DNA of 64,000 bases from an uncultured Planctomycetia bacterium (GTDB lineage Bacteria > Planctomycetota > Phycisphaerae > FEN-1346 > JAACEH01), in assembly GCA_903929765.1 (NCBI GenBank), contig CAIYVX010000083.1, positions 1-64,000 of the forward strand. The letters are read 5' to 3'. This document shows positions 1-64,000 of the stretch, piece by piece. Under the pieces are notes generated by a model. The model was not told where the DNA came from, ran no database searches, and worked only from the letters and a program-made list of their open reading frames with translations. Every line of letters begins with the position of its first letter. The first letter of the stretch is position 1. The position numbers were made by a program, and so were the translations under genes.

Positions 1-128
1 ACCGCCGTGCTGATGGAACAAAGCGAAGAATGGGAAACGGGAAAAGTTTATCTGACCATAACAGAATCGGAGAACGCCTAAGCCACTGTTACGAGAGACG
101 GACCGGAAATGAATTTACAGAAAAAAAG
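1..128 (+). mobile_element. 3' end of an IS256-family (mutator-type) insertion sequence
   Basis: Frame 1 is open from the window edge to a TAA at 79-81 and encodes the last 26 residues of a protein, including EQSEEWETGKVYLT. This resembles the usual C-terminus of IS256-type DDE transposases (pattern EQ-x-EW-x(4)-Y). After the stop, the A/T-rich stretch near 108-128 (AATTTACAGAAAAAAAGTTG) looks like an IS256-type terminal inverted repeat. The exact end, the left inverted repeat and the target duplication cannot be checked because the rest of the element lies outside the window. Confidence 0.65.
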
Positions 129-699
129 TTGCTTTGCCGGGAATTTAGCCTCCTGCCTTTACAGGTTGGAACTCCATCATCCGAAGTATTACCAGCGAAT
201 CGTCGAAAGGATACGCCAAGTGTGTCCGCAATTCGGCGAATTTGTACTTAAGCCACAGGATGGTGACCCATTTAATATCCGTAATGTTCTTCTGAACTGG
301 AAAGAAAGGAACCGGCCAGACTACCTCTTCGGCCCGCACCAGCTTTCTGACGGCACGCTGCGCTTCATCGCCCTGACCACGCTCTTTCTCCAGCCGCCCG
401 AAATGCTCCCCTCGGTCATCGTCGTTGACGAACCGGAACTCGGCCTCCATCCCTACGCGATCACGGCTCTGGCGGGCATGGCCAAAGCCGCTTCCCAGAA
501 CTGCCAAGTCGTCCTGGCTACGCAATCCACTCGCCTGGTCGATGAGTTCGACCTGGAGGACATCCGCGTCATCGACTACGACCGCGAGAAAAACTGTTCC
601 CGTTGCAGCCAACCCGACCCGGTAAAGCTGAAAGAATGGATCGATGAATACTCCACCAGCGAACTCTGGGAGAAGAACGTCATCGGAGGAAAGCCATAA
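109..699 (+). pseudogene. AAA family ATPase, N-terminal half missing (cut by an IS)
   Basis: This is the C-terminal half of an SMC/ABC-like AAA ATPase of the kind paired with DUF4276 proteins. Visible motifs are the signature-like LSDGTLRFIAL (about residues 79-89), Walker B VIVVDEPELGLHP (about 104-116) and the H-loop ATQST (about 138-142). The N-terminal Walker A half is absent. The ATG at 109 probably lies inside the insertion-sequence end, so it is a chance start; recognisable ATPase sequence begins near 130 (FAGNLASCLYRL). The stop directly abuts the next start (TAA ATG at 697-702). Without a P-loop it should not hydrolyse ATP. It could still be translated to couple the downstream gene. 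The family assignment is firm; the inactivation is inferred. Confidence 0.75.
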
Positions 700-1395
700 A
701 TGGCTCCAAGATTGTACATCACCGCCGAGGGCCAGACTGAAGAAAGCTACGCCAACAATGTGCTAAAACCATTTCTGGCGGGAAGGGGCATCTTCGCCGC
801 AGTTCGCCGTGTTTGGAGCAGCCGAAAACACGGAAGGGTTTTTCGAGGAGGGTTGCGGAATTACGAAAACGCCAAAGCGGATATTATCAGGTGGATGAAG
901 GAAAACTCCGGGCAGCGTGACGCTTTCTTCACCACCATGTTCGATCTGTATGCCTATCCTCGCAATAGCCCAGGCTACGAGGCGGCCCAGGCAGAACGAG
1001 ATCCTTACAAAAAGGTCGCCATACTCGAAGATGCGCTAAAGCAGGATCTTCAGCATCCGAACTTCATTCCGTACATTCAACTACACGAGTTTGAGACGCT
1101 GATCCTGGCCGACCCGGCCAAACTCGATTGGGAATACATAGCACACGAAGGACCGATCCGGAATCTTGTCGAAATGGTGGCCGGCAAGAACCCCGAAGAG
1201 ATCAACGAAGGCCAGGAAACAGCCCCCTCGAAGAGAATCATCAAAGAGATTCCAGAATACAAAGGGCAGAAGGCCACAATAGGGCCGCTCGTTGCCGCGA
1301 AAATAGACCTGGACGTTTTACGGGAGAAATGCAAACACTTCAATGAATGGCTGACCCGGCTGGAAAAGCTTAACGAGGTTGGAGCGGACAAATAA
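700..1395 (+). CDS. DUF4276 family protein, partner of the truncated ATPase
   Basis: This 231-residue protein starts immediately after the ATPase stop, with no gap. It opens with YITAEGQTEESY, the conserved glutamate region of DUF4276, followed by FDLYAYP (about residue 82) and YIQLHEFETLILAD (about residue 125). The acidic EGQTE and FDxY motifs resemble a TOPRIM-type metal site; this is a suggestion from motif layout. ATPase-DUF4276 pairs occur in accessory and defence-like regions, and a P-loop ATPase plus a TOPRIM-like protein recalls OLD-type nucleases. Since the partner ATPase has lost its P-loop, this gene is probably a remnant of a once working two-gene system. No biochemical role can be assigned from sequence alone. 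Confidence 0.8.
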   Translation: MAPRLYITAEGQTEESYANNVLKPFLAGRGIFAAVRRVWSSRKHGRVFRGGLRNYENAKADIIRWMKENSGQRDAFFTTMFDLYAYPRNSPGYEAAQAERDPYKKVAILEDALKQDLQHPNFIPYIQLHEFETLILADPAKLDWEYIAHEGPIRNLVEMVAGKNPEEINEGQETAPSKRIIKEIPEYKGQKATIGPLVAAKIDLDVLREKCKHFNEWLTRLEKLNEVGADK

Positions 1396-1411
1396 CAAAA
1401 GGAGAATTGCG

Positions 1412-2023
1412 ATGAGAATGGCCCTGGTTGTTACGATGGTGGTTTTGCTGGCCCTGGTGGTTCTGGCCCCGGTGGCGGTTGGTCAGGAAATCGACAAGAA
1501 GACGATCAAGGTCACGGCCAGCGCGTGGGAGTCGAAGGACAAAGGCGGGGCGGGAGATTTTCCGCCGGAACTGACCCTCGACGGCAAGCTTGACGCCGCG
1601 TCGTCGTGGCGGGCCGAAGGCCAGGGACAGTGGATTCAGTATGACCTCGGCGAGGTCAAGCCGCTGACCGAGTTGAAGATTGCCTTCGTTTCCGGCGACA
1701 AGCGCGTTTACAAGATCGACATCCTGGCCAGCAAGACCGGCGAAGAAAAGAGCTGGACTAAGATCGACGATAAGGCCACCAGCACCGGCAAGTCCGCCGA
1801 TTACGAGTCGTTCAAAGTGGGCGGCCGGGTCGATGCCCGCTACATTCGGATCGTCGGCTTCGGGAACAACTCGGAAAAGTTTCCCAACTGGATCAACATC
1901 GCGGAGGTGTCGTTCTTCGCCGCGCCGCCAAAGCCCGCCGCAAAACCGCCGACCTCGGCCAAGCCCGCCACGTCAGCTCAGCCCGCGTCATCAGCCCAGC
2001 CCGCCGAAGCCGGCGGCAAATGA
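1412..2023 (+). CDS. secreted protein with F5/8 type C (discoidin-like) domain
   Basis: The start is the ATG at 1412, behind AAAAGGAG at 1397-1404; an in-frame start at 1379 overlaps the previous gene and has no such site. Of 203 residues, the first about 24 form a signal peptide (MRMALVV... to VAVGQ). Residues about 28-170 look like a jelly-roll F5/8 type C domain: a stretch around LDGKLDAASSWRAEGQGQWI, then IQYDLGEVKPLTELKIAF and RYIRIVGFGNNS. Such domains bind carbohydrate or surfaces. The C-terminal 30 residues are a Pro/Ala/Ser-rich tail, probably disordered. Likely periplasmic or surface located; ligand unknown. Confidence 0.8.
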   Translation: MRMALVVTMVVLLALVVLAPVAVGQEIDKKTIKVTASAWESKDKGGAGDFPPELTLDGKLDAASSWRAEGQGQWIQYDLGEVKPLTELKIAFVSGDKRVYKIDILASKTGEEKSWTKIDDKATSTGKSADYESFKVGGRVDARYIRIVGFGNNSEKFPNWINIAEVSFFAAPPKPAAKPPTSAKPATSAQPASSAQPAEAGGK

Positions 2024-2159
2024 AAATGACCGGGCGCCCCGCCCCTTGAACAACTTTAATCCGGGCAGGCCTGTCCACGATTTTTCGTAACCTTTTTTTT
2101 TATGCAATAGCGAACCACGATTGCCGTTTAGCTTTCCGTCGCCTGGAATGGGCGTAACC

Positions 2160-2205
2160 GTCCGCTGAGGCGGACTCGTTTAGGGTTGGCTGCCGCCCGG
2201 CAGCG
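2160..2205 (+). other. two small hairpins in the leader of the Spy-like gene
   Basis: Two perfect 6-bp stems lie 5 to 50 bases before the ribosome binding site: GTCCGC-TGAG-GCGGAC at 2160-2175 and GCTGCC-GCCC-GGCAGC at about 2190-2205. They may be an mRNA leader structure. No further function is visible. Confidence 0.35.
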
Positions 2206-2220
2206 GAAAAGGAGTTGGTT

Positions 2221-2688
2221 ATGAAACTTGGCAAACTGGCGTTAGTGGCGGGAATGTTGGTGGCGCTGATGGCTCTGCCGGTCTTGGCTCAGCCGGCCCC
2301 CGGTTCGGATCAGAAGGGACATCATGGCGAAGAGTTTGGCGGCCTGACGCCCGAACAGCGGACCGCCGTGGAGCCGATCATCAAGGCTTTCCACCAGGAC
2401 CTGAAGGGGCTGCACGAAACATTCAAGACCGCGCGCGAAAAGCTCGAAGCCGATCACAAGGCCGGCGCTGACGAAGCCGCCCTCAAGGCCGACCATAAGG
2501 CCCTCGTCGCCGCTTTCGAGGCCATCAGGGCCCGCGTGCATACTTTCCTCGCCGCCCTCAAGCCGCTCGTCCCCGCCGAGTTCTACGAAAAACGCGCCGA
2601 GCACTGGCACAAGCACCTGGAGGAAATGGCCGAACACGTTTTCCACCATGAACACCCGGCCGGCAGCCACGCGCACGCAGAGAAGTAA
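2221..2688 (+). CDS. Spy/CpxP-like periplasmic protein with His-rich tail
   Basis: The start ATG at 2221 has AAAAGGAG at 2207-2214, six bases upstream; the TTG at 2215 is too close to that site. Of 155 residues, about 22 form a signal peptide ending LPVLAQ. The mature protein is almost entirely helical and charged and contains LTPEQRTAVEPI, an LTXXQ-type motif as in Spy and CpxP. The tail carries many histidines (HWHKHLEEMAEHVFHHEHPA), which suggests metal binding. By analogy it may be a periplasmic chaperone or metal-responsive protein. It is a single gene with a strong terminator just after it. Confidence 0.7.
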   Translation: MKLGKLALVAGMLVALMALPVLAQPAPGSDQKGHHGEEFGGLTPEQRTAVEPIIKAFHQDLKGLHETFKTAREKLEADHKAGADEAALKADHKALVAAFEAIRARVHTFLAALKPLVPAEFYEKRAEHWHKHLEEMAEHVFHHEHPAGSHAHAEK

Positions 2689-2715
2689 TTTTCTCGCCGC
2701 AGATATTCTTGTGCT

Positions 2716-2752
2716 GAAGGCCCGGACCTCCAACCGGGCCTTCATCTTTTTT
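2716..2752 (+). terminator. rho-independent terminator
   Basis: A perfect 10-bp stem (GAAGGCCCGG at 2716-2725 and CCGGGCCTTC at 2734-2743) with an 8-base loop is followed by ATCTTTTTT. It lies 28 bases after the stop of the Spy-like gene. Confidence 0.9.
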
Positions 2753-2822
2753 CAACCGGACTTTTTCCAATAGTCATCCCGCTTTCTCTCCGGCTACAAT
2801 GTCGCGGTGCGGAGGTAATCAG

Positions 2823-4304
2823 TTGAATCAAACGCTCTCAGAAGTTCCGATCATCCGCCGCCCCTGGCTCTGGGTCGCCGCCCTCATCCTCTACGGCCTG
2901 GCCCTCAACCTGGTCTTCATCGGCTCCTCGCCGCTGGGGAGCCACGAAGCTCTGGCCGCCGAGCGATCCCGCGAAATGGTCACGCTCGGCCACTGGACCG
3001 TTCCGCACCTCGACGGCCAGCCCGACGTCCGCAAGCCCCCCCTGCCCTTCGTCTTCACCGGCCTCCTGGCCGCCGCAGCCAGCGGATTCACCGAAACGAC
3101 AGTTCGCGCCCCCTCGGCCCTGGCCGCCCTCGGCATCGCCCTGCTCCTGATGTTCTGGGTCCGCCGCATGTTCGGCTGGCGGCCCGCCCTCCTCACCGCC
3201 TTTGTCGCCCTGACCTCCGCCGGCTTCATCGGCTGGGGCCGACGCGGCGAAGTCGATATGCAGGTCGCTTTCTGGACCACGGCCACCTTGCTCTCTTATT
3301 GGATGGTCGTCACCGAAACCGGCTTCGCCCGCCGCGCCGCCTTTTTCGTGATTATGTCCCTCAGCCTCGCCGCAGGCGTTCTGACCAAAGGCCCGCTCAC
3401 CCCCGCCACGCTCGTCGTCACGTCGTTGGCCCTGGCCGTCGCCGGCGAAAGCGGCCGCCGCGGCTGGCGGGCCTTGTGGCCGATGATCGCGGGGGGCTTC
3501 GTCTCCATCGCCCTGGTCGCCCCGTGGGTCTTCGCCATGGTCCAAGCCCAGCCCGACGCCTGGAACGTCTGGTACCTGGAATACATCGGCCGCGCTGGCG
3601 GCGCCATCGGCCACGACAAACCCTGGCACTTCTACCTCACGCGCACCCCGGCCCAACTCTGGGGCCTCTGGGCCATCTTCGTCCTCCTCGGGGCCTTTCT
3701 GGCGATTCGCTATCGCCAATTGCCGCGCGGCCTGGCGGTCTTTCTCCTGGCCTGGGGCCTCGGCGCGGAACTCCTTCTTTCATTCAGCGTCGGCAAACGG
3801 ATCCATTACGCCATGGGCGCTCAGCCGCCGTTTCTGTTCCTCGCCGGCTGGGCTTTGGACCGCGTCATTTCGGCGCCGCCCGGCGATTGGTTTTATCGCT
3901 TCCGGCGACCCGTGGTTTGGGGTGTCGGCGTCTATGCCGTTCTCGCCCTTGTCGGCGTCACCGTTTATACCGGAATATTTTTGTCCAAACCAGACCCGGC
4001 CGAAAACCAGTCCGTCGTCGGCCAATACATCGCCCGCGAAGTCCCCGCCGCCGACACCGTCGCCTCCTATCGCGGCGTCGGAGCGGTGGAAGTTTTCTAC
4101 GCCCGCCGCTTCATCCCGGTCGTCGAGCAAAACGATTTGACCGCCTGGCGCGACCAGCATCCCGGCGGCTACCTCATCGTCGGCGTTATGCAGATTCCCG
4201 AACTCTGGACCGCTCACGGCCCGTGGCAAGTCATCGCCCCGCCCGGCTGGCAGAGCGGGGCCTCGAAGGCCCAGGCCATCCTTCTCCGCGTCCCGCCGAA
4301 ATGA
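2823..4304 (+). CDS. ArnT-like membrane glycosyltransferase (PMT/GT39-GT83 superfamily)
   Basis: I choose the TTG at 2823 because GGAGGT at 2811-2816 sits six bases before it; the in-frame ATG at 2799 has no ribosome binding site and falls in TACAAT, which could be the promoter -10. The 493-residue product is a polytopic inner-membrane protein with about 10-11 segments. The first periplasmic loop holds SRE(M/V)...GHWTVPHLDG followed by KPPLPF, the ArnT/PMT family pattern with acidic and glycan-lipid contact residues. Such enzymes move a sugar from a polyprenyl-phosphate donor onto lipid A or protein. The acceptor is unknown. Confidence 0.8.
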   Translation: MNQTLSEVPIIRRPWLWVAALILYGLALNLVFIGSSPLGSHEALAAERSREMVTLGHWTVPHLDGQPDVRKPPLPFVFTGLLAAAASGFTETTVRAPSALAALGIALLLMFWVRRMFGWRPALLTAFVALTSAGFIGWGRRGEVDMQVAFWTTATLLSYWMVVTETGFARRAAFFVIMSLSLAAGVLTKGPLTPATLVVTSLALAVAGESGRRGWRALWPMIAGGFVSIALVAPWVFAMVQAQPDAWNVWYLEYIGRAGGAIGHDKPWHFYLTRTPAQLWGLWAIFVLLGAFLAIRYRQLPRGLAVFLLAWGLGAELLLSFSVGKRIHYAMGAQPPFLFLAGWALDRVISAPPGDWFYRFRRPVVWGVGVYAVLALVGVTVYTGIFLSKPDPAENQSVVGQYIAREVPAADTVASYRGVGAVEVFYARRFIPVVEQNDLTAWRDQHPGGYLIVGVMQIPELWTAHGPWQVIAPPGWQSGASKAQAILLRVPPK

Positions 4305-4361
4305 TTGATGATGTTGATATGTGTCAAAGGCGAGGGGTGAAACAGCAAAGGAGAAGTTGCC

Positions 4362-5087
4362 ATGGAAAAAGAAAATTCCAGTCCCCTGCTCCGCTTCGGC
4401 GTGATTGTCGTGGTGGCGCTGGTCCTGGTCGGTGGCGGCGTGGCGGCGGTGGAAATTTTGGGGCGGCACGCGGAACGGGCGGCGCGGGGGCCGGGCGAGA
4501 CGGTGGAACATCTGGCCGACCGGCTGGGGGATTTGCTGCGGCCGAACGTGACGGCCAAGACCGTGGTGTTCAACGCCGTGGGCGAGATGAAGAAACAAAA
4601 AAAGCTGGTCGTGCTGACGACGGAGGTGACGGCGGAGATTCACAAGGAAAACACCAAGACGTGGCTGGGGATCAACTGGGGCACGACGACCGTGGACCTG
4701 AAGGTTCCGGGAAAGGTGCAATATTTCGTACCGCTGGAGGGGTTCGGGGCGCGAAACATCACCGTGACGGGGGATCGAAAAAGCGTGACGGTGCATGTGG
4801 CTGCGCCACAGCTTGACCGGGAGATTGTGGAGGTGGAGTCGGACCCGGCGAAGCTCGAAGTGCGGACGGCGGCGGGCTGGGCGCGGCTCGCGGCGTGGTC
4901 GGGCAAGACCCTGGAGGATTCGGCCAAGGCGGAGTTGCGGCGAGACGTGCTGGCGGCGGGCGACGCGCCGCTCGTACACGCCCAAGCGGAAACGGCGGCG
5001 CGCGCGGCGGTGCTGGAGATTCTCAAGCCGCTGACGGAGGCGATGAGGGAGGGTGTGGAGGTGAAGCTGGAGTTTGAGAAGAAGTAG
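4362..5087 (+). CDS. DUF4230 family membrane-anchored protein
   Basis: This 241-residue protein has one N-terminal membrane segment (about residues 12-32) and a soluble domain. It starts at an ATG behind AAAGGAG at 4348-4354. The region from VTAKTVVFNAVGEMKKQ through GINWGTTTVDLKVPGKVQYFV matches the DUF4230 layout of alternating beta strands after a membrane anchor. The C-terminal third is helical and ends in KLEFEKK. Function unknown; presumably an exported or periplasm-facing domain. It lies 57 bases after the glycosyltransferase and could be cotranscribed with it. Confidence 0.7.
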   Translation: MEKENSSPLLRFGVIVVVALVLVGGGVAAVEILGRHAERAARGPGETVEHLADRLGDLLRPNVTAKTVVFNAVGEMKKQKKLVVLTTEVTAEIHKENTKTWLGINWGTTTVDLKVPGKVQYFVPLEGFGARNITVTGDRKSVTVHVAAPQLDREIVEVESDPAKLEVRTAAGWARLAAWSGKTLEDSAKAELRRDVLAAGDAPLVHAQAETAARAAVLEILKPLTEAMREGVEVKLEFEKK

Positions 5088-5099
5088 GCGTAATCACGT

Positions 5100-6149
5100 T
5101 CAGGGTTTTTTAACGACCTCCCAGTGAGCGCCGCGCCCCCGGCCAACCAGGCGAACCGCGCCGGCTTTTTTCATCTCGCCCAGCACCCGCTTGACCAGTT
5201 GGACGCTGACCGCCGGAAGCGTAGCCCGCAATTCGGACAGACTGAACGGCCCCACGCGGCCCGCGACGGCCTGACGCACCAGATCGCCTTTGGCCACCCG
5301 CGCCGAGACCGCTTCAACATTGGTTTCCAGTTCCCGGTAAGCCCTCTTCAAAACGGTCAGAAAATAGTTCCACCACGGCACTGTTTCGTTCGCCCCTTCG
5401 TGCCAGCCCTTCGAGCAGCGGTGCAGGACCGCGTAATAATCCTCCCGGCTTTCTTCGACCAGACGTTCCAAGCTGACGTAGCGGCTCACGGCGAAACCCT
5501 GCTGCTCCAGGAGCAGCGTGGTCAACAAGCGCGAGACGCGGCCGTTGCCGTCACGAAACGGATGGATGCAGAGGAAGTCGAAGACGAAAGTGGCGACGAG
5601 GAGCAGAGGCGGGATGCTTTCTTCGCCGCAGAGTTCGTGGTAGTTGTCGCAGAGAAGTTGAACCGCTTTGGGCGTCTCTTTGGCCGGCGTGGCCTGGAAA
5701 CGAATCCGCCGCTCGCCGTTGGGCAGCAGTTCGATGATCTCGTTGTCGCGGCTCTTCCAGCTTCCGGCGTCGCCCGACGCGCCGCCCTGGGCGGTGGCGT
5801 GAAGGTGGAGAACGACCTGCGGCGCGACCGTGACCGGCCGCTTGCGGGAAAAGACCCACCGCAGAGCCTGGCGATAACCGGCCAGTTCCTCCTCGGAGCG
5901 ATCGCGCGGCCGGGCGGCGCCCAAGACGATGGGGCGCAGGCGGTCCGGGGCCACGGTCACGCCTTCAATGCGGTTGGACGACTCGGCGCTCTGAATGACC
6001 GCCTGTTCGCGCAACACTTCCAGCACTTCGGGCTTGCGGCGCAGCCAGAGATTCTGCCGGCCGCGGGCTTCCATACACTCGCCCAGCAACCAACTGGTAC
6101 CGAGCGGCACACCCGTTTCCGCCAGCTTTTCCCGCCGCAAAGATAACAT
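5100..6149 (-). CDS. Fic domain protein (putative AMP transferase) with C-terminal wHTH
   Basis: This 349-residue protein starts at an ATG preceded by GGAGGA. The canonical Fic motif HPFRDGNGRVSR is present near residue 200, so the catalytic His and the phosphate-binding Gly-Asn-Gly are intact. An N-terminal SSNRIEG (about residue 58) fits the inhibitory [S/T]xxxE[G/N] helix, so the enzyme is probably self-inhibited. The last about 80 residues look like a winged helix (GPFSLSELRATLPAVSVQLV). Such class II Fic proteins transfer AMP to protein targets. The promoter contains three repeats that could be its own operator. Convergent with the DUF4230 gene. Confidence 0.88.
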   Translation of the reverse strand: MLSLRREKLAETGVPLGTSWLLGECMEARGRQNLWLRRKPEVLEVLREQAVIQSAESSNRIEGVTVAPDRLRPIVLGAARPRDRSEEELAGYRQALRWVFSRKRPVTVAPQVVLHLHATAQGGASGDAGSWKSRDNEIIELLPNGERRIRFQATPAKETPKAVQLLCDNYHELCGEESIPPLLLVATFVFDFLCIHPFRDGNGRVSRLLTTLLLEQQGFAVSRYVSLERLVEESREDYYAVLHRCSKGWHEGANETVPWWNYFLTVLKRAYRELETNVEAVSARVAKGDLVRQAVAGRVGPFSLSELRATLPAVSVQLVKRVLGEMKKAGAVRLVGRGRGAHWEVVKKP

Positions 6150-6173
6150 GGATGGTCCTCCGTGGCCGTAGAG

Positions 6174-6210
6174 TAGCCTAATAATAGCCTATTCTTCGGC
6201 CAGTAGCCAA
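6174..6210 (-). promoter_or_regulatory. promoter of the fic gene overlapped by three TAGCC repeats
   Basis: On the minus strand TTGGCT (complement of 6205-6210) and TATTAT (complement of 6181-6186) form a -35/-10 pair with an 18-bp spacer. Three direct repeats, TAGCCTA (6174-6180), TAGCCTA (6185-6191) and TAGCCAA (6204-6210), overlap both elements. They look like an operator, possibly for the gene's own winged helix. Inference from position and repetition. Confidence 0.5.
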
Positions 6211-6316
6211 TTCTTTCCACAGGTTATTTTAGAGGGTACCACGGACTTGCGCCAGGTGGCTACTACCAGACGCCGCTACGCGGCTAACGGCAACGACAAC
6301 AACAGCAGAAACAACA

Positions 6317-6424
6317 TCCCCCAGCAGTGCTGGGGGTTTCATAAGAAACAGCAACAGCAAAAACAACAAAAGAAGACAGGGGCAAGATGCCCCTCGAGAC
6401 TCACGGGCGGGACGCCCGTGCCAC
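6317..6424. repeat. intergenic palindromes of families B and F
   Basis: Family B core CCCCCAGCAGTGCTGGGGG (6318-6336) is followed by a CAG/CAA/AAC-rich tract and then the family F pair: AGGGGCAAGATGCCCCT (6378-6394) and CACGGGCGGGACGCCCGTG (6402-6420). The family F pair recurs almost unchanged at 51006-51050. The tract lies between the fic promoter and the 3' end of the CBM9-like gene. Confidence 0.85.
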
Positions 6425-6444
6425 GGCGAAACGGCACGGCGGCG

Positions 6445-7098
6445 TCAGGCGGTGAAGAGGATTTCGCCGAAGAACTGGGGGGAGTGGAAATTGCGGATCG
6501 CGGGGTCGATGGGGGACCAGCAGGCGAGTTGGGTGTCGGTCTGGCCGCCGCAACGGTAAAGGTTGGCCCGCCAGAGGTCGCCGGGGCGCGGGGGCAGATG
6601 CGGCGCGTCGTGGTCGAAGTGGGCCCAGGGAATCAGGGCGACGAGCGACCAGCCGTCGTCGGCGGGGGATTCGTTCTTGGTCGGGCCGGGGATGGTCGTG
6701 GCGACGCGGAGGCCGAGGTCGAGCGAACAGTCGCGGTAGCCTTCGGCCCAGTCGCAGTGGGTGCCGCAGAGGTAAGTGCCGACGCAGTTCATCTCGAAAT
6801 TGTAATAGTTGAGCGGCTTGGCGGGGTTGGGAGCGACGAAAAACTCGACGCAGGAATCGAGCCAGACGTAGCCGTTGGTGCGCGTGGCGACGGACCAGAT
6901 GTGGCGGTCCTGGCAATCGAAGCGGAGAGAGAGGCCCTCGGGCGACCAGACGGCGCGAAAGACGGTGGATTGCTTGACGCCGGAGGCGTACCAGGGAAAA
7001 CAGTCGATGGCCCCGGCGGGAACGTCGGCCCAGAGAGCGTCGGCGCGGGGGTCAAGGATGGGAGCGGCGGGACGATAGGGGATTTCGTAGCGGTTCAT
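6445..7098 (-). CDS. CBM9-like (family 9 carbohydrate-binding-like) protein
   Basis: The likely start is the ATG at 7098 (MNRYEIPYRPAAPILD); the frame stays open upstream to 7188, but that part is translated from a family E repeat. The 217-residue product shows the CBM9-like plan: PRADALWADVPAG, then AVWSPEGLSLRFDCQD, WLDSCVEFFVAP and NYYNFEMNCVG, and WSLVALIPWAHF. Aromatic clusters could contact sugar. No signal peptide is visible with this start, which is unusual for a carbohydrate binder; it may be cytoplasmic or lack its leader. Function beyond the fold is unknown. Confidence 0.7.
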   Translation of the reverse strand: MNRYEIPYRPAAPILDPRADALWADVPAGAIDCFPWYASGVKQSTVFRAVWSPEGLSLRFDCQDRHIWSVATRTNGYVWLDSCVEFFVAPNPAKPLNYYNFEMNCVGTYLCGTHCDWAEGYRDCSLDLGLRVATTIPGPTKNESPADDGWSLVALIPWAHFDHDAPHLPPRPGDLWRANLYRCGGQTDTQLACWSPIDPAIRNFHSPQFFGEILFTA

Positions 7099-7146
7099 AT
7101 TATTCCAATGGTCTCCAACAGGTTTGGCCGGGGGCGTTAGTCCGGA

Positions 7147-7205
7147 ACGGAAACAGAGAATATCCAATAACCAACACTCAATATCCAATCATGAAGTCGG
7201 ACTGC
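7147..7205. repeat. family E repeat (single arm)
   Basis: The stretch AATATCCAATAACCAACACT and its continuation CAATATCCAATCATGAAGT matches one arm of the long inverted repeats at 32891-33012 and 47355-47480. It makes a false N-terminal extension of the CBM9-like frame. Confidence 0.85.
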
Positions 7206-7356
7206 GGATTGGAAGATTTTCCCGACCTTTCGGGCCACCTTCTCCCAATGGGCGAAGAAACGACAACGACCGACGGGCGAATGGTTCTGATTCATGGCCC
7301 GTCTTTCGCCGGACCATGCCACCCACCGTTAAGATTGGGCGGAGCAACAACAGCAA

Positions 7357-7400
7357 CACCCTCACCCTACCCTCTACCGTCAAGGGAGAGGGGTGAAGAA
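7357..7400. repeat. family A palindrome running into the flavodiiron gene
   Basis: A direct copy of the CCCTCACCCTACCCTCT...AAGGGAGAGGGGTGAAG element, with one change in the left arm. It supplies the last ten codons and the stop of the gene at 7367-8590. Confidence 0.88.
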
Positions 7401-8590
7401 GAAACAGAAACGGCGCGGGCGAAGTCGCGGCCGAAGGTGCGGGCGGCTTCGAGGTCGGCGGGGCGCGGGCGCCACGGGCAGGCCACGCCGGGGAGCGGCA
7501 CGGCGAGGCCGGCGTCGGCGGCGCGCTGTTCGATCATCTGGACGGCGGCCTTCTGCCAGCCGTAGGAACCGAAGGCCCCGACCGAAATGTTTTTGAACTT
7601 GAGGGCCTTGATGCTGTCCAGGAGCGAGGCGACGGTGGGCAGACAGGCACCCTGCCAGGTGGGCGAACCGAGGAGCAGCCCGCGCGAGCCGAAAATGTCG
7701 GCCAGAACGTCGCTGCGGTCCGAGACGGCGAGGTGGTAACGGTTGAAGGGGACGGCTTCGTCGGCCAGTCCGTCGGCGATGGCGTCGGCGAGGCGGCGCG
7801 TCGATTCGTACATGGTGTCGTAGGCCAGGACGACGCGCTTGGCGGTTTCGTAGTTGGCCCAGCGGCGGTAGGCGGCGAGGATGTCGGCGATGCCGCGACG
7901 CCAGATGAGGCCGTGGCTGGGGGCGATGAGGTTGACGGGCAGGCCGAGGGCGGCAAATTCGTCGAGGCGGGCGAGGACGTTGCGGCCGAAGGGGGCGATG
8001 ATGTTGGCGTAATATTTTTCGGCCTCGAACCAGAGTTGGCCGGAGCGGTCCTCGTCGTCGTAGCGGGCGGGGAGGCCGTAGTGCTGGCCGAAGGCGTCGT
8101 TGGAGAGGAGGACGTCGGGACCGCCGACGTGGACCATCATGCTGTCGGGCCAGTGGCACATGGAGGCCATGAAGAAGGTGAGTTTCGTGCGGCCCGTGTC
8201 GAGCGTGTCGCCGGTCTTGACGACGCGGAGCGGCCAGTCGCGGTGATGGTAGCCGGGAATGCTCTCGGCGCCGCGGTTACTGCATATAATGGTTGCGTTG
8301 GGAACGAGGGATTTGAGGTCGGCCAGTCCGCCGCCGTGGTCTGGTTCGGCGTGGTTGGAGACGATGGCGGTGATCTTGGCGGGATCGACGATGGCGCGGA
8401 TGTGGTCGAGCAACTCGGAAACGTATTCTTCGCCGACGGTGTCGACGAGGACGGTTTCCTTTTCGTCGACGAGGAGATAGGAATTGAAACTGGTGCCGCG
8501 CGGCGTGGACATTTCGTGGCCGTGGAAGACGCGGAGGTCGCCGGCGACGACGCCGACGGAATAGAGATTGGGGGCGATCTGGCGAATCAT
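7367..8590 (-). CDS. flavodiiron protein (FprA-type, beta-lactamase fold plus flavodoxin)
   Basis: Predicted O2 and/or NO reductase of 407 residues. The N-terminal beta-lactamase-like domain (1-250) carries the diiron ligands NHAEPDHGG (about residue 80), CHWPDSM (about 145), DAFGQH (about 165) and SHG (about 226). The flavodoxin domain (about 255-395) begins VVLAYDTMYESTRRLADAI and holds GSPTWQGACLPTV and GSYGWQKAA for FMN. There is no rubredoxin or NADH domain, so electrons come from another protein. The final SSPLSLDGRG comes from a family A repeat and is not part of the family. The gene stands alone, oriented away from the FmdB and trxB genes. Probably cytoplasmic detoxification. Confidence 0.92.
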   Translation of the reverse strand: MIRQIAPNLYSVGVVAGDLRVFHGHEMSTPRGTSFNSYLLVDEKETVLVDTVGEEYVSELLDHIRAIVDPAKITAIVSNHAEPDHGGGLADLKSLVPNATIICSNRGAESIPGYHHRDWPLRVVKTGDTLDTGRTKLTFFMASMCHWPDSMMVHVGGPDVLLSNDAFGQHYGLPARYDDEDRSGQLWFEAEKYYANIIAPFGRNVLARLDEFAALGLPVNLIAPSHGLIWRRGIADILAAYRRWANYETAKRVVLAYDTMYESTRRLADAIADGLADEAVPFNRYHLAVSDRSDVLADIFGSRGLLLGSPTWQGACLPTVASLLDSIKALKFKNISVGAFGSYGWQKAAVQMIEQRAADAGLAVPLPGVACPWRPRPADLEAARTFGRDFARAVSVSSSPLSLDGRG

Positions 8591-8740
8591 GAAAGAAGCC
8601 TCCTTGCAGAAAAGGGTGTATGTAGAGCGGGGATTCTAAGGGCATCCGAGCGCGGCGTCAAGCGGGGCGTGGTTTTCGCGGTGTGCGGCGGGTAGAATGG
8701 TGTGAGTTGGGTTGACGGTCATAGGAAGGATGGAACGGTC

Positions 8741-8965
8741 ATGCCGATTTACGAGTACCGGTGCGGCAAGTGCGGGCACGAGTTCGAGGAACTGATTCGC
8801 GGGAAGGAAACCGTGAAGTGCGCCAAGTGCGGCGCGGGCGGGGCCGCGAGAAAGATGTCAACGTTTGCGGCGGTGGTGAAGTCGGGCGGGTGCGAGCGGC
8901 GCGAGGAATGTCCGAGCGCGAGCCGGTCGTGCTGCGCGGGCGGGGCGTGCGGGCATCAGCACTAA
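8741..8965 (+). CDS. FmdB-type zinc ribbon protein
   Basis: A 74-residue protein starting MPIYEYRCGKCGHEFE at the ATG at 8741, the classic start of the FmdB family; an in-frame start at 8702 would add residues not seen in the family. Two CxxC pairs (RCGKCG and KCAKCG) form a zinc ribbon. The tail is Cys/His rich (CERREECPS, CCAGGACGHQH), which may bind a second metal. FmdB-like proteins are putative regulators. GGAAGG upstream at 8724-8729 is a possible binding site. Confidence 0.88.
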   Translation: MPIYEYRCGKCGHEFEELIRGKETVKCAKCGAGGAARKMSTFAAVVKSGGCERREECPSASRSCCAGGACGHQH

Positions 8966-9009
8966 CGGCAGGCTTAAGACTTAAGGCCGAAGGCTTAAGG
9001 AACGGCGGG

Positions 9010-9085
9010 TGGCATGGCCGCTTGCGGCCATGCCTATCAACTGCGACACAGAAGAAAAACATGGCCGCAAGCGGCCATGCCACCC
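9010..9085. repeat. two family D palindromes in front of trxB
   Basis: GGCATGGCCGCTTGCGGCCA at 9011-9030 (continuing TGCC) and CATGGCCGCAAGCGGCCATG at 9060-9079 are inverted copies of the same palindrome, 25 bases apart, so each can form its own hairpin or pair with the other. They end 18 bases before the trxB start. Confidence 0.85.
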
Positions 9086-9102
9086 AGAAAGAAGGGTCGC
9101 TA

Positions 9103-10038
9103 ATGGCTGACGAGCAAATCTACGACGTGATGATCCTGGGTTCGGGTCCGGCGGGCGGGACGGCGGCGATCTATACTTCGCGGGCGGGGCTGAAGACGGC
9201 GCTGGTGACCGGGCCGGTGCCGGGAGGGCAACTGACGGGGACGAGCGAGATCGAGAATTTTCCGGGGTTTCCGCAGGGCCTCAAAGGGCCGCAGTTCGGC
9301 GAGTTGCTCGAGCAGCAGGCGCGGCGGTTCGGAACGGAATTTATTTTCGACATTATTACGGCGGTGGATTTGTCGGTGCGGCCGTTTGTGCTGCGGGCCG
9401 AAGAGGCGGCGTATCGCTGCCGGGCGCTGATTGTTTGCACCGGCTCGTCGCCGCGGCGGCTGGGGCTGGCGGCGGAGCGGGAGTTTACGGGGCGCGGCGT
9501 GAGTTACTGCGCGACCTGCGACGGGCGGTTCTTCGAGGGCAAGACCGTGGCCGTGGCCGGCGGGGGCGACAGCGCCGCCGAAGACGCGTCGTACCTGGCG
9601 CGGCTCGCGGGGAAGGTTTACGTGATCCATCGCCGGGGCGAGTTGCGGGCCCATGCGGCGATGCAGAAAAAAGTGCAGGAGAATCCGAAGATCGAATTCC
9701 TGTGGCACTCGGTGATCGAAGATTTGAAGGGCGACGAGCGCGGGTTGCGGCGGATCGTGGTGCGGGACGTGCGGGACGGGGCGGTGAAGGAGGTGCCAAC
9801 CGATGGCCTGTTCGTGGCCATCGGGCATACGCCGAATGCCGGATTGTTCAAGGATTCGCTGGAACTGGACGCCCAGGGCTACATCGTGACGGATCGGTTG
9901 ACGCGGACGAAGGTGCCGGGCGTTTTCGCCGCCGGCGACGTGGCCGATCCGCATTTCCGGCAGGCGATCACGGCGGCGGGGACGGGGTGCGCGGCGGGGA
10001 TGGAGGCGACGCGGTATTTGGAGGCGGAGGGGGAGTAG
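9103..10038 (+). CDS. trxB: thioredoxin reductase
   Basis: This 311-residue NADPH-dependent flavoprotein reduces thioredoxin. It has the FAD site GSGPAGGTAAIYTSRAG near the N-terminus, the redox pair CATC at residues 136-139 exactly as in the E. coli enzyme, the NADPH-binding GGGDSAAEDA, and the C-terminal FAD motif FAAGDVADPHFRQAI. The start ATG at 9103 gives MADEQIYDVMILGSG; the longer frame upstream reads through repeats and the FmdB gene. A second partial copy of its 3' end lies at 11700-11825. No thioredoxin gene is adjacent. Confidence 0.96.
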   Translation: MADEQIYDVMILGSGPAGGTAAIYTSRAGLKTALVTGPVPGGQLTGTSEIENFPGFPQGLKGPQFGELLEQQARRFGTEFIFDIITAVDLSVRPFVLRAEEAAYRCRALIVCTGSSPRRLGLAAEREFTGRGVSYCATCDGRFFEGKTVAVAGGGDSAAEDASYLARLAGKVYVIHRRGELRAHAAMQKKVQENPKIEFLWHSVIEDLKGDERGLRRIVVRDVRDGAVKEVPTDGLFVAIGHTPNAGLFKDSLELDAQGYIVTDRLTRTKVPGVFAAGDVADPHFRQAITAAGTGCAAGMEATRYLEAEGE

Positions 10039-10153
10039 CAGCGCCGGTCGAGTAGGTTTTCCCCACACGACAACGAGGCCCAAGCGGTAGGGGGCAGCCG
10101 GAGTCCGGCGCCCCAGCGTCTGATCGGACTGGCGGCCACAGGCTGGCCGGCCA

Positions 10154-10229
10154 CCTGGATTATCGGACGTTCATCGCAAATATGTACAGACGCCTGGATT
10201 ATCGGACGTTCATCATAAATATGTACAAA
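10154..10229. repeat. tandem 39-base direct repeat
   Basis: CCTGGATTATCGGACGTTCA (continuing TC, two variable bases, AAATATGTACA) occurs twice with a period of 39 bases, starting at 10154 and 10193, with two or three differences. It lies just upstream of a good promoter and could be a pair of regulator sites. Confidence 0.85.
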
Positions 10230-10243
10230 TTTTCTTTTTTGCC

Positions 10244-10271
10244 TTGCATTTGGTCGGGGGTGGGGTATTAT
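10244..10271 (+). promoter_or_regulatory. sigma70-type promoter of the TadZ-like gene
   Basis: TTGCAT (10244-10249), a 16-base spacer and TATTAT (10266-10271) follow a T-rich tract. It sits 15 bases after the tandem repeat and about 115 bases before the start codon. Confidence 0.55.
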
Positions 10272-10386
10272 GTGCCGAGTTCACGGCGAGCCGGACCGGC
10301 CGGGGGGCTGGACCTGATTTCGCTGACCGAGAAGTCGAAGACCGAGACACCTCTGCGTACTGGGTTTTTTAGGGGAGGGTAACAGT

Positions 10387-11652
10387 ATGCTCGCGTCCAC
10401 AACTATTCTGTTGGTTACCAAACAAGAAGAAACGGCGGAGGCCGTGGCTGATGTTCTTCGCGGCGGGGCCTACTTTACCCTGGCCGGCCGTTGTGCGGAC
10501 CTGGACGGCCTGCGGGAGAAGCTCGCGCACGGTCCGGTGTCGCTGGTGCTGGTCGACCTTGATCCGGAGCCGGGTCCGGTCTTGAGACAGCTTGAACCGC
10601 TGGTGGCCCGCTTCGCGGAAACGCGATTCGTGCTGCTGGCCGATCAGTTCGATTCTTCTCTGATGCTCGATGCCATGCAGGCCGGGGCGCGGCACCTGTT
10701 GCTGAAGTCGTCCATCAGGGCCGACCTGGCGGCGGTGCTGGGGCGCCTGGTGCGGGCCACGGAGGACGGCACGTCCGGCGCGGGGGCGATGATTACGCTG
10801 CTGTCGGGCAGCGGGGGCTGTGGGGCGACCACCCTGGCCTTCAACCTGGCCAACGAATTGGCCGGGGCAAAGGAATCGCTCTTGATGGACCTGGATTGGG
10901 ATTACGGCGCGATCGCCCCGTACTTGGGGCTGCGCGGACGCTATGGCGTCGGGGATCTGTTGGCCCGGGACAGCCATGTGGACGGCAACCTGGTGCGGAG
11001 CACGGCGGTGGCCTTTTCCAAGAACCTGCACGTCCTGCTCAGTCCGGTCAGCACTAACGTCCTGCACGTCGAGGCGGCCGACTATCCGAACCTGAAACAA
11101 ATGCTCGCCGCCTGCCGGCAGACCTACGCCCACACCGTCATCGACGCCCCGCGTGTGCCGCGGGCGATGGCGGCAACCCTGGCCGCGGCCAGCACGGCCG
11201 TCCTGATGGTGTTCCAATTGACGGTCAAGGACATTCACACGGTCCGCGCGGTCCGGACGGCGCTTTTGGAGGGCGGCCTGCCCGAAAGCCGCCTGGTGCT
11301 GGTGGCCAACCGCTACGACAAGCACTGCTCGGTGACCCCGAGCGAAGCCCGGCAAGCGCTGGGCGGCCAGGAGCTGCGCCTGGTGGCCAACGACTACCGC
11401 ACGGCGGCGGACAACATCAGCCTCGGCCGGCCGTTGGCGGAAACGGCGGCGGCCTCGCCCCTGCGGCGCGACGTGATGCAGTTAATCGATCATCTGGGCC
11501 TGGCGCCGGTCCCCGTGGCGAACGTGGCGGGGAAGCGCGTTCTGGCACCCCAAAAGCAATCGCGGCCCGCGGCCCTGTGGCAGGCGGTCGCCGCCACTTC
11601 GCGCCGGTCCCTGCTCTTTCCGGGCATCCCCCTGGCCAATGGGCGGGGGTAG
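10387..11652 (+). CDS. solitary TadZ/CpaE-like protein (receiver-like domain plus ParA/MinD-type ATPase)
   Basis: The 421-residue protein starts behind GGGGAGGG at 10371-10378. Residues about 5-125 form a CheY-like receiver fold (ILLVTKQEETAEAVADVL, then LVLVDLDPEPGP); the usual phosphate-accepting Asp is not clearly kept. From about 135 it is a P-loop ATPase with the deviant Walker A GSGGCGATTLAFNLA and DLDWDYGAIAPYLGL, as in CpaE/TadZ proteins that localise type IV pilus (Tad) machinery. No other tad or cpa gene is in the window. The gene lies between trxB and a stranded second trxB 3' end, as if inserted there. Role uncertain. Confidence 0.8.
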   Translation: MLASTTILLVTKQEETAEAVADVLRGGAYFTLAGRCADLDGLREKLAHGPVSLVLVDLDPEPGPVLRQLEPLVARFAETRFVLLADQFDSSLMLDAMQAGARHLLLKSSIRADLAAVLGRLVRATEDGTSGAGAMITLLSGSGGCGATTLAFNLANELAGAKESLLMDLDWDYGAIAPYLGLRGRYGVGDLLARDSHVDGNLVRSTAVAFSKNLHVLLSPVSTNVLHVEAADYPNLKQMLAACRQTYAHTVIDAPRVPRAMAATLAAASTAVLMVFQLTVKDIHTVRAVRTALLEGGLPESRLVLVANRYDKHCSVTPSEARQALGGQELRLVANDYRTAADNISLGRPLAETAAASPLRRDVMQLIDHLGLAPVPVANVAGKRVLAPQKQSRPAALWQAVAATSRRSLLFPGIPLANGRG

Positions 11653-11699
11653 CAGTAGAACACGCCGGCATTTACCCTTAAGACAAGTATGCGCAGTCG

Positions 11700-11825
11700 C
11701 GCGGCGTGAGTGTTTGCACGGGCGACATGGCCGATCCGCATTTCCGCCAGGCGATCACGGCGGCGAGGACGGGGTGCGCGGCCGGGATGGAGGCGACGAG
11801 GTATCTGGAGGCGGTGGGGGAGTAA
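11700..11825 (+). pseudogene. stranded second copy of the trxB 3' end
   Basis: Codons from 11700 to the TAA at 11823-11825 read RGVSVCTGDMADPHFRQAIT and end RYLEAVGE, matching the last about 40 residues of TrxB (GVFAAGDVADPHFRQAI... to RYLEAEGE). From 11724 on, the DNA is close to 90 percent identical to 9940-10038 by eye. Nothing upstream in this frame encodes the rest of the enzyme, so it is a fragment. It directly adjoins the AT-richer small membrane gene at 11832. Confidence 0.9.
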
Positions 11826-11831
11826 TGAAAA

Positions 11832-12116
11832 TTACTTCCGCCGTCTAACCGCCTTGTACGCGAAATATCCAAGTGAGTACCAGATTAGCGGATCGGAGGC
11901 CATCGCCAGGGGAATAAAGCAATACCAGATGGAAAGCCCGCCCACACGTAGAATAAGCAGGAAGAAGATTCCGGCCAAGGAGCCTATGGGCAGTGGAATA
12001 CCGGATACATGTTTATTCTTTACGATCCAGATGTAAATGCAGCCGTAGTTGACAATGACAGAAAGAAGCCATAGCAAGCCGGACACGGCGACGAGAATCA
12101 AACGAATAGTGTCCAT
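11832..12116 (-). CDS. small hypothetical membrane protein
   Basis: A 94-residue protein with three probable membrane segments: MDTIRLILVAVSGLLWLLSV, then near GSLAGIFFLLILRVGGL, then FIPLAMASDPLIWYSLGYF, and a basic tail YKAVRRRK. It resembles small exported or superinfection-like membrane proteins only in outline; no family is recognised. Base composition is clearly AT-richer than its neighbours. No strong ribosome binding site is visible. Its stop is 6 bases from the end of the stranded trxB fragment. Confidence 0.6.
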   Translation of the reverse strand: MDTIRLILVAVSGLLWLLSVIVNYGCIYIWIVKNKHVSGIPLPIGSLAGIFFLLILRVGGLSIWYCFIPLAMASDPLIWYSLGYFAYKAVRRRK

Positions 12117-12195
12117 ATCGTACCGTCAGCATTTCGGGCCAGAACCCGACCTACGCGGTTGACCTTTCATCTCCGCGTGGCTGCAAGCAGCCACC

Positions 12196-13197
12196 CTACA
12201 TGAAAACGACTTCGCCTTTGCCGCGAACGGTTTGGCCGATGACGGCGGTGCGGATTTTCATGGAGGCGAGGAGGCGGCGCGCTTGGGGGACGGATTCGGG
12301 GCGGAGGACGGCGATCATACCTATGCCCATATTGAAGGTGCGGAACATTTCGGCCTCGTCGATGCGGCCGCGACGCTGGATCTCGCGGAAAATGGGGGGG
12401 ATGGTCCAGGAAGATTTGTCGATCCGGGCGGCGATGCCTTTGGGGAAGCAGCGCGGGAGGTTGCCTTCGATGCCGGAGCCGGTGATGTGGGCGAGGCCGA
12501 GGACTTCGACGGCGGCCATGAGTTTGAGCACCGGCTTGACGTAGATGATGGTGGGCGTGAGGAGCTTGCGGCCCCAGGGGCCGGCGAGTTCTTTTTTGGT
12601 GAAGGCGGCGCGGGCCAGGGAGAAGCCGTTGGAGTGGAGGCCGGAGGAGTGGAGGCCCAGGAGCACGTCGCCGGGGCGGATGCGGCGGCCAGTGATCATT
12701 TTGGGGCGGTCGACGACGGCGACGCAGAAACCGGCGAGGTCGTAGTCGCCCTTTTTGTAGAGGCCGGGCATTTCGGCGGTTTCGCCGCCCAGGAGCGCGC
12801 AGTTGGCCTGGCGGCAGCCGGCGACGACGCCCTTCAAGACATCGCGGTAGACGGCGGGCGAGATGCCGCCGGTGGCGAAATAGTCGAGGAAGAAGAGCGG
12901 CTCGGCGCCGGAGCAGAGGACATCGTTGACGCTCATGGCGACGAGATCAATGCCGATGGTGTCGTGTTTGCCAACGGCCTGGGCGACCATGAGCTTGGTG
13001 CCGACGCCGTCGGTGCCGGAGACGAGGATGGGGTCTTTCATGCCCCGGCCCGGCGCACGGAAAAGTCCGCCGAAGCCGCCGATGCCGCCGAGGACCTCGC
13101 GGCGCGTGGCGGATTGGAGCATGGGGGTGAGATTTTCGATCAGGCGGTCGGCCAGGTCGATGTCAACACCGGATTTTTTGTAGGTCAGCTTGGGCAT
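12196..13197 (-). CDS. purM: phosphoribosylformylglycinamidine cyclo-ligase
   Basis: This 333-residue AIR synthetase catalyses step five of purine synthesis, closing FGAM to aminoimidazole ribotide with ATP. It has the family signature ILVSGTDGVGTKLMVAQ (about residues 57-73), GIDLVAMSVNDVL, GGETAEMPGLYKKGDYDLAG, and HITGSGIEGNLPR in the C-terminal domain. The start MPKLTYKKSGVDIDLAD fits the family. It is a single gene; the palindromes of families A and B lie upstream. Confidence 0.97.
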   Translation of the reverse strand: MPKLTYKKSGVDIDLADRLIENLTPMLQSATRREVLGGIGGFGGLFRAPGRGMKDPILVSGTDGVGTKLMVAQAVGKHDTIGIDLVAMSVNDVLCSGAEPLFFLDYFATGGISPAVYRDVLKGVVAGCRQANCALLGGETAEMPGLYKKGDYDLAGFCVAVVDRPKMITGRRIRPGDVLLGLHSSGLHSNGFSLARAAFTKKELAGPWGRKLLTPTIIYVKPVLKLMAAVEVLGLAHITGSGIEGNLPRCFPKGIAARIDKSSWTIPPIFREIQRRGRIDEAEMFRTFNMGIGMIAVLRPESVPQARRLLASMKIRTAVIGQTVRGKGEVVFM

Positions 13198-13296
13198 GAG
13201 CGGGGTTCCGTATAAAGGCAGACTTAAGGCTGAAGGCTTAAGACTTCAGGCGCAGAAACAAAAGAAACAGCAGAAACAACAACAAAAAAAAACAGC

Positions 13297-13388
13297 GTCC
13301 CCCAGCAGTGCTGGGGGCTTCAAAAGAAGCAAAAGCAGAAACAACATCCTCACCCTGCCCTCCCCCCTCAAGGGGGAGGGATGAAGAA
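13297..13388. repeat. family B and A palindromes between purM and the ABC ATPase
   Basis: The gap 13198-13462 holds an A/C-rich tract, then CCCCCAGCAGTGCTGGGGG (13300-13318), a short AAG/CAG tract, and a family A copy with a G/C-extended stem (CCTCCCCCCTCAAGGGGGAG, ending at 13388). No gene is seen here. Confidence 0.85.
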
Positions 13389-13462
13389 ACAACGGCTGCG
13401 AGAGCGAGATAGTAGCAAGTGACGGGCGGTCAGACAAGGGCGGCGCGGGCGGATTAGTTGAG

Positions 13463-14239
13463 TTAGTCGTGGAGCCGCACCCAGAAGCGGTCGCGGGCGC
13501 GGCGAACGTGGACCGTGACGCCGAGGGCGGCGCTCAGGACCGGACCGCGGAGGACCTCGTCCTTGGGGCCTTGGGCGGCAATGCGGCCGGCTTTCAGGAG
13601 CAGCGTGCGGGCGACGACGGGGACGATTTCCTCGATGTGGTGCGTGACCAGCAGGAGGGTCGGCCCGTGGGGGTCGCGACCGAGTTTTTCGATGCTTTCG
13701 AGCAGGCGTTCGCGGCTGGCCAGGTCGAGGCCGGTGCAGGGTTCGTCGAGGATGAGCAGATCGGGCCGGGGCATCAAGGCCCGACAGAGGAGGACTTTCT
13801 GGCGCTCGCCCTGGGAGAGCGTGGCGAAGGCCTGGCGGGCCACGGCGGCGCAGCCCATGAAGTCGAGGAGTTCGTCGGCGCGGTGGTAGTCGGCGGAAGT
13901 GGGCCGGTCGAACTGAAGCCCGATGGAAGCGAACTTGCCGCTGACGACGAGATTGCGGGCCAGGTCGCCCGGGCTGACCCGCTGTTCGAGGGCGGCACTG
14001 AACCAGCCGATGCGTTTGCGGAGTTCGCGGAGGTCAACTTCGCCGTAATGGCGGTCGAGGACATAGACTTCACCGGAGGTGGGCCAGAGGGCGCCGCAGA
14101 CCAGTTGCAGGAGCGTGGTTTTGCCGGCCCCGTTGGCGCCGACGATGGCCCAGTGTTCGCGGTCGCGGACGTGCCAGGAGACGTCGTCGAGAATGAGGCG
14201 GTCGTCGCGTTCGAAACTGACGTGGCGAAGTTCGATCAT
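13463..14239 (-). CDS. ABC transporter ATP-binding protein (ModF-like, single domain)
   Basis: This 258-residue ATPase has Walker A GANGAGKTTLLQLV, Q-loop near RIGWFSAAL, signature LSQGERQKV, Walker B LLILDEPCTGLD and the switch VTHHIEEIV. The N-terminal MIELRHVSFERDDRLILDDV and the HHIEEI switch recall the ModF/COG1119 group, whose members are often encoded without a permease; none is adjacent here. The substrate or role cannot be told. Transcribed away from the SGNH gene. Confidence 0.88.
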   Translation of the reverse strand: MIELRHVSFERDDRLILDDVSWHVRDREHWAIVGANGAGKTTLLQLVCGALWPTSGEVYVLDRHYGEVDLRELRKRIGWFSAALEQRVSPGDLARNLVVSGKFASIGLQFDRPTSADYHRADELLDFMGCAAVARQAFATLSQGERQKVLLCRALMPRPDLLILDEPCTGLDLASRERLLESIEKLGRDPHGPTLLLVTHHIEEIVPVVARTLLLKAGRIAAQGPKDEVLRGPVLSAALGVTVHVRRARDRFWVRLHD

Positions 14240-14370
14240 CGGGGGCGATTTTAGCGGTGAAAGCCGGACCGTGCAACGGCAAACGACCTTGCGAACCGAC
14301 CGGCGCGGAGTATGATGTGACGAGTTCCGGGAGAACGATTCTTACGCTTATGGCGAAAGGGAGAGATTTC

Positions 14371-15690
14371 ATGGCGAAGCGGACGATTCTGGCGGCGGTA
14401 GGGCTGGGGGCGGTATTGGCGGGAGCGACGTGGGCGGCGGGGCTTGGGCCGCAGGACGTGAAGACGGAAGGGATGAAAGTGACCGTCGTACCGCTCAAGG
14501 CCACGGTGGAAATTGCGCCGCTGGAGGTGTTGCACGGCGAGGCGACGATGACGGTGTCGGGCGGGAAACCGGGCTGGAACGGGCCGAATCACCTGCCGAA
14601 GGTGGCCTGGATTTACCGGGCGATGAAGCCGGGGAGCCTGGTGGTGAGGCCGGAGTTGATGAGGGAGATGATTATTCTGGCGGAGAAGAAGGATTACCTG
14701 GTGGATGAGGATTGGGGCACGGTGGCGGCGGTGGTGTCGAGCACGAATTCTGGGCAGCCGTGGCACTTTAAGTACGATTACACGCTGAGCCGGCTCGACC
14801 TGATCGAAAAGACGGTTGAAGGTAAGGTGGTGGTGAAAGCGGGCAAACCCGACGGTAGCGAGCCGCTGTTGCCGGAAACGACGCCTGGGGCGACGGCGTT
14901 GGCGAGCGTTTACCTGTCGCCGAACACCACGACGTTGACGGCAACGAACGTGAACCTGATCGATCCGTCATACAACGGCGTGCCGACGGTGAGCCGGGGC
15001 GAGAGGTTGCAGGCGGTGCGTGAGAAGTTGAAGGCCGGGCAGCCGGTGACGATCGTCTTCTTCGGGGACAGCATCACGGCCCAGACGGTGAAGGACACGC
15101 GGGACGGGCGGGGTTCGTTTGTGGACCGGTTCGCGAAATATCTGGAAACGGCCTATCCGAAAAGCAAAGCGGTCGTGACGCCGACGGCGACGCCGGTGAA
15201 GCCGCAGGAAAAGGAGATTGTGGTCGTCAAGGCGGGCGTGGGCGGCGACGACACGGTGCGGGCGTTGAAGCGGATCGACAAAGACGTGCTGGCCCACCAG
15301 GCGGACGCGGTGGTGGTGATGTTCGGGGTGAACGATGAGAACGGGAGCGCGGGGAAAAACAATGTGCCGGTGGATAAGTACCGGGCAAACCTGGAGACGA
15401 TTGTGGAGAAGATCCGGGGAGCGGGGTCGGAGCCGGTGCTGATGACAACCAGCATGAAGAACCTGGGGTGGTCGGGCACGTCGGGCAACCTGAACGAGTA
15501 CGCGGCGGCGATGCGGCAGGTGGCGAAGGATCACCAGGTCTGCCTGGTGGACAATTTTGAGGCCTGGCAGAACGCTCCGAAGCGCGGCTATAATTACATG
15601 ATATATCTGGACACGTGCCTCAACCACCCGAACGACCTGGGGCACGAGATATTTTTCCAGGGCGTGAAGGCGGCGTTTGCGGGGAAGTAA
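14371..15690 (+). CDS. secreted SGNH/GDSL-family hydrolase
   Basis: The ATG at 14371 sits behind AAGGGAGAG and gives a clean signal peptide (MAKRTILAAVGLGAVLAGAT), 439 residues in all. The N-terminal half (25-210) is a beta-rich region without a recognised family. The C-terminal half is an SGNH hydrolase: block I IVFFGDSITAQ, block III MFGVNDENG, and block V HPNDLGHEIF with the catalytic Asp-x-x-His. Probably an exported esterase acting on acetylated polysaccharide or another carbohydrate ester; substrate unknown. Stands alone. Confidence 0.85.
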   Translation: MAKRTILAAVGLGAVLAGATWAAGLGPQDVKTEGMKVTVVPLKATVEIAPLEVLHGEATMTVSGGKPGWNGPNHLPKVAWIYRAMKPGSLVVRPELMREMIILAEKKDYLVDEDWGTVAAVVSSTNSGQPWHFKYDYTLSRLDLIEKTVEGKVVVKAGKPDGSEPLLPETTPGATALASVYLSPNTTTLTATNVNLIDPSYNGVPTVSRGERLQAVREKLKAGQPVTIVFFGDSITAQTVKDTRDGRGSFVDRFAKYLETAYPKSKAVVTPTATPVKPQEKEIVVVKAGVGGDDTVRALKRIDKDVLAHQADAVVVMFGVNDENGSAGKNNVPVDKYRANLETIVEKIRGAGSEPVLMTTSMKNLGWSGTSGNLNEYAAAMRQVAKDHQVCLVDNFEAWQNAPKRGYNYMIYLDTCLNHPNDLGHEIFFQGVKAAFAGK

Positions 15691-15766
15691 CCGGCGCCAG
15701 GCGCCAGGGCGAGTTTTCATGAAGAAACGGATGATCGTGGCGGCGGCTTAAAAAAGGGACAGGACG

Positions 15767-17572
15767 ATGCGCACCTTTAATGGTCTGTTTTTGGCGGCCG
15801 GCCTGGCGACGGTCTGCAGTTTCGGAGTTCAGGCGGAGACGCCGAACGCGGCGTCGCCGTCCGGCGCGTCGGCGGTGGCGGCCGGCGCGGCCCAGCCAGC
15901 GGAGGCAGTCCCGCCGGCGCCGGCGGGGTTGCCTCTGGCCGCGTTCGCCGTGGCGGGCGTCAGGATCACCTGGTCCAACGGGGCCTCCTGGGACTTTCCG
16001 GACGGTCTCGATCAGGCGCCGCCGCCCCAGCCGCGAACCCAGAACTACTCCCTGACTCTGGCGGGCAAATTCGCGGAACCGGCGACCAGGATCATTAGCA
16101 GCAAGGTGGAAAAGTTGGTGCTGGATTCCGGCGAAGATCTGCTGAAGCAGAATAGTGTGGACTTTTATCCCGCCCTGCGCCAGAAATATGTTGACGGCCA
16201 GCCGCAGGGCGGCCGGGTGTTCACGGCCAACCTCAATCTGCCGTCGCCCAGCGAGAAAACCACGATGATCAAGGAACTCTCGGGCCGGATTTTTTATTCC
16301 ACCCAAAAAAAGAGCAAGATCGTGAATCTGGGCCTGACGGTCTTCGAGGACGGCGCCAAAGGAACCGTGTTCGACGCCAAGATCGCGGGGATCGAAGAGA
16401 TCCCTGGGGGGACCGCCAAGAGGCTGAAGCTCACGCTCAGCGGCCCGGTAGAGTTGCTCGCCAATTTCAAGTTCTATGACGAGGCCGGTGCGGCGTTCAA
16501 AGTTCAGAACGGGGGATGGTTTGTGGGCGAAGATTCGAGAACCTTTTTTTTCAATAAGGCGGAGAGCTTTCCGGCGAAGGGGCGGATCGAAGTTGAGGTT
16601 TATGATAAGCACGAGGCCACCTTCAAACTGGAAAACGTCCCGCTGTTCGGCCGGCCGGAGGTCAACGGTTTCGGCGCCGAGGCGAAAAAACCGCCGGCGC
16701 CACCGTCCGCCGTAGCGGCTGCGGCAAAAAGCTCGGCCAGGCCTGTGGCGGCGCATCCGGTGGCAAACGCGGCCCTGGAGGGCGTGTTCCAGCCGGCGCC
16801 GGAGGGCTTGGGGCTGGTGGCTATGGCGGTGACGGGCTTCGGCATCATCTGGTTCGACCCGGAGGAAGAGGAACAGGCCAAAGTTCCCCAACCGGAGATT
16901 CTGGGCCGACGAGTGGCGGACCAGCGCTCGCTCTACAATCTGCACCTGACGGGCAAGTTCGCCGGACCGGTGTTCAAGATTCTTGGCGCCAAGTTGGATA
17001 AGGCCGTGACGGACTCCGGGGAGAGCCTGGTGGGCCAGAATTCGGGCGTCTTCAATTGGAACCTGTTCCAGACCTGGGAGAACGGCCAACCGCAACCGGC
17101 CAGGTTGTTCCAGGGTTCCCTCTCTCTGGCGGCGCCCAGCGCGAAAGCTGAGACGATCAAGGAATTATCGGGCCGGGTCTTCTATCTCGTCCGTGGAAAA
17201 AGCGGCCGAATGGTAGACGTGGGCTTGGCGGAGTTCAAGGCCGGGGCCAAAGGAACCACGCTCGGGGCCAGGATCAAGTCGATCACCGTTCAAGGGAACG
17301 ACGGTCGGGTACTAAGCCTTACTCTCGACAAAATGATGGAGGAGGTCGGCGAGATCAAGTTTTATGACGCGGCCGGCGTGGCGCTCCCGGTCCGGCCCGC
17401 GGGACAGCTTATGGATGGAAACACCCCTGAATTTAGATTCTACAGCGACGAGCCGTTACCGGCCCAGGGGCGGATCGAGGTGGAAGTTTATGACGACCTG
17501 AAAAAGTTGGTGGCGCCGTTCCGGCTGGAAAACGTGCCGCTGTACGGCCGGCCGGTCAGGCCGGGGGCGTAG
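15767..17572 (+). CDS. secreted protein made of two copies of an unrecognised ~240-residue module
   Basis: This 601-residue protein starts with a signal peptide (MRTFNGLFLAAGLATVCSFG, cleaved near VQA). Two homologous modules follow: residues about 45-300 and about 340-600. Matching blocks are LAAFAVAGVRITW / LVAMAVTGFGIIW, YSLTLAGKFAEPATRI / YNLHLTGKFAGPVFKI, IKELSGRIFYSTQ / IKELSGRVFYLVR, and GRIEVEVYD...FKLENVPLFGRP / GRIEVEVYD...FRLENVPLYGRP. The modules are mostly beta strand. They are joined by an Ala/Pro-rich linker. I recognise no family. It is likely periplasmic or surface-bound. Confidence 0.75.
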   Translation: MRTFNGLFLAAGLATVCSFGVQAETPNAASPSGASAVAAGAAQPAEAVPPAPAGLPLAAFAVAGVRITWSNGASWDFPDGLDQAPPPQPRTQNYSLTLAGKFAEPATRIISSKVEKLVLDSGEDLLKQNSVDFYPALRQKYVDGQPQGGRVFTANLNLPSPSEKTTMIKELSGRIFYSTQKKSKIVNLGLTVFEDGAKGTVFDAKIAGIEEIPGGTAKRLKLTLSGPVELLANFKFYDEAGAAFKVQNGGWFVGEDSRTFFFNKAESFPAKGRIEVEVYDKHEATFKLENVPLFGRPEVNGFGAEAKKPPAPPSAVAAAAKSSARPVAAHPVANAALEGVFQPAPEGLGLVAMAVTGFGIIWFDPEEEEQAKVPQPEILGRRVADQRSLYNLHLTGKFAGPVFKILGAKLDKAVTDSGESLVGQNSGVFNWNLFQTWENGQPQPARLFQGSLSLAAPSAKAETIKELSGRVFYLVRGKSGRMVDVGLAEFKAGAKGTTLGARIKSITVQGNDGRVLSLTLDKMMEEVGEIKFYDAAGVALPVRPAGQLMDGNTPEFRFYSDEPLPAQGRIEVEVYDDLKKLVAPFRLENVPLYGRPVRPGA

Positions 17573-17636
17573 GGAGGGAGAACCTGCATGGCCACGCAAG
17601 CGTGATCCCTTCCACCCGCCGCACAATAAAGAAGAA

Positions 17637-17682
17637 CACACTTTGGTCCCGACTTCGTCGGGCCTCCAAAGTGTGGCACCCC
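17637..17682. repeat. family C palindrome
   Basis: CACACTTTGGTCCCGACTTC to its inverted partner CCAAAGTGTGG, then CACCC. Copies with different inner stems are at 31447-31485 and 50304-50348. Confidence 0.85.
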
Positions 17683-17694
17683 GCATTCACACTT

Positions 17695-17775
17695 TCAGGC
17701 GCGGAGGACGGCGGCGAGGTTGGATTGAAGGGCGGCGAGGAGGCGCTGTTGGAAGGCGTCGGCCGTCAGGACAAC
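17695..17775 (-). pseudogene. stranded second copy of a pheT 3' end
   Basis: On the minus strand the last 26 or so codons read LTADAFQQRLLAALQSNLAA and end VLRA before TGA (complement of 17695-17697). This looks like an ordinary bacterial PheT C-terminus. It matches ADAFQQRILMAL of the intact pheT 2 kb upstream, with about 20 of 22 bases shared around that block. The codons are G/C-rich like the body of pheT. Upstream of about 17775 the match ends. Identification rests on a short stretch. Confidence 0.6.
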
Positions 17776-17872
17776 CCTAGCACTAGCCTTCACCTTGTGG
17801 CTCCCGTGTCCACTGAGACCGAGGCCTGGAACTATTCTTATTCTGCCGGTCTGCCTCTTTAAAGCAGCAGTT

Positions 17873-19342
17873 TCAGCGGCGAATGGTCTTCATTAGGTCC
17901 TGTAGGTTGTCCTTCGCCCCATATTGCTTCAACACTTTTTCCACTTCTTGCCAGCCGCGAGGTGAGACATCACCGTACTTGACCATGTACGCCATAGGGG
18001 TGTATCCCTCGTTGCTCTTTGCATTGAAATCCATACCCTTAGTACCGGCGTACTCAAGCACGGGTATCTCTTGTAATCGGGCAGCACAATGTACTATGGT
18101 AGTACCCTTACTATTGAAATCATTGTTGAACCCCCAGCGGGTGTCGATTTTCGCTCCATTCTCAACCATGACTTTGAGTGTTTTGAGCTTTTGGTCGGCA
18201 CTCTTTTCCGGGTCTTGGGCCGCCATTTCCCAAGGGGTTATTCCGAAACCGTCGCGAAGATTCGGATCTGCGCCCTTCTGCATGAGGAGGGCGACCGCAT
18301 CCGGACATTTGCGCACGGCCACGGTGAGAGGTGTTTGGTATTCATCGTGGATGCGCTGTAGTTTATCTGCAGCAAATGGCTTGTTCGCGGGTACACCCTT
18401 ATCCAGAAGCAGGCTTACGACATCAAGCCAATTGTTCTCAAGAGCGCGGCGTAGCGGAACGTAATTTTCAGGATCGGGAGTGTTGAGCTTATCATTGTAT
18501 AATCCAGACTGGATTAGTTCCACTGCTTTTGCGTGGTTGGTGTTGTTGGTACTCACTTCGCGCCACATGCTATCGTGGTAGAAAACCTCATAACCAAGCG
18601 CTCGGCCAAGCTCATTGTTCTCTGGTTTTGTATGGCCGAAACCAAAGTAGAGCGCAACCACAAGAGCTATTGCCAGCAGAATCAAGCCGCAGCAACCAAA
18701 GGTCTTTTTCCCTGCTGGTCCAGCCTTACCACTAGGTGGGCTTGGGCTCTTTGGTTCCTTTGTTGGCGTGATAGGGACAACTTCGCTGGGCGTGTGATTC
18801 TCCGTCGTGGCCATCACCTGAGGCTCGTTCGTCTTCTTGACTTCCTCGGTTTTGGCTTTCTTCGCTTCCCCCTCCTCCTTCGCCTCCCGCATTCCTCTCT
18901 GAAACTCCGAGACGGTGTGTTGTATTGAATTGGTAAATAAGCCCAGAGTCTGCCGTATTGGGTCGAGTGGTTTTGTGGGAGCAGCGGCTTGGGGTGCTGT
19001 AGCCGGTGGGGACGCCAATTCTGCAAACGGATCCGCTTCGGGCAGCAGCCCTGGGATGCTACTGGCGCGTTTCCAAACCTGTTGGTCGGTCGAAATCTCC
19101 ATCTCCGATTTGAGTTTACCTTCGGCGGCTGCCGCTTTGAGCTTGTCGGCCGTCAGAGGTCCAATCGTCTTGCCGTTGGCGCGAACGTAGTAGTCCTTTG
19201 TGTCGGTTGAGGGTAGTAGCCCTTCGGTCTGTTCAGCGGCGACAAGAAATGTCGTGCCGCAAGCCGGGCACTTTCCTTTGCGACCCACCGCAGTATCGGG
19301 CACTTTAAGCGATTTCTGACACGCCGGGCATTTCGTCACCAT
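17873..19342 (-). CDS. zinc-ribbon, GYF-like and ankyrin-repeat membrane protein
   Basis: The start at 19342 (MVTKCPACQKSL) has GGGAGG six bases before it; the frame is open further upstream only by chance and would overlap pheT. Of 489 residues: an N-terminal zinc ribbon (CPAC and CPACG, about 5-28), a GYF_2-type domain (YYVRANGKTIGPLTADKLKA, about 50-100), a charged Glu/Lys linker, one membrane segment (CCGLILLAIALVVALYFGFG, about residue 225), then ankyrin-like repeats (VVSLLLDKGVPANK, VALLMQKGADPNLRDGFGIT). It is AT-richer than its neighbours. Probably a membrane-anchored protein-interaction module; role unknown. Confidence 0.8.
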   Translation of the reverse strand: MVTKCPACQKSLKVPDTAVGRKGKCPACGTTFLVAAEQTEGLLPSTDTKDYYVRANGKTIGPLTADKLKAAAAEGKLKSEMEISTDQQVWKRASSIPGLLPEADPFAELASPPATAPQAAAPTKPLDPIRQTLGLFTNSIQHTVSEFQRGMREAKEEGEAKKAKTEEVKKTNEPQVMATTENHTPSEVVPITPTKEPKSPSPPSGKAGPAGKKTFGCCGLILLAIALVVALYFGFGHTKPENNELGRALGYEVFYHDSMWREVSTNNTNHAKAVELIQSGLYNDKLNTPDPENYVPLRRALENNWLDVVSLLLDKGVPANKPFAADKLQRIHDEYQTPLTVAVRKCPDAVALLMQKGADPNLRDGFGITPWEMAAQDPEKSADQKLKTLKVMVENGAKIDTRWGFNNDFNSKGTTIVHCAARLQEIPVLEYAGTKGMDFNAKSNEGYTPMAYMVKYGDVSPRGWQEVEKVLKQYGAKDNLQDLMKTIRR

Positions 19343-19406
19343 AACGCGCCTCCCGTTGATTTGAGTGGGACGGATGTTGCTGCATGATTCGTTGCACAAA
19401 ATCCTC

Positions 19407-21704
19407 CTATCCCTGTTGCATACGATGCTCTGGGCATGCGCCTGTCGGCAAACACGTTTCACCACATATCTCGCAGTAACGTCGTGCCTGCCATCCGCTC
19501 CGACCATTGTGCGAGTGGGGTCCGCATGTATTCTGGTTGCAGTATTGGCATGGCTGAAGTTTCAATAGGGTTCGGTTGCATCCGACGATTATTCCATCGC
19601 CAACTTGCAGTTCTTCTCCGCAACAACGGCAATACTTGCCGCGCCAGTAACGCACCGGAGCTCCACAACATGGTTCCGGATTGGAGTCAACCCCGCCTGG
19701 AATGTTGAGCCGCCTGAGTGCCATGAGAATACGCTGCTGGAAGGCGTCGGCTTCCTCATCAATCAATGTTGTTACTGGATTTCGAAAACGAAGTCGCAGG
19801 ACAACCTGTTTTCTGCCAACCGGTACCTTATTTCCGCGATAGAGGCTGACGAAACTAACATCCTCCAACTCTTCGACATGTGCCGCGCTGATGCATTCCA
19901 AGATTGATTGCCAGAGAACCGGCTCATCAAACTCCAGGGCCAGGTCGCGTTCGATGGCGGGAAACTGCGGCAGCGGCTGGAAGCGCGGCGTGAGGACCGC
20001 AGCGGCGATCAGCGGGTCGAGATCGAATTCGGCGAGCCACGGCTTGTGACGGAATTTGTATTTCTCCGAGAGCGCCGGGCCGAGCAGCCCGCAGAACCCG
20101 ATCGCCTTTCCATTCAACAAAATGTCGGCCTGCCAATCGGCGTCGAGTTCCGCGACGCGCGCGGTCGGAGCCAGGGCCAGCGCCGGGCCTAGACCGAGAC
20201 GCGCGGAGAGTTCTTCGAGCAGGCCTTTGGCGGCTTCGGGTTCGTCGTCGGTGAGGAGGGCCAGGCGCACGGCTTCCAGCGGCGGGCGGTCCGCGCCGGC
20301 GTCACAAAAGCTGCGGGCGATTTCGAAAAAGGAAATTTCCTGGCGGCCGGCGTCCTGGTTGGCCCGCTTGACGGCCAGCAGTCCGGCCAGGACGCTCTTG
20401 CGGACGAAGGCCGGGGCGGCCAGGGCGGTGACGCGGGTCGAGAGCGGCGCTGAAGCGTCGCCGGGCGAGAACAGGGCGGCGCTCTCGGCGTCGGTCAGGG
20501 TGATGGTGATCGATTCCTGGTACCCGGCGGCCGTGAGAACGTTCTGGACGGTGCTGGTGACGGTTTCGCGGCGGTTGGTTTGCGGCGCTGCCGTGGGAAT
20601 GGCTTTCAGATACGGCACTTTTTCGTAGCCCCAGAGGCGGGCGATTTCCTCGATCAGGTCGATTTCGCGCGTGAGGTCGCGGCGGAAGGCCGGCGGTGAG
20701 ACTACGACCGTGTCGGCGGTTTCGGAAGCCACGGTCACGCCGATGGCGCGGAGAATGCGCAGCGTTTCCTTTCGCGGCACGTCGACGCCGAGAACGCGGG
20801 CGATCTGAGCGATGCGGAACTGGACGGACCGCGCGGCGGGCTTGGGTTGGGACACGTCGATCAGGCCGCGGGCGATTTTTCCGCCGGCGACTTCCTGAAT
20901 CAACCGGGCGGCGCGGCGGCTGGCCCATTCGACGCCGTCGAAGTCTACGCCGCGCTCGAAACGGTAACTGGAATCGCTCATCAGTTGCGTGGCCCGGGCC
21001 GTGGTGCGGACGCTCAACTGGTCGAACATGGCCGATTCGAGGAGCAAGTCGGTGGTGGCGGCGGTGACTTCGCTGTCGGCGCCGCCCATGATGCCGGCCA
21101 GGGCGACGGGGCCGCGGGCGTCAGCGATCAGGAGGTCGCGGGGGCGAAGCTCGTGGCGGGTATGGTCGATGGCGGTGAAGGGTTCGCCCTGGGCGGCGCG
21201 GCGGACGATGATGCGGTGCTCGGCCAGGCGGGCGAAGTCGAAGGCGTGGAGCGGCTGGCCGTGTTCGTAGAGGACGAAGTTGGTCACGTCGACGACGTTG
21301 TTGACGGAGCGGAGGCCGACGGCGGCGAGACGTTCGACGAGCCAGGCGGGGCTGGGGCCGACCTTGAGGCCGGTGATGACGCGAGCGGTGTAGCGCGGGC
21401 AGCCGACGAAGTCAGCGACTTCGACGCGGGCGAGTTCGGCGACGGGCTTGGTCTCTTCAGTGAAACCGATTTCCGGCATAACGAATTCGCTGCCGGTGAG
21501 GGCGGCCAGTTCGCGGGCGATGCCGAGGTGGCCGAGGCAGTCGGGGCGGTTACTCGTCACTTCGACCACCAGCCGCGCATCGCCGCCGGGGAGTTCTTCG
21601 ACGGAATCGACGTTGAGTCCGGCCATGGTCAGGCGGCGCACGGCCTCGTCGCGCGGGCCGGCGTATTTGACGTATTGGAGCAGCCAGTTCCAGGAGATGT
21701 TCAT
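19407..21704 (-). CDS. pheT: phenylalanine-tRNA ligase beta subunit with Cys-rich C-terminal extension
   Basis: This beta subunit of 765 residues joins the alpha subunit (not in the window) to charge tRNA-Phe. The N-terminus (MNISWNWLLQYVKY) leads straight into VEVTSNRPDCLGHLGIAREL at about residue 48, so the EMAP/OB tRNA-binding B2 insert is missing. B3/B4 (about 120-330), B5 and the core follow, then a ferredoxin-fold anticodon-binding domain ending ADAFQQRILMALRRLNIPGG near 690. After it come 75 unusual residues with about 12 Cys (PCCGAPVRYWRGKYCRCCG; CQYCNQNTCG; YCEICGETC), which look like two zinc ribbons. The last about 165 codons (19407-19910) are AT-richer than the rest. Confidence 0.93.
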   Translation of the reverse strand: MNISWNWLLQYVKYAGPRDEAVRRLTMAGLNVDSVEELPGGDARLVVEVTSNRPDCLGHLGIARELAALTGSEFVMPEIGFTEETKPVAELARVEVADFVGCPRYTARVITGLKVGPSPAWLVERLAAVGLRSVNNVVDVTNFVLYEHGQPLHAFDFARLAEHRIIVRRAAQGEPFTAIDHTRHELRPRDLLIADARGPVALAGIMGGADSEVTAATTDLLLESAMFDQLSVRTTARATQLMSDSSYRFERGVDFDGVEWASRRAARLIQEVAGGKIARGLIDVSQPKPAARSVQFRIAQIARVLGVDVPRKETLRILRAIGVTVASETADTVVVSPPAFRRDLTREIDLIEEIARLWGYEKVPYLKAIPTAAPQTNRRETVTSTVQNVLTAAGYQESITITLTDAESAALFSPGDASAPLSTRVTALAAPAFVRKSVLAGLLAVKRANQDAGRQEISFFEIARSFCDAGADRPPLEAVRLALLTDDEPEAAKGLLEELSARLGLGPALALAPTARVAELDADWQADILLNGKAIGFCGLLGPALSEKYKFRHKPWLAEFDLDPLIAAAVLTPRFQPLPQFPAIERDLALEFDEPVLWQSILECISAAHVEELEDVSFVSLYRGNKVPVGRKQVVLRLRFRNPVTTLIDEEADAFQQRILMALRRLNIPGGVDSNPEPCCGAPVRYWRGKYCRCCGEELQVGDGIIVGCNRTLLKLQPCQYCNQNTCGPHSHNGRSGWQARRYCEICGETCLPTGACPEHRMQQG

Positions 21705-21759
21705 GGGGGCGGATTATAGGTTATTGGGGGGTTAAGTCAAGGCGGGTAGCGCGGGGCGG

Positions 21760-22134
21760 TCAGCGTGAGACAGCTTGTTCCTGTGGCGCGGCGGCGGCGG
21801 GCTGGGTCGGCTGCGCGAACGGCGGTTGCGACTGGGCGGCGACGGCGGGGTCGTCGGTGCGGCGGCGGACGTCGCGCAACATGCCCTTGATGCGGTCCTT
21901 GGCGGCGCGCTTCTTCTGTTCGGCCTCTAGCTTCAACTTCTCGGCCATGCCGTCCTGATGCTCTTTCCAGAGGATGAAGCGCTCCTGGTGAATCATCCCG
22001 TTCAGGAGCAGGACGAAAAAGACGAAGACGATGGCGATGGCGAGCCACATCTTCTGGTTATCGGTTATGGGGGCGGGGAAGTTGAGGTGATTAGGCTCAG
22101 CCTGAGAACTCTGGCTGGCTTCGGCTGGCTGCAC
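21760..22134 (-). CDS. small single-pass membrane protein of unknown function
   Basis: A 124-residue protein with one membrane segment (MWLAIAIVFVFFVLLLNGMI, about residues 29-48), a charged helical stretch with EHQDGMAEKLKLEAEQKK, and a Pro/Ala/Gln-rich tail. The first about 15 codons lie in the left arm of a large inverted repeat, so the true start may be the Met at 22050. Its position between DUF116 and pheT on the same strand suggests cotranscription. No family recognised. Confidence 0.6.
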   Translation of the reverse strand: MQPAEASQSSQAEPNHLNFPAPITDNQKMWLAIAIVFVFFVLLLNGMIHQERFILWKEHQDGMAEKLKLEAEQKKRAAKDRIKGMLRDVRRRTDDPAVAAQSQPPFAQPTQPAAAAPQEQAVSR

Positions 22135-22254
22135 GGGCGTCTGGCGTCGTCAGCCTGCATCGCCATATGCAACTGCATATGGCTGCTTCGTCTTCCTAGC
22201 CAGCCGCCCGTTCGCTCAGCCTCGGGCCAACGCCAGAGTTCTCAGACGGAGCCT
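22093..22254. repeat. 160-base imperfect palindrome (cruciform-forming)
   Basis: Two arms of about 80 bases pair along their length. The outer ends are AGGCTCAGCCTGAGAACTCT (22093-22112) and its inverted partner up to 22254. The centre is the perfect palindrome GCCATATGCA-AC-TGCATATGGC (22162-22183). Overall arm identity is about three quarters by eye. It spans the start region of the 124-residue membrane gene and the last bases of the DUF116 gene. Confidence 0.85.
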
Positions 22255-22687
22255 AGCGGATGAAGTATTCGACGGCGCGGCGGACGGCGTCGAAATCGAC
22301 GACGGTGTCCTTGCAGGGACCGTTGGGCGTGCCGATTTCCTGGACCAGGACGGCCTTGGGAAAGAGGGCCTTGATGCCGGCGGAGAGTTCCTTGCCGCAG
22401 GCCACGGCGACGACGGCCTTGATGGCCGGATCGGCGGCTCGCTGGGCGGCGAGGCGGCCGCCGGCCGCGCGGAAGACGTGGACGCCCAGTTCCTCGCCCA
22501 GGGCGATGAAGCGGCAGACGTCGCACTGGCCGCACCGGCGACAACGGCGCAGATCGTCGGCCAGGTTGCAGTCGCACTGGGAGCGCTGGAGGCAGGAGGA
22601 AAAGAGGAGCAGCAACTGGTCGGGCCGACAGCGCCGGCGGCGCAGGCGGACCAGGAGATTGTTGACGAAGATGAGGAGTTTGTTCAT
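22253..22687 (-). CDS. DUF116 family protein
   Basis: A 144-residue Cys-rich protein with CLQRSQCDCN, then CRRCGQCDVCRF, VFRAAGGRLAAQRA, VVAVACGKELSAGI and TPNGPCKDTVVD. These are the typical DUF116 blocks; the cysteines may hold an iron-sulfur cluster or zinc. The gene begins 10 bases after fmt stops, and def lies just before fmt, a gene order known from many bacteria. The function is unknown, but the neighbourhood ties it loosely to formyl-methionine metabolism. Confidence 0.88.
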   Translation of the reverse strand: MNKLLIFVNNLLVRLRRRRCRPDQLLLLFSSCLQRSQCDCNLADDLRRCRRCGQCDVCRFIALGEELGVHVFRAAGGRLAAQRAADPAIKAVVAVACGKELSAGIKALFPKAVLVQEIGTPNGPCKDTVVDFDAVRRAVEYFIR

Positions 22688-22697
22688 CGCGAGGCCT

Positions 22698-23657
22698 CTA
22701 ATGAGCGTGCAGACCGAGAACCGTGCCGGGACGAAGCTGGTGGCCGTTGCAGAAGGCCTCGGCCGACATGGTCTTGCCGGATTCCGGTTTCAATGATAAC
22801 AATTCGAGCGTGCCTTCGCCGGCGGCGACGCGCAGGGCGCGGCCGGTTTCGATAATCGTGCCGGGAACCAGGCCGGGGTTGGCCGGGGCGTCGTGCGGCA
22901 GGGCTTTTTCAATAATGATACGGCGGCAACCGTGGTCGGGGCGGCAGAGGTGAGTGAAGGCGCCGGGCCAGGGCTGAAGGCCGCGGACGAGGCCGTCGAG
23001 CCGGGCGGCGCTCAGAGTCCAGTCGATCAGGCCGTCGTCCTTGCGCAGTTTGGGGGCCAGGGTGGCCAGGCTCACGTCCTGGGGCTGGGGGCGATGGGTT
23101 CCGGCGGCCAATTGGCGGAGAACGTCGGCGACGAGTTCAGCGCCGAGCGGGGCCAGACGGTCGAGAAGTTCACCGGCGGTTTCGCGCGGGCCGATGGCCA
23201 GAGCGCGGCGGCCGAGGACGTCGCCGGCGTCGATTTGCGGCGCTAGGTACATGACGCTGACGCCGGACTCGCTCAGGCCGCGAATGACGGCCCAGTTGGC
23301 CGGGGCAGCGCCGCGAAGCTGCGGCAGGAGCGAGGCGTGGAGGTTAATCGCCCCCAGGGGCGGCAGGGCGCACATGTCCGCCGGCACCTTCTGGCCGTAG
23401 GCGATGGCCAGGAGCACGTCCGGGGTCAGCTCGGCGACCTGGCGCAGCATGTCGGGCGTGGCCAGCCGCTCGGGCTGGAGGACCGGGACGGCGGCGTCGA
23501 GGGCGGCCTGTTTGATGCGGTTGACGTGGAGCCGCCGACCGCGGCCGGCCGGGCGGTCGGGCTGGGTGATGAGCGCGGGGACTTCGTGGCCGCCATGGAG
23601 CAAGGCGGCAACGGTGGGCAGAGCGAAGTCGCCGGAGGCGGCGAGGAGGATTCTCAT
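22698..23657 (-). CDS. fmt: methionyl-tRNA formyltransferase
   Basis: Formylates Met-tRNA(fMet) with 10-formyl-tetrahydrofolate for initiation. The start at 23657 gives MRILLAASGDFALPTVAALL, the family N-terminus; the frame's extra nine codons upstream are not conserved. The catalytic region INLHASLLPQLRGAAPANWA (about residues 105-125) is intact, and SGVSVMYLAPQIDAGDVLG follows. The C-terminal OB-like domain runs from about 205. At 319 residues it has normal length. Operon with def and DUF116. Confidence 0.96.
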   Translation of the reverse strand: MRILLAASGDFALPTVAALLHGGHEVPALITQPDRPAGRGRRLHVNRIKQAALDAAVPVLQPERLATPDMLRQVAELTPDVLLAIAYGQKVPADMCALPPLGAINLHASLLPQLRGAAPANWAVIRGLSESGVSVMYLAPQIDAGDVLGRRALAIGPRETAGELLDRLAPLGAELVADVLRQLAAGTHRPQPQDVSLATLAPKLRKDDGLIDWTLSAARLDGLVRGLQPWPGAFTHLCRPDHGCRRIIIEKALPHDAPANPGLVPGTIIETGRALRVAAGEGTLELLSLKPESGKTMSAEAFCNGHQLRPGTVLGLHAH

Positions 23658-23712
23658 GGCTAAACTCTCAAGGAACAACAACACGTCAAGGGTGACTTGA
23701 TAGCAACAGGTG

Positions 23713-23797
23713 CACCCTCACCCTACCCTCTCCCGTCAAGGGAGAGGGGTGAAGAAGCAACAACAACAGCAGGGCAGAGATAAACTCTGCCCCTACG
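23713..23797. repeat. family A palindrome plus F-like hairpin
   Basis: CCCTCACCCTACCCTCTCCC with its inverted partner (23713-23757), a CAA/CAG tract, then GGGCAGAGATAAACTCTGCCC (about 23773-23793). It lies between def and fmt. No gene within. Confidence 0.85.
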
Positions 23798-24359
23798 AAC
23801 TCCGGCGGCGCTTCGGCTTCGGTTCCTCGACCTCGGCGGCCTTGGGGGCTTCGGCCTCGGCCGGGCGACGGAGTTCGAGCATTTTCAGCGCCCGGCGATG
23901 GGCCAGCCGTTGCACCATGCTCATTTTGTGGATCAGGAGCGAGCCGTTGAGGTGATCGACTTCGTGTTGGACGGCGCGGGCCGGAAGGCCCTCGGCTTCG
24001 AGGGTGTGCACCTGGCCGTCGAGATCCTGGAAGCGGACCTTGACGTGCTGGGCGCGGCTGACTTCGATGAAAATGCCGGGGAAACTGAGGCAGCCTTCTT
24101 CGCCGACCTCGTTGCCGGAGAGTTCGAGGATTTCGGGATTGATCATGACCAATTCTGCTTCGGGCTTGTGGTCCGGGTCGCAGTTCATGACGCAGATGCG
24201 GAGCGAGAGGCCGGCCTGCGGCCCGGCGAGGCCGACGCCGTTGGCCTCGTACATAATCTCGAACATGCGGCGGGCCAGGTCGCGGAGGCCGGGGTCGAAC
24301 TTTTCGATCCGGGGGGTGGGGCGGGAGAGGATTTCGCTTGGGTAACAGACAACATTCAC
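23793..24359 (-). CDS. def: peptide deformylase
   Basis: Removes the formyl group from new proteins; Fe/Zn metalloenzyme of 188 residues. Motif I GVGLAGPQAGLS (about 40-52), motif II EEGCLSFPG with the metal Cys, and motif III QHEVDHLNG with HExxH-type metal ligands (HEVDH) are all present. After the catalytic domain there is an about 30-residue charged tail (PAEAEAPKAAEVEEPKPKRR) not needed for activity. The last bases touch the F-like hairpin at 23773-23793. Confidence 0.96.
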   Translation of the reverse strand: MNVVCYPSEILSRPTPRIEKFDPGLRDLARRMFEIMYEANGVGLAGPQAGLSLRICVMNCDPDHKPEAELVMINPEILELSGNEVGEEGCLSFPGIFIEVSRAQHVKVRFQDLDGQVHTLEAEGLPARAVQHEVDHLNGSLLIHKMSMVQRLAHRRALKMLELRRPAEAEAPKAAEVEEPKPKRRRSS

Positions 24360-24550
24360 AGGTTAAAGCTCCTTAAAACGGACAAAGGCATTGTAGGTTA
24401 GCGAGGCGACGGCTGCAAGGCGGATCTGTTTTTTGTTGACTTGCGGCAGGCGAAAGTTAGACTGTCACTCTTGCCCGCAGCAGGGCTGGCGGCATAGAGA
24501 GACCGGATCGCAGGTTGAGCCGGGCTGGTAGCCGCATGGAGGCAGGCTTA

Positions 24551-26044
24551 GTGGCCACAGAACCACCGAAGGAACCCCCGGCAGGCGGCGCGGAGGGCGA
24601 GACCCAATTCGAGGGGTCGCCGGAAGTGCGCAAAATGGCCGAGGGGTGCTTTAACAGCGCCGACGAGGCCGCCCGGCGGAACAACTACGATTACGCCATC
24701 ACGCTCTACCTGGAAGGGCTGCGCTACAATCTGGACGACGTGGAGCGCGGCCATAAGCCCTTGTATGAGACGGCGTTACGTCGGCGGGCCACGGGCCGGG
24801 CCGGCGGCTGGTCGGCCAAGACGGCGTCGTTCAAGTCGAACATGCTCCAGATGGCCGGGAAGAAGAAAGACTCCTTCCTGTCGATGGAAGAGTCGATGAC
24901 CGGGACGCCGGAGAGCTACGTCGAGTTGCAGGGTCTGGCCCTGGCGGCGTTCAACCTGGGACTCAAGGCCGCGCCGGTCTTCTTCGCCGAACAGATGCTC
25001 GAGACGGCCCGCAAAGCCAGCAAGCTGAGCGAAAATTTGTTTGTGCAGGCGGCCAAGATCTACGAAGGCCGGGGCTATTACCGCGAGGCCATGGTCTGCC
25101 TCCAGGAAGCCGAAAAGCTGGACAAGCTCAACACGCAGCGGCACATGAAGCGGATTCGCGACCTGGCGGCGCGCGTGACGATGGACAAGACCAAGATCGC
25201 CGAAGCCGAAAGCTTCCGGGACCAGTTGCTCAACGCGGAGCAGGCCAAGGAAAGCGCCGGTCAGAAGGTTCGCACGGTCGAAGACGAGCTGATCGAGCGG
25301 GCCGAGAAGCTGGTCGTGGAACTGAAGCAGAAGCCGAACGACCTGAACCTGATGATCCAGATCGGCGACACCTATGCCCGGGCCTCCGCAGACGAGTTGG
25401 CGATGAAGTACTATCGCCAGGGTCGAGCGGCCTCGGGCGGGGCGGATTACCGCATCAAGGTCAAGATGGACGACCTGGTCATTCGCGAGTACCGGACGAA
25501 GTTGCGGGCCCTGGACGAGAAGTTGCTGGCGGCGCCGGGCGAAGCGGCCCTGACGGCGGAGCGGCACGAGTTGGTCAAGAAACGCGACCAGTTCGAGTTG
25601 GAGGCCTACACGGAGCGGTCCCGCGAGTACCCGACGGACATGTCGATGCGGTACGAGCTGGGCCGGCGGCTGTATCGGGTGAACCAGATCGAGGCGGCCA
25701 TCGGGGCTTTCCAGATGTCGCTGCGCGATCCGAAGCACAAGATCGTCTCGCTGAACATGCTGGGCAAGTGCTTTTTCAACCGCAAGATGAACCAGGAAGC
25801 GGCGGCCCAGTTCCGGGCGGCCATCGAAGCCCACGAGTACCAGGGCGACGACATGTGGAAGGAACTGAGATACAACCTGGGCCTCACGTACGAGGCCATG
25901 AAGCAGCACGAAAAGGCGATCAACTGCTACAGCGAAATCGTGATGATGGACTTCCAGTATCGCGATGCCGCCAAACGCCTTCAGGAAATTCGGGCCAAGC
26001 TCGAGGGCGATTCCAACACGGGTCCGGTTCTGCCGGACGAATAA
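24551..26044 (+). CDS. TPR-repeat protein of unknown function
   Basis: I choose the GTG at 24551 because GGAGG at 24538-24542 lies eight bases upstream; TTG 24515 and ATG 24536 are open alternatives without a site. About 497 residues, no signal peptide. It is helical throughout with TPR-like pairs, clearest near the N-terminus (CFNSADEAARRNNYDYAITL) and at the C-terminus (MLGKCFFNRKMNQEAAAQFR; NLGLTYEAMKQHEKAINCYS), and a central coiled-coil part (KTKIAEAESFRDQLLNAEQA). Probably a scaffold protein. It is followed after 16 bases by rpsT. Confidence 0.8.
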   Translation: MATEPPKEPPAGGAEGETQFEGSPEVRKMAEGCFNSADEAARRNNYDYAITLYLEGLRYNLDDVERGHKPLYETALRRRATGRAGGWSAKTASFKSNMLQMAGKKKDSFLSMEESMTGTPESYVELQGLALAAFNLGLKAAPVFFAEQMLETARKASKLSENLFVQAAKIYEGRGYYREAMVCLQEAEKLDKLNTQRHMKRIRDLAARVTMDKTKIAEAESFRDQLLNAEQAKESAGQKVRTVEDELIERAEKLVVELKQKPNDLNLMIQIGDTYARASADELAMKYYRQGRAASGGADYRIKVKMDDLVIREYRTKLRALDEKLLAAPGEAALTAERHELVKKRDQFELEAYTERSREYPTDMSMRYELGRRLYRVNQIEAAIGAFQMSLRDPKHKIVSLNMLGKCFFNRKMNQEAAAQFRAAIEAHEYQGDDMWKELRYNLGLTYEAMKQHEKAINCYSEIVMMDFQYRDAAKRLQEIRAKLEGDSNTGPVLPDE

Positions 26045-26060
26045 CGGAGGTCTCTGATTT

Positions 26061-26348
26061 ATGCCGCATACTGCCAGTGCCAAGAAACGGTTGCGCCAGA
26101 ACGTGAAGCGTCACCTGCGGAACAAAGCGGCCAAGAGCAAGCTGGCCACGAAGCGCCGGGGCTTTGCCGCCCTGGTGGCCGCGGGCGACATCGAGGGCGC
26201 CGCCAAAGCCCTGCGCGAAGCCCAGAAGACCTTCGACCAGGCCGGGTCCAAGCGCACCGTCCACAAGAAGAACGCCTCGCGGAAGGTCTCGCGGATGGCC
26301 AAGCAGTTGGCGGCCATGAAGGCGGCCAAAGCGGCGCCGGCGAAGTAG
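26061..26348 (+). CDS. rpsT: 30S ribosomal protein S20
   Basis: A 95-residue, highly basic protein starting MPHTASAKKRLRQNVKRHLR, typical of bS20, which binds 16S rRNA early in small-subunit assembly. The site ACGGAGG lies at 26044-26050. The helical hairpin is complete (SKLATKRRGFAALVAAGDIE to SRMAKQLAAMKAAK). Confidence 0.96.
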   Translation: MPHTASAKKRLRQNVKRHLRNKAAKSKLATKRRGFAALVAAGDIEGAAKALREAQKTFDQAGSKRTVHKKNASRKVSRMAKQLAAMKAAKAAPAK

Positions 26349-26360
26349 CATTGGCTGGGT

Positions 26361-26384
26361 GTCATGGCCGCTTGCGACCATGAC
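26361..26384. repeat. family D palindrome after rpsT
   Basis: GTCATGGCCGCTTGCGACCA followed by TGAC. It has one arm mismatch relative to the copies before trxB and could act as a 3' mRNA hairpin for rpsT. Confidence 0.75.
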
Positions 26385-26470
26385 GTACGGACGCGCGATT
26401 TGAAAATCTATGAGGGCGTGCGCGTTTATTGGGAACCGCTCGCCCTTATTGTTTGAATAGGAAAAACGCT

Positions 26471-27145
26471 ATGGACTTCCTGCACAGCCTGGTCCAGACG
26501 GTCATCGGTCTGGTCACAAACCTCGAACCGACGCTCACGAAACTTTTCGCGAGCTATGGCAATTGGTTCTATCCGATGATGATGCTCATCGTCTTCTGCG
26601 AGACCGGGCTGGTCGTGACGCCGTTTTTGCCGGGCGACTCGCTGCTGTTCATGGTCGGGGCGCTTGGCAGCCACGAAGGCATCATGCTCAACGTGCCGCT
26701 GGCCATGGTGCTGCTCTTCATTGCTCCGCTGCTGGGCGACAACGTAAACTATTGGCTGGGACGGCTGATCGGCCACAAGGTGGCCAAATCGCGGTTTGTC
26801 AAGAAGGAGTACCTGGAGCGGACGCACAATTTTTATGAGAAATACGGCCCGAAGACCGTGATCATGGCCCGCTTCGTGCCGATCGTGCGGACCTTTGCCC
26901 CGTTCGTCGCCGGCCTGGGGCGGATGAGCTACCTGCGGTTCCTGGGCTATAGCATTATCGGGGCGGCGCTCTGGGTCGGCCTATTGGTTCCGGCCGGTTA
27001 TTACTTTGGCCAAGTGGCATTTGTCAAGAAACACATCGAAGCGGTCGTCTTAATGATTATTGTCATTTCCGTGCTGCCGGCGGTCATCGAAGGGCTGCGG
27101 GCCTGGCGCGCAGCCAAGGCGGGTAAAGGCCATGCTGACGCCTGA
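26471..27145 (+). CDS. DedA family membrane protein
   Basis: The start ATG 26471 gives MDFLHSLVQTVIGLV; an upstream in-frame start at 26429 overlaps nothing useful. The 224-residue protein is a DedA/VTT-type (SNARE-associated) membrane protein: FCETGLVVTPFLPGDSLLFM (about 50-70), GDNVNYWLGRLIGHKVA, then KYGPKTVIMARFVPIVRTF with the conserved Arg-Phe-Val-Pro and Arg, and GAALWVGLLVPAGYYFG. Such proteins act in lipid scrambling or membrane homeostasis. Overlaps the next start by 14 bases. Confidence 0.92.
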   Translation: MDFLHSLVQTVIGLVTNLEPTLTKLFASYGNWFYPMMMLIVFCETGLVVTPFLPGDSLLFMVGALGSHEGIMLNVPLAMVLLFIAPLLGDNVNYWLGRLIGHKVAKSRFVKKEYLERTHNFYEKYGPKTVIMARFVPIVRTFAPFVAGLGRMSYLRFLGYSIIGAALWVGLLVPAGYYFGQVAFVKKHIEAVVLMIIVISVLPAVIEGLRAWRAAKAGKGHADA

Positions 27146-27683
27146 ACAGCGAAAATGGCTGCTGACGGTGGCCCGCGAAGCCGTGGCGGCGTCGGTGGCG
27201 GGGCGGCCGCTGGCGAAAGTTTCCACTGATGATCCGGCGCTGTGCAGCAAGAGCGGCGCGTTTGTCACGCTGAAAACCGAGGGGTGCCTGCGCGGCTGCA
27301 TCGGACAATTCACTGCCGACGCGCCGCTCTACGAGACGGTGCAGGGGATGGCCCTCGCGGCGGCGACACAAGATCCGCGGTTTTTCCACCAGCGCATCCG
27401 GTCGGGCGAAGTGGCGGCGCTGGAGATTGAAATCAGCGTCCTGAGTCCGCTGGAACGGACGCGCGATCCGCTCGGTCTGGAGTTGGGCAAGCACGGCATT
27501 TACATCAAACAGGGTGGCCGGGCGGGCTGCTTCCTGCCGCAAGTGGCGACGGAAACGGGCTGGTCGAAGGAAGAGTTCCTGAGCCAGTGCTGCGCGGGCA
27601 AGGCCGGGCTGGGGCCGGAGGCGTGGAAAGACTCACGGACGGAAGTTTATCTTTTCACTGCGGAGATTTTAGAAGAGGAATAA
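27132..27683 (+). CDS. AMMECR1 domain protein
   Basis: A 183-residue AMMECR1-type protein beginning MLTPEQRKWLLTVAREAV. The hallmark LRGCIGQF occurs near residue 55, with GAFVTLKTEGC before it and LEIEISVLSPLE after it (about 100-111). The biochemical function of the family is not established. The start lies within the last 14 bases of the DedA gene, so the two are probably translationally coupled. Confidence 0.9.
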   Translation: MLTPEQRKWLLTVAREAVAASVAGRPLAKVSTDDPALCSKSGAFVTLKTEGCLRGCIGQFTADAPLYETVQGMALAAATQDPRFFHQRIRSGEVAALEIEISVLSPLERTRDPLGLELGKHGIYIKQGGRAGCFLPQVATETGWSKEEFLSQCCAGKAGLGPEAWKDSRTEVYLFTAEILEEE

Positions 27684-27684
27684 G

Positions 27685-27920
27685 GGTGGCCTGGCGGCGG
27701 CGTTTGCCGCCATGTGAAGATGATTTTTTTTGGCCCCAGCGGGGCCATTGATAGTAGCCACGGGCGCAAGCCCGTGGAAAGAGAAGTCTAGGACGGAAAA
27801 GCCCCGGAGGGGCGACTGAATCTTGCCGCGCGGTTCAGTCGCCCCTCCGGGGCTAAGATAAAAAAGAAGAGAAATTTATTTGTCCTCATATTCCACGGGC
27901 TTGCGCCCGTGGCTATTATC
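27685..27920. repeat. nested inverted repeats between the AMMECR1 and pta genes
   Basis: A D-type palindrome (27685-27717) is followed by an outer inverted repeat of 30 bases with one mismatch (27750-27779 against 27891-27920), each arm itself palindromic around CCACGGGCGCAAGCCCGTGG, enclosing a perfect 21-bp stem (27800-27820 with 27834-27854, core CCCCGGAGGGGCGACTGAA). No gene in this 287-base gap. The inner hairpin could end transcripts arriving from either side. Confidence 0.9.
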
Positions 27921-27970
27921 AAACGCCGCTCCGCGGCTAACAGCAACATAAACCACGAAAAACCACCCAA

Positions 27971-28969
27971 TTAATCCGCTATCGACTGAACAGCCGAAAT
28001 GGCCGCGGCGCCGACGATGTCGTCGGCCGAACAGCCGCGCGACAGGTCGTTGATCGGCTTGGCCATGCCCATCATGATCGGGCCGATGGCCGTGGCCCCG
28101 CCAAACCGCTCGGTCAGTTTGTAGGCGATGTTGCCGGCGTTGAGGTCGGGGAAAATCAGGATGTTGGCGCGGCCCTTGATGGCCGAGTCCTTGCATTTTT
28201 TCGCCGCAATGCTCGGAATGACGGCCGCATCGAGTTGGAGTTCGCCGTCGGCCAGAAGCTCCGGGGCCCGCTCGTGCAGGAGGTTGGTGGCCTGGACCAT
28301 CTTGTCGACGAGCGGATGCTTGGCGCTGCCCTTGGTGGAGAACGAGAGCAGGGCGATCCGGGCTTCGGCCTGGGTGAATTGTTTCCACGACTTCGCGGCG
28401 GCGATGGCGATATCGACCACCTGTTCGACCGTCGGCTCGGGCACGCAGCCCGAGTCGGCGTAGAGCATGACGCCGTCGTCGCCGAACTCGGTCTTGGGCA
28501 GGACCATCAGAAAGCAGGACGAGAGGGTTTTGAGGCCTTTGGCCGGTCCGACGCAATAGAGGCAGGCCCGGATGACGTCGGCGCTGGAAGCGACGCTCCC
28601 GGCGACCATGCCGTCGACCAGGTCGGCCTGAACCATGCAGGCGCCCAGGAAGAGCGGCTGGCGGACCATCTCGCGGGCCTGGTCCATAGTCATCCCCTTG
28701 GCCTTGCGCCGCTCAAATAGAACCGTGGCCAGGCGGTCGATGAAGCCGGGGGCGGCGGTGTCAACGAACTCGATTCGCGACATATCCGCCCCGCAAGCCC
28801 TGACGGCGGCTTCGAGCTTTTTCGGATCGCCGGGCAGGACGACGCGGGCGAACTTTTCCTGTGTTATCTTGGCGGCGGCCTCGATGACACGGTCGTCGGC
28901 GACTTCGGGCAGGACAATGCGTTTCTGTTGCGGCGCGACGCGCTGCTTGATTTTGGCAATAACGTCCAT
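27971..28969 (-). CDS. pta: phosphate acetyltransferase
   Basis: Interconverts acetyl-CoA and acetyl phosphate. The start at 28969 (MDVIAKIKQRVAPQQKRIVL) gives the usual 332 residues; the longer frame upstream runs through a palindrome. Family blocks seen are LPEVADDRVIEAA, DLVDGMVAGSVASSADVIRA (about 115-135), NILIFPDLNAGNIAYKLTER (about 255) and GPIMMGMAKPINDLSRG near the end. No acetate kinase gene is adjacent. The first 66 residues of the open frame are repeat-derived and rejected. Confidence 0.93.
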   Translation of the reverse strand: MDVIAKIKQRVAPQQKRIVLPEVADDRVIEAAAKITQEKFARVVLPGDPKKLEAAVRACGADMSRIEFVDTAAPGFIDRLATVLFERRKAKGMTMDQAREMVRQPLFLGACMVQADLVDGMVAGSVASSADVIRACLYCVGPAKGLKTLSSCFLMVLPKTEFGDDGVMLYADSGCVPEPTVEQVVDIAIAAAKSWKQFTQAEARIALLSFSTKGSAKHPLVDKMVQATNLLHERAPELLADGELQLDAAVIPSIAAKKCKDSAIKGRANILIFPDLNAGNIAYKLTERFGGATAIGPIMMGMAKPINDLSRGCSADDIVGAAAISAVQSIAD

Positions 28970-29102
28970 GATATTTTTTCTCCAAAAATGAGCGGGGAGT
29001 GTAGCAAATGGCGGAGTGGGAAACAAGGGTCGCGCGGCGGTTTTCGAGATTGTGTTTGCTTGCGGCTCCGGTAGAATCGCGGCGGTCGCGGGCGAGGGAC
29101 TA

Positions 29103-29174
29103 TGTGGCACAGCCGCCCTCGGCTGTGCTTCTTGACCGGACATTTTCCCAGCCGAGGGCGGCTGGGCCACATTT
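29103..29174. repeat. family G inverted repeat
   Basis: GTGGCACAGCCGCCCTCGGC and its inverted partner CAGCCGAGGGCGGCTGGGCC (ending AC) are separated by about 20 bases; the arms are also internally palindromic. It lies between the divergent pta and methyltransferase genes, ending 14 bases before the methyltransferase start. Confidence 0.85.
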
Positions 29175-29187
29175 TAAAGGAACAGAC

Positions 29188-29898
29188 ATGAAAGGTTACG
29201 ACGAATCGAAGAAGTGTTATCTCGACGGCCTGCGCGGCGACGAGGCGGAGTGCGTTGAATTTCTGGCGGAGTTGGCCGGGGGCGGGCCGGCGCTGGAACT
29301 GGGCATCGGGTCCGGGCGGATCGCGCTGCCGCTGGCGGCGCGGGGAATGCGGGTTGACGGGATCGACCTCTCGCCGCCGACGGTGGCCCAGATGCGGACA
29401 AAACCGGGGAGCGACAAGATTGCGGTCACGATGGGCGATATGGCCGACGTGGGCGTGCCGGGCAAATATCGCCTGATCTACGTGATCTGGAACACGCTCT
29501 TCAACCTGCCGAGCCAGGAAGCCCAGATACGCTGCTTCGCCAACGTGGCCGCCCATCTCACCGACGACGGTTCGTTCGTGGTGGAAGCCTATGTGCCGTC
29601 AAAGTTCCATCGGCTGAGCAACAATCAATACGTGGAGGCGGAATCGATCACGCTCGACGAGGTGGGCCTGGACGTGCTGCGCCACGATGCGGCCAAGCAG
29701 ATGCTGGAGGAGAATCACGTTTACATTTCGCGTTCCGGCATCGACATGAGCCCGGTGGTGCAGCGGTACGCCTGGCCGAGCGAACTCGACCTGATGGCCC
29801 GCCTCGCCGGCCTGCGGCTGAAGGAACGTTGGAGCGGGTGGAAACGCGAACCCTTCGTCTCCAACAGCGAGCGGCATGTTTCGGTTTGGGGACGGTGA
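29188..29898 (+). CDS. class I SAM-dependent methyltransferase
   Basis: A 236-residue protein starting behind AAAGGA at 29177-29182. Motif I is ALELGIGSGRIALPLAARG (about residues 35-53), the acidic motif II VDGIDLSPPTV, motif III-like VTMGDMADV, and motif IV IYVIWNTLFNLPSQ. The C-terminal half is beta-rich and substrate-specific; the substrate is unknown. Convergent with the TPR lipoprotein gene, whose stop is 14 bases away. Confidence 0.88.
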   Translation: MKGYDESKKCYLDGLRGDEAECVEFLAELAGGGPALELGIGSGRIALPLAARGMRVDGIDLSPPTVAQMRTKPGSDKIAVTMGDMADVGVPGKYRLIYVIWNTLFNLPSQEAQIRCFANVAAHLTDDGSFVVEAYVPSKFHRLSNNQYVEAESITLDEVGLDVLRHDAAKQMLEENHVYISRSGIDMSPVVQRYAWPSELDLMARLAGLRLKERWSGWKREPFVSNSERHVSVWGR

Positions 29899-29911
29899 TT
29901 TGCTGGAGTGC

Positions 29912-30949
29912 CTATTCTGATCGGCCGGAGGCGGTGGTCAGTTCCTTGATGAAATCCTCTGGCGGCTTGCCGCCATGTTCGCGGCAGGCTTTGACATCGG
30001 CCCAGGCTTTTTTGTACTGCTTCATGGCGACGTAAACCTTTCCACGCACAATATAGACCATCGCATATTTAGGATCAAGTGCGGTGGACAGGTTACAGTC
30101 CTTGAGAGCGTTTTCGTATTGTTTCTTTCCGTAGTAGGCAAGCGATCGGTTTGTATAAGCCGCTGCGAACTTGGGGCTGAGGGCGATGGCCAGATCCAAG
30201 TCCTTGACGGCCTGCTCGCATTGTCCTTTGCAGATGTACGCCAGACCGCGATTATTATATGCCTGAACATATTTGGGGTTGAGGGCGATAGACTGGTCGT
30301 ATTCTTTGATTGCCTGGTCGTATTGGTCCTTTTCGTAATGTGCCAACCCGAGGTTGCTATATGCCGCGGCGTCCTTGGGATCTAGTGCAATGGCCTGGAG
30401 ACAGTCTTTGATGGCGTCGTTGTATCGGCCCAGGTTGTTGTTGGCCACCGCGCGATTGTTGAAAGCCATGGCCAGTTTGGGGTCGAGGGCAATGGCCTGG
30501 TCACAATCTTTGATAGCCAGATCATTTTGGCCCATACTGCTGTACGCCCCAGAGCGATTGGAATAGGCCTTGGCATATTTCGGATTAAGTGCGAGGGCTT
30601 GGTTGAAATCCCTGATGGCTTCCTCGAATTGACCCATTTTCAAGTATGTGCCTCCGCGGCTGTTATAAGACAGGGCCGAATTGGGGTCGAGGGCGATGGC
30701 CTGTTCATAATCGCTTAGAGCTCGATCATACTTGCCCTTCTGGTCGTATGCCTCCCCTCGATTTGTGTAGGCGTCGGCAAACTTTGGGTTAATGGCAATG
30801 GCTTGGTCGTAATCCTTGATTGCATCATCGAACATGCCATCCTTCAACTTCGCGTTTCCTCTTTCTAGGTACCATTGGGCCGCAGCCTTGCAGCCGGAAA
30901 ACTCGAGGGCGACGAAAAGGATGGTGGCAAAGATGGCGAGTTTTCGCAT
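29912..30949 (-). CDS. TPR-repeat lipoprotein
   Basis: A 345-residue protein starting MRKLAIFATILFVALEFSGC, a signal with a lipobox-like FSGC, so probably lipid-anchored. It carries nine successive 34-residue TPRs with the pattern AYxNRGxAY...A(I/L)xD(Y/C)xQAIALDPK. The start lies seven bases after the stop of the nucleotidyltransferase gene, which suggests one transcript. An in-frame start 18 bases upstream overlaps that gene. A periplasmic protein-binding role is likely. Confidence 0.88.
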   Translation of the reverse strand: MRKLAIFATILFVALEFSGCKAAAQWYLERGNAKLKDGMFDDAIKDYDQAIAINPKFADAYTNRGEAYDQKGKYDRALSDYEQAIALDPNSALSYNSRGGTYLKMGQFEEAIRDFNQALALNPKYAKAYSNRSGAYSSMGQNDLAIKDCDQAIALDPKLAMAFNNRAVANNNLGRYNDAIKDCLQAIALDPKDAAAYSNLGLAHYEKDQYDQAIKEYDQSIALNPKYVQAYNNRGLAYICKGQCEQAVKDLDLAIALSPKFAAAYTNRSLAYYGKKQYENALKDCNLSTALDPKYAMVYIVRGKVYVAMKQYKKAWADVKACREHGGKPPEDFIKELTTASGRSE

Positions 30950-30956
30950 GGTTTTC

Positions 30957-31277
30957 TCAGGCGGCATTATAGATCACCTTTCCGTACTTGTTCGCCGGGT
31001 AGGCGATGCCGCCGACAACTTCCTTGCTGTCCTCGAACCACTCGGTGGTGATGAAAAGAATGTCGAACGGGTAACCGAGGCCCCGCAGGGACTTGATGAT
31101 GCGGACGTATTCGCTGCGTTTTTCTTTGGTGTCCGGTTCGACGATCAGGAGGTCGATGTCGCTGTCTTTGGTCATCTGGCCGGTGGCGGCGGAACCGAAC
31201 AGGATGATGCGGTCCGGCTGGATCACGGTAAGGATCCGCCGGACGATTTCGGCGATGATTTTGTCATCGACGCCCAT
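30957..31277 (-). CDS. minimal nucleotidyltransferase-fold (MNT-like) protein
   Basis: A 106-residue protein from MGVDDKIIAEIVRRIL (an earlier Met at 31313 is possible). It has the polymerase-beta-fold signature FGSAATGQMTKDSDIDLLIV with the paired metal-binding Asp residues (DID), and a further acidic residue in FDILFIT. Such small enzymes often act with a HEPN partner as antitoxins that adenylylate the toxin; here no HEPN gene is next to it, only the TPR lipoprotein. Substrate unknown. Confidence 0.85.
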   Translation of the reverse strand: MGVDDKIIAEIVRRILTVIQPDRIILFGSAATGQMTKDSDIDLLIVEPDTKEKRSEYVRIIKSLRGLGYPFDILFITTEWFEDSKEVVGGIAYPANKYGKVIYNAA

Positions 31278-31378
31278 GGGTATAAACATAACCAACGGCG
31301 GGAGAGGGTTCAAGAGGGAAATTCGAGAATGGTCGGTAACAACAACGGCAGCACAGGGTGTTTTGTGAGCAACAGCAA

Positions 31379-31485
31379 CACCCTCACCCTACCCTATCCC
31401 GTCAAGGGAGAGGGGTGAAGAAGCAGAAGCAGCAACAGAAGAAACACACACTTCGGCCCGACTGCGTCGGGCTTCAAAGTGGCCC
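31379..31485. repeat. family A and C palindromes downstream of the MFS gene
   Basis: A family A copy (31379-31422, with a CCTATCCC variant) is joined by a CAG/AAG tract to a shortened family C copy (31447-31485). They lie between the NTase gene start and the MFS stop. Confidence 0.85.
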
Positions 31486-31496
31486 TCAATATAATA

Positions 31497-32840
31497 TCAC
31501 TTCCCAAACCGTGCATAATAATAGCACACGCCCACAATGCCGCACAGGCTCGACGCCAGCAGCATCGCCAGCGGGCCGGGGCCGAGCGGATCGGCGATAT
31601 CGTGGCCGGTGGCCAGATCGTACCCGACCCAGTTCGCCCCGATCCAGATCGCCCCGCCCACCAGCGGCGCGAGCATCACGGCCACGCACCGGGCCGACCA
31701 GTTAATCCCGATCGATTGCGTCTTGCTCTCTGGCGGAATCAGGTCCACGATCATCGCCTTGCGGGCCGGCTCGCCCACCTCCCGCATCCCGGCAAAGACA
31801 AACGCCAGGGCCATCAGGGCAATCACGGCGGCATAGGGCAGTGAAAAATGAAGAACCAGGAGGCCCAGCCCCGCCAGCACCGCCGGGAACGAGGCGAAAA
31901 AGACGAACGTCAACCCGATGTACGGCCGCTTGCCGAACCCCGGCTGCGAGGCAATCGCCCCCATCGGCAAATAGGTGATCGCGCTGGTGACCTGCGAAAC
32001 AATGAGCATGGCCGCAAAAATCGCCGCCGCAGTTTTCGCCTCCACCCCCAGGGCCTTGATGAACACGGCCACCGTGAAGAGGATAATCAGTTCGCGCGGC
32101 ATGCCCTCGGCCAGCCGGGCGAAAATGTCCGCCGCGAGGAGCCGCTTCAGTTGCGGATGGAACCCGCGCAGCACCCGGATCGGATGGTTGATGATCGTCT
32201 CCTGGTCCTTGCTCGCCGTTTTCATGAACCGATGCTGCACGAACAGGCTGGCCAGCACCACAAAAAAGCTCAATCCGAACGCCGCCTCCATGCCCAGCTT
32301 GATGCCGGCAAAGTAGACCAGCCCCGCGTTGACCGCGTAAGCCAGCATCCGCGACACGCGGCGAAAGAGCGACTGGAGCGAAAAGGCCATGGCTCGTTTT
32401 TCCGGCGGCAGCGAATCGCCCACCACCGTCAGCAAGGCCGGCCCGGCCAGCGAGTCCCACACGAATACAAACGGAATCGCCAGGAATACGATCCACGATT
32501 GCGGCCCCAGCACCATCGGCCCGAACAGCAGAATCAACAGGCCCACGAGCGGTAGGGCGTTGAACAGGAGCAGCCCGCGCCGCGTGTTGAACCGCCCGGC
32601 GATGTAGCCGCCGATGAAGTAGTTGATCGCTTCCAGCAGGTCGCGGAACGAGCCGTACAGGGCGATGACCAGGATACTCGTCTGGAGATCCCGCTTCATG
32701 AAGTTCGGCAGGAACGGTCCCCATAGTTCGCTCCCCATGACGACGAGGAGAATTGCTCCGAGCAGGGCGCCGGTCGAGGAATTTATCGCCAGGTAAGCGG
32801 CCCAGGAGGGCCGAGAAGATTTGTTCGGTTGAGTGGTCAT
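31497..32840 (-). CDS. major facilitator superfamily transporter
   Basis: A 447-residue, 12-segment membrane transporter. The N-terminal half has GSFRDLLEAINYFIGGYIAG and GDSLPPEKRAMAFSLQSLFR, a loop pattern of MFS drug or sugar efflux proteins; the C-terminal half includes FVFAGMREVGEPARKAMIVD and ends VCYYYARFGK. The substrate is not predictable. Its last about 70 codons recur, diverged, on the opposite strand at 38227-38457. A family E inverted repeat lies just before the start. Confidence 0.88.
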   Translation of the reverse strand: MTTQPNKSSRPSWAAYLAINSSTGALLGAILLVVMGSELWGPFLPNFMKRDLQTSILVIALYGSFRDLLEAINYFIGGYIAGRFNTRRGLLLFNALPLVGLLILLFGPMVLGPQSWIVFLAIPFVFVWDSLAGPALLTVVGDSLPPEKRAMAFSLQSLFRRVSRMLAYAVNAGLVYFAGIKLGMEAAFGLSFFVVLASLFVQHRFMKTASKDQETIINHPIRVLRGFHPQLKRLLAADIFARLAEGMPRELIILFTVAVFIKALGVEAKTAAAIFAAMLIVSQVTSAITYLPMGAIASQPGFGKRPYIGLTFVFFASFPAVLAGLGLLVLHFSLPYAAVIALMALAFVFAGMREVGEPARKAMIVDLIPPESKTQSIGINWSARCVAVMLAPLVGGAIWIGANWVGYDLATGHDIADPLGPGPLAMLLASSLCGIVGVCYYYARFGK

Positions 32841-32890
32841 TTTTTCAAGTCCTCAAGTTTTCGTCATGGCCAGTCTAGCCAGACCATTCG

Positions 32891-33012
32891 GAAACGGCGA
32901 ATATCCAACACTCAATAACCAATATCCAATCATGAAGTGCGGATTCCGTGGCGGAAGTGTTTCTATTTCATGATTGGATATTGAGTGTTGGTTATTGGAT
33001 ATTCGCTGTTTC
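32891..33012. repeat. family E inverted repeat, 46-base arms
   Basis: The left arm (32891-32936) and right arm (32967-33012) pair almost fully; they carry the same short words (AATATCCA, ATAACCA, ACACTCA) in slightly different order. Arms end in TCATGAA/TTCATGA. A second copy is at 47355-47480 and a single arm at 7147. Confidence 0.9.
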
Positions 33013-33050
33013 TCTTTTTTGCCCCCGGCCGGAAACGACCGGTCGAATAT

Positions 33051-34559
33051 TTACCTGTCGGGTCTGTTGACCCGACCTACAGTTTTCAGCAACGCGCCCA
33101 CCAGATACAAACTTCCCGTCGCCACCACGACTCCACCTTCGCCGGCCGTCTCTTTAGCCGCTGCCATTGCCGCCGCAATCTCCGGATTCGTCCCGACCAC
33201 CGTTCCTCCGGCTTCGCGCAGCCCCGCTGCCAATTCCTCCGGCTCAGCCGCGCGGGGATTGTCGGTCTTCGTGAAAATCACCGCCGCCCCGGCCCTGGCC
33301 AACTCGCGGCACATGCCGGCCACGTCCTTATCCGCCGCCGCCGCGAAGAGATAAACCGTCCGCCGGCCGGGATAATAATCGGCCACGGCGGCGCAGAGTT
33401 CGGCGATGCTCCGGGCGTTGTGCGCCCCGTCGAGAATCACCGTCACCGGACCGGGAAAAACTTCCATCCGCCCCGGCCATTCTACCGCCGCCAGCGCCGT
33501 TCGCATTTTTTCGGCATCTAGCCTCTCGCCCAGCACAATCTCCGCCGCCGCCACGGCACAAGCGGCGTTCGCCCCCTGAAACCGTCCGGCCAGTGACAAT
33601 AGCAGATTTTCATAAGCCCCGCGCGCCGTCCGCACCGTCACCCGCCCGGTCGGTTTGCCGGCGAGGAAATCTTTGTGCCATGAGAATTGCACCTGCCGTT
33701 GAGAGGTTACTGGCGGAAACCCCTCACCCGGCCCTGAAGGGCCACCCTCTCCCAAGGGAGAGGGGTGAAGAAGCGAAGATTTTTCATCGGGCGTCTGGGA
33801 TTCATGGCGGCAAACAGCGGCCGCCATGCCACCCGGATCGTGAGTGGGGCGAAGAAGACCGACGCGCACGAGCGGCGCACCAACTTCTCCCGCCACCTCC
33901 GCAATCACCGCCTCGGCCTCCGCTTCCTGCGGGGCCACCACCAGCGGCACGCCTGCCTTGGCGATGCCGGCCTTTTCCCTCGCAATCGACGCCAGGTCCG
34001 GCCCGAGTTGCTGCACATGATCCAGGCTGAGGCCGGTAATAATTGCGACTTCCGGCCGCACCACGTTGGTCGAATCGAGCCGCCCGCCCAGCCCGACCTC
34101 GATCACGGCCACGTCCACCACCGCCTCGGCGAAGGCCAGGAACCCGACGGCCGTCATCACCTCGAAAAACGTCGGTGGATCGTCGTGAAGCGTTTTATCA
34201 ATCGCCTCCGCCACCCGCCCCGCCATTCGCCGCATCACGTCGCGGTCGATCAGTTCCCGGTCGATCTGAATCCGCTCGCGCAGGTCCACCAGGTGCGGCG
34301 AGACGAACAGGCCGGTTCGCAGCCCATGCTGCCGCAGGATCGCCTCGACCATGGCCGCCGTCGAGCCTTTGCCTTTGGTCCCGGCGATGTGGACCGACCG
34401 GAACCGCTCATGCGGATTCCCCACCGCCGCGAGCAGCCCGGCCACGCGCTGGAGGCTGAACGTGTCGGCGTTGTACCGCACGCGGCGCATCCGCTCGTAA
34501 TCGGTGCTTTGCGTCAGATAATTTATGGCCGCATCGTAGTCGGCGAACCGCTCACTCAT
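33051..34559 (-). CDS. folC: folylpolyglutamate synthase / dihydrofolate synthase with an in-frame repeat insertion
   Basis: Adds glutamate to folates (and makes dihydrofolate from dihydropteroate). At 502 residues it is longer than the usual 420-450. The P-loop GTKGKGSTAAMVEAIL (about 57-72), VIEVGLGGRLDSTNVV and VILDGAHNARSIAEL are intact. Residues about 245-290 contain SSLLHPSPLGEGGPSGPGEG and neighbours that are translated from a family A palindrome and a family D palindrome (33719-33834); they are not family sequence. The reading frame stays open through both, so the enzyme may still be made with an extra loop. Confidence 0.92.
   Translation of the reverse strand: MSERFADYDAAINYLTQSTDYERMRRVRYNADTFSLQRVAGLLAAVGNPHERFRSVHIAGTKGKGSTAAMVEAILRQHGLRTGLFVSPHLVDLRERIQIDRELIDRDVMRRMAGRVAEAIDKTLHDDPPTFFEVMTAVGFLAFAEAVVDVAVIEVGLGGRLDSTNVVRPEVAIITGLSLDHVQQLGPDLASIAREKAGIAKAGVPLVVAPQEAEAEAVIAEVAGEVGAPLVRVGLLRPTHDPGGMAAAVCRHESQTPDEKSSLLHPSPLGEGGPSGPGEGFPPVTSQRQVQFSWHKDFLAGKPTGRVTVRTARGAYENLLLSLAGRFQGANAACAVAAAEIVLGERLDAEKMRTALAAVEWPGRMEVFPGPVTVILDGAHNARSIAELCAAVADYYPGRRTVYLFAAAADKDVAGMCRELARAGAAVIFTKTDNPRAAEPEELAAGLREAGGTVVGTNPEIAAAMAAAKETAGEGGVVVATGSLYLVGALLKTVGRVNRPDR
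33719..33834. repeat. family A plus family D palindromes inside folC
   Basis: CCCTCACCCGGCCCTGAAGG through GGGAGAGGGGTGAAG (33719-33773) and CATGGCGGCAAACAGCGGCC (from 33803, ending GCCACCC at 33834). The same two modules occur together, in reverse order, before tpiA (43157-43262). Here they lie wholly within coding sequence. Confidence 0.9.
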
Positions 34560-34686
34560 TAAATTCCCCAGTTTTGGCGAACTGTCGCCTTTTGTAAGCG
34601 TATCTTATGATAGATAGGGCTGGGCGGCCAAAAAGATTTTGACACCGGCCGCATGCGGACTCTAGAATTTCACAGGAGGACTGACC

Positions 34687-35886
34687 ATGACCAACCCATC
34701 GCCCGACCGCGTGCCCACGACCTTCATGTCGCAGCGCGGCATGAATCCCACGACCAAACTCATCTACGTCGGGGCGGCCATCGTGTTTATGGGTGCCATT
34801 TTCTGGCTTTACCATGCCAAAATGATGATAGATGAACAGGAACCCGCTGCCGCAACCGCCCCGGCCCAGATGCCGGCCCTCGGCAGCGCCGCCACCTCGG
34901 CCGCCCCCGCGACTTCCGCTGAACCGGCCACCGCCGTCTCCCCCGAGGCCGCTGACCGGCCCATTCGCGCCGCAACGGAACTGGCTCAGACTTCGGCGGC
35001 CTCAGCCCTCGCCCCCGCCAGGCCCGTGCCGCCGGCCACCGGCGAGTTGCCCTCGTTCAAAAGTCAGGACGTCGACCTCTCCCGCGGCGAGGCGCTGCTG
35101 GAAGACGTTCGCGACAACACTTTCGGCGTTGACGAGGCGGCTTTCTACTGGCTGGCCGAGGCGGTCAACAAGCTGCCCGCCGCCCGGTTCGCCCCCGAAC
35201 CGCCCGAAAAGCACGTAACCATCGCCAAGCTCGCCAAGTTTCCCCGCACCTACCGCGGCCAGCCGGTCACGCTCAGCCTCATGGTCGGCAGGGTCGAGAA
35301 GTTCGGCCTGCCCCTGACCCATGCCGTCGGGATTAAAGAGTTGTGGGTCATCGAGGCCTATCAGACGCCTTTCGTCGGCGAAGCCCCGGTCTGCGAACTC
35401 GTCCTGACCGAGGATCCCGGCCAGGTCGCCCCGCAAACACCGGTGCTGTTTCGCGGCTATTTTTACAAGGTGCGGGCCTTCGACAAACTGCACGAGGACG
35501 GCGACATCTGGCACCACCAATCCCCGCTCCTGATCGGCAAAACCATCGAGGTCATTCCGCCGGCCACGGAAATAAACGGCTCGTTCCAGGATATCATGAG
35601 CGGCGGCAGCAGCCTGATCGTCATCAGCGCCATCGCCCTGATCTTTATCCTCTTCATGATCGCGCGCCGCGTGATGGCCGTCCGGGCCAACATGCCGACG
35701 CTGGAGTCCAAACGCGAACTCACGCCCGAGGAAATCGCCGAGCGGGTGGAATTTCTGAAGCGCGAGGAAACAGCGCCGCCCTCGGCCTTTACCGACGAGG
35801 AGGATCCCGACCCGATTGAACTGGCCCGCCGCCGCGACGAGGCCCTGGCCAAGTTCGAGGAACAGGCCCGCAAACCGAAGAAATAG
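34687..35886 (+). CDS. two-segment membrane protein of unknown function
   Basis: The start ATG at 34687 follows ACAGGAGG at 34672-34679. The 399-residue protein has one membrane segment near the N-terminus (LIYVGAAIVFMGAIFWLYHA, about 25-44), an Ala/Pro-rich linker, a soluble domain (about 110-295) with PRTYRGQPVTLSLMVGRVEK and WVIEAYQTPFVGEAPVCELV that looks like an OB-type beta barrel, and a second segment (SSLIVISAIALIFILFMIAR, about 312). The tail is charged. It has the look of planctomycete-specific envelope proteins. No function assigned. Confidence 0.7.
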   Translation: MTNPSPDRVPTTFMSQRGMNPTTKLIYVGAAIVFMGAIFWLYHAKMMIDEQEPAAATAPAQMPALGSAATSAAPATSAEPATAVSPEAADRPIRAATELAQTSAASALAPARPVPPATGELPSFKSQDVDLSRGEALLEDVRDNTFGVDEAAFYWLAEAVNKLPAARFAPEPPEKHVTIAKLAKFPRTYRGQPVTLSLMVGRVEKFGLPLTHAVGIKELWVIEAYQTPFVGEAPVCELVLTEDPGQVAPQTPVLFRGYFYKVRAFDKLHEDGDIWHHQSPLLIGKTIEVIPPATEINGSFQDIMSGGSSLIVISAIALIFILFMIARRVMAVRANMPTLESKRELTPEEIAERVEFLKREETAPPSAFTDEEDPDPIELARRRDEALAKFEEQARKPKK

Positions 35887-35911
35887 GGTGGCCATGTTTC
35901 CGCAAATGTGC

Positions 35912-35940
35912 CACGGTCGGCTTGTCCGACCGTGTTTTTT
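35912..35940 (+). terminator. rho-independent terminator
   Basis: A 9-bp stem (CACGGTCGG and CCGACCGTG) with a 5-base loop is followed by six T residues. It lies 26 bases after the stop of the membrane protein gene and ends that unit before aroB. Confidence 0.9.
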
Positions 35941-35998
35941 ATGATACAAGATGGCAACTTAATTCCACCCTCTTCTGTGCCATCGCGAGAGAATTGCC

Positions 35999-37081
35999 AT
36001 GCACACCGTTGACGTTGCTCTGGGCCAACGCTCCTACCAGATCCTGGTCGGCTCCGGACTATTGGCCGAGGCCGGCCGCCACATCGCCGCCGTTCTCCCG
36101 CCGGGCCGCGCGCTCATTATTACCGACGACAGCGTCGCCGGAATTTATCTCGACCCCGTGGCCCGCTCGCTCTCCGCCGCCGGCTTCGCCGTTTCCTCCG
36201 CCACCGTCCCGGCCGGCGAACAGTCCAAATCTTTCGACCAACTGGCCCGCCTTTGCGACGAATGCTTTCGCGCGGGCCTGGAGCGCCGCTCCCTCATCGT
36301 CGCCCTGGGCGGCGGCGTCATCGGCGACCTGGCCGGCTTCGTTGCCGCCACGTACCTGCGCGGAATTCCCTTCGTCCAGGCCCCCACCACGCTCCTCGCC
36401 CAGGTCGATTCCAGCATCGGCGGCAAGACCGGCATCAACCTGCCCGGCGGCAAGAACCTCGTCGGAGCCTTTCACCAGCCCGCCCTCGTCCTGGCCGACG
36501 TCGCCGCCCTGGCCACACTCGACGACCGCCAATTTTCCAGCGGCCTGGCCGAGGTGGTCAAACATGCCATGATCCGCGATGCGGCCCTTTTCGACTTGCT
36601 CGAAGCCGATGCCGCCAAACTCCTCTCCCGCGACCCGGCGACGCTCGAAAAAATCGTCGCCCGCAACTGTGGCGTCAAGGCCGCCGTCGTCAGCGCCGAC
36701 GAACGCGAAGAAGGCCTGCGGGCCAGCTTGAACTACGGCCACACCGTCGGCCACGCCGTCGAGAGCGTCGCCTCCTACGGCGTTTACACCCACGGCGAAG
36801 CCGTCGCCCTCGGCCTGGCCGCCGCCGCCGCAATCGCCCGGTCGCGAGGATTTATTGATGACGCGGTCGTGGTGCGGCAAAACAAACTTCTCGAACGTTT
36901 TGGCCTGCCGACCAAACTTCGCCGCCCGCTCGACACCGACGCGCTCCTGGAGGCCATGCGGCACGACAAAAAAGTCCTGTCCGGCCGCCTCCGTTTCGTC
37001 CTCCCCGTCGCCATCGGCGAAACCCGCCTGGTCGACGACGTGACCGACGCCGAACTCCGCGCCGCATTGAGTTGTCTGTAA
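35999..37081 (+). CDS. aroB: 3-dehydroquinate synthase
   Basis: Second enzyme of the shikimate pathway, turning DAHP into 3-dehydroquinate with NAD and a metal. The 360-residue protein has ALGGGVIGDLAGFVAATYLR (about 101-120), SSIGGKTGINLPGGKNLVGA, AEVVKHAMI with a metal-binding Glu, and NYGHTVGHAVE with metal-binding His (about 244-254). Normal length. dprA follows after 13 bases. Confidence 0.97.
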   Translation: MHTVDVALGQRSYQILVGSGLLAEAGRHIAAVLPPGRALIITDDSVAGIYLDPVARSLSAAGFAVSSATVPAGEQSKSFDQLARLCDECFRAGLERRSLIVALGGGVIGDLAGFVAATYLRGIPFVQAPTTLLAQVDSSIGGKTGINLPGGKNLVGAFHQPALVLADVAALATLDDRQFSSGLAEVVKHAMIRDAALFDLLEADAAKLLSRDPATLEKIVARNCGVKAAVVSADEREEGLRASLNYGHTVGHAVESVASYGVYTHGEAVALGLAAAAAIARSRGFIDDAVVVRQNKLLERFGLPTKLRRPLDTDALLEAMRHDKKVLSGRLRFVLPVAIGETRLVDDVTDAELRAALSCL

Positions 37082-37094
37082 CACGGGGAATAAA

Positions 37095-38210
37095 ATGCCC
37101 GACGATCTCCGCGACTTTCTCCGCCTCGCCCTGACGCCCGGCATCGGCGGCGTCTTTTTCCGTGCCCTCGTGGACCATTTCGGCTCCGCCTCCGCCGCCC
37201 TGGCCGCAAACCCCTCCCAGATCGGCGAAGTTCCCGGCTTCGGCCCCAAACGTGCCGCCGATTTCGTCGCCGCCCGCGCCGCCGTTGAAGTTGAATCCGA
37301 AATCAAACGCGCCGCCGAACACAACGTCCGCATCGTCCCCTTCGGTTCGCCCGACTATCCGATAGCCCTCACTTACCTCGCCGGCCCGCCGCCGGTCCTC
37401 TATGTGCGCGGCTCCCTCCTGCCGACCGACGCCCGGGCCTTCGCCATCGTCGGCTCGCGCCGCTGCAGCCTCTACGGCCAGGAACAGGCCGAACGCTTTG
37501 GCGGCGCCCTGGCCCGCGCCGGCTTCACCGTCGTCAGCGGCCTGGCTCGCGGCATCGACCTCCAAGCCCATCTCGGCGCCCTCCGCGCCGGCGGCCGCAC
37601 CATCGCCGTTCTGGGCAATGGCCTTTCCTCCATCTACCCGCCCGAACATGCCGCTCACGCCGAGGCCATCGCCGCCGCCGGGGCCGTCGTCAGCGAATTC
37701 CCCATGGACGTCGGCCCGTCACAGGAAAACTTCCCGCGCCGCAACCGCGTCATCGCCGGCCTCAGCCTCGGCGTCCTCGTGGTCGAAGCCAGCCTCCGCA
37801 GCGGCGCCCTCATTACCGCCGGCTTCGCCGCCGAGCAGGGCAAAGACACCTTCGCCATTCCCGGCCGCATCGACAGCCCCTTCGCCCAAGGCTCCCACCG
37901 CCTGATTCAGGACGGGGCCAAGCTGGTCCAATGCCTCGAAGACATTCTGGAAGAATACGCCGACTTGGGGCTGACCACGCCCGCCGGCGAAGGCCGCGAC
38001 GTGCCCTCGCCGCTGGCCCAGCCGCTCGACGCCCAGGAACAAGCCATCCTCGCCGCCCTCGACGGCGACCCCCTCACGGGCGACGAAATCTCCCGCCGCG
38101 CCGCCCTCCCCATTTCCGCCGTCGCCGCCAACCTCACCATTCTCGAACTCAAGCGGCTCGTCCAATCCGTCCCCGGCCAGCGCTACGCCCGCCGCACCAG
38201 AGCGAACTGA
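37095..38210 (+). CDS. dprA: DNA processing protein DprA
   Basis: A 371-residue protein that binds incoming single-stranded DNA and loads RecA in transformation. N-terminal helix-hairpin-helix-like region (GIGGVFFRALVDHF), Rossmann-like core with VGSRRCSLYGQEQAERFG, VSGLARGIDLQAHLGAL and FPRRNRVIAGLS, and a C-terminal winged-helix (LDAQEQAILAALDGDPLTGD onward). All parts are complete. It follows aroB closely, and the stranded MFS fragment begins 17 bases after its stop. Confidence 0.95.
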   Translation: MPDDLRDFLRLALTPGIGGVFFRALVDHFGSASAALAANPSQIGEVPGFGPKRAADFVAARAAVEVESEIKRAAEHNVRIVPFGSPDYPIALTYLAGPPPVLYVRGSLLPTDARAFAIVGSRRCSLYGQEQAERFGGALARAGFTVVSGLARGIDLQAHLGALRAGGRTIAVLGNGLSSIYPPEHAAHAEAIAAAGAVVSEFPMDVGPSQENFPRRNRVIAGLSLGVLVVEASLRSGALITAGFAAEQGKDTFAIPGRIDSPFAQGSHRLIQDGAKLVQCLEDILEEYADLGLTTPAGEGRDVPSPLAQPLDAQEQAILAALDGDPLTGDEISRRAALPISAVAANLTILELKRLVQSVPGQRYARRTRAN

Positions 38211-38226
38211 AACAATTCTGGCTTTG

Positions 38227-38457
38227 AATCCCGGAATCCTGGTGCCACCTTCGATCGGGATTTACTGGTCGGCGCGGTGCGTGGCCGTGATGCTCGCGCC
38301 GCTCGTGGGCGGGGCGATCTGGATTTTTACCAACCTCGCCTACGGCCACGAAATCGCCGATCCGCTCGGCCCCGGCCCGGTGGCGATGCTCCTGGCGTCG
38401 AGCCTGTGCGGGATTGTGGGCGTGTGCTATTATTATGCCCGGTTCGGGATAGATTAG
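38227..38457 (+). pseudogene. stranded second copy of the MFS transporter 3' end
   Basis: The frame from 38227 reads SIGIYWSARCVAVMLAPLVG, then GAIWIFTNLAYGHEIADPLG and SSLCGIVGVCYYYARFGID. This matches the last about 70 residues of the transporter at 31497-32840 (SIGINWSARCVAVMLAPLVG ... CYYYARFGK) with few changes. No earlier part of the transporter is present. It lies on the opposite strand to the intact gene, directly after dprA and before an AT-richer region. Confidence 0.92.
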
Positions 38458-38550
38458 TTCTGACCCCGACCCCAAAAAGGGCTTGCCAGCCACAGGAGGC
38501 GGTGACATAATCATGCGCAACAAGTAGGCCAAATAATCCGGTGCGGAAAT

Positions 38551-39819
38551 GTGCCGACGGGTTTGCGGAGTACGGCGAAGAAGATTTTGCCCTGGAAATC
38601 CTGGTTTATGTTAATTCTTGGCGCTATCGTCTCGATCGTAGTTGGAATGGTCTTGCTGCTCTTTTTGAGTAGATTGATTGGTCGCGTACAGTTCTCGCTG
38701 AACACTGCCTTTTGGTGCTCTTTCATTGGCCATATCTTTGGAATCATTTGCGGCGCAATTACGGGCTTTTTGTTTGCCTATCATCTGGCCATTGGGATCA
38801 TCATTACCGTGGCCATTGGATGGGCCTTCATGACAGTTTTATTCCAGATTGCAGTTCGCTCTAAAGGGGAGACGCTTCAGCGGTGGAGAGCTGCGGTGCT
38901 TTCTGCCGTCGTTATTTTAGGCGATTTTGTTGTAGCTTCGCCACTCTCTGGCTTGCTCTGTTCAATCAACCAAGCCCCGCAAACCAACGTGGCCTTGACG
39001 GAATTTCAACAATATAAAACCAAGGCTGAACAGGGTGTCATTGATGCTCAATACATGCTTGGCGTCTGCTACTACAAAGGCAAAGGCGTGGAAAAGGACC
39101 ACGAGGAAGGCGTAAGGTGGTTTTGCAAAGCCGCCGAGCAGGGCGATGCCGATGCGCAATACATGCTCGGTCGCTGTTACAATGAAGGTGCAGGCGTGGA
39201 GAAAAACCCCACGACGGGGGTGAATTGGTGGCGTAAAGCTGCCGAGCAAGGCCAAGCCGACGCCCAATTCAATCTTGCATACTGCTACCGCAACGGAACA
39301 GGTACAGATAAAAACTACACGGAGGCGCTGAATTGGTTTCGCAAGGCCGCCGAGCACGGCGCAGTCGATGCTCAATACATGGTCGGTGTCTGCTACGCCT
39401 ACGGTGAAGGCGTAGAGCAGAGTTACCCGGAAAGCTTGAAGTGGCTACGGAAGGCTGCTGACCAAGGCTATGCCAACGCACAAGCCGTGCTTGGGAGCAG
39501 TTATTATAACGGCAAAGGCGTAGAACAGAACTACGCCGAAGCCGTGAGATGGTATCGCAAGGCTGCCGAGCAGGGCTACGCCAGTGCCCAGGATGACCTC
39601 GGAATCTGCTATGCCAACGGCGATGGCATTGAGAAAGACTATGTGGAAGCGTATGCATGGTATGATCTAGCCTCCAAAACTAATAAAGAATCGGCGGTGG
39701 CTCGGGATCAGATAGAAAAGAAGATGTCACCACAGCAAGTCCTCGAAGCCCAAAAACGCAGTAAGGAATTTGGAAACAAGATCGAGAACAGGTCGTTAGC
39801 CAAGGATGCTATGCCGTGA
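38551..39819 (+). CDS. Sel1-repeat membrane protein
   Basis: A 422-residue protein. The called start GTG 38551 has no clear binding site; the ATG at 38608 is an alternative. Several membrane segments occupy residues about 15-145 (LGAIVSIVVGMVLLLFLSRL; FGIICGAITGFLFAYHLAIG). From about 150 there are six 36-residue Sel1 repeats of the form AEQGxADAQYMLGxCYxxGxGVEK. A short charged tail follows. The gene is AT-richer than its surroundings. Sel1 proteins usually bind other proteins. Confidence 0.85.
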   Translation: MPTGLRSTAKKILPWKSWFMLILGAIVSIVVGMVLLLFLSRLIGRVQFSLNTAFWCSFIGHIFGIICGAITGFLFAYHLAIGIIITVAIGWAFMTVLFQIAVRSKGETLQRWRAAVLSAVVILGDFVVASPLSGLLCSINQAPQTNVALTEFQQYKTKAEQGVIDAQYMLGVCYYKGKGVEKDHEEGVRWFCKAAEQGDADAQYMLGRCYNEGAGVEKNPTTGVNWWRKAAEQGQADAQFNLAYCYRNGTGTDKNYTEALNWFRKAAEHGAVDAQYMVGVCYAYGEGVEQSYPESLKWLRKAADQGYANAQAVLGSSYYNGKGVEQNYAEAVRWYRKAAEQGYASAQDDLGICYANGDGIEKDYVEAYAWYDLASKTNKESAVARDQIEKKMSPQQVLEAQKRSKEFGNKIENRSLAKDAMP

Positions 39820-39870
39820 CGAAATCGGTCCGGCTGGCGGTCGGAATTCCCTGTACAGAAAGGTTATCCA

Positions 39871-40515
39871 GTGTCGGTAAAGAAAACCAAAGATGACCTT
39901 GAATCACTACTTAGCGTAATCCAAGAAGATTGCCGACGTTGGAATGGGGTGCCGGGCGTCCAGTGGGAATCGCTGACGGATGCAAACCTTGCCTTTCTTC
40001 TGCGTAAGATTGAACAGGCTTTCCGGTTCTGGAATGGGTATGACCCGAACCGCACATACATTAACAAACTTTTGAGTATCGCGTCCGCTCTTTCGTGCGT
40101 GCTACAATCGAAGTCGCGGTCTGATGAGCGATCTTTCTATATGCAGGCCGCCTTCGAGGCGATATTTCTCCTTGAACAAAAGGTCGGACGTATGGTCAAG
40201 CCGGAACAGGCTGAACTTAACAGGCTCTTGGATCTTGCGAACACGATGGACGGTGTATCCCGAACGGTCCCAGCCGGAACTGCAGCGTGGGAGGCACCGA
40301 CTACTATCATCCATTCCGGCGGGGGACCTGTCATTGTCGATCATGGCGGCGGCACTAATACTGTTACCGCCAAAACGGGCGATTGGACGATTCTGAGTCT
40401 CAAGATCAGATTATGGCTCAAGGGACCATTGTTTGCCGTGCCCAAGTGGCTTTGGATTTTGGGGGCGATTCTTGTGGTCGGGTTTTTGGCGGCATTGGTT
40501 AAGCACTTCAGGTGA
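39871..40515 (+). CDS. hypothetical tail-anchored protein
   Basis: A 214-residue protein starting at GTG 39871, preceded by GAAAGG. The N-terminal about 130 residues are helical and charged (TKDDLESLLSVIQEDCRRWN; FYMQAAFEAIFLLEQKVGRM). A Gly-rich stretch follows (IIHSGGGPVIVDHGGGTNTV), then one membrane segment at the C-terminus (PKWLWILGAILVVGFLAALV). No family recognised. It lies 51 bases after the Sel1 gene and shares its AT-rich composition. Confidence 0.65.
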   Translation: MSVKKTKDDLESLLSVIQEDCRRWNGVPGVQWESLTDANLAFLLRKIEQAFRFWNGYDPNRTYINKLLSIASALSCVLQSKSRSDERSFYMQAAFEAIFLLEQKVGRMVKPEQAELNRLLDLANTMDGVSRTVPAGTAAWEAPTTIIHSGGGPVIVDHGGGTNTVTAKTGDWTILSLKIRLWLKGPLFAVPKWLWILGAILVVGFLAALVKHFR

Positions 40516-40538
40516 AACGCCGCTACAAAGACAAAATC

Positions 40539-40668
40539 GTCCCCCAGCAGTGCTGGGGGCTTCCTAAGAAGAAGAAAAAACAACACCCTCACCCTACCCT
40601 CTCCCGTCAAGGGAGAGGGGTGAAGAAGCAACAACAACAGCCGGACAGGGTAGAACCCTGTCCCTACA
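40539..40668. repeat. family B, A and F-like palindromes before pheA
   Basis: CCCCCAGCAGTGCTGGGGG (40541-40559), an AAG/AAC tract, a family A copy (40584-40628), a CAA/CAG tract and GGACAGGGTAGAACCCTGTC (about 40645-40664). This is the most complete composite in the window. The remaining bases to 40791 hold nothing else recognised except the leader of pheA. Confidence 0.9.
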
Positions 40669-40791
40669 ACAGCAACAACGGCAGTAGCCGCCGTTCCTGC
40701 CTTTTTCTTTGACTTTTCGAGCCTTTTTACTATCCTGTAGGGTCTTAGATTTCGGTCTTCCCGCGCCTATTGGGCGGCGGAGGGGGCAATA

Positions 40792-41907
40792 TTGGCTGAG
40801 GAACTCAATAATCAGGCGAATGCCGAGGCCGAAACGGAGAAGCTGCGCCGGCGGATTGACGCGCTGGACCTCCGGCTCGTGGAGTTGATGAACGAGCGGG
40901 CCCAGGTGGCCGTGGAAGTCGGGCGGATCAAGCGGTCGCAGGGCATCACGCAGGTCTACAGCCCGGACCGCGAACACCAGGTGTTGCGGCACGTGGCGGA
41001 GGCTAATCACGGGCCGCTGGGCGAGCGGACGCTGACGGCCGTTTGGAAAGAGTTGATGAGCGGCAGCCTGGCGCTGGAGCGGCCGCTGAAGATCATATAC
41101 CTGGGCCCGGACGGCAGTTTCAGCCACGTGGCGGCGCTGCAGCATTTCGGGGCGTCGGTGGAGTACGTGCCGGTGTCCGACATCGCCAGCGTGTTCGACT
41201 GGGTCGAGCGGGAGCACGGGGATTACGGCCTGGTGCCGATTGAAAATTCGACCGCCGGGAGCATCACCGACACGATGCAGAAGTTTTTGCAGACGACGGT
41301 GACGGTTTGTGCGGAACTGGCGATTCCGATTCACCAGAACCTGCTCTCGAGCGGCCCGGTGGCCGAGGTGAAGCGGGTTTACTCGAAGCCGCAGGTTTTC
41401 GACCAGTGCCGCGTGTGGCTGGCGCGGAACATGCCGCAGGCGGAACTGATCGAGGTGGGCAGCACGGCGCTGGCGGCGGAGCGGGCGGCGAAGGAGCCGG
41501 GCACGGCGGCGATTGCGTCGAAGATGGCGTCGGAACTTTATGCGCTGCCGATTGTCTGTCCGGCGATTGAGGACAATCCGGCCAACGTGACGCGGTTTCT
41601 GGTGCTGGGCCGGCGCGGCCCGAAGGCCACGGGGCACGACAAGACGAGCCTCCTCTTCAGCGTGCAGGACCGCAAGGGAGCGCTGGTTGAGGTGCTGGGC
41701 GTCTTCGAGGCCAAGGGGCTGAACATGACGCGGATCGAGAGCCACCCGTCGCCGACGGGGAAGTGGGAATACTACTTCTTCGTGGACATCGAGGGGCACC
41801 GCGACGATGCGGCGGTGCGCGAGGCGCTCGGGGAGGCCAAGAACCATTGCCGGCGGCTGGAAGTGCTGGGATCGTATCCGCGGGCGGTGATGAGCGAGGA
41901 AGGGTAG
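40792..41907 (+). CDS. pheA: chorismate mutase / prephenate dehydratase (P-protein)
   Basis: Two-step enzyme from chorismate to phenylpyruvate. It starts at a TTG (40792) with GGAGGGGG seven bases before it. Residues about 8-90 are the mutase (RRRIDALDLRLVELMNERAQ; IKRSQGITQVYSPDRE). The dehydratase is about 97-275 (YLGPDGSFSHVAAL; IENSTAGSITDTM; NVTRFLVLG with the catalytic Thr). The ACT domain is about 285-360 (VQDRKGALVEVLGVF; ESHPSPTGKWEYYFFVD) and should sense phenylalanine. Length 371 is usual. DAHP synthase follows 200 bases later. Confidence 0.96.
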   Translation: MAEELNNQANAEAETEKLRRRIDALDLRLVELMNERAQVAVEVGRIKRSQGITQVYSPDREHQVLRHVAEANHGPLGERTLTAVWKELMSGSLALERPLKIIYLGPDGSFSHVAALQHFGASVEYVPVSDIASVFDWVEREHGDYGLVPIENSTAGSITDTMQKFLQTTVTVCAELAIPIHQNLLSSGPVAEVKRVYSKPQVFDQCRVWLARNMPQAELIEVGSTALAAERAAKEPGTAAIASKMASELYALPIVCPAIEDNPANVTRFLVLGRRGPKATGHDKTSLLFSVQDRKGALVEVLGVFEAKGLNMTRIESHPSPTGKWEYYFFVDIEGHRDDAAVREALGEAKNHCRRLEVLGSYPRAVMSEEG

Positions 41908-42075
41908 AAACAATAACGGCTAGCGGAAGAAGAGCGTTTTATTATGGCGGCTGCAAACGGCGCAACCGCCCTACATAACGGCGGCGGTGACGAGCGAAGA
42001 GAACGGATAGGGTTTAACAGATGAATGGTGTTTCAAATAAAATGCGAGGGGCGATGCAAAACTCCTCCGCCGGCA

Positions 42076-42109
42076 CAGAAGGGCCAACCTCTCCGAAGGG
42101 AGAGGCGCC
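42076..42109. repeat. short family A palindrome acting as ribosome binding site
   Basis: CCTCTCCGAAGGGAGAGG is the stem of a truncated family A copy, and its AAGGGAGAGG ends six bases before the ATG of the DAHP synthase gene. Confidence 0.7.
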
Positions 42110-43147
42110 ATGGCCAACGGGACCACGCAGGCGATGATTATCGTCTTAAAAACTTCGGCCACGGAGCAGCAGGTCGCGGACGTGGTGCGGCGCATCGAAG
42201 AGGCCGGGCTGCGGCCGCACCTGAGCCGGGGCGAGTTCCGGACCATCATCGGGGCCATCGGCGACGAGACGCGGATGCAGCCGGACCGGTTCGTCGGGCT
42301 GCCGGGCGTCGACAACGTGACGCCGATCATGAAGCCGTACAAGCTGGCCTCGCGCGAGTTTCACGCCGCGAACACTTGTATTGAGATCATGGGGCGAAAG
42401 GTCGGCGGCACGGCTCTGACGGTGATCGCGGGACCGTGTGCGGTGGAGTCGCGGGAACAGCTTTTCGAGACGGCCCGGATCGTGAAAAAGGCCGGGGCGA
42501 CGATGCTGCGCGGCGGAGCGTACAAGCCGCGCACCAGCCCATATTCGTTCCAGGGCCTGGGCAGCGAGGGTCTGCAATATCTGAAGGAAGTGCGCGAGGA
42601 GTTCGGCCTGCCGATTGTGACGGAAGTAATGGACACGCGCGACGTGGAGGCGATTGCCGCCGTGGCCGACGTACTCCAGATCGGGGCGCGAAATACGCAG
42701 AATTATCGCCTGCTGACCGAGGTGGGCCAGGCCCGCAAGCCGGTGCTGCTGAAACGCGGGCCGGCGGTCACAGTGAAAGAACTTTTGATGGCGGCCGAGT
42801 ACATCATGGCCGAGGGCAACCACGACGTGATTCTGTGCGAGCGCGGCGTGCGGACGTTCGACGATTCGGTGCGGAACATGCCCGATCTGGCCGCCGTGGC
42901 GAACCTGAAGATCGAGAGCCACCTGCCGGTGGTCTTCGATCCGAGCCACGGGACGGGCCGGCGCGACCTGGTGGCCCCGCTCTCCATGGCGGCAGTGGCG
43001 GTCGGAGCGGACGGGTTGCTGATCGAGGTCCATCCGCACCCGGAAGACGCCCTGTCGGACGGGCCGCAGAGTTTGCATCCGGAGGAATTTTACGAGTTGA
43101 TGACTCGGTTGAAGCCGCTGGCGGAATTGGTCGGACGCGGAATGTAA
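42110..43147 (+). CDS. aroF: 3-deoxy-7-phosphoheptulonate (DAHP) synthase, AroA(G)-type
   Basis: Joins phosphoenolpyruvate and erythrose 4-phosphate, the first aromatic pathway step. The 345-residue protein has the N-terminal ferredoxin-like domain (MIIVLKTSATEQQVADVVRR, to about 75) and the barrel with VIAGPCAVESREQLFETARI (about 103), GGAYKPRTSPYSFQGLG, LQIGARNTQNYRLLTEVG, KRGPAVTVKELLMAAEYI and DPSHGTGRRDLV. It belongs to the Bacillus/Thermotoga type. The ribosome binding site is part of a family A repeat. Confidence 0.95.
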   Translation: MANGTTQAMIIVLKTSATEQQVADVVRRIEEAGLRPHLSRGEFRTIIGAIGDETRMQPDRFVGLPGVDNVTPIMKPYKLASREFHAANTCIEIMGRKVGGTALTVIAGPCAVESREQLFETARIVKKAGATMLRGGAYKPRTSPYSFQGLGSEGLQYLKEVREEFGLPIVTEVMDTRDVEAIAAVADVLQIGARNTQNYRLLTEVGQARKPVLLKRGPAVTVKELLMAAEYIMAEGNHDVILCERGVRTFDDSVRNMPDLAAVANLKIESHLPVVFDPSHGTGRRDLVAPLSMAAVAVGADGLLIEVHPHPEDALSDGPQSLHPEEFYELMTRLKPLAELVGRGM

Positions 43148-43156
43148 TAAACGGCA

Positions 43157-43262
43157 GGGTGGCATGGCGGCCGCTGTTTGCCGCCATGAGGTTAGGAGCC
43201 AAAACCACTCACCCGGCCTTTTTTCCCCAGGCCCACCCTCTCCAAAGGGAGAGGGGTGAAGA
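43157..43262. repeat. family D plus family A palindromes before tpiA
   Basis: GGGTGGCATGGCGGCCGCTG and its inverted partner (43157-43189), then CACTCACCCGGCC through GGGAGAGGGGTGAAGAG (43205-43262). The same two modules are embedded in folC. The element ends 11 bases before the tpiA start and contributes its A/G-rich ribosome binding site. Confidence 0.9.
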
Positions 43263-43273
43263 GGAGAGATTGA

Positions 43274-44041
43274 ATGCGAAAACCGTATGTGGCGGGCAAC
43301 TGGAAGATGAACCTGGATCGGGCCGGGGCGGTAAAGCTGGCCCAGGAAGTGGCGCGGCAGAGCGACGGCCGTGGTGTGGAAGTCGGCGTCGCGCCGCCGT
43401 TTGTTTACGTTTCGGCGGTGAGCGAGGCCCTGCGCGGCACGGGCATTCACGTCGCCGCCCAGAATTGTTATTATGAAGCCTCGGGCGCGTTCACCGGCGA
43501 GGTCAGCCCGGGCATGGTTCTCGACGCCGGGGCGGATTCGGTGATCATCGGCCACAGCGAACGGCGGCACATCTTCGGCGAGACCGACGAGCAGGTCAAC
43601 AAGAAGGTTCGCTCTGCGCTGGCGGCGGGGCTGAATGTCATTCTTTGCATCGGCGAGACGCTCGACGAACGCGAGGCCAACAAGACCGAGAGCGTTTGCG
43701 AGCGGCACACCCGCGAGGGTCTCAAGGGCGTCGCGGCGGAGCAGATGGCCAAGGTCGTCGTGGCCTACGAGCCGGTGTGGGCTATCGGGACCGGGAAGAC
43801 GGCGACGCCGGGTCAGGCCCAGGAAGTTCACGCTTTCGTGCGGGGTCTGGTGGCGAAGCTGTACAACAAACAAACGGCCGATGCGCTGCGGATTCAGTAC
43901 GGCGGCAGCGTCAAGGCCGACAATGCACTGGAGTTGATGAGCCAGGCGGACATCGACGGAGCCCTCGTGGGCGGCGCCAGTCTGAAGGTCGAACCGTTTC
44001 TGGCGATTATTGCGGCGGCACAGAAAGCCAAGGGATTGTAA
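43274..44041 (+). CDS. tpiA: triose-phosphate isomerase
   Basis: Interconverts dihydroxyacetone phosphate and glyceraldehyde 3-phosphate. Of 255 residues, it starts MRKPYVAGNWKMNLDRAGAV with the catalytic Lys, has GHSERRHIFGETDEQVNKKV with the catalytic His, VAYEPVWAIGTGKTATPGQA with the catalytic Glu and loop 6, and IQYGGSVKADN plus GALVGGASLK for phosphate. Complete and normal. secG follows after 30 bases, the usual tpiA-secG neighbours. Confidence 0.98.
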   Translation: MRKPYVAGNWKMNLDRAGAVKLAQEVARQSDGRGVEVGVAPPFVYVSAVSEALRGTGIHVAAQNCYYEASGAFTGEVSPGMVLDAGADSVIIGHSERRHIFGETDEQVNKKVRSALAAGLNVILCIGETLDEREANKTESVCERHTREGLKGVAAEQMAKVVVAYEPVWAIGTGKTATPGQAQEVHAFVRGLVAKLYNKQTADALRIQYGGSVKADNALELMSQADIDGALVGGASLKVEPFLAIIAAAQKAKGL

Positions 44042-44071
44042 AATCCCGCAAACCTTAGAGAGAGGTGACTT

Positions 44072-44437
44072 GTGGCCATAGCTCTTCAGATTCTTTTTGT
44101 GGTGTGCACAGCGTTGCTGATCCTGCTGATCCTGATCCAGAAGGGACGCGGGGCGGGCCTGGCGGGGGCGTTCGGCGGCGGCGGACAAAGCGCTTTCGGC
44201 ACCAAGACAGCCGACGTGCTGACGAAGATCACCGCGGGCTTTGCCGCGGCGTTTTTCCTGCTGTCGATCGTCACCGGGATGTACCTGATGCACCAGGTCA
44301 GGTCCCAAGGTCAGGCGCCGCAGCAACAGCAGGGGCCGGCCCGGCCGCAGCCGGACAAGGCTCCGGCGCCAAGCGACCAACCGTCGCCGGCAGTGCCCGC
44401 CGGAGAAACGCCCGCCGCAACCCCGACCGGCAAGTAA
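44072..44437 (+). CDS. secG: preprotein translocase subunit SecG
   Basis: A 121-residue two-segment membrane protein that assists SecYE. It starts at GTG 44072 after AGAGAGGTG. The family core [20 protein letters not shown] (about residues 12-31) and [20 protein letters not shown] are present, then the second segment [17 protein letters not shown]. The C-terminal about 45 residues are a Pro/Ala/Gln-rich tail. Confidence 0.94.
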
Positions 44438-44457
44438 CTTTTTTACGGAGCGTCATT

Positions 44458-45033
44458 GTGGCCACCGACAAGTACCTGGAGACGTTCATCGAGGCCCAGG
44501 CCCTCTTGGAAGGGCATTTTATCCTGACCAGCGGGCTGCACAGTCCGCGCTACTTGCAGTGCGCCCTGGTGCTCCAGGACCCCAAGTTGTCCGGCAAGTT
44601 GTGCAAGGCCCTGGCCAAGCAACTCAAAGACTTCGAGATTGAAACGGTCATCGGGCCGGCTATGGGCGGCATCGTCGTGGCCTACGAAATGGCCCGGGCC
44701 CTCGGCGTGCGCGGCATCTTCGCCGAGCGCAAGGAAAATCTGATGGAGCTGCGCCGCGGCTTCACCATCCGGCCCGGCGAGCGCGTCCTGCTGGTCGAGG
44801 ACGTGGTCACGACCGGCCGCTCGTCGAAAGAGGTCCGCGAAGTGGTTGAGGCCGCGGGCGGCGTGGTCGTGGCCGTGGCCAGCCTGGTCGACCGCACCAG
44901 CGGTCGCGATCCCGGCTTCGGCGTCCCGTTCTTCAGCCTCCTGAAGATCGACGTGCCGACCTACGAGCCGGCCGATTGCCCGCTCTGCCGCGAAGGGTTG
45001 CCGCTGGTGAAGCCGGGGAGCAGGAAAGCTTAA
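44458..45033 (+). CDS. pyrE: orotate phosphoribosyltransferase
   Basis: Makes orotidine 5'-phosphate from orotate and PRPP. The start GTG 44458 has ACGGAG seven bases upstream and gives 191 residues. It has HFILTSGLHSPRYLQCALVL (about 22-41), VIGPAMGGIVVAYEMA, FAERKENLMELRRGF and the PRPP motif VLLVEDVVTTGRSSKEV (about 118-134). The tail ADCPLCREGLPLVKPGSRK with a Cys pair is common in this pyrE subgroup. A longer frame upstream overlaps secG and is rejected. Confidence 0.95.
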   Translation: MATDKYLETFIEAQALLEGHFILTSGLHSPRYLQCALVLQDPKLSGKLCKALAKQLKDFEIETVIGPAMGGIVVAYEMARALGVRGIFAERKENLMELRRGFTIRPGERVLLVEDVVTTGRSSKEVREVVEAAGGVVVAVASLVDRTSGRDPGFGVPFFSLLKIDVPTYEPADCPLCREGLPLVKPGSRKA

Positions 45034-45094
45034 GAGAATTAAAAATTAAAAATGCAAAATTAAAAATGTAAAAGAAACAAAAGAAACAACAGCA

Positions 45095-45119
45095 TCCCCC
45101 AGCAGTGCTGGGGGCTTCA
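45095..45119. repeat. family B palindrome before yicC
   Basis: CCCCCAGCAGTGCTGGGGG (45096-45114) in an A-rich context after pyrE, 44 bases before the yicC-like start. Confidence 0.88.
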
Positions 45120-45158
45120 AAAGAAAAAGAAACAGCAACGGCGAATGGAAACAAAACG

Positions 45159-46040
45159 ATGATTCTGAGCATGACTGGTTATGGGGCGGCGCAGCGGGAA
45201 GACGGCGATCTGAGCCTGTCGACCGAAGTGCGCGGCGTCAACCAGCGCTACCTCAAGACGACTTACCGGACGCCGGAATTTCTGGGCGCCCTGGAGTCGG
45301 AGTTCGACCGGATCATCCGGGCCAGGATTTCGCGCGGGGCTTTGACCGTGTCGATGCGCTGCCGGCGGCTGGGCGCGAGCACCGATCTGCCGATTTCGAT
45401 GGCCATGCTGGAGGCCTACGCCACACAGTTGCCGCAGATCGCCAAGCGGATCGGCGTGAAGAGCGAGTTGTCCATGGCCGACCTGGTGGCCCTGCCGGGC
45501 GTGGTGGAGGAAAACGCCCAGGCCACGGCGCTGGACCCGATTCGCGAGCGTGTGCTGGCCTCGCTGGAGGCGGCGCTCGGGGATTTTGAGACCATGCGGC
45601 GGCAGGAAGGCAAGACGCTGGAGGCCGACCTGCGGCTGCACCTGAAGAGCATCCGCGAACACCTGGCCGAGATCAAAAATTTGGGCCCGGCGGTGATCGA
45701 GGAATATCGCGACCGGCTGCTGGCCCGCGTGACCGTGCTGCTCAAAGGCACGCCGCTCGAGATGGCCCGCGAGACGCTGCTGACGGAGGTTTCGCTCTTT
45801 GCCGAACGGTCGGACATCAACGAGGAAATCGCCCGGCTCCAATCGCACCTCGGCCAGTTCGACGAGCTTCTGGAATCGGACCAGCCGGCGGGACGGAAGC
45901 TGGAGTTCCTGACCCAGGAAATGCTGCGCGAGGCCAACACCATCGGCTCGAAGTCCGGTCACGCCCAGATCAGCCGCCGCATTGTCGAGATCAAGGCGGC
46001 CATCGACCGCTTGAAGGAACAGGTGCAAAACGCCGAGTAG
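45159..46040 (+). CDS. yicC: YicC family endoribonuclease-type protein
   Basis: A 293-residue YicC protein starting MILSMTGYGAAQREDGDLSL. It has the family blocks EVRGVNQRYLKTTYRTPEFL (about 22-41), SRGALTVSMRCRR and, near the C-terminus, FLTQEMLREANTIGSKSGHA (about 255-274) followed by VEIKAAIDRLKEQVQNAE, the usual last block. E. coli YicC acts in RNA turnover. It is the first gene of a group with the remA-like, gmk and rpoZ genes. Confidence 0.93.
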   Translation: MILSMTGYGAAQREDGDLSLSTEVRGVNQRYLKTTYRTPEFLGALESEFDRIIRARISRGALTVSMRCRRLGASTDLPISMAMLEAYATQLPQIAKRIGVKSELSMADLVALPGVVEENAQATALDPIRERVLASLEAALGDFETMRRQEGKTLEADLRLHLKSIREHLAEIKNLGPAVIEEYRDRLLARVTVLLKGTPLEMARETLLTEVSLFAERSDINEEIARLQSHLGQFDELLESDQPAGRKLEFLTQEMLREANTIGSKSGHAQISRRIVEIKAAIDRLKEQVQNAE

Positions 46041-46050
46041 GGTGTTTTAA

Positions 46051-46099
46051 CCCCTCTCCCTTGGGAGAGGGTGGCCCGAAGGGCCGGGTGAGGGGTTTA
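46051..46099. repeat. family A palindrome in reverse orientation
   Basis: CCCCTCTCCCTTGGGAGAGG followed by GTGGCCCGAAGGGCCGGGTGAGGGG, the reverse complement of the folC type copy. It lies between yicC and the remA-like gene. Confidence 0.88.
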
Positions 46100-46166
46100 G
46101 GCTGCAAACCTCACGAATAGACCAAGTTGCCGTTAAGCCGCATCTAAGCTGCCGTGGAGCGCCGCC

Positions 46167-46457
46167 GTGCCCATCGAAATGATCAACATCGGCTTCGGCA
46201 ATTGCCTGGCGACGGCGCGCGTGGTGGCCGTGGCCCGGGCCGACAGCTCGCCGCTGAAGCGGCTGATCGAGAAGGCCTGGGACGAGAACCGCGTGGTCGA
46301 CGCCACCAGCGGCCGCAAGACGCGCAGCGTGATGATCACCGATTCCAACCACATCATCCTGTCGCACCAGAGTCCGGGGACGATCCGCGACAAACTGATC
46401 GGCCGGACCGACGCGACCGATGAGTCGGACGACGAGGATTTGGAGGCGGCGCGTTGA
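46167..46457 (+). CDS. RemA-like (DUF370) DNA-binding regulator
   Basis: A 96-residue DUF370 protein. I take the GTG at 46167 with GGAG eight bases before it; ATG 46179 is an alternative. The core MINIGFGNCLATARVVAVAR, then RVVDATSGRKTRSVMITDSN and HIILSHQSPGTIRDKL match RemA/YlzA, which in Bacillus binds DNA. The tail is acidic (DESDDEDLEAAR). The order yicC-remA-gmk-rpoZ is conserved in many bacteria. The stop overlaps the gmk start (TTGA). Confidence 0.9.
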   Translation: MPIEMINIGFGNCLATARVVAVARADSSPLKRLIEKAWDENRVVDATSGRKTRSVMITDSNHIILSHQSPGTIRDKLIGRTDATDESDDEDLEAAR

Positions 46458-47050
46458 GCGGGCACAAGGATCAGGTCGGCGGGGCCGATCTGGTGGTCAT
46501 CAGCGGCCCTTCGGGCGTGGGCAAGAGTACGGTGGTTCACGCCGTACTCGAGCGCGAGCCTGGGCTGCGGTTCAGCGTTTCGGCGACGACGCGGGCGCCG
46601 CGGCAGGGTGAGCAGGACGGAGTGGATTATCACTTCGTGACCCGCGCGGAGTTTGAGAAACTTCGGGGGCGCGGCGGGCTGATCGAGCACGCCGAGGTCT
46701 TCGGCGAACTTTACGGCACGCCGGTGGCGCAGTTGGAAGCGGCGCGGCAGGCGGGCCAGATGCTGCTCCTGGAGATCGACGTGCAGGGCGGCATGCAGAT
46801 TTGCCGGAAGTTCCCGGCGGCGCTGGAGATTCTGATTGTGCCGCCGTCGCTCGAGGCGTTGCGAGAGCGGTTGGCCGGTCGGGGCACGGAAACGGCCGCG
46901 GCGGTGGCCCGGCGGTTTGCCGAGGCCGAGACGGAACTGACCGTGGCCCGCCGGAGCGGGGTCTATACTTCGGAAGTGGTAAACGATAAACTGGAGCGGG
47001 CCGTCGAGGACGTGGTGCGGCTCATTGAAAACCATCGGAGAAAGAGATGA
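46454..47050 (+). CDS. gmk: guanylate kinase
   Basis: Phosphorylates GMP to GDP. The 198-residue protein starts at TTG 46454, inside the remA-like stop, with GGAGG upstream at 46441-46445. The P-loop GPSGVGKSTVVHAVL (about 18-32), RAPRQGEQDGVDYHFV for GMP, LIEHAEVFGELYGTPV and LLLEIDVQGGMQI are present. The rpoZ start overlaps its TGA as ATGA. Typical length. Confidence 0.97.
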   Translation: MSGHKDQVGGADLVVISGPSGVGKSTVVHAVLEREPGLRFSVSATTRAPRQGEQDGVDYHFVTRAEFEKLRGRGGLIEHAEVFGELYGTPVAQLEAARQAGQMLLLEIDVQGGMQICRKFPAALEILIVPPSLEALRERLAGRGTETAAAVARRFAEAETELTVARRSGVYTSEVVNDKLERAVEDVVRLIENHRRKR

Positions 47051-47322
47051 TTGAAGCCCTGAAGAGTGATGTGATCGTCCGCAAGGTCGGCGGGCGGTTC
47101 AAGCTGTCCGTCCTGATGCAGAAACGGATGGTCGACGTGGCGTTCGGCGCGCCGCTGCTGGTGGACGGCATGGGCAAGACCCTGGCCGAGGCGGTGGTCG
47201 AGGAGATTCTCACAGACAAGATTTGCCTCGATCTGAGCGGCGGCCTGTCGCACGTCAAGGCCGAAGGCCCGACGGCCGCGCCGAGCGGACGGCGGTCGCG
47301 GCGCGATGAGGACGACGAATAG
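47047..47322 (+). CDS. rpoZ: RNA polymerase omega subunit, planctomycete type
   Basis: A 91-residue protein starting MIEALKSDVIVRKVGGRFKL with SVLMQKRMVDVAFGAPLLVD and VVEEILTDKICLDL. The KVGGRFKLSVLMQKRM block is like RpoZ, and the position after gmk supports it. The basic/acidic tail (GRRSRRDEDDE) is not conserved. It would aid beta' folding. Overlaps gmk by four bases. Confidence 0.85.
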   Translation: MIEALKSDVIVRKVGGRFKLSVLMQKRMVDVAFGAPLLVDGMGKTLAEAVVEEILTDKICLDLSGGLSHVKAEGPTAAPSGRRSRRDEDDE

Positions 47323-47354
47323 TTGTCGTTTTTCTTTATTTTGTAAGTTCAACG

Positions 47355-47480
47355 GAAACGGCGAACCGCAGAATATCGAATAACGAATATCGAATCATGA
47401 AGTCAGAGCAGCAGTCGGAAGCGGAATCTGACTTCGTGATTCTGCGGTTCCGTGTTCGATATTCGATATTCGCTGTTTAT
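47355..47480. repeat. family E inverted repeat
   Basis: Arms built from AATATCGAATAACGAATATC and ATCATGAAGTCAGA pair with TCTGACTTCGTGATT and CGATATTCGATATTCG. The loop spans about 47408-47428. It lies in the 206-base gap between rpoZ and coaC. Confidence 0.88.
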
Positions 47481-47528
47481 TGAGTCGGTTGACTTAGGGC
47501 GCGTGCTTGCATCCACGTAGAAGAACTC

Positions 47529-48173
47529 ATGGCAAAACAAAAGGACATCTTGGTCGGGCGGAAGATCATCGTCGGCGTCACGGGCGGCATCGCCGCCTAT
47601 AAGACGGCGATGGTCGTCAGCACGCTCGTGCAGCGCGGGGCCGAGGTTCGCGTCGTCATGACCGAATCAGCCACGCGGTTCGTCACTCCCCTCACCTTCC
47701 AGACCCTGACGCGGCAAATGGTTTACACCGACATGTGGCAACCGGCGGAGAAGTTCCAGTCGGCCCACATCAGCCTAGCCGATTGGGGCGAAGCGTGCCT
47801 CGTGGCTCCAGCCACGGCCAACCTGATCGGCAAACTGGCCGGCGGTCTGGCCGACGACCTGCTTTCGACCACGCTCCTGGCCATTGATCTGCCGGTCATC
47901 ATCGCCCCGGCCATGAACACCCGGATGTGGAACAAACTGGTGGTGCAGAACAACGTGGCGCTGCTGGTGGACCTGGGCTACCGCTTCGTCGGCCCGGAGG
48001 CCGGACGGCTGGCCTGCGGCACCGTGGGCGAAGGCCGCATGAGCGAGCCGGAAGAACTGGTCGCCGCCGTCGAAAACCTGCTCGAAGACGCCGACGCCGG
48101 CAAATGCCTGCCGGCCGGCCGCGCCCCGAGCGATAAACCACCCCCCCTTTCCAAACGCGGACGATTAGCGTGA
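47529..48173 (+). CDS. coaC: phosphopantothenoylcysteine decarboxylase (CoaC half)
   Basis: A flavoprotein that decarboxylates phosphopantothenoylcysteine in coenzyme A synthesis. Of 214 residues, VGVTGGIAAYKTAMVVSTLV (about 14-33), the catalytic His in SAHISLADWG, APATANLIGKLAGGLADDLL and APAMNTRMWN for substrate are seen, and RLACGTVGEGRM holds the catalytic Cys region. The final about 15 residues (PPPLSKRGRLA) are not conserved. In most bacteria it is fused to CoaB; here its stop overlaps the coaB start by four bases. Confidence 0.94.
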   Translation: MAKQKDILVGRKIIVGVTGGIAAYKTAMVVSTLVQRGAEVRVVMTESATRFVTPLTFQTLTRQMVYTDMWQPAEKFQSAHISLADWGEACLVAPATANLIGKLAGGLADDLLSTTLLAIDLPVIIAPAMNTRMWNKLVVQNNVALLVDLGYRFVGPEAGRLACGTVGEGRMSEPEELVAAVENLLEDADAGKCLPAGRAPSDKPPPLSKRGRLA

Positions 48174-48799
48174 GAATCCTGATCACGGCCGGTCCGACCC
48201 GAGAGTACCTGGACGACGTGCGTTATCTGTCCAACGCCTCGACGGGGCGGATGGGCTACGCCCTGGCGGTGGCGGCGAAGGCGGCGGGGCATGAGGTGAC
48301 GCTGGTTCACGGCCCGACGACGCACGAAATGCCGGCGGTTGATAAGGTTGTGGCCGTAACAAGCGCCCAGGAAATGTTCGATGCCGTCACTGCCGAGTTC
48401 CCCCGATGCGACGCCCTGATCGCCTGCGCCGCCGTGAGCGACTATCGCCCGAAGCAGCGCTCGAGCGGCAAGATCAAACGCGAGGCGGCCGAAACGCTGA
48501 CGCTGGAACTGGTGCAAAATCCCGACATCGTCCGCGAGATGGCGGCGCGGCGGCGGCCGGGGCAGATCGTGATCGGGTTCGCTCTGGAATCGGCCGAGGG
48601 CGAGAAGGCGGCGCAAGAGAAGTTGGTGCGCAAGGGTCTCGACGCGATAGTCCTCAACGCCCCGTCGGTTATCGGGGCTGCCGAAACCGAGATTACGATT
48701 TTCCGGGCCGGGCAAAAGAGCGGCGAGACGGTTCGCGGATCGAAAGACGAAGCGGCAAGAAGAATTGTGACGCTGGCGGAGGAATTGGCGAAACACTAG
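48170..48799 (+). CDS. coaB: phosphopantothenate-cysteine ligase (CoaB half)
   Basis: Joins phosphopantothenate and cysteine. The 209-residue protein begins at GTG 48170, inside the coaC stop (GTGA). It has TAGPTREYLDDVRYLSNAST then GRMGYALAVAA, ACAAVSDYRPKQRSSGKIKR (about 85-104) and LVQNPDIVREMAARR, and VIGFALESAEGEKAAQEKLV. All CoaB parts are present, so the split is complete and not a truncation. The overlap implies translational coupling. Confidence 0.94.
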   Translation: MRILITAGPTREYLDDVRYLSNASTGRMGYALAVAAKAAGHEVTLVHGPTTHEMPAVDKVVAVTSAQEMFDAVTAEFPRCDALIACAAVSDYRPKQRSSGKIKREAAETLTLELVQNPDIVREMAARRRPGQIVIGFALESAEGEKAAQEKLVRKGLDAIVLNAPSVIGAAETEITIFRAGQKSGETVRGSKDEAARRIVTLAEELAKH

Positions 48800-48885
48800 A
48801 GGCCACCAGCCTCTTGCAACCCTGCCAATCGCCTGGATATGATGGTGTTTCACTTCAACACGGAACCTTTCGGGAGTAGCGTGGA

Positions 48886-49746
48886 ATGACGACCGAAGAA
48901 CGATTGGAGAAGTTGGAGCGGGAACTAACCGAGTTACGTACGTCCTTGCGAACACGGCAACTCATCGTTGAGGACGATGAAGGCAGACCCCGCATCGGAC
49001 TTTCTGTGGCCAAGGATGGACCGGCAATACTCCTTATAGATGAGCGATGCACGGCCCGTGCCGAACTAAGCATGACCGAGGGCGGGGTGGAACTGCGCCT
49101 GTATGACGATGGCGGCGAGACCCGTGCATTGCTTTGCCTAGACGGGAATGGGCCAGCGCTGCAATTGTCCGACGAAGGGGGCAATATCCGCGCTGCTCTT
49201 GCCGTAGATAAGGTCGGACCGGGGATGGCCCTGGTTGACGGAAATGGCAAGACCCGAATTGGCTTGGCCGTGAACAGTGAAGGTTCGGGGCTTAGCATTT
49301 TTGACGATGGGGACAGAACCCGCGCGGCGCTTGCCGTAGGTACGGAAGGACCGAGCCTGGGCCTGCGTGACGAAAATGGCGTGACCCGCGTGTTAGTTCA
49401 GGTCGATAGTAACGGGTCGCGGCTAAGTCTGAATGACGAAAACTACAAGGACTTTGTGTTAGTTAGTGTAAATAAGGACGGACCTGGGGTGGCGCTGACT
49501 GAAGTGAATGGCAAGGCACGAGTTGGATTGGTCGTGACCGGGTCGAATCTCAGCATATTTGACGAGGGGGGCAAAACCCGCGCGGCACTTACCGTAGATA
49601 AGGAGGGATCGAGTCTAGGCTTGCATGACGAAAACGGCGAGACCCGCGCAGTACTGGCAGTCGGCAAGGTTGGACCGGTTTTGAACCTGAACGACGAGAC
49701 CGGTAAAACGGTCAATTCGCTCCACGAACCGATTAAAAGCATGTAA
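48886..49746 (+). CDS. protein of eleven-plus 22-residue repeats (predicted beta-solenoid)
   Basis: A 286-residue protein. Residues 1-22 are a short coiled coil (TEERLEKLERELTELRTSLR). The rest is about eleven tandem 22-residue repeats of pattern G-x-x-L-x-L-x-D-E-x-G-x-x-R-A-x-L-x-V, for example LGLHDENGETRAVLAVGKVG. One unit is two residues short. The regular hydrophobic alternation suggests a stacked beta-solenoid. No signal peptide; no known family recognised. Start ATG 48886 is preceded by GGGAG at 48873-48877. It is AT-richer than the coaBC genes before it. Confidence 0.8.
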   Translation: MTTEERLEKLERELTELRTSLRTRQLIVEDDEGRPRIGLSVAKDGPAILLIDERCTARAELSMTEGGVELRLYDDGGETRALLCLDGNGPALQLSDEGGNIRAALAVDKVGPGMALVDGNGKTRIGLAVNSEGSGLSIFDDGDRTRAALAVGTEGPSLGLRDENGVTRVLVQVDSNGSRLSLNDENYKDFVLVSVNKDGPGVALTEVNGKARVGLVVTGSNLSIFDEGGKTRAALTVDKEGSSLGLHDENGETRAVLAVGKVGPVLNLNDETGKTVNSLHEPIKSM

Positions 49747-49828
49747 CAGAAGAGGAGATGAGCGTCCTCATGCCGCTGGAACGACGTTGACGTTTTGCTA
49801 TGCACGATCTCTTGAAAGGAGCCCAGTA

Positions 49829-50203
49829 ATGACTGGTTCTAGATCCCCGGAAAACTGGAGAATCGGCCCCAAACGGAATTCGGACACAAACAAGATGTGG
49901 TTGCAGAGATATGTCGCCGCCGTTAGCACCACGCGCTTCCTGAAGTCCATGGGGCTGTTCCACGGCACTCGCGCACTTATGGCTATTCATATTGGATCGG
50001 ATAAGCTATTAGAGAAAAGTGGATTGAAATTCAAGACAATCATGGAAGAGCTAGCACTGGACATCGAAGGCAATGACGACAAAGTCAAGGAAATCTGGGA
50101 AATCTGGGGAGAGAATGAAGGTTTAAGCCCGACGTCATGCCTGCCCCGCCGGCAAGACGATTGTTGGTCACTCGCCGATCACGACTACTTGGCGATAGCG
50201 TGA
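49829..50203 (+). CDS. hypothetical protein
   Basis: A 124-residue frame starting at ATG 49829 with AAAGGAG eight bases before it. The middle contains FLKSMGLFHGTRALMAIHIG and DKLLEKSGLKFKTIMEELAL, a helical region. The tail from EGLSPTSCLPRRQDDCW looks unlike the rest and may be read-through of non-coding sequence. It follows the 22-residue-repeat gene by 82 bases and shares its AT-richer composition. No family is recognised. Confidence 0.5.
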   Translation: MTGSRSPENWRIGPKRNSDTNKMWLQRYVAAVSTTRFLKSMGLFHGTRALMAIHIGSDKLLEKSGLKFKTIMEELALDIEGNDDKVKEIWEIWGENEGLSPTSCLPRRQDDCWSLADHDYLAIA

Positions 50204-50303
50204 GCCAGCCGGTGCCATGCCAACCCGGTCGGGCTGATCGCACGGCGCAAACGGAAGTAAATTTGCCCCCACTCTCGCTGGGGACAACGAGCGAGGCAAA
50301 GAA

Positions 50304-50348
50304 CACACTTTGGCCCCGATACAGCCGGGGCTTCAAAGTGTGGCACCC
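50304..50348. repeat. family C palindrome before dut
   Basis: CACACTTTGGCCCCGATACA and its inverted partner ending CAAAGTGTGGCACCC. The inner stem differs from the copy at 17637, while the outer arms are the same. The rest of the 273-base gap 50204-50476 has no gene. Confidence 0.88.
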
Positions 50349-50476
50349 GGACTCATGGCCGGTCGGCGCGAGATCCGGCAAACTGGCATTCGATCACCCC
50401 TACAGGGCAGGAAAGAAAAACAAGCCTCATTCCACTACTGGCAAGCGGCAAAAGAGTTAAGGAAAGGTCCGATAAA

Positions 50477-50926
50477 ATGCCGATAACGGTCAGGATTCGC
50501 CGCAAGGACGGTTGCGAGGACGTGCCCCTGCCGCGCTATATGAGCGAGGCGGCGGCCGGAATGGATATTTGTGCGGCCAACGCGGAGCCGCTGGTCATCG
50601 AGCCGGGGCAGATTCGCCTTGTGCCGACCGGACTGTATCTGGAAATTCCGCCGGGCTATGAGGGCCAGGTGCGCCCCAGGAGCGGGCTGGCCCTGAAGCA
50701 CGGCCTGACGATTGTCAACTCGCCGGGCACCATCGACTCCGATTATCGCGGCGAAGTGGGCATCATTGTCGGCAACATCGGCGAGCAACCGTACACCGTG
50801 GAGCGCGGCAGCCGAATCGCTCAACTGGTCATTGCCCCGGTGGTCCGGGCGGCAACGGAAATCGTCGCGCAGCTCGACGAAACCACGCGCGGCAGCGGCG
50901 GATTTGGACATACTGGAACCAAGTAG
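50477..50926 (+). CDS. dut: dUTP diphosphatase
   Basis: Hydrolyses dUTP to dUMP, keeping uracil out of DNA. The 149-residue trimeric-type enzyme has motif 1 [12 protein letters not shown], motif 2 [11 protein letters not shown], motif 3 [20 protein letters not shown] and the C-terminal motif 5 [10 protein letters not shown]. The five motifs are complete. The ATG 50477 follows AAGGAAAGG at 50458-50466. Confidence 0.97.
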
Positions 50927-50933
50927 TGCCCAG

Positions 50934-51053
50934 TGGCATGGGCGTCTCGCCCATGAGTGCCACGGGCGTCCCGCCCGTGGAAAAAAAAGAAAAAGAAGAA
51001 ACACCAGGGGCAAGATGCCCCTGGGACTCACGGGCAAGATGCCCGTGCCACTA
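50934..51053. repeat. family F palindromes between dut and ftsK
   Basis: TGGCATGGGCGTCTCGCCCA (50934-50953), GCCACGGGCGTCCCGCCCGT (50959-50978), then AGGGGCAAGATGCCCCT (51006-51022) and CACGGGCAAGATGCCCGTG (51029-51047). The last two repeat the composite at 6378-6420. An A/G-rich tract separates the pairs. Confidence 0.88.
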
Positions 51054-51078
51054 GAAAAGTGGCGGCGGAGGAATTCGG

Positions 51079-53949
51079 ATGACTCCCGAAAAGAAAGCTT
51101 TGGTTCTGCGTTTCCTCGTGCCGCTGGCCGTCGCGGGGCTGCTGCTGTTCGTCCTGGCCAGCCTGCTCACGCACACTGCCGGCGATCCGCCGCGCGGCCA
51201 TCCCGAGATAATCAGCAACGTCGGCGGCACGGTCGGGGCCTACATGTCACACGGCCTGCTGGCTTTCGCCGGCGTGGGCAACTATCTCCTCATCGCCCTC
51301 ATCACGGTCCTGGGCGGCACTTGGCTGATGCGCAAGGAACTCCCGCAGCGCGTGATCGTGATTGCGGCGGTGGCGACGGCGCTCCTCTTTCTGGCCCCGG
51401 CGCTCTGGACGTTCGACGCAGCCTCTGACCCGCATCGCGGCTATCAGGCCCATGCGGCGACGCACAACGCCTGCGGCTGGCTGGGGGCCGAGGTCGGGTA
51501 CTTCATTCTGGCCTACGTCGGCTGGGGCGTCTGGCCGCTGCTGGTGGCCGGCTTCGCCCTGCTGGCGGCGTATATTGCTAAATATGAAATTAAGGACAAG
51601 TGGCTGCGGCTGGCCGGGGCGGCGCTGGTGGTGCTGTTCGCTTCGGGCCTCGCGACGGCGTCCTACGACCGGCGGCTGTTCAGTTTCGACGAGAGCCGGT
51701 ACCTGACCGAAGGACCGGGCGGGCTGCTGGGCCAGTTCATTGCTGCGACGTTCGGCTCGCTGGTCGGCAGTTTCGGCACTTATCTGGTTCTGGCGGCCAT
51801 GGCCGTGGTCGGGATGCTGCTGGCGACCGATAGCCTGGTGCTGCTGGGACCGGTGGCGCTGTGGAAATGGGTACGGGAGCGGCGCGAGTCGCGGCTGGCG
51901 ATTCTGCGCGGGGCGACCAGGAAGGTCCGCGCTGCCAAGACGACCGACGGCGAAGAGAAAGCTGACGAGAAGGCGACCGTTGTGACCGAAGCCGTGAGCG
52001 CAGCCGAAGTGGCCAAAGCCCGGCCGGTGCCGAAGATCCGCAGCGGCGGACGCGACGCCGAAACCGGCGAACTGTTCAAGCACGAGGAAGAGGCCCCGGC
52101 TGCGGCCGCGAAGCGCAAGCCCGCTGAGGCCGAGGTCAAACCCGCCACCGCCGAGAAGGACGCGAAAGTCGAAAAGGCCGCACCCGCCGGCGAGGAAAAG
52201 TCGAAGGAAAAAATCGAGCCGGCGATTCGCGTGCCGCGCGAAAAGAAGCCCGTGGCGGCGGTTCAGACCGAGCGGCAGGAACCCTCCGGTCGGCTGGTCG
52301 ATTCCTCCGAATGTCCGGTCGATCAGGCCCCGGCCTACCCCTTCCCGTCGCTCGACCTCCTCGATCCGCCCGAACCGTTCGACATCTCGAAGGAAGAGGA
52401 GAAAATTCGGGAGAACTCGGCCAACCTGGAGGCGACGCTCAAGGAGTTCGGCGTCGAGGCCCAGGTGGTCGGCATCGACACCGGGCCGGTGATTACGCAA
52501 TACGAAGTTTCGCTGGCCGCCGGGATCAAGGTCGGCAAGGTCATCGGCCTGTCGGACGACCTGGCCATCGGCCTCAAAACTTCCAGCGTCCGCATTGTCG
52601 CCCCCCTGCCCGGCCGTGGCACTATCGGCATCGAAGTGCCCAACCTGCATCGCAAAACCGTCCGCCTGCGCGAATCGATTGAGGACGGACTGCCGGTGTC
52701 GAAGCGCCACAATCTGCCGCTCTTCCTGGGAAAGGACTCGGCCGGAAATCCATTGGTCCGCGACCTCAGCACCATGCCGCACCTTTTGATCGGCGGCACG
52801 ACCGGCTCGGGCAAGAGCGTCTGCCTGAACTCGATCATCATGAGCATCCTCTACGCCCGCAGCCCGCGCGACGTGAAGTTCATCCTGGTCGATCCAAAGA
52901 TGGTGGAAATGACCATGTTCGCGGCGATTCCGCACCTGATGTGCCCGGTGGTGAGCGACATGGCCCGCGTCCAGAGCATCCTGGAATGGCTGATCGGGAA
53001 GATGGAAGAACGGTACGGCCTGCTGGCCGAGGCAGGCGTCAAGAACATCGTCGGCTTCAACAATTTGTCGCGCGAAAAAATCGTCGAGCGGTTCAAGCCG
53101 GCCACGCCCGAGGACGAGATGCGGCTCACGTACCACATGCCCTACATCGTCCTCATTGTCGACGAGTTGGCCGACCTGATGATGACCTGCTCGAAGGAAG
53201 CCGAGGCGGCGATCACGCGGCTGGCGCAGAAGTCCCGCGCCGTCGGCATTCACCTGATCCTGGCCACGCAGCGGCCGAGCGTCGACGTTGTCACCGGCCT
53301 GATCAAGTCGAACCATCCGTGCCGCGTGGCTTTCCAGGTGGCCTCGGGCGTCGATTCCCGCACCATCATCGACGGCAAGGGCGCCGAAAAACTGCTCGGC
53401 AAGGGCGACATGCTGCTCATGCAGCCCGGGGCGTCGAAGCTGCTGCGGGCCCAGTGTACGTTTGTCTCGGATGAGGAAGTAAACAAGGTGGTCGAGTTCG
53501 TCGCGAAGAACGCCCCGCGCGAGTTCAACCGCGAACTGGTTCAGATCAAACCCAAGGCCCCCGCGCCGAAGCGCGGCAGCGGTGGCGGCAGTTCCGGCGG
53601 CGGCGGCGGTGGCGGCGACGATTACGACGGCGACGGGGCCGACTTTGCCCAGCGCGACGACCTTTATTACGATGCCGTGCGCTACGTCCTCCAGTACCAG
53701 CGCGGCAGCGTGTCACTGCTCCAGCGGAAGCTCAACATCGGCTACGGCCGCGCCAGCCGCCTGATCGACTTCATGGCCGAAGATCACGTGGTCGGCGAAT
53801 ATTCCGGCAGCCAGGCCCGCGAAGTGCTGATGACCCTCGACGAATGGGAAGCCCGCCGCGGCCAAGGCGTCGGCGGATACAAAGACTCCGTCGGCGACGA
53901 GGAAGAGCCGGAAATTCAGGATGACGAGTTGGTCGAAAACGAAAAGTAG
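51079..53949 (+). CDS. ftsK: DNA translocase FtsK
   Basis: A 956-residue motor that moves chromosome DNA through the closing septum. The ATG 51079 follows GGAGGA. Residues about 10-260 hold four membrane segments. A charged Lys/Glu/Ala linker runs from about 270 to 430. The motor spans about 430-810, with Walker A GGTTGSGKSVCLN (about 574), LVDPKMVEMTMF, and Walker B IVLIVDELADLM. A Gly-rich linker (GSGGGSSGGGGGGG) then leads to the gamma winged helix DDLYYDAVRYVLQYQRGSVS, which reads polar DNA motifs. Confidence 0.97.
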   Translation: MTPEKKALVLRFLVPLAVAGLLLFVLASLLTHTAGDPPRGHPEIISNVGGTVGAYMSHGLLAFAGVGNYLLIALITVLGGTWLMRKELPQRVIVIAAVATALLFLAPALWTFDAASDPHRGYQAHAATHNACGWLGAEVGYFILAYVGWGVWPLLVAGFALLAAYIAKYEIKDKWLRLAGAALVVLFASGLATASYDRRLFSFDESRYLTEGPGGLLGQFIAATFGSLVGSFGTYLVLAAMAVVGMLLATDSLVLLGPVALWKWVRERRESRLAILRGATRKVRAAKTTDGEEKADEKATVVTEAVSAAEVAKARPVPKIRSGGRDAETGELFKHEEEAPAAAAKRKPAEAEVKPATAEKDAKVEKAAPAGEEKSKEKIEPAIRVPREKKPVAAVQTERQEPSGRLVDSSECPVDQAPAYPFPSLDLLDPPEPFDISKEEEKIRENSANLEATLKEFGVEAQVVGIDTGPVITQYEVSLAAGIKVGKVIGLSDDLAIGLKTSSVRIVAPLPGRGTIGIEVPNLHRKTVRLRESIEDGLPVSKRHNLPLFLGKDSAGNPLVRDLSTMPHLLIGGTTGSGKSVCLNSIIMSILYARSPRDVKFILVDPKMVEMTMFAAIPHLMCPVVSDMARVQSILEWLIGKMEERYGLLAEAGVKNIVGFNNLSREKIVERFKPATPEDEMRLTYHMPYIVLIVDELADLMMTCSKEAEAAITRLAQKSRAVGIHLILATQRPSVDVVTGLIKSNHPCRVAFQVASGVDSRTIIDGKGAEKLLGKGDMLLMQPGASKLLRAQCTFVSDEEVNKVVEFVAKNAPREFNRELVQIKPKAPAPKRGSGGGSSGGGGGGGDDYDGDGADFAQRDDLYYDAVRYVLQYQRGSVSLLQRKLNIGYGRASRLIDFMAEDHVVGEYSGSQAREVLMTLDEWEARRGQGVGGYKDSVGDEEEPEIQDDELVENEK

Positions 53950-53992
53950 TCCGAATCTATTTGGAAAATGGTCAGACCTTACACGGTGAAGC

Positions 53993-54529
53993 GTGGAACT
54001 GATTCTCATCGGCTATTTTCCGAAACTTGTCTTTCCGAAGCCTCCTGCATTGCTCCCAGAAATGACTTCCGTGAAGGACATCTATAGCGTCAGCAATTGC
54101 CTTTCAGAAGGCCCGCCGGGCTGGATCGATAAGTGGTTGCACAATGAGATGTTTGTCTACGATTCGCCCGAGTTGGCGTTGTCGGTGGTTCCAGAGGACA
54201 ACAAGGAAAAGTACACACTCTTCGCATTCAAAGTAGCCCCACTTATTTTCGACACAAAGGGTGAAGAGATTTGGTGTCCGCCTAAACTCAAGGTCTCACC
54301 TCTTCCGGCCAACTTCACTCTTCAAGGATACGAAGCAGTCAACCACCCTTGGACCCCATATTTCGAGTGCTCTCCGCTCTCTTGCAACTCCATGGCAGTT
54401 GAGTATCCTGTCAATGAACACTGCCTCGTTGACGAACTTGATATTGCCCTGAACATGGCCCGAAAATTCGCCAATAGCGAGCCTGAACCGGGACCGTATT
54501 TTGTGGTTGAGGTCTGGAAAGGCGAATAA
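53993..54529 (+). CDS. hypothetical protein between ftsK and nikR
   Basis: A 178-residue frame at GTG 53993, preceded by TGAAGC only, so the start is uncertain. It begins MELILIGYFPKLVFPKPPAL, contains WIDKWLHNEMFVYDSPELAL and IFDTKGEEIWCPPKLKVSPL, and ends YFVVEVWKGE. No signal peptide or membrane segment. It is AT-richer than ftsK and nikR and resembles immunity-type single-domain proteins only in outline. Its stop is one base before the nikR ATG. Not recognised. Confidence 0.6.
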   Translation: MELILIGYFPKLVFPKPPALLPEMTSVKDIYSVSNCLSEGPPGWIDKWLHNEMFVYDSPELALSVVPEDNKEKYTLFAFKVAPLIFDTKGEEIWCPPKLKVSPLPANFTLQGYEAVNHPWTPYFECSPLSCNSMAVEYPVNEHCLVDELDIALNMARKFANSEPEPGPYFVVEVWKGE

Positions 54530-54530
54530 C

Positions 54531-54947
54531 ATGTCCGAAATCGTCCGCGTCAGCGTCTCGATCCCCAAAGCGTTGTTCAAGCGGCTGGAAAAGCTGGTGG
54601 CCGGGAGCCGCTACGGCAACCGCTCGGAGTTTATCCGCGATCTGGTGCGCGACCACCTGGTCGGGGAGGAGTGGGAGAGCGACGCCGTGCTGCTGGGCAC
54701 GATTTCGCTTGTCTACGACCATCACGCCCGTGGCCTGAGCGAACGGATGATTCACCAGCAGCACCATTTCAGCGGCAAGGTTCTGGCCGCCACGCACGTC
54801 CACCTGGACGAGCACCTGTGCGCCGAGATGATCATGGTGCGCGGCAAAGGCGGCGACATTCGCGCCCTGGCCGACCGGCTCCAGCGGGAAAAGGGCGTGC
54901 TGCACGCGCGGCTGGCGACGAGTACGACGGGGCGGAAGCTGCGCTAG
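54531..54947 (+). CDS. nikR: nickel-responsive regulator NikR-type
   Basis: A 138-residue metalloregulator. Residues 1-45 form a ribbon-helix-helix (MSEIVRVSVSIPKALFKRLE, then GNRSEFIRDLVRDHL). The C-terminal ACT-like domain has the nickel ligands HVHLDEHLC (His89, His91, Cys97 here) and a preceding His near 78 (RMIHQQHHF). The longer frame starting at 54501 overlaps the hypothetical gene and is not used. No nickel transporter lies nearby. The target is unknown. Confidence 0.93.
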   Translation: MSEIVRVSVSIPKALFKRLEKLVAGSRYGNRSEFIRDLVRDHLVGEEWESDAVLLGTISLVYDHHARGLSERMIHQQHHFSGKVLAATHVHLDEHLCAEMIMVRGKGGDIRALADRLQREKGVLHARLATSTTGRKLR

Positions 54948-54957
54948 CCCGAAAAAC

Positions 54958-56088
54958 TCACACATCAAATCTCGGAATCTCAACCGTCTCTCCGCCCTGC
55001 ATGGCGGACTGGTGAGCGCAGATTCCTGCGGCAGTCCAGTTGGCGGCCGTCACGGCGTCGCTCCAGGGCTTGCGCCCTTCGACGATGCTGCGCACAAACT
55101 CGTGAACCATGTGGGGATGCGAGCCATGATGGCCGCCGCCCTGGTCGAAAGAGATGTGCTTGTGTTTGCTCGTGGCCTTGAAGACCTGCGTGTGCCGAGC
55201 GATTTCCGGCGGCAGCAGATCCTGCCGGTCCGGAGGCACCGGCTGACTCGTCGTCACCTGGCGAATCTCGCCCGGCTTGACCGACGTGGCCTCGAAAAGC
55301 ATGGGCGCCTGGTCTTCCATCTGCCATTCGTAGCAGGCGTTCTCTCCGTAGATGACGAAGCTTTCCATGTACGGCCGCGCGCTGTGGAAGAGCGACCGCG
55401 TCACTTCGGCCGCCAGACCCGGCGTCTCCAACTGGAAGATGGCCGTCTCGATGGGGAACGGGTTGCCGTACTGCTTCTGAAGTTCCGTCCGCAGGTGGCC
55501 GGAGCCGAAACAGTGGACCCGCGCGGCCCGCGTCTCGGCGACGGCCAGGAGCGGCGCTACAGCGTGGGTGGCGTACCACATGGGCGGCAGGCCGGCCCAG
55601 TAGGGCGGCCATTTTTCCATGCACTGATAGTGAGCCCCGCGCAGGAACTGAAGCGGCCCGAACCGGCCCTGGCGTTTGAGTTCCTGGGCATAGAGAAACT
55701 GCCGCGTGTAGACGGTCGTCTCCATCATCATGTAATTTTTACCGGAGCGGCGCTGGGCGGCGACGATGGCCCGCAAATCTTCAATGCTGGTCGCCATCGG
55801 GACCGTGCAGGCGCAATGCTTGCCGGCGTTAAGTACCGCCAGCGTCTGCCGGGCGTGGTCGGGAATGCCCGAGACCAGGTGAATGGCGTCGTAGTCGCTG
55901 GCCAGGGCTTCGTCGAGGTCGTGAAACACGTCCGCGAAATCGAACGCCTCGGACAGGGTGCGCAGCCTCGCCTCGTCCTTCTCGCAGACCGCGACCCGCC
56001 CCACGTCCGGGTGATCGAGGTAAATGTGCGGAAAAGAGCCGCCGAAATGCAAGCCCACGACCACCACGCTCAATTTGCCGCCGGCCAT
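54958..56088 (-). CDS. Gfo/Idh/MocA-type oxidoreductase
   Basis: A 376-residue NAD(P)-dependent sugar oxidoreductase. I use the ATG at 56088 (MAGGKLSVVVVGLHFGGSFP), preceded by AAGGAGA; the ATG 18 bases further up has no site. The Rossmann part runs to about 120: VVVVGLHFGGS, DVGRVAVCEKDEARL, and AIHLVSGIPDHARQTLAVLN followed by GKHCACTVPMA, which has Thr-Val-Pro where Glu-Lys-Pro is common. A C-terminal substrate domain follows. There is no Tat signal. The substrate is not predictable. Convergent with nikR. Confidence 0.88.
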   Translation of the reverse strand: MAGGKLSVVVVGLHFGGSFPHIYLDHPDVGRVAVCEKDEARLRTLSEAFDFADVFHDLDEALASDYDAIHLVSGIPDHARQTLAVLNAGKHCACTVPMATSIEDLRAIVAAQRRSGKNYMMMETTVYTRQFLYAQELKRQGRFGPLQFLRGAHYQCMEKWPPYWAGLPPMWYATHAVAPLLAVAETRAARVHCFGSGHLRTELQKQYGNPFPIETAIFQLETPGLAAEVTRSLFHSARPYMESFVIYGENACYEWQMEDQAPMLFEATSVKPGEIRQVTTSQPVPPDRQDLLPPEIARHTQVFKATSKHKHISFDQGGGHHGSHPHMVHEFVRSIVEGRKPWSDAVTAANWTAAGICAHQSAMQGGETVEIPRFDV

Positions 56089-56172
56089 CCGGTTCTCCTT
56101 GTTCATTTCCCCACGCCTTCGCCATTGCTGCCATCCGGCCGATGAGTATAATCACGGGAAGAGGGAGCGACA

Positions 56173-57210
56173 ATGGGCATATCAAATTTGCGTAGGGGTT
56201 GGTTCATTTGTGCCGCGCTGGCGCTGGTCGCCCTGGCGGCAAGTGTGGGTTGCCGTTCTGACGAGGCCAAAGGAGGAGCAACCGCCGTGAATCAGAGCAA
56301 CTCGAATCAGCCGGCCTCGAATAAGGCCGCGGCCAAGGCCGAAAAACTTCCGACGACAATGCCGCCGCTCACGGCCGAGGAACGCCACGTCATCAAGGAC
56401 AAGGGCACCGAGTCGCCCTTCACCGGAAAGTATTGGGACAAGTTTACGCCCGGCGTTTACATCTGCCGCAACTGCGGCCAGCCGTTGTATCTGTCGAGCG
56501 GGAAGTTCAAGTCCGATTGCGGCTGGCCGAGCTTCGATGAGGAAATCCCCGGCGCGGTCAAGCGTCAGCCGGACGCCGACGGGCGACGGACGGAAATCGT
56601 CTGTGCCCATTGCGGCGCTCACCTCGGCCATGTCTTCACCGGCGAGCAACTCACCGCCAAAGACACCCGCCACTGCGTCAACTCGATTTCGATCAGCCTG
56701 GTGCAGACCACGGCGGCGCCGGAGGAAGCCATCTTCGCCGGCGGCTGTTTCTGGGGCGTGGAACATTATTTCCGCGAGGTCCCCGGCGTCTTGGGCGTGG
56801 CCTCCGGCTACATCGGCGGCACGGTCGCTTATCCGACCTACGAGCAGGTCTGCTCCGGCAAAACCGGCCACGCCGAAGCCGTGCGGGTGATCTACGATCC
56901 GGCCCTGGTGACCTACGAAAAGCTGGCCCGCGTCTTTTTCGAGACGCACGATCCGACTCAGCTCAACGGCCAGGGCCCGGACATCGGCACGAACTATCGC
57001 TCGGCTGTTTTTTACCTGAACGACGACCAGAAAAAGACGACCGAAAAATTGATCGGCATCCTGAAGGCCAAAGGCTTCAACGTCGTGACCCAGGTCGTGG
57101 CGGCCAAGCCATTCTATCTGGCCGAGGACTATCATCAGGACTACCTGACCAGGCATCCCGAGCGCCACGCCTGCCAGGTTCGCGTGCCGCGATTTGATGA
57201 GAAGAAATAA
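56173..57210 (+). CDS. lipoprotein MsrB-MsrA fusion (methionine sulfoxide reductase)
   Basis: Repairs oxidised methionine, both R and S forms, probably at the envelope. It is 345 residues. Residues 1-35 are a lipoprotein signal with ASVGC. The MsrB domain (about 60-180) has YICRNCGQPLYLSSGKFKSD, IVCAHCGAHLGHVFTGEQLT (the zinc Cys pairs) and RHCVNSISI with the catalytic Cys. The MsrA domain (about 185-345) has IFAGGCFWGVEHYFREVPGV with the catalytic Cys, and GHAEAVRVIYDP. The order B then A is the reverse of the PilB type. No thioredoxin domain is attached. Confidence 0.93.
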   Translation: MGISNLRRGWFICAALALVALAASVGCRSDEAKGGATAVNQSNSNQPASNKAAAKAEKLPTTMPPLTAEERHVIKDKGTESPFTGKYWDKFTPGVYICRNCGQPLYLSSGKFKSDCGWPSFDEEIPGAVKRQPDADGRRTEIVCAHCGAHLGHVFTGEQLTAKDTRHCVNSISISLVQTTAAPEEAIFAGGCFWGVEHYFREVPGVLGVASGYIGGTVAYPTYEQVCSGKTGHAEAVRVIYDPALVTYEKLARVFFETHDPTQLNGQGPDIGTNYRSAVFYLNDDQKKTTEKLIGILKAKGFNVVTQVVAAKPFYLAEDYHQDYLTRHPERHACQVRVPRFDEKK

Positions 57211-57232
57211 CCCACTTTTCAGGAGACCCGCA

Positions 57233-58471
57233 GTGACCCGACGAACTCTCGCCTGTGCCTTGGTCGTGTCCCTTTTCCTGGCCGCCACCCTGGCCGCCGC
57301 CGATTGGCCGCAGTTCCGCGGCCCCAACCACGACAACAAGTCGACCGAAACGGGCCTCCTGAAAACCTGGCCCGCCGGCGGACCGAAGCTCCTCTGGACC
57401 GCGACGGGTTGCGGGGCCGGTTACGGCAGTCCGGCCGTTTCCGGCAGCACGATTTACCTCACCGGCGACGTTGACGGCAAGGCCTGCCTGCTGACCTTCG
57501 ACCTCAACGGCAAACCGAAGAACCACGCGGCCTTCGGCAAAGAGAATACGGTCGATCCGAGCAAATTTTTCGGCGGGCGCAGCACCCCGACGGTTGAGGG
57601 CGGCTTCGTCTACGTCGCCGGGGCGTTCGGCGAACTGGCCTGTCTGGACGCCAAAACGCTCGCCCCGAAATGGCAAATCAATATCAGCGAGAAGTTCCAT
57701 GGAAAACTGCCGCAGTGGGAATACGCCGATTCGCCGCTCATCGACGGGGACAATCTGATCTGCACGCCGGGCGGCCCGAACGCCACCATCGTGGCCCTGA
57801 ACAAGAAAACCGGCGAGACGGTCTGGACCTCCAAGGGCCTCTCGGATTCGGCCGCCTATGCCACCTGCGCCAGGATGACCCTCGACAAAATGCCGACGAT
57901 CGTCACCATGACGGCCAAGGGCCTGGTCGGCGTCAGCGCCAAAACCGGCCAGTTTCTCTGGCGCTTTGATAAGCTGGTCAACCCCTATGCCAACTGCCCG
58001 TCGCCGGTTTTCCTGGGCAACCGCATCTTCTGCGCCAGCGCCTTCGCCGCCGGGGCCGTCGATCTCCGCGTCACCGAAAGCGGCGTCGTCGCCACCGAGG
58101 CCTGGATGAGCAAAGATCTGCACAGCCGTACCGGCGGTTATGTGCTGGTCGATGGCTATATTTACGGCAACAACGAAGTTGGCCCGATTTGCCTCGACTG
58201 GAAGACCGGCGAGAAAAAATGGTCCGCCGAGCGCAAGGAGATGGGTTGCGTGACCTACGCCGATGGTATGCTCTACATCCTGGGAGAAACGACCCGCAAG
58301 GTCGCGCTGGCCCAGGCTTCACCTGACGGTTTCACGGTCGCCGGCGAATTCACGTTGCCCGGCGGCGGCAAGGATCCGTTCTGGGCCTATCCGGCCCTCG
58401 CCAACGGCCGGCTCTACGTCCGCCATTGGGACTCGCTCTTCTGCTACGACATTAAGGCCGAGGCCAAGTAA
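57233..58471 (+). CDS. secreted PQQ-type beta-propeller protein (paralogue 1)
   Basis: I choose the GTG 57233 because AGGAGA lies six bases upstream; the frame opens at 57194 inside the previous gene. The signal peptide ends ATLAAADWPQFRGPNHDN. The 412-residue protein has repeated beta-propeller blades in the style LLWTATGCGAGYGSPAVSGS, LDAKTLAPKWQIN and VALNKKTGETVWTSKGLSD, typical of PQQ-like repeats. It may bind a ligand or be enzymatic; a catalytic role cannot be assigned. A close paralogue follows at once. Confidence 0.88.
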   Translation: MTRRTLACALVVSLFLAATLAAADWPQFRGPNHDNKSTETGLLKTWPAGGPKLLWTATGCGAGYGSPAVSGSTIYLTGDVDGKACLLTFDLNGKPKNHAAFGKENTVDPSKFFGGRSTPTVEGGFVYVAGAFGELACLDAKTLAPKWQINISEKFHGKLPQWEYADSPLIDGDNLICTPGGPNATIVALNKKTGETVWTSKGLSDSAAYATCARMTLDKMPTIVTMTAKGLVGVSAKTGQFLWRFDKLVNPYANCPSPVFLGNRIFCASAFAAGAVDLRVTESGVVATEAWMSKDLHSRTGGYVLVDGYIYGNNEVGPICLDWKTGEKKWSAERKEMGCVTYADGMLYILGETTRKVALAQASPDGFTVAGEFTLPGGGKDPFWAYPALANGRLYVRHWDSLFCYDIKAEAK

Positions 58472-58504
58472 CGGGGAATCCCTTCTTTTTTTTGGAGACT
58501 AGCT

Positions 58505-59731
58505 GTGAATCAACGAATCTTCGCCGCCGCTGTTGCCGCGTTTCTGCTCCTGGAAGCTACCGTTTCCGCCGCCGATTGGCCGCAGTTCCGCGGCCCGGCC
58601 CGCGACGGACAATCACCGGAAACCGGCCTGCTCAAGAGCTGGCCCGCCGACGGACCGAAACTGCTCTGGACCGCCACGGGTTGCGGCCAGGGCTACAGCA
58701 GCCCGGTCATCGTCGGCGACACCGTCTACACTCTCGGCGACGTGGAAGGCAAGGGTTGCCTCATCACCTTTACGCTCGACGGCAAGCCCGGCAAAACCGT
58801 CCCCGTCTGCAAGGCCAACTCCGGCGAATTCGCCGGTCCCCACAGCACGCCCACCGTCGAGGGCGGGATGGTCTACTGCTTCGGCCCGCAAGGCGACCTG
58901 GAAGGCCTCAACGCCAAGACGCTCGAAAAAGTCTGGGCCGTCAACGTCTGCGAAAAGTTTCAGGGCAAAGTCCCCGGCTGGCGATATTCCGAATCGCCGC
59001 TGGTGGACGGCGACCACGTGATTTGCTCGCCCGGCGGACCTGATGCCGCCCTCGTCGCGCTCAACAGAAAGACCGGCGAAACCGTCTGGACCTCCAAGGG
59101 CCTCTCCGACCCTGCCGCCTACGCTTCGACGGTGAAGATGACCGTGGACAAGCTGCCCATGATCGTGGCCCAGACGGCCAAGAGCCTGGTCGGCGTCAAC
59201 GCCGCGACCGGCGCGCCGCTCTGGCATTACAAACGCCCGGCCAACGGAACCGCCAATGCCCCTTCGCCCGTCTTTTCCGGCAACCAGGTGTTCGAGGCCA
59301 CAGGCTACGGCAAAGGCGGCGGCGCGGTCGATCTGACGGTTTCCGGCGGCGCCGTCACGGCCACGCAGGCCTGGGAAACCAAGGACATGGATTGCCATCA
59401 CGGCGGGTATGTGCTGGTCAACGGCCACCTCTACGGCAACAACGGCGGCGGCTGGACCTGTCTGGATTTCAAGACCGGCGAAACAAAATGGAAGGCCGGC
59501 GGCGTCGGCAAGGGCTGCGTGATTTATGCCGACGGAATGCTTTATACCCAGGGCGAGAGCAGCCACGAAATCGGCCTGGTGAAAGCCGCCCCGGACGCGT
59601 TCACGCTGGTCAGCAAGTTCAAGCTGCCCAGCGCCGAAAAGACCTCGCTCTGGGCTCATCCGGCCATCGCCAATGGGCGGCTCTATATCCGCTACGGCGA
59701 TTCGTTGTATTGTTATGACATTAAACAATAG
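58505..59731 (+). CDS. secreted PQQ-type beta-propeller protein (paralogue 2)
   Basis: A 408-residue protein starting at GTG 58505, after TTGGAGA. Its signal ends VSAADWPQFRGPARDGQSPE. It is closely related to the preceding gene: TATGCGQGYSSPVIVGD, VALNRKTGETVWTSKGLSDP and YADGMLYTQGESS. The two arose by tandem duplication. The last blade ends YIRYGDSLYCYDIKQ. Function likely similar; substrate unknown. Confidence 0.88.
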   Translation: MNQRIFAAAVAAFLLLEATVSAADWPQFRGPARDGQSPETGLLKSWPADGPKLLWTATGCGQGYSSPVIVGDTVYTLGDVEGKGCLITFTLDGKPGKTVPVCKANSGEFAGPHSTPTVEGGMVYCFGPQGDLEGLNAKTLEKVWAVNVCEKFQGKVPGWRYSESPLVDGDHVICSPGGPDAALVALNRKTGETVWTSKGLSDPAAYASTVKMTVDKLPMIVAQTAKSLVGVNAATGAPLWHYKRPANGTANAPSPVFSGNQVFEATGYGKGGGAVDLTVSGGAVTATQAWETKDMDCHHGGYVLVNGHLYGNNGGGWTCLDFKTGETKWKAGGVGKGCVIYADGMLYTQGESSHEIGLVKAAPDAFTLVSKFKLPSAEKTSLWAHPAIANGRLYIRYGDSLYCYDIKQ

Positions 59732-59870
59732 GCGGAAACTCGCTTTTCCGTTGTCAAATCGGCCCGGCGAGGCTAAAATCATATGACTCGGCACGCGCGA
59801 CTGTCGTCGGGTAAGGCAGCCCGGCCGCGCGGCTCGATTCGATAATCAGTGTATTGAGGATTCGCAGACG

Positions 59871-60434
59871 ATGAGTACGGTTAAGGCGATTGACTTGCGG
59901 CGCGGCATGGCGATCCGGTTCAAGGACGGCATCTGGGTTTGCGTCGAAAACGAAAAGGTGGCCAAGGGCAACTGGCGCAGCTCCCAGGTCATCCAGATCA
60001 AGAACATCAAAACCGGCCAGCTCCTCAAGGACCGCTTCCGCACCGACGAGGATTTCGAGGAAGCCTATCTCGACCACAAGGACATGGAGTTCCTCTACGC
60101 CCAGTCCGGCAAGCTGGTCTTCATGGACCCGGAGAGCTACGAGCAGGTCGAACTGCCCGCCGACTTCATCGGCGACATGTCCGTTTACCTCACCCCCAAC
60201 CTGCACGTCCAGGTCTCCTTCGTCGAAGGCAAACCGATCATCTTCCAGTTGCCCAACGTCGTCGAACTGAAAATCATCGAAACCGCGCCGCACCTCCAGG
60301 GCGCCACCGCCACCAACCAGATGAAGGAAGCCGTCTGCGAAGGCGGGGCCAAGGTCCGCGTGCCCCCCTTCGTCGAGACCGGCACGATCGTCAAAATCGA
60401 TACCCGCACCGGCGAATACCTCTCCCGGGCCTGA
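59871..60434 (+). CDS. efp: elongation factor P, divergent tip loop
   Basis: Helps ribosomes pass polyproline. The 187-residue protein has the three-domain EF-P layout: KOW-like N-terminus (AIDLRRGMAIRFKDGIWVCV), OB (FMDPESYEQVELPADFIGDM) and C-terminal OB with VRVPPFVETGTIVKIDTRTG then EYLSRA. The loop that normally carries PGKGxA reads EKVAKGNWRSSQVIQIKN, so a Lys is kept at the tip but the Pro-Gly before it is not, and the loop is about two residues longer. No modification enzyme gene is nearby. Confidence 0.9.
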   Translation: MSTVKAIDLRRGMAIRFKDGIWVCVENEKVAKGNWRSSQVIQIKNIKTGQLLKDRFRTDEDFEEAYLDHKDMEFLYAQSGKLVFMDPESYEQVELPADFIGDMSVYLTPNLHVQVSFVEGKPIIFQLPNVVELKIIETAPHLQGATATNQMKEAVCEGGAKVRVPPFVETGTIVKIDTRTGEYLSRA

Positions 60435-60509
60435 GTCGCCGGCCAGCCGCCAACGGTCCGGTGCAGACCGGCGGCCTTTTCGTGTTCTCCTATTATGGAA
60501 AGCAGTCCG

Positions 60510-62153
60510 ATGCCAACAAGATTGGTGGCGGCGGCTATTGTGCTGGCGACGCTGGCGACGGCGGCCCGGGCCGAGGTCAAACTGCCCTCGCTCCTGAGCG
60601 ACAACATGGTGGTTCAACAAGGACGGGCGGCGATGTTCTGGGGCACGGCGGCGCCGGGAGAGAAGGTGACGGTAACCTTCGCCGCCGAGACGGCCTCGAC
60701 CACGGCCGGCCAGGACGGACGGTGGCGGGTGGCACTCCAGCCGCCGGCGTCGGGCGGACCATATCAGGTCCAGGTGGCGGGGGCGAACACGATCACCATC
60801 CGGAACGTGCTGGTCGGCGAAGTCTGGCTGTGCGGTGGGCAGTCAAATATGGAGTTGTCTCTGAACCAGGCGGTCAACGGGACGGCCGAGGCGGCGGCCG
60901 CGGACTTTCCGCAAATCCGGCAGTTCCGCATCCCGATGACGCCCTCCGGCGAGCCGCAGACCGATTGCCCCGGTTCCTGGGTCGTCTGTTCGCCGGCGAC
61001 GGCCGGCCGGTTCACGGCGGTGGGCTACTTCTTCGGCCGTGCGATCCACAAGGACCTTAAGGCTCCGGTGGGCCTGATCAACAACAGCGTGGGCGCCACG
61101 TTCATCGGAACGTGGCTGGATCCCGCCATCGTCGCCGGCGAAAGCGAATTCAAAGTCGCGATCACACGCTACCAGCAGGCGAAGGCCGAGTATGGGCAGG
61201 CCCGCTCCGACTACGGGGCGGCCCTGGCCAGTTACGAGGCGGCCCGGGCCGGCCTGACGGACCAGGCGGCGCTGCGGAAACCGGAGGTTCCGACTGATCC
61301 CTTGCTCTATATGCCGGGGGTATTCTACAACGGCATGGTCGTCCCCTTGCGGCCTTTTCCGATCGCCGGCGTGGTCTGGTACCAGGGCGAGAGCAACGCC
61401 GTCAATGCCGGCTACCAGGTCTACGGGCGGCTGCTGACCGCGCTGATCCGGAACTATCGCCGGGACTGGGGGCGGGAGGATCTCCCGTTCCTGGTGGTGC
61501 AGTTGCCGGGCTGCGGGCCGGCCACGACCGACCCGAATGGGTGGGGCGGCTGGATGGCCGTTCAGGAAGGACAGTTGTACGCGGCGAGCCTGCCGAAGGT
61601 GGGCCTGGCGGTGACCATCGACCTGGGCGACGGGGAGAATATCCATCCACAGCGAAAGAAAGAAGTGGGTGAGCGGCTGGCCCTGGCGGCACTGGCCATC
61701 GCTTATGATAAGAAGGTTTCCTTCAGCGGCCCCATCTTCCAATCGGCGACGGTGGAAGGGAACAAGGTCCGGCTGAAGTTCAATCACGCCGAGAGCGGGC
61801 TGGAAGCCAGAGGGGGCGAACTGAAGGGCTATGCCATCGCCGGGGCGGACCGGAAGTTTGTCTGGGCTCAGGCCGGGATCGATGGCCGGGACGTGATCGT
61901 GACCAGCAGCCTGGTCGCCGCGCCGCTGGCGGTGCGGTACGGCTGCTCGATGTTGCCGGAGTGCAATCTCTATAACCAAGACGGGCTGCCGGCCGCGCCG
62001 TTTCGCACGGACGGCTGGTCGACTCAGGCGCCCAGGAAGTCCCACCATCTTCGGACAACGCTGCTGGCCTCAGGCGCCACCGCCATCTTCATCGCGTTTA
62101 TCATCGCCCTCAAGGTCCGCTCAAATCGCCGCGCCGCCGGAAAACGGACGTGA
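60510..62153 (+). CDS. secreted sialate O-acetylesterase-like SGNH protein
   Basis: A 547-residue protein from MPTRLVAAAIVLATLATAAR, a signal peptide. A beta-sandwich (to about 100) precedes the SGNH esterase core with LCGGQSNMELSLNQ (block I Ser), GVVWYQGESNAVNAG, and DLGDGENIHPQRKKEVGERL (catalytic Asp-x(4)-His-Pro region). Family is DUF303/SASA. There is an unusual C-terminal membrane segment (TLLASGATAIFIAFIIALKV), so it may be anchored. It would remove acetyl groups from acetylated sugars. An upstream start at 60495 is possible. Confidence 0.87.
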   Translation: MPTRLVAAAIVLATLATAARAEVKLPSLLSDNMVVQQGRAAMFWGTAAPGEKVTVTFAAETASTTAGQDGRWRVALQPPASGGPYQVQVAGANTITIRNVLVGEVWLCGGQSNMELSLNQAVNGTAEAAAADFPQIRQFRIPMTPSGEPQTDCPGSWVVCSPATAGRFTAVGYFFGRAIHKDLKAPVGLINNSVGATFIGTWLDPAIVAGESEFKVAITRYQQAKAEYGQARSDYGAALASYEAARAGLTDQAALRKPEVPTDPLLYMPGVFYNGMVVPLRPFPIAGVVWYQGESNAVNAGYQVYGRLLTALIRNYRRDWGREDLPFLVVQLPGCGPATTDPNGWGGWMAVQEGQLYAASLPKVGLAVTIDLGDGENIHPQRKKEVGERLALAALAIAYDKKVSFSGPIFQSATVEGNKVRLKFNHAESGLEARGGELKGYAIAGADRKFVWAQAGIDGRDVIVTSSLVAAPLAVRYGCSMLPECNLYNQDGLPAAPFRTDGWSTQAPRKSHHLRTTLLASGATAIFIAFIIALKVRSNRRAAGKRT

Positions 62154-62161
62154 CTCCGACT

Positions 62162-62872
62162 TCAGCCGCCCTTGCCGTACTTGTCCGACTCCAGGGTCTG
62201 AAGCTGCTCCGCCGTCAGCACCGGCTTGACGGCGTCCAGGTATTGTTTGTCGAGTTCCCCTCTCATCTGCACGGCCCTGCCCTGCTCCGCCGTCAGTTCC
62301 GTCGTGGCGGCATCGATGATCCTCTGGTCGCCGCTTGCTATCGCTGCTCGCAACTTCTCCTGGAGGCTCTTGAGTTGCGACTGAGATTCCTGTTGCTGCA
62401 CCAGCGGCCGGAACCGGGCGTCGATGATATCGATCGCGGCCTGTTGCGGCGGAGTCAGGTTGAGACACCGAATGCTGAAGTGTATCTGCGGCAGCGAAGG
62501 GTCAATCGCCACCCTTCTGCCGTTGACGGTGACGTAAAGGAGGCGGGGGCTGCTCTCCCCGGTCTTGACGCTCACCGCCGGCGCCGCCGATGTCGCTGAC
62601 GGCGACGGCTGAGCCGAGACCTCCGGAGTCAGAACGTTCTCAACCACGGTATCCGTAATCGCCGCGGCTTGCGGCCTGGCGGGCTTTGTTCGGTTGAGGC
62701 GAACCTTCGGCGGCTCGGAGGCCTCGGGCGTCGAAATGGCCGGCTGCGGCGCGGCGGCGGTTTTGGCGCCGCTTTCGCGGGAACTCTTAACCACGATAAC
62801 GCCGACGGCCATCAGGGCCGCCAAAACCGCCACAATGACCAGCACCAGAATCACCTTGATCGGTCTGGACAT
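62162..62872 (-). CDS. LTXXQ-like (Spy-related) membrane-anchored protein
   Basis: A 236-residue protein starting at 62872 behind GGGAGGTG, with an N-terminal membrane segment (VILVLVIVAVLAALMAVGVI). An Ala/Pro/Ser-rich linker follows. The C-terminal about 100 residues are helical with LNLTPPQQAAIDIIDARFRP, VQQQESQSQLKSLQEKLRAA and LTAEQLQTLESDK, an LTPPQ-type Spy-like pattern. The frame's longer upstream start lies in the flavoprotein gene and is rejected. Probably periplasm-facing. Confidence 0.75.
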   Translation of the reverse strand: MSRPIKVILVLVIVAVLAALMAVGVIVVKSSRESGAKTAAAPQPAISTPEASEPPKVRLNRTKPARPQAAAITDTVVENVLTPEVSAQPSPSATSAAPAVSVKTGESSPRLLYVTVNGRRVAIDPSLPQIHFSIRCLNLTPPQQAAIDIIDARFRPLVQQQESQSQLKSLQEKLRAAIASGDQRIIDAATTELTAEQGRAVQMRGELDKQYLDAVKPVLTAEQLQTLESDKYGKGG

Positions 62873-62888
62873 ACAACACCTCCCATCA

Positions 62889-64000
62889 TTACTTGATCGC
62901 GTCCGGCAATTCTTCCCAATCCGCCTGCACCGGCACGCGCGGCTGGGCCGTGGCCTCGTTGCCCTCGCGGCGGATGACCAGGTACTTCCGCCACTCGGGG
63001 TCCTGCTTGGGCAGCGGCTTGCGGGCCTGCTGGTTCTCAAAATAAAGGTGCGGGCCGCGGCTCTCCGGCCGCGCGGACATGGCCACCAGCACCAGTTCCG
63101 CCACCGAAACGATGTTCCGCGTTTCCTGCACCTGCCGCTCGTCGGCCCCGGCCCCGTCCCACCGCGCCGCCGCCAATTGCCGCAATTCCGCCAGCGCCGT
63201 TTCGGTGCCGGAGGCGCTCCGCTTGATGCTCGCGTACTTGCTCATCAGGTCGCGGACCTTCGCGGCCACCTCGGCCACCTTGATCCCGCCGCCGGTGGCC
63301 GCCGCGCCGCCCGCCGGCGCTTTGCCGCGCAGAAATTTCGCCCCAGCGGCAAAGCCCGCCGCTTCGACGCCGGCGATCATGCCCATGACCTGGCTGTCCA
63401 TCAGGGCGTTGCCGCCCGGACGGTTGGCCCCGTGCTGCCCGCCCGCGCACTCGCCCGCGGCATAGAGACCTTTGAGGCTCGTCTCGGCCCGCGGATTGAT
63501 CTTGATGCCGCCCTGAAAATGTTGAATGGCCGGGGCCAGTTCGATCCGGTCGCCCTTCTCCAGGTCCACGCCGCGCTCCTTCAGCCAGGCGATGCTCGGC
63601 ATGTTGATCGCCTTCAGCCGCTCCAGCGGACTGGTCGCCAGCGGCGGATCGGTCAGGTTGAGCTTGGCCATATTCGCATATCTGGCCCAGACGTTGGGAT
63701 TCATCTTCCGCAGGTCAAAGCCGGTCGGGTTCTTCGAGTAATCGAGGTAAACCGTGTGGCCGGCCATCATTTCGGAGTAGACCGCGATGTCGATGACGTG
63801 CGAAGCTTCCTCATAGGAAACGGGCCAGGACGCCCCCTTGCGGAACAGGACCGTGTAAATTTCTTCCCACGGCGTGTCGGCGTCGAAATAGTCGCGGAGG
63901 AACTCGCGGTCGTTCTCATCGACCAGGCGCGGCCACGACCGCATCATGCTCCCCGAACAGGCCAGCTTGGTCTTGACGCTGGAGAGGCCGATCTGGATGA
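62889..64000 (-). CDS. FAD-binding fumarate reductase/succinate dehydrogenase-type flavoprotein (partial)
   Basis: The gene runs off the window end; 370 C-terminal residues are present. Visible are KINPRAETSLKGLYAAGECA and GGQHGANRPGGNALMDSQVM, the FAD-binding C-terminal motif of this family, and the helical C-terminal domain (VRDLMSKYASIKRSASGTET; RNIVSVAELVLVAM). The N-terminal FAD fold lies outside. Close relatives include L-aspartate oxidase, fumarate reductase and AprA; the end PVQADWEELPDAIK does not settle it. It ends 17 bases before the LTXXQ gene start. Confidence 0.8.
   Translation of the reverse strand, partial: IQIGLSSVKTKLACSGSMMRSWPRLVDENDREFLRDYFDADTPWEEIYTVLFRKGASWPVSYEEASHVIDIAVYSEMMAGHTVYLDYSKNPTGFDLRKMNPNVWARYANMAKLNLTDPPLATSPLERLKAINMPSIAWLKERGVDLEKGDRIELAPAIQHFQGGIKINPRAETSLKGLYAAGECAGGQHGANRPGGNALMDSQVMGMIAGVEAAGFAAGAKFLRGKAPAGGAAATGGGIKVAEVAAKVRDLMSKYASIKRSASGTETALAELRQLAAARWDGAGADERQVQETRNIVSVAELVLVAMSARPESRGPHLYFENQQARKPLPKQDPEWRKYLVIRREGNEATAQPRVPVQADWEELPDAIK

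Follow-up and report, generated by a model that had tools for sequence, protein, structure and literature searches.

In OLD and in GajA of Gabija, an ATPase and a nuclease are fused. HEC-01, one of the Hma-embedded candidates (HECs), is already a named candidate system. According to excerpts of PMC12839542, OLD-type ABC ATPases form pairs with Toprim nucleases, and in PARIS the ATPase AriA senses a phage protein and activates the nuclease AriB, which cleaves host tRNAs. For HEC-01, an excerpt of PMC12724379 lists it among the systems of Desulfovibrio piger strains, while excerpts of PMC12988326 and PMC12111858 report HECs with antiviral activity and name HEC-06 and HEC-04, respectively, but not HEC-01. 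A literature search, with preprints and most subscription journals outside its scope, returned no paper on DUF4276 or on the mechanism of HEC-01. The disruption of defense genes by insertion sequences (IS) is likewise already in print, with excerpts of PMC10359306 describing natural IS insertions in cas genes and IS1 and IS10 in 12 other defense gene clusters.

The window analyzed here, a stretch of 64,000 nucleotides from a planctomycete-affiliated genome, begins with a locus that we assign by its sequence to HEC-01 (HEC-01A and HEC-01B, PADLOC-DB 2.0.0), a candidate anti-phage system. The pair has the same best models, gene order, and adjacency as HEC-01 and differs in that the ATPase of this copy is split by an IS256-family element. 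Because of this split, we regard the locus as a further, broken HEC-01 and not as a working system, a clean but fairly ordinary case. As in the insertions covered by the excerpts of PMC10359306, an IS has naturally entered a defense gene; the difference lies in the element (IS256 family), the system (HEC-01), and the planctomycete-affiliated genome. We consider it highly likely that the element has inactivated a HEC-01 locus and that in intact relatives the ATPase controls a DUF4276 Toprim nuclease.

The window opens inside an IS256-family element

Window base 1 is also the first base of the contig that carries the window (C83), which leaves nothing upstream to examine. A multicopy IS256-family element has its right end at positions 1-138 (+ strand), and the contig starts inside this element, as seen from genome matches, flank divergence, and a PF00872 match on contig C89. 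All or parts of this segment recur elsewhere in the genome, with 14 matches: identity is 98-100% in 13 of them and 90% in the other, and 12 of the 14 sit at contig ends. Past base 138 the flanks of the copies diverge, save for chance extra bases in a few of them; the terminus of the element is base 138, not 81. The first-pass annotation had the ATPase starting mid-protein straight after the likely IS terminus, and a remnant does start directly behind the element, at 139.

What ends at 81 is the transposase. Positions 1-81 (+ strand) hold its last 26 codons and stop (79-81), an open frame oriented towards the ATPase remnant with a near-identical ending in a frame on C89. There, bases 1-138 recur at 98% identity and close a 156-residue frame (C89:1-429) that matches Transposase_mut (PF00872; 1.7e-34, profile 237-378 of 379). 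The earlier recognition of an IS256-type transposase end before 81 was thus borne out, and a transposase does belong to this IS end, as read from the C89 copy. The N-terminal part of the transposase was not found in the genome's own assembly.

The right terminal repeat, located by pattern search, occupies 120-138 (- strand), and the inner part of this repeat corresponds to the element's left end on another contig, C104. The right-repeat pattern had 15 exact places in the genome and one with 3 mismatches (control, 1), and the left-end pattern had 13 exact places (control, 0). Aligning the left end with the reverse-complemented right end gives agreement at 20 of the first 30 positions, complete over positions 16-27 and poor at the outer bases (counted by eye). 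Elements of the IS256 family make target-site duplications of 8-9 bp. With Transposase_mut, duplications of 8-9 bp, and imperfect terminal inverted repeats, this element is a member of that family.

The missing ATPase half lies at the end of another contig

When the N-terminal half of an intact homologue was searched against the genome, it matched one contig, C104, at 71127-71432 (E 1.6e-18) and 71745-71852 (E 0.003). A frame with Walker A opens there with an ATG at 71127, reads through 240 codons and two bases until it meets the IS left end at 71849, and ends within the IS after three more codons. From the homologue search and the open frame, C104:71127-71848 is the N-terminal part of the ATPase. 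Directly ahead of this left end stand 8 bases, GGGAATTT, that recur immediately behind the right end in the window (139-146), forming a target-site duplication. The first-pass annotation had proposed looking for the missing half with such a duplication, and both were found, the half at the C104 end and the 8 bp on both sides of the element. Its statement that the partner had lost its P-loop applies to the remnant in the window; in the genome the P-loop is kept, at the C104 end.

As a control for the duplication, all 13 x 15 left-right combinations of IS ends in the genome were compared. Seven pairs share 8-9 flanking bases (six share 8, one shares 9) versus 0.003 expected by chance if base frequencies are equal, and C104-C83 is one of the seven. 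Two other pairs share 5 and 6 bases. This left 6 left and 8 right ends for which the search gave no partner, so that the 13 left and 15 right ends, with their 7 pairs, represent at most 21 distinct sites.

Since the body of the IS is unassembled between C104 and C83, we connect the two contigs by way of the duplication, the frame, and homology, which together suggest a junction running through the element. The corresponding empty-site frame encodes 424 residues without a stop, and an intact 394-residue homologue aligns with it through residues 8-394 at 45.5%. One BLAST alignment covers the whole empty-site protein despite an unmatched middle of the N-terminal part, where residues about 103-206 gave no match when searched with the nearest homologue and where the best stretch of the HEC-01A model ends at residue 105. 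In alignment A2, the two ATPase parts overlap solely in the duplicated GNL, within a conserved DAGNLAA stretch. The element was inserted into the ATPase gene at this stretch with an 8-bp duplication, confirming the suspicion that an IS had interrupted the ATPase-DUF4276 pair.

The assembly has 116 contigs, and many contig ends lie inside this IS, as would be expected if most cells were intact and the insertion were a minority form or an artefact of an assembler breaking at a repeat. We find this very improbable: a target-site duplication such as this one indicates genuine transposition, and no contig was found to carry the empty site, the homologue's N-terminal half leading to C104 alone and the C-terminal part to C83 alone. 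The possibility of another intact copy elsewhere in the genome was considered separately and rejected, since these searches led to C104 and C83 alone and there is one DUF4276 match; neither a second intact HEC-01A nor an empty-site contig was found among the assembly contigs.

The insertion separates the ATP-site motifs

The remnant in the window, at 139-699 (+ strand), is the C-terminal part (186 residues) of a HEC-01A ABC/OLD-type ATPase (AAA_21, 8.9e-18; HEC-01A, 7.8e-74) and covers profile positions 184-362 of 363. The N-terminal part on C104 matches the same model at 2.8e-26 (PADLOC), and HEC-01A is the best PADLOC model for both parts. Based on the translation and alignment A2, we take LSDG at 343-354 (+ strand) to be the ABC signature motif and VIVVDE at 415-432 (+ strand) to be Walker B. 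Walker A lies left of the insertion, and the signature, Walker B, and TQS lie right of it, so that the first three, instead of sharing one open frame, are divided between C104 and C83.

The ATPase of the homologue was modeled from 36 sequences (pLDDT 92.9). Among the matches listed, this model aligned with SMC heads, Rad50 heads, retron PtuA, and Septu PtuA at Z 18.9-22.4, and the best solved relative by sequence is the OLD endonuclease 6p74 (1.3e-11). Conservation is lowest between Walker A and the helical part, at residues 91-172 in the homologue's numbering (29.5% mean pairwise identity versus 49.6-53.5% elsewhere in the 36 sequences), and this region would suit a sensing part.

An ATG at 109, within the IS end, opens a 196-aa frame composed of 10 IS-derived residues and the remnant. 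As a natural start of the ATPase it was rejected, since the ten best homologues (own copy excluded) align from residue 10 or 11 of this frame, and most of the best 80 relatives have a longer frame that includes the P-loop. This in-frame ATG could instead start a right piece that associates in trans with the left piece, so that the split ATPase still works and regulates DUF4276; both pieces stay open, and a simple scan of 1-800 found 0 terminator-like sites versus 1.2 expected from shuffles. Several observations make this extremely improbable. First, the break falls inside the ATPase; in the homologue's model it sits in a loop that directly precedes helix 207-217. Second, none of the best 80 relatives is split in two. 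Third, no promoter-like site turned up when 1-800 was searched with the simple scan. Lastly, 13 of the 14 other right ends of the IS are 98-100% identical, suggesting that the element spread recently. We therefore retain an inactivated ATPase as the preferred reading.

Intact relatives point to a candidate defense system

The nearest intact homologue lies in a genome of the same order (G003:C128) and is 64% identical over the C-terminal part of the ATPase. It encodes a 394-residue ATPase followed directly by a 231-residue DUF4276 protein, best matched by HEC-01A and HEC-01B. We extended the comparison to the best 80 of at least 519 confirmed DUF4276 relatives in genome_contigs; these 80 span many phyla. 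All 80 have an ATPase frame immediately before DUF4276, and a regular expression detected the P-loop in 75; of the five others, L059, L063, and L072 run off their contigs, L094 (374 residues) is unmatched, and L136 is truncated. The ATPase is one long frame (352-490 residues) in 76 of the 80, is cut by a contig end in 3, is truncated in 1, and is split in none. Because of these 80 upstream frames, 75 with a P-loop, the ATPase family does not naturally start where the remnant does. Such a natural start was one of two refuting conditions set in the first-pass annotation, the other being a missing transposase, and neither was borne out.

The resemblance to two-part nuclease or defense systems that had been noted for ATPase-DUF4276 pairs agrees with the match of both genes to the HEC-01 candidate system of PADLOC. 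The pair might nonetheless be a housekeeping or other non-defense ATPase-nuclease unit: on C104 a GMP-synthase-like gene ends 26 bp before the ATPase, and in PMC12796447 an archaeal OLD-family ATPase is reported to have a cell-cycle role and apparently none in defense. We judge this unlikely, given that HEC-01 is the best PADLOC family for both genes, that the best 80 relatives come from many phyla, and that models of PglZ, MADS, HEC-06, and type I specificity proteins match some relatives' neighbors. The neighbor scan took the nearest ORF on each side at 51 of the 80 loci (102 ORFs), with a limit of E 1e-10; among the PADLOC matches listed were single models for PglZ (up to 3), MADS (3), HEC-06 (2), and type I specificity (2). 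These are uncontrolled counts out of 102, and mad3 models also match HEC-01A itself. A defense role of the pair thus remains our preferred reading.

Several side observations were made at these loci. Just upstream of the ATPase on C104 (L043:7941-11101) are an IMP dehydrogenase-like (guaB) and a GMP synthase-like (guaA) gene, both named from their sequences alone. A second decayed HEC-01 is present in Nostoc sp. 'Peltigera membranacea cyanobiont' 210A (L136, 3310-3492), where just the last 61 ATPase residues were found before an open DUF4276, a contig end not being the cause. In Clostridiaceae bacterium DTU079 (L115:3501-4193), DUF4276 has an in-frame stop after 37 residues and the upstream ATPase is long (352 residues), and in genome G054 (L033:1983-2732), the DUF4276 beside a 371-residue ATPase seems to be broken by an in-frame stop.

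DUF4276 is predicted to have an OLD-like Toprim fold

The DUF4276 gene (HEC-01B) occupies 700-1395 (+ strand), starting directly after the ATPase stop at 699, and is the one DUF4276 match in the genome. It matches PF14103 at 1.2e-46 over the full profile (1-192 of 192), in agreement with its earlier description as intact, and its best PADLOC model is HEC-01B (3.9e-70). A search of its sequence against solved structures gave one chance-level match (E 0.29), so that the fold is a predicted one, from an AlphaFold2 model (pLDDT 94.4) built on alignment A3 (52 of 81 sequences). Both A3 and A4 (36 of 80 sequences) were hand-picked for spread, and L111, L115, L121, and L124 were excluded from A3 because their matched stretches contain a stop.

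In Foldseek, C-terminal regions of OLD proteins ranked 1-4 for the DUF4276 model (best E 7.3e-4, TM 0.45). In VIA-align they again took ranks 1-4, with Z 8.8-9.3 and an rmsd of 4.0-4.3 over 172-177 residues, and an uncharacterized Pyrococcus protein had Z 8.8. PARIS AriB followed at 7.3 and 6.8 and Gabija GajA at 6.1-6.4. The first unrelated fold, PurE, scored 6.2, so GajA is not set apart from unrelated folds and AriB barely so (about 1 above). With moderate confidence, the model suggests that DUF4276 has a Toprim fold of the OLD kind. Across the 52 sequences, E10, E14, E130, and E132 are invariant and D82 and K178 nearly so. The window protein carries all six and departs from the nearly invariant positions 17 and 203. 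These acidic residues and the lysine may correspond to the metal-binding residues of OLD. We read DUF4276 as a putative OLD-type Toprim nuclease with a presumed catalytic activity.

Of the described systems, PARIS shares the two-gene layout of ATPase and nuclease (AriA with the Toprim nuclease AriB). The DUF4276 model matches AriB at Z 7.3, and AriA models match the ATPase weakly; however, the C-terminal part of the ATPase scores 246.9 bits with HEC-01A versus 62.9 with the AriA model, and AriB was not among the 5 families matched by DUF4276 at E up to 1. tRNA cleavage and Ocr sensing are features of PARIS, and the likeness here is one of genes. OLD is nearest by structure, its C-terminal region to the DUF4276 model, and provides 6p74 as the best solved relative of the ATPase, whereas GajA is tied with unrelated folds. 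Both differ from this pair, in which ATPase and nuclease are separate genes.

The predicted nuclease has probably lost its trigger

By analogy, HEC-01 most likely works like PARIS in outline. In intact relatives, the ABC/OLD-type ATPase would serve as sensor and regulator and, upon infection, would activate or release the DUF4276 Toprim nuclease, as AriA does AriB. At this locus, the ATPase consists of a left part of 240 codons and two bases that includes Walker A and a right part of 186 codons, and DUF4276 is open. With the ATP-site motifs on separate pieces, the ATPase would be unable to work, the nuclease would be without a trigger, and the system would be dead. As the insertion parts Walker A from the signature and Walker B, the only HEC-01 of this genome is very probably dead. 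We infer both an anti-phage role of the intact pair and the silencing of this copy. Counted against this explanation are the guaB/guaA-like neighbors, the OLD TM-score of 0.45, and the tie of GajA with unrelated folds.

Since the transposase is oriented towards DUF4276, the latter may still be transcribed, perhaps from the transposase side. If it is still expressed, it must be harmless without its ATPase, and a cell that survives while DUF4276 is open would be consistent with a nuclease whose action depends on the ATPase. The locus therefore offers a clean natural break of a candidate defense system with the presumed effector gene left open. The predicted OLD-like Toprim fold suggests a testable nuclease role for HEC-01B, and the insertion adds an IS256-family case to the known routes of bacterial immunity loss.

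Other sites of the element in the genome

Of the frames open at IS ends, 15 were picked; 10 were scanned with PADLOC (9 sites) and 10 with Pfam, and PADLOC matched 2 of its 10. On contig C19 (L045:67-1125) the same IS abuts a broken DNA methyltransferase frame, with MTase_II matched from profile position 201 of 425, and on contig C28 (L047:3-1526) it abuts another, with MTase_III matched to 849 of 1057. Including HEC-01, a raw count gives 3 of at most 21 IS sites in restriction-modification or defense-type genes, in a genome with 14 PF01555 matches. It is conceivable, although we doubt it, that a burst of the IS was filtered by selection for immunity loss and that the lineage may be shedding several defenses simultaneously through one transposon. 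A further copy with an 8-bp duplication, on C47 paired with C71, abuts a frame of the phage-integrase family (PF00589; L022:422-1498).

Follow-up and report, generated by a model that had tools for sequence, protein, structure and literature searches.

The closest described counterparts of the repeats considered here are the Rickettsia palindromic elements of R. conorii and relatives; these are about 150 nt long, occur in frame in many unrelated genes, encode a conserved peptide and are tolerated in metabolic enzymes (PMC10969869). Intragenic REPs tagged by GTAG or CGTC, including those of the verrucomicrobial Opitutus terrae, are high-copy and mostly intergenic, with some copies in frame and many in genes of replication and repair (recBCD, uvrA, polA, tRNA synthetases) (Di Nocera et al. 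2013, PMC3733652); the text of that paper does not speak of leading or lagging strands or of GC skew. Non-autonomous hairpin repeats are also found in the REPIN/RAYT and IS200/IS605 systems (PMC3116915, PMC6006769), and for IS200/IS605 elements insertion into the lagging-strand template is established (PMC6006769). The enterobacterial MITEs ERIC and RU are small mobile sequences with open frames in genes (PMC2759123, PMC2229807).

Here we analyzed palindromes inside the folC gene of a 64-kb stretch of DNA (‘the window’), which is contig C83 of a 3.83 Mb draft genome (116 contigs, 96% complete). The main constituent, the A element, often joined to a second palindrome, D, is similar to Rickettsia palindromic elements: with D it is about 150 nt long, it encodes a conserved peptide and is found in metabolic enzymes, in-frame palindromes are present in many unrelated genes (57 hairpins in 40 ORFs), and the insert is absent from the relatives’ orthologues (FolC, AroC, AddA and ValS). 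On the other hand, the host lineage is unrelated, most copies are intergenic and the FolC insert is modelled as disordered; the likeness noted in a preliminary description of the window is one of behaviour, in-frame insertion in many unrelated protein genes. With the tagged REPs the elements share high copy number, mostly intergenic location and a closely overlapping list of hosts; however, A carries neither tag (of 179 type I copies, 1 has GTAG and 7 have CGTC/GACG) and consists of three hairpins, often joined to D. As in REPIN/RAYT and IS200/IS605 systems, we saw non-autonomous hairpin repeats together with Y1 transposase genes in the genome, but A differs from a simple inverted REP doublet, a foot tetranucleotide was not found, and no cognate transposase flanked by A was seen: there is no A hairpin within 2 kb of seven Y1 genes, some of whose flanks are cut by contig ends. 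In comparison with ERIC and RU, which have far fewer in-gene copies, no target duplications were found. The A element is a new family working like Rickettsia palindromic elements, compared by behaviour only, or intragenic REPs; by the foot test it is not a GTAG/CGTC-tagged REP. Our literature search found no paper tying intragenic palindromes to Planctomycetota.

The insert in folC and related repeats of the window

A single open folC frame runs across both palindromes, as described earlier and as the positions of the ORF and the repeats confirm. The insert was, however, longer than the about 45 residues first reported, since a third hairpin had been missed (Table 1). It is made of the GGGTGGCATGGCGGC palindrome (D) and of the three-hairpin CCCTCTCCC element (A). 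The three adjoining hairpins of A span about 75–90 nt; with D they form a composite of about 150 nt. Folded as single-stranded DNA, the insert gave the D stem and three more hairpins (z = -3.3, no shuffle being equally stable); a search of Rfam at the insert returned no RNA family.

Table 1. Coordinates of folC, its insert, related repeats and the valS frame (positions refer to the window unless a contig is named)
Feature	Position	Strand	Description
folC	33051..34559	-	502 aa, split in frame; TIGR01499 folC, E=1.3e-108, in two pieces
Entire in-frame insert	33699..33857	-	FolC residues 235-287 (53 residues; LLRPTHDPGGMAAAVCRHESQTPDEKSSLLHPSPLGEGGPSGPGEGFPPVTSQ); missing in 30 relatives
D palindrome	33798..33833	-	stem CATGGCGGC/GCCGCCATG at 33803-33828
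D-to-A linker	33766..33797	-	kept in other composite copies (composite identity 83-90%)
A element hairpin 1	33744..33765	-	CCCTCTCCC TT GGGAGAGGG
A element hairpin 2	33730..33743	-	GGCCC TTCA GGGCC
A element hairpin 3	33701..33725	-	GAGGGGTT ... AACCTCTC; outside the extent first described
D copy upstream of tpiA	43157..43189	+	33 nt identical to folC D; inverted repeat I6
A copy upstream of tpiA	43229..43267	+	90% over 39 nt; family D3
Another A copy	46047..46112	-	hairpin 1 97%, tail 82%; + strand is reverse complement of the folC copy; I9, I11
A-type related repeat, 108 nt	23689..23796	+	reference of 4-copy family D1; others at 7333, 31355, 40560
valS frame	C82:71100-75023		1308 aa; type I element and separate 265-residue transposase segment in frame

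Both palindromes are repeated elsewhere within the window. The same pair had been said to precede tpiA, a gene whose identity as triose-phosphate isomerase we confirmed. Both modules are indeed present there, but D is flipped relative to A and the spacing is different; the tpiA pair is made of the same two modules and is not the same composite.

Other repeats were seen in the window as well. An Rfam match to Acido-Lenti-1 RNA (RF01687, 43.9 bits; 27893-27938) lies in a pair of 50-nt inverted repeats (27730-27779 and 27891-27940); long inverted repeats at 31502-31715 and 38251-38449, 6.5 kb apart, match over 162 nt at 82% and over 74 nt at 96%; and a 285-nt direct repeat (57678-57962 and 58941-59225) has 73% identity.

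A reading error in folC is not indicated: the frame is open, and the peptide HPSPLGEGGPxGPGEGLRPE of the FolC insert recurs in frame in dozens of other genes. The gene is located deep within its contig, with frame intact and flanks matching; the insert rests on the assembled sequence of a draft genome.

Distribution of the elements in the genome

The recurrence of the palindromes proved to extend over the whole genome. The exact A hairpin, CCCTCTCCC-N0-8-GGGAGAGGG, occurs 264 times, compared with 0 for the reversed control; the nearest relative, G001, has 8 such hairpins and the other relatives searched have from 0 to 63. Only the own genome matched the D+A composite in a search of 294 genomes of the phylum (E<=1e-6). 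It contains about a dozen further composite copies, with 83–90% DNA identity, in unrelated genes.

To classify hairpins by location we used 2.14 Mb of sequence, with ORFs called by codon bias and two mismatches allowed. Fifty-seven of 320 hairpins were in frame, in 40 ORFs having coding-like codon use on both sides; 40 host ORFs is a lower bound. In an unbiased part of 1.35 Mb, chosen regardless of in-gene matches, the 130 hairpins were divided into three groups: (i) clearly in frame (11); (ii) intergenic (89); (iii) undecided (30). Over the 2.14 Mb, 57 of 72 undecided hairpins were close to the 5′-end of a frame running from stop to stop and are possibly located upstream of the true start. 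Called ORFs cover ∼80% of the sequence; copies within genes are therefore strongly depleted, and the ones that we see are survivors.

A preference of type I elements for one reading frame did not hold: the count of 34 same-strand versus 3 opposite appeared only in regions picked by the same-strand peptide, and the unbiased 1.35 Mb gave 4:3. Other reading frames of type I elements also occur (NPSPGPEGPPSPKGEG and TPHPALAGHPLPRERGE).

Among 67 contigs covered from base 1, 13 had an element in the first 250 nt, with about 2.5 expected; thus, the repeats do break this assembly. The addB gene is apparently split across two contigs (C114:47564 and C86:1) exactly at a composite element, and these contigs are probably adjacent. 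The addAB genes have about eight element copies.

Host genes and empty sites in relatives

Most of the 40 host ORFs have curated domains. Hosts identified by Pfam and NCBIfam include chorismate synthase (AroC), IspG/GcpE, asparagine synthase, HypF, LpxB, valyl-tRNA synthetase (ValS), DNA polymerase I (PolA), UvrA, PriA, DnaX, ScpB, MutL, AddA, AddB, a TauE-type exporter, a b-type cytochrome and a MiaB-like radical SAM protein. By raw count, 8 of the 40 hosts act in replication, repair or chromosome maintenance, which agrees with the host list of PMC3733652.

Among 60 relatives searched, the only genome of the same family is G001. Its FolC matches residues 1-234 and 290-497 of ours, the two matches being separated by about six bases, and G001 has diverged too far to give base-exact insertion junctions; the flanks are 70% identical and the empty site is intact, with VG directly followed by SDVHREW in the DNA alignment. 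Besides, none of the 30 FolC homologues in the alignment carries the insert. Both observations bear out the earlier proposal that the repeats were mobile after folC had been established.

Empty sites in G001 were found for AroC, AddA and ValS as well. A 42-residue gap in AroC corresponds to 27 bases in G001. AddA contains three D+A composites, each coinciding with one of the gaps in its alignment with G001 (175-234, 498-545 and 1055-1105), where G001 has about 30 bases or fewer between pieces. The ValS site is empty for the type I element. The AroC and IspG inserts are situated between matched segments of solved structures, and the PolA element lies between the 5′-3′ exonuclease and the Klenow part.

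Further short in-frame stretches, e.g. CATAGLARRAN, were seen in AddA and AddB (L139:1449-5549 and L140:14875-17562); they resemble another palindrome family. A BcrAD/BadFG activase frame of 1551 aa (C1:101971-106623) has three in-frame palindromes, along with Gln/Asn-rich stretches resembling intergenic CAACAA-rich repeat DNA.

Orientation and mode of spread

We consider it probable that the repeats form a mobile palindromic element family, with in-frame survivors in at least 40 ORFs including that of FolC. A non-autonomous element (A, often with D) would have reached hundreds of copies after the split from the nearest sequenced relative. Most copies would have settled between genes; a copy in a gene would survive if its length is a multiple of three and it offers a stop-free frame, to be read as a Pro/Gly/Ser/Glu-rich loop. 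The elements would insert where DNA is single-stranded at replication forks, an HUH (Y1/RAYT-type) transposase acting on them in trans; the host proteins would be made and would function with the loop in place. The mobilising enzyme, if a Y1 transposase, would either act in trans or be absent from the assembly.

The orientation of A, judged by the order of its hairpins rather than by single bases, follows GC skew and not the strand of neighbouring genes. It matched local skew for 249 of 291 elements, and for 167 of 174 (96%) where |skew|>=0.15; inside contigs it flips where the skew flips (C39 near 68 kb; C1). Relative to neighbouring genes in unidirectional gaps the counts were 47 same and 35 opposite, and called genes are split evenly between the skew strands (403:442). 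The effect persisted with 1 kb or 3 kb around each element excluded (176 of 192 and 151 of 174, respectively), and the A element, with 24 G and 23 C, has almost no skew of its own. Every palindrome or repeat family tested, unrelated ones included, was oriented by GC skew; among them a GTGG-footed REP, which flanks a RAYT gene, gave 10 of 10. We infer that skew marks the direction of replication in this draft genome. Insertion into the lagging-strand template, as in IS200/IS605 elements, would produce the skew-locked orientation.

One could argue that the elements spread by duplication, recombination or gene conversion rather than by transposase-catalysed insertion. No A-flanked transposase was found: the seven separate Y1 genes inspected all lack an A hairpin within 2 kb (three of the seven are <500 nt from a contig end, with flanks partly missing). 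Also, no clear target-site duplication was found at A elements: the flanks shared words hardly more often than shuffles did in the full set and no more often in the intergenic or in-frame subsets, the element boundaries being imprecise. Yet the elements occupy unrelated sites with empty counterparts in G001, and several unrelated repeat families are oriented by replication strand, which together point to a strand-sensing insertion mechanism; spread by such routes seems rather unlikely to us.

Alternatively, selection could maintain the orientation if the repeats serve as polar marks on the chromosome (Chi- or KOPS-like), the copies inside genes being by-products. The 96% co-orientation at strong skew would agree with this, and the type II variant carries GGGTAGGG, which we take to fit the KOPS pattern of E. 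coli, albeit on the opposite strand, which is C-rich. However, unrelated palindrome families, including the RAYT-flanking GTGG-footed REP, are locked equally, and a shared insertion mechanism is the simpler account; we judge selection for polar marks to be improbable.

The interrupted proteins

Given a mobile family as the probable source of the insertions, one may ask whether the interrupted genes are decaying pseudogenes, with frames open by chance in GC-rich DNA and dead protein products. The proteins are predicted from sequence, and GC-rich palindromes are often stop-free in several frames. Nevertheless, the frame stays open across 57 hairpins in 40 ORFs, and codon bias is kept on both sides of every counted insertion. 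Differences between folC and its G001 counterpart number 54, 42 and 107 at codon positions 1, 2 and 3 before the insert and 25, 19 and 57 after it; on both sides they are mainly at third positions, as expected under protein-level constraint. Moreover, the hosts are core enzymes, and neither a second full-length FolC nor a second ValS was found in the own genome assembly. We therefore think it very improbable that these genes are dead.

The AlphaFold2 model of FolC, built on the alignment, had a mean pLDDT of 86, with most of the core >90. In a Foldseek comparison with solved FolC/FPGS structures (2vor, 1w78 and 1jbw) target-normalised TM was 0.88-0.90, which together with the profile match places the protein in the FolC family. 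Residues 240-285 all had pLDDT<50 and were without secondary structure; the insert was modelled between strands 230-235 and 288-299. The insertion point is a loop of the FolC fold, so that the core need not be disturbed; its surface position is suggested by the predicted disorder. The earlier notion that the insert is tolerated in the enzyme holds as far as the intact frame in the sole FolC found. That the insert is an old functional extension merely resembling the repeats is hardly credible: it does lie in one open frame of a conserved enzyme, but it is absent from the 30 aligned relatives, its composite recurs in about a dozen copies in unrelated genes and in a single one of the 294 genomes, and it is modelled as disordered.

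Among hosts of the mobile family, the valS frame presents a special case. Its 265-residue segment matched the REP-associated tyrosine transposase model NF047646 (E=1.1e-17; 64 bits, below the model cut-off of 80) and has GTGG-type REPs on both sides. The G001 ValS contains neither the type I element nor the transposase, with 10 bases between pieces at each site. An apparently complete transposase unit within the frame of an aminoacyl-tRNA synthetase is unusual. One could speculate, and we do so only tentatively, that fork-directed single-strand transposition moves a number of unrelated palindrome families at once, reshapes core enzymes in frame time and again and has even placed a complete RAYT with its own REPs in the ValS frame. 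If this is true, ValS, an essential protein, would be produced with the mobilising enzyme as one of its internal domains.

Implications

To our knowledge, in-frame palindromic insertions have to date been described chiefly in Rickettsiales and in a small number of REP-rich bacteria. With regard to a possible tie of in-frame palindromes to the obligate intracellular life of Rickettsiales, the elements described here are apparently an independent case. They have at least 40 host genes, and many of these code for core enzymes of replication, repair and metabolism. Through the strand-locked orientation, the way in which such elements move can be tested simply and from sequence alone. FolC, AroC, AddA and ValS, with empty sites in a sister genome, would be good subjects for studying how a random disordered loop may enter an essential enzyme harmlessly.
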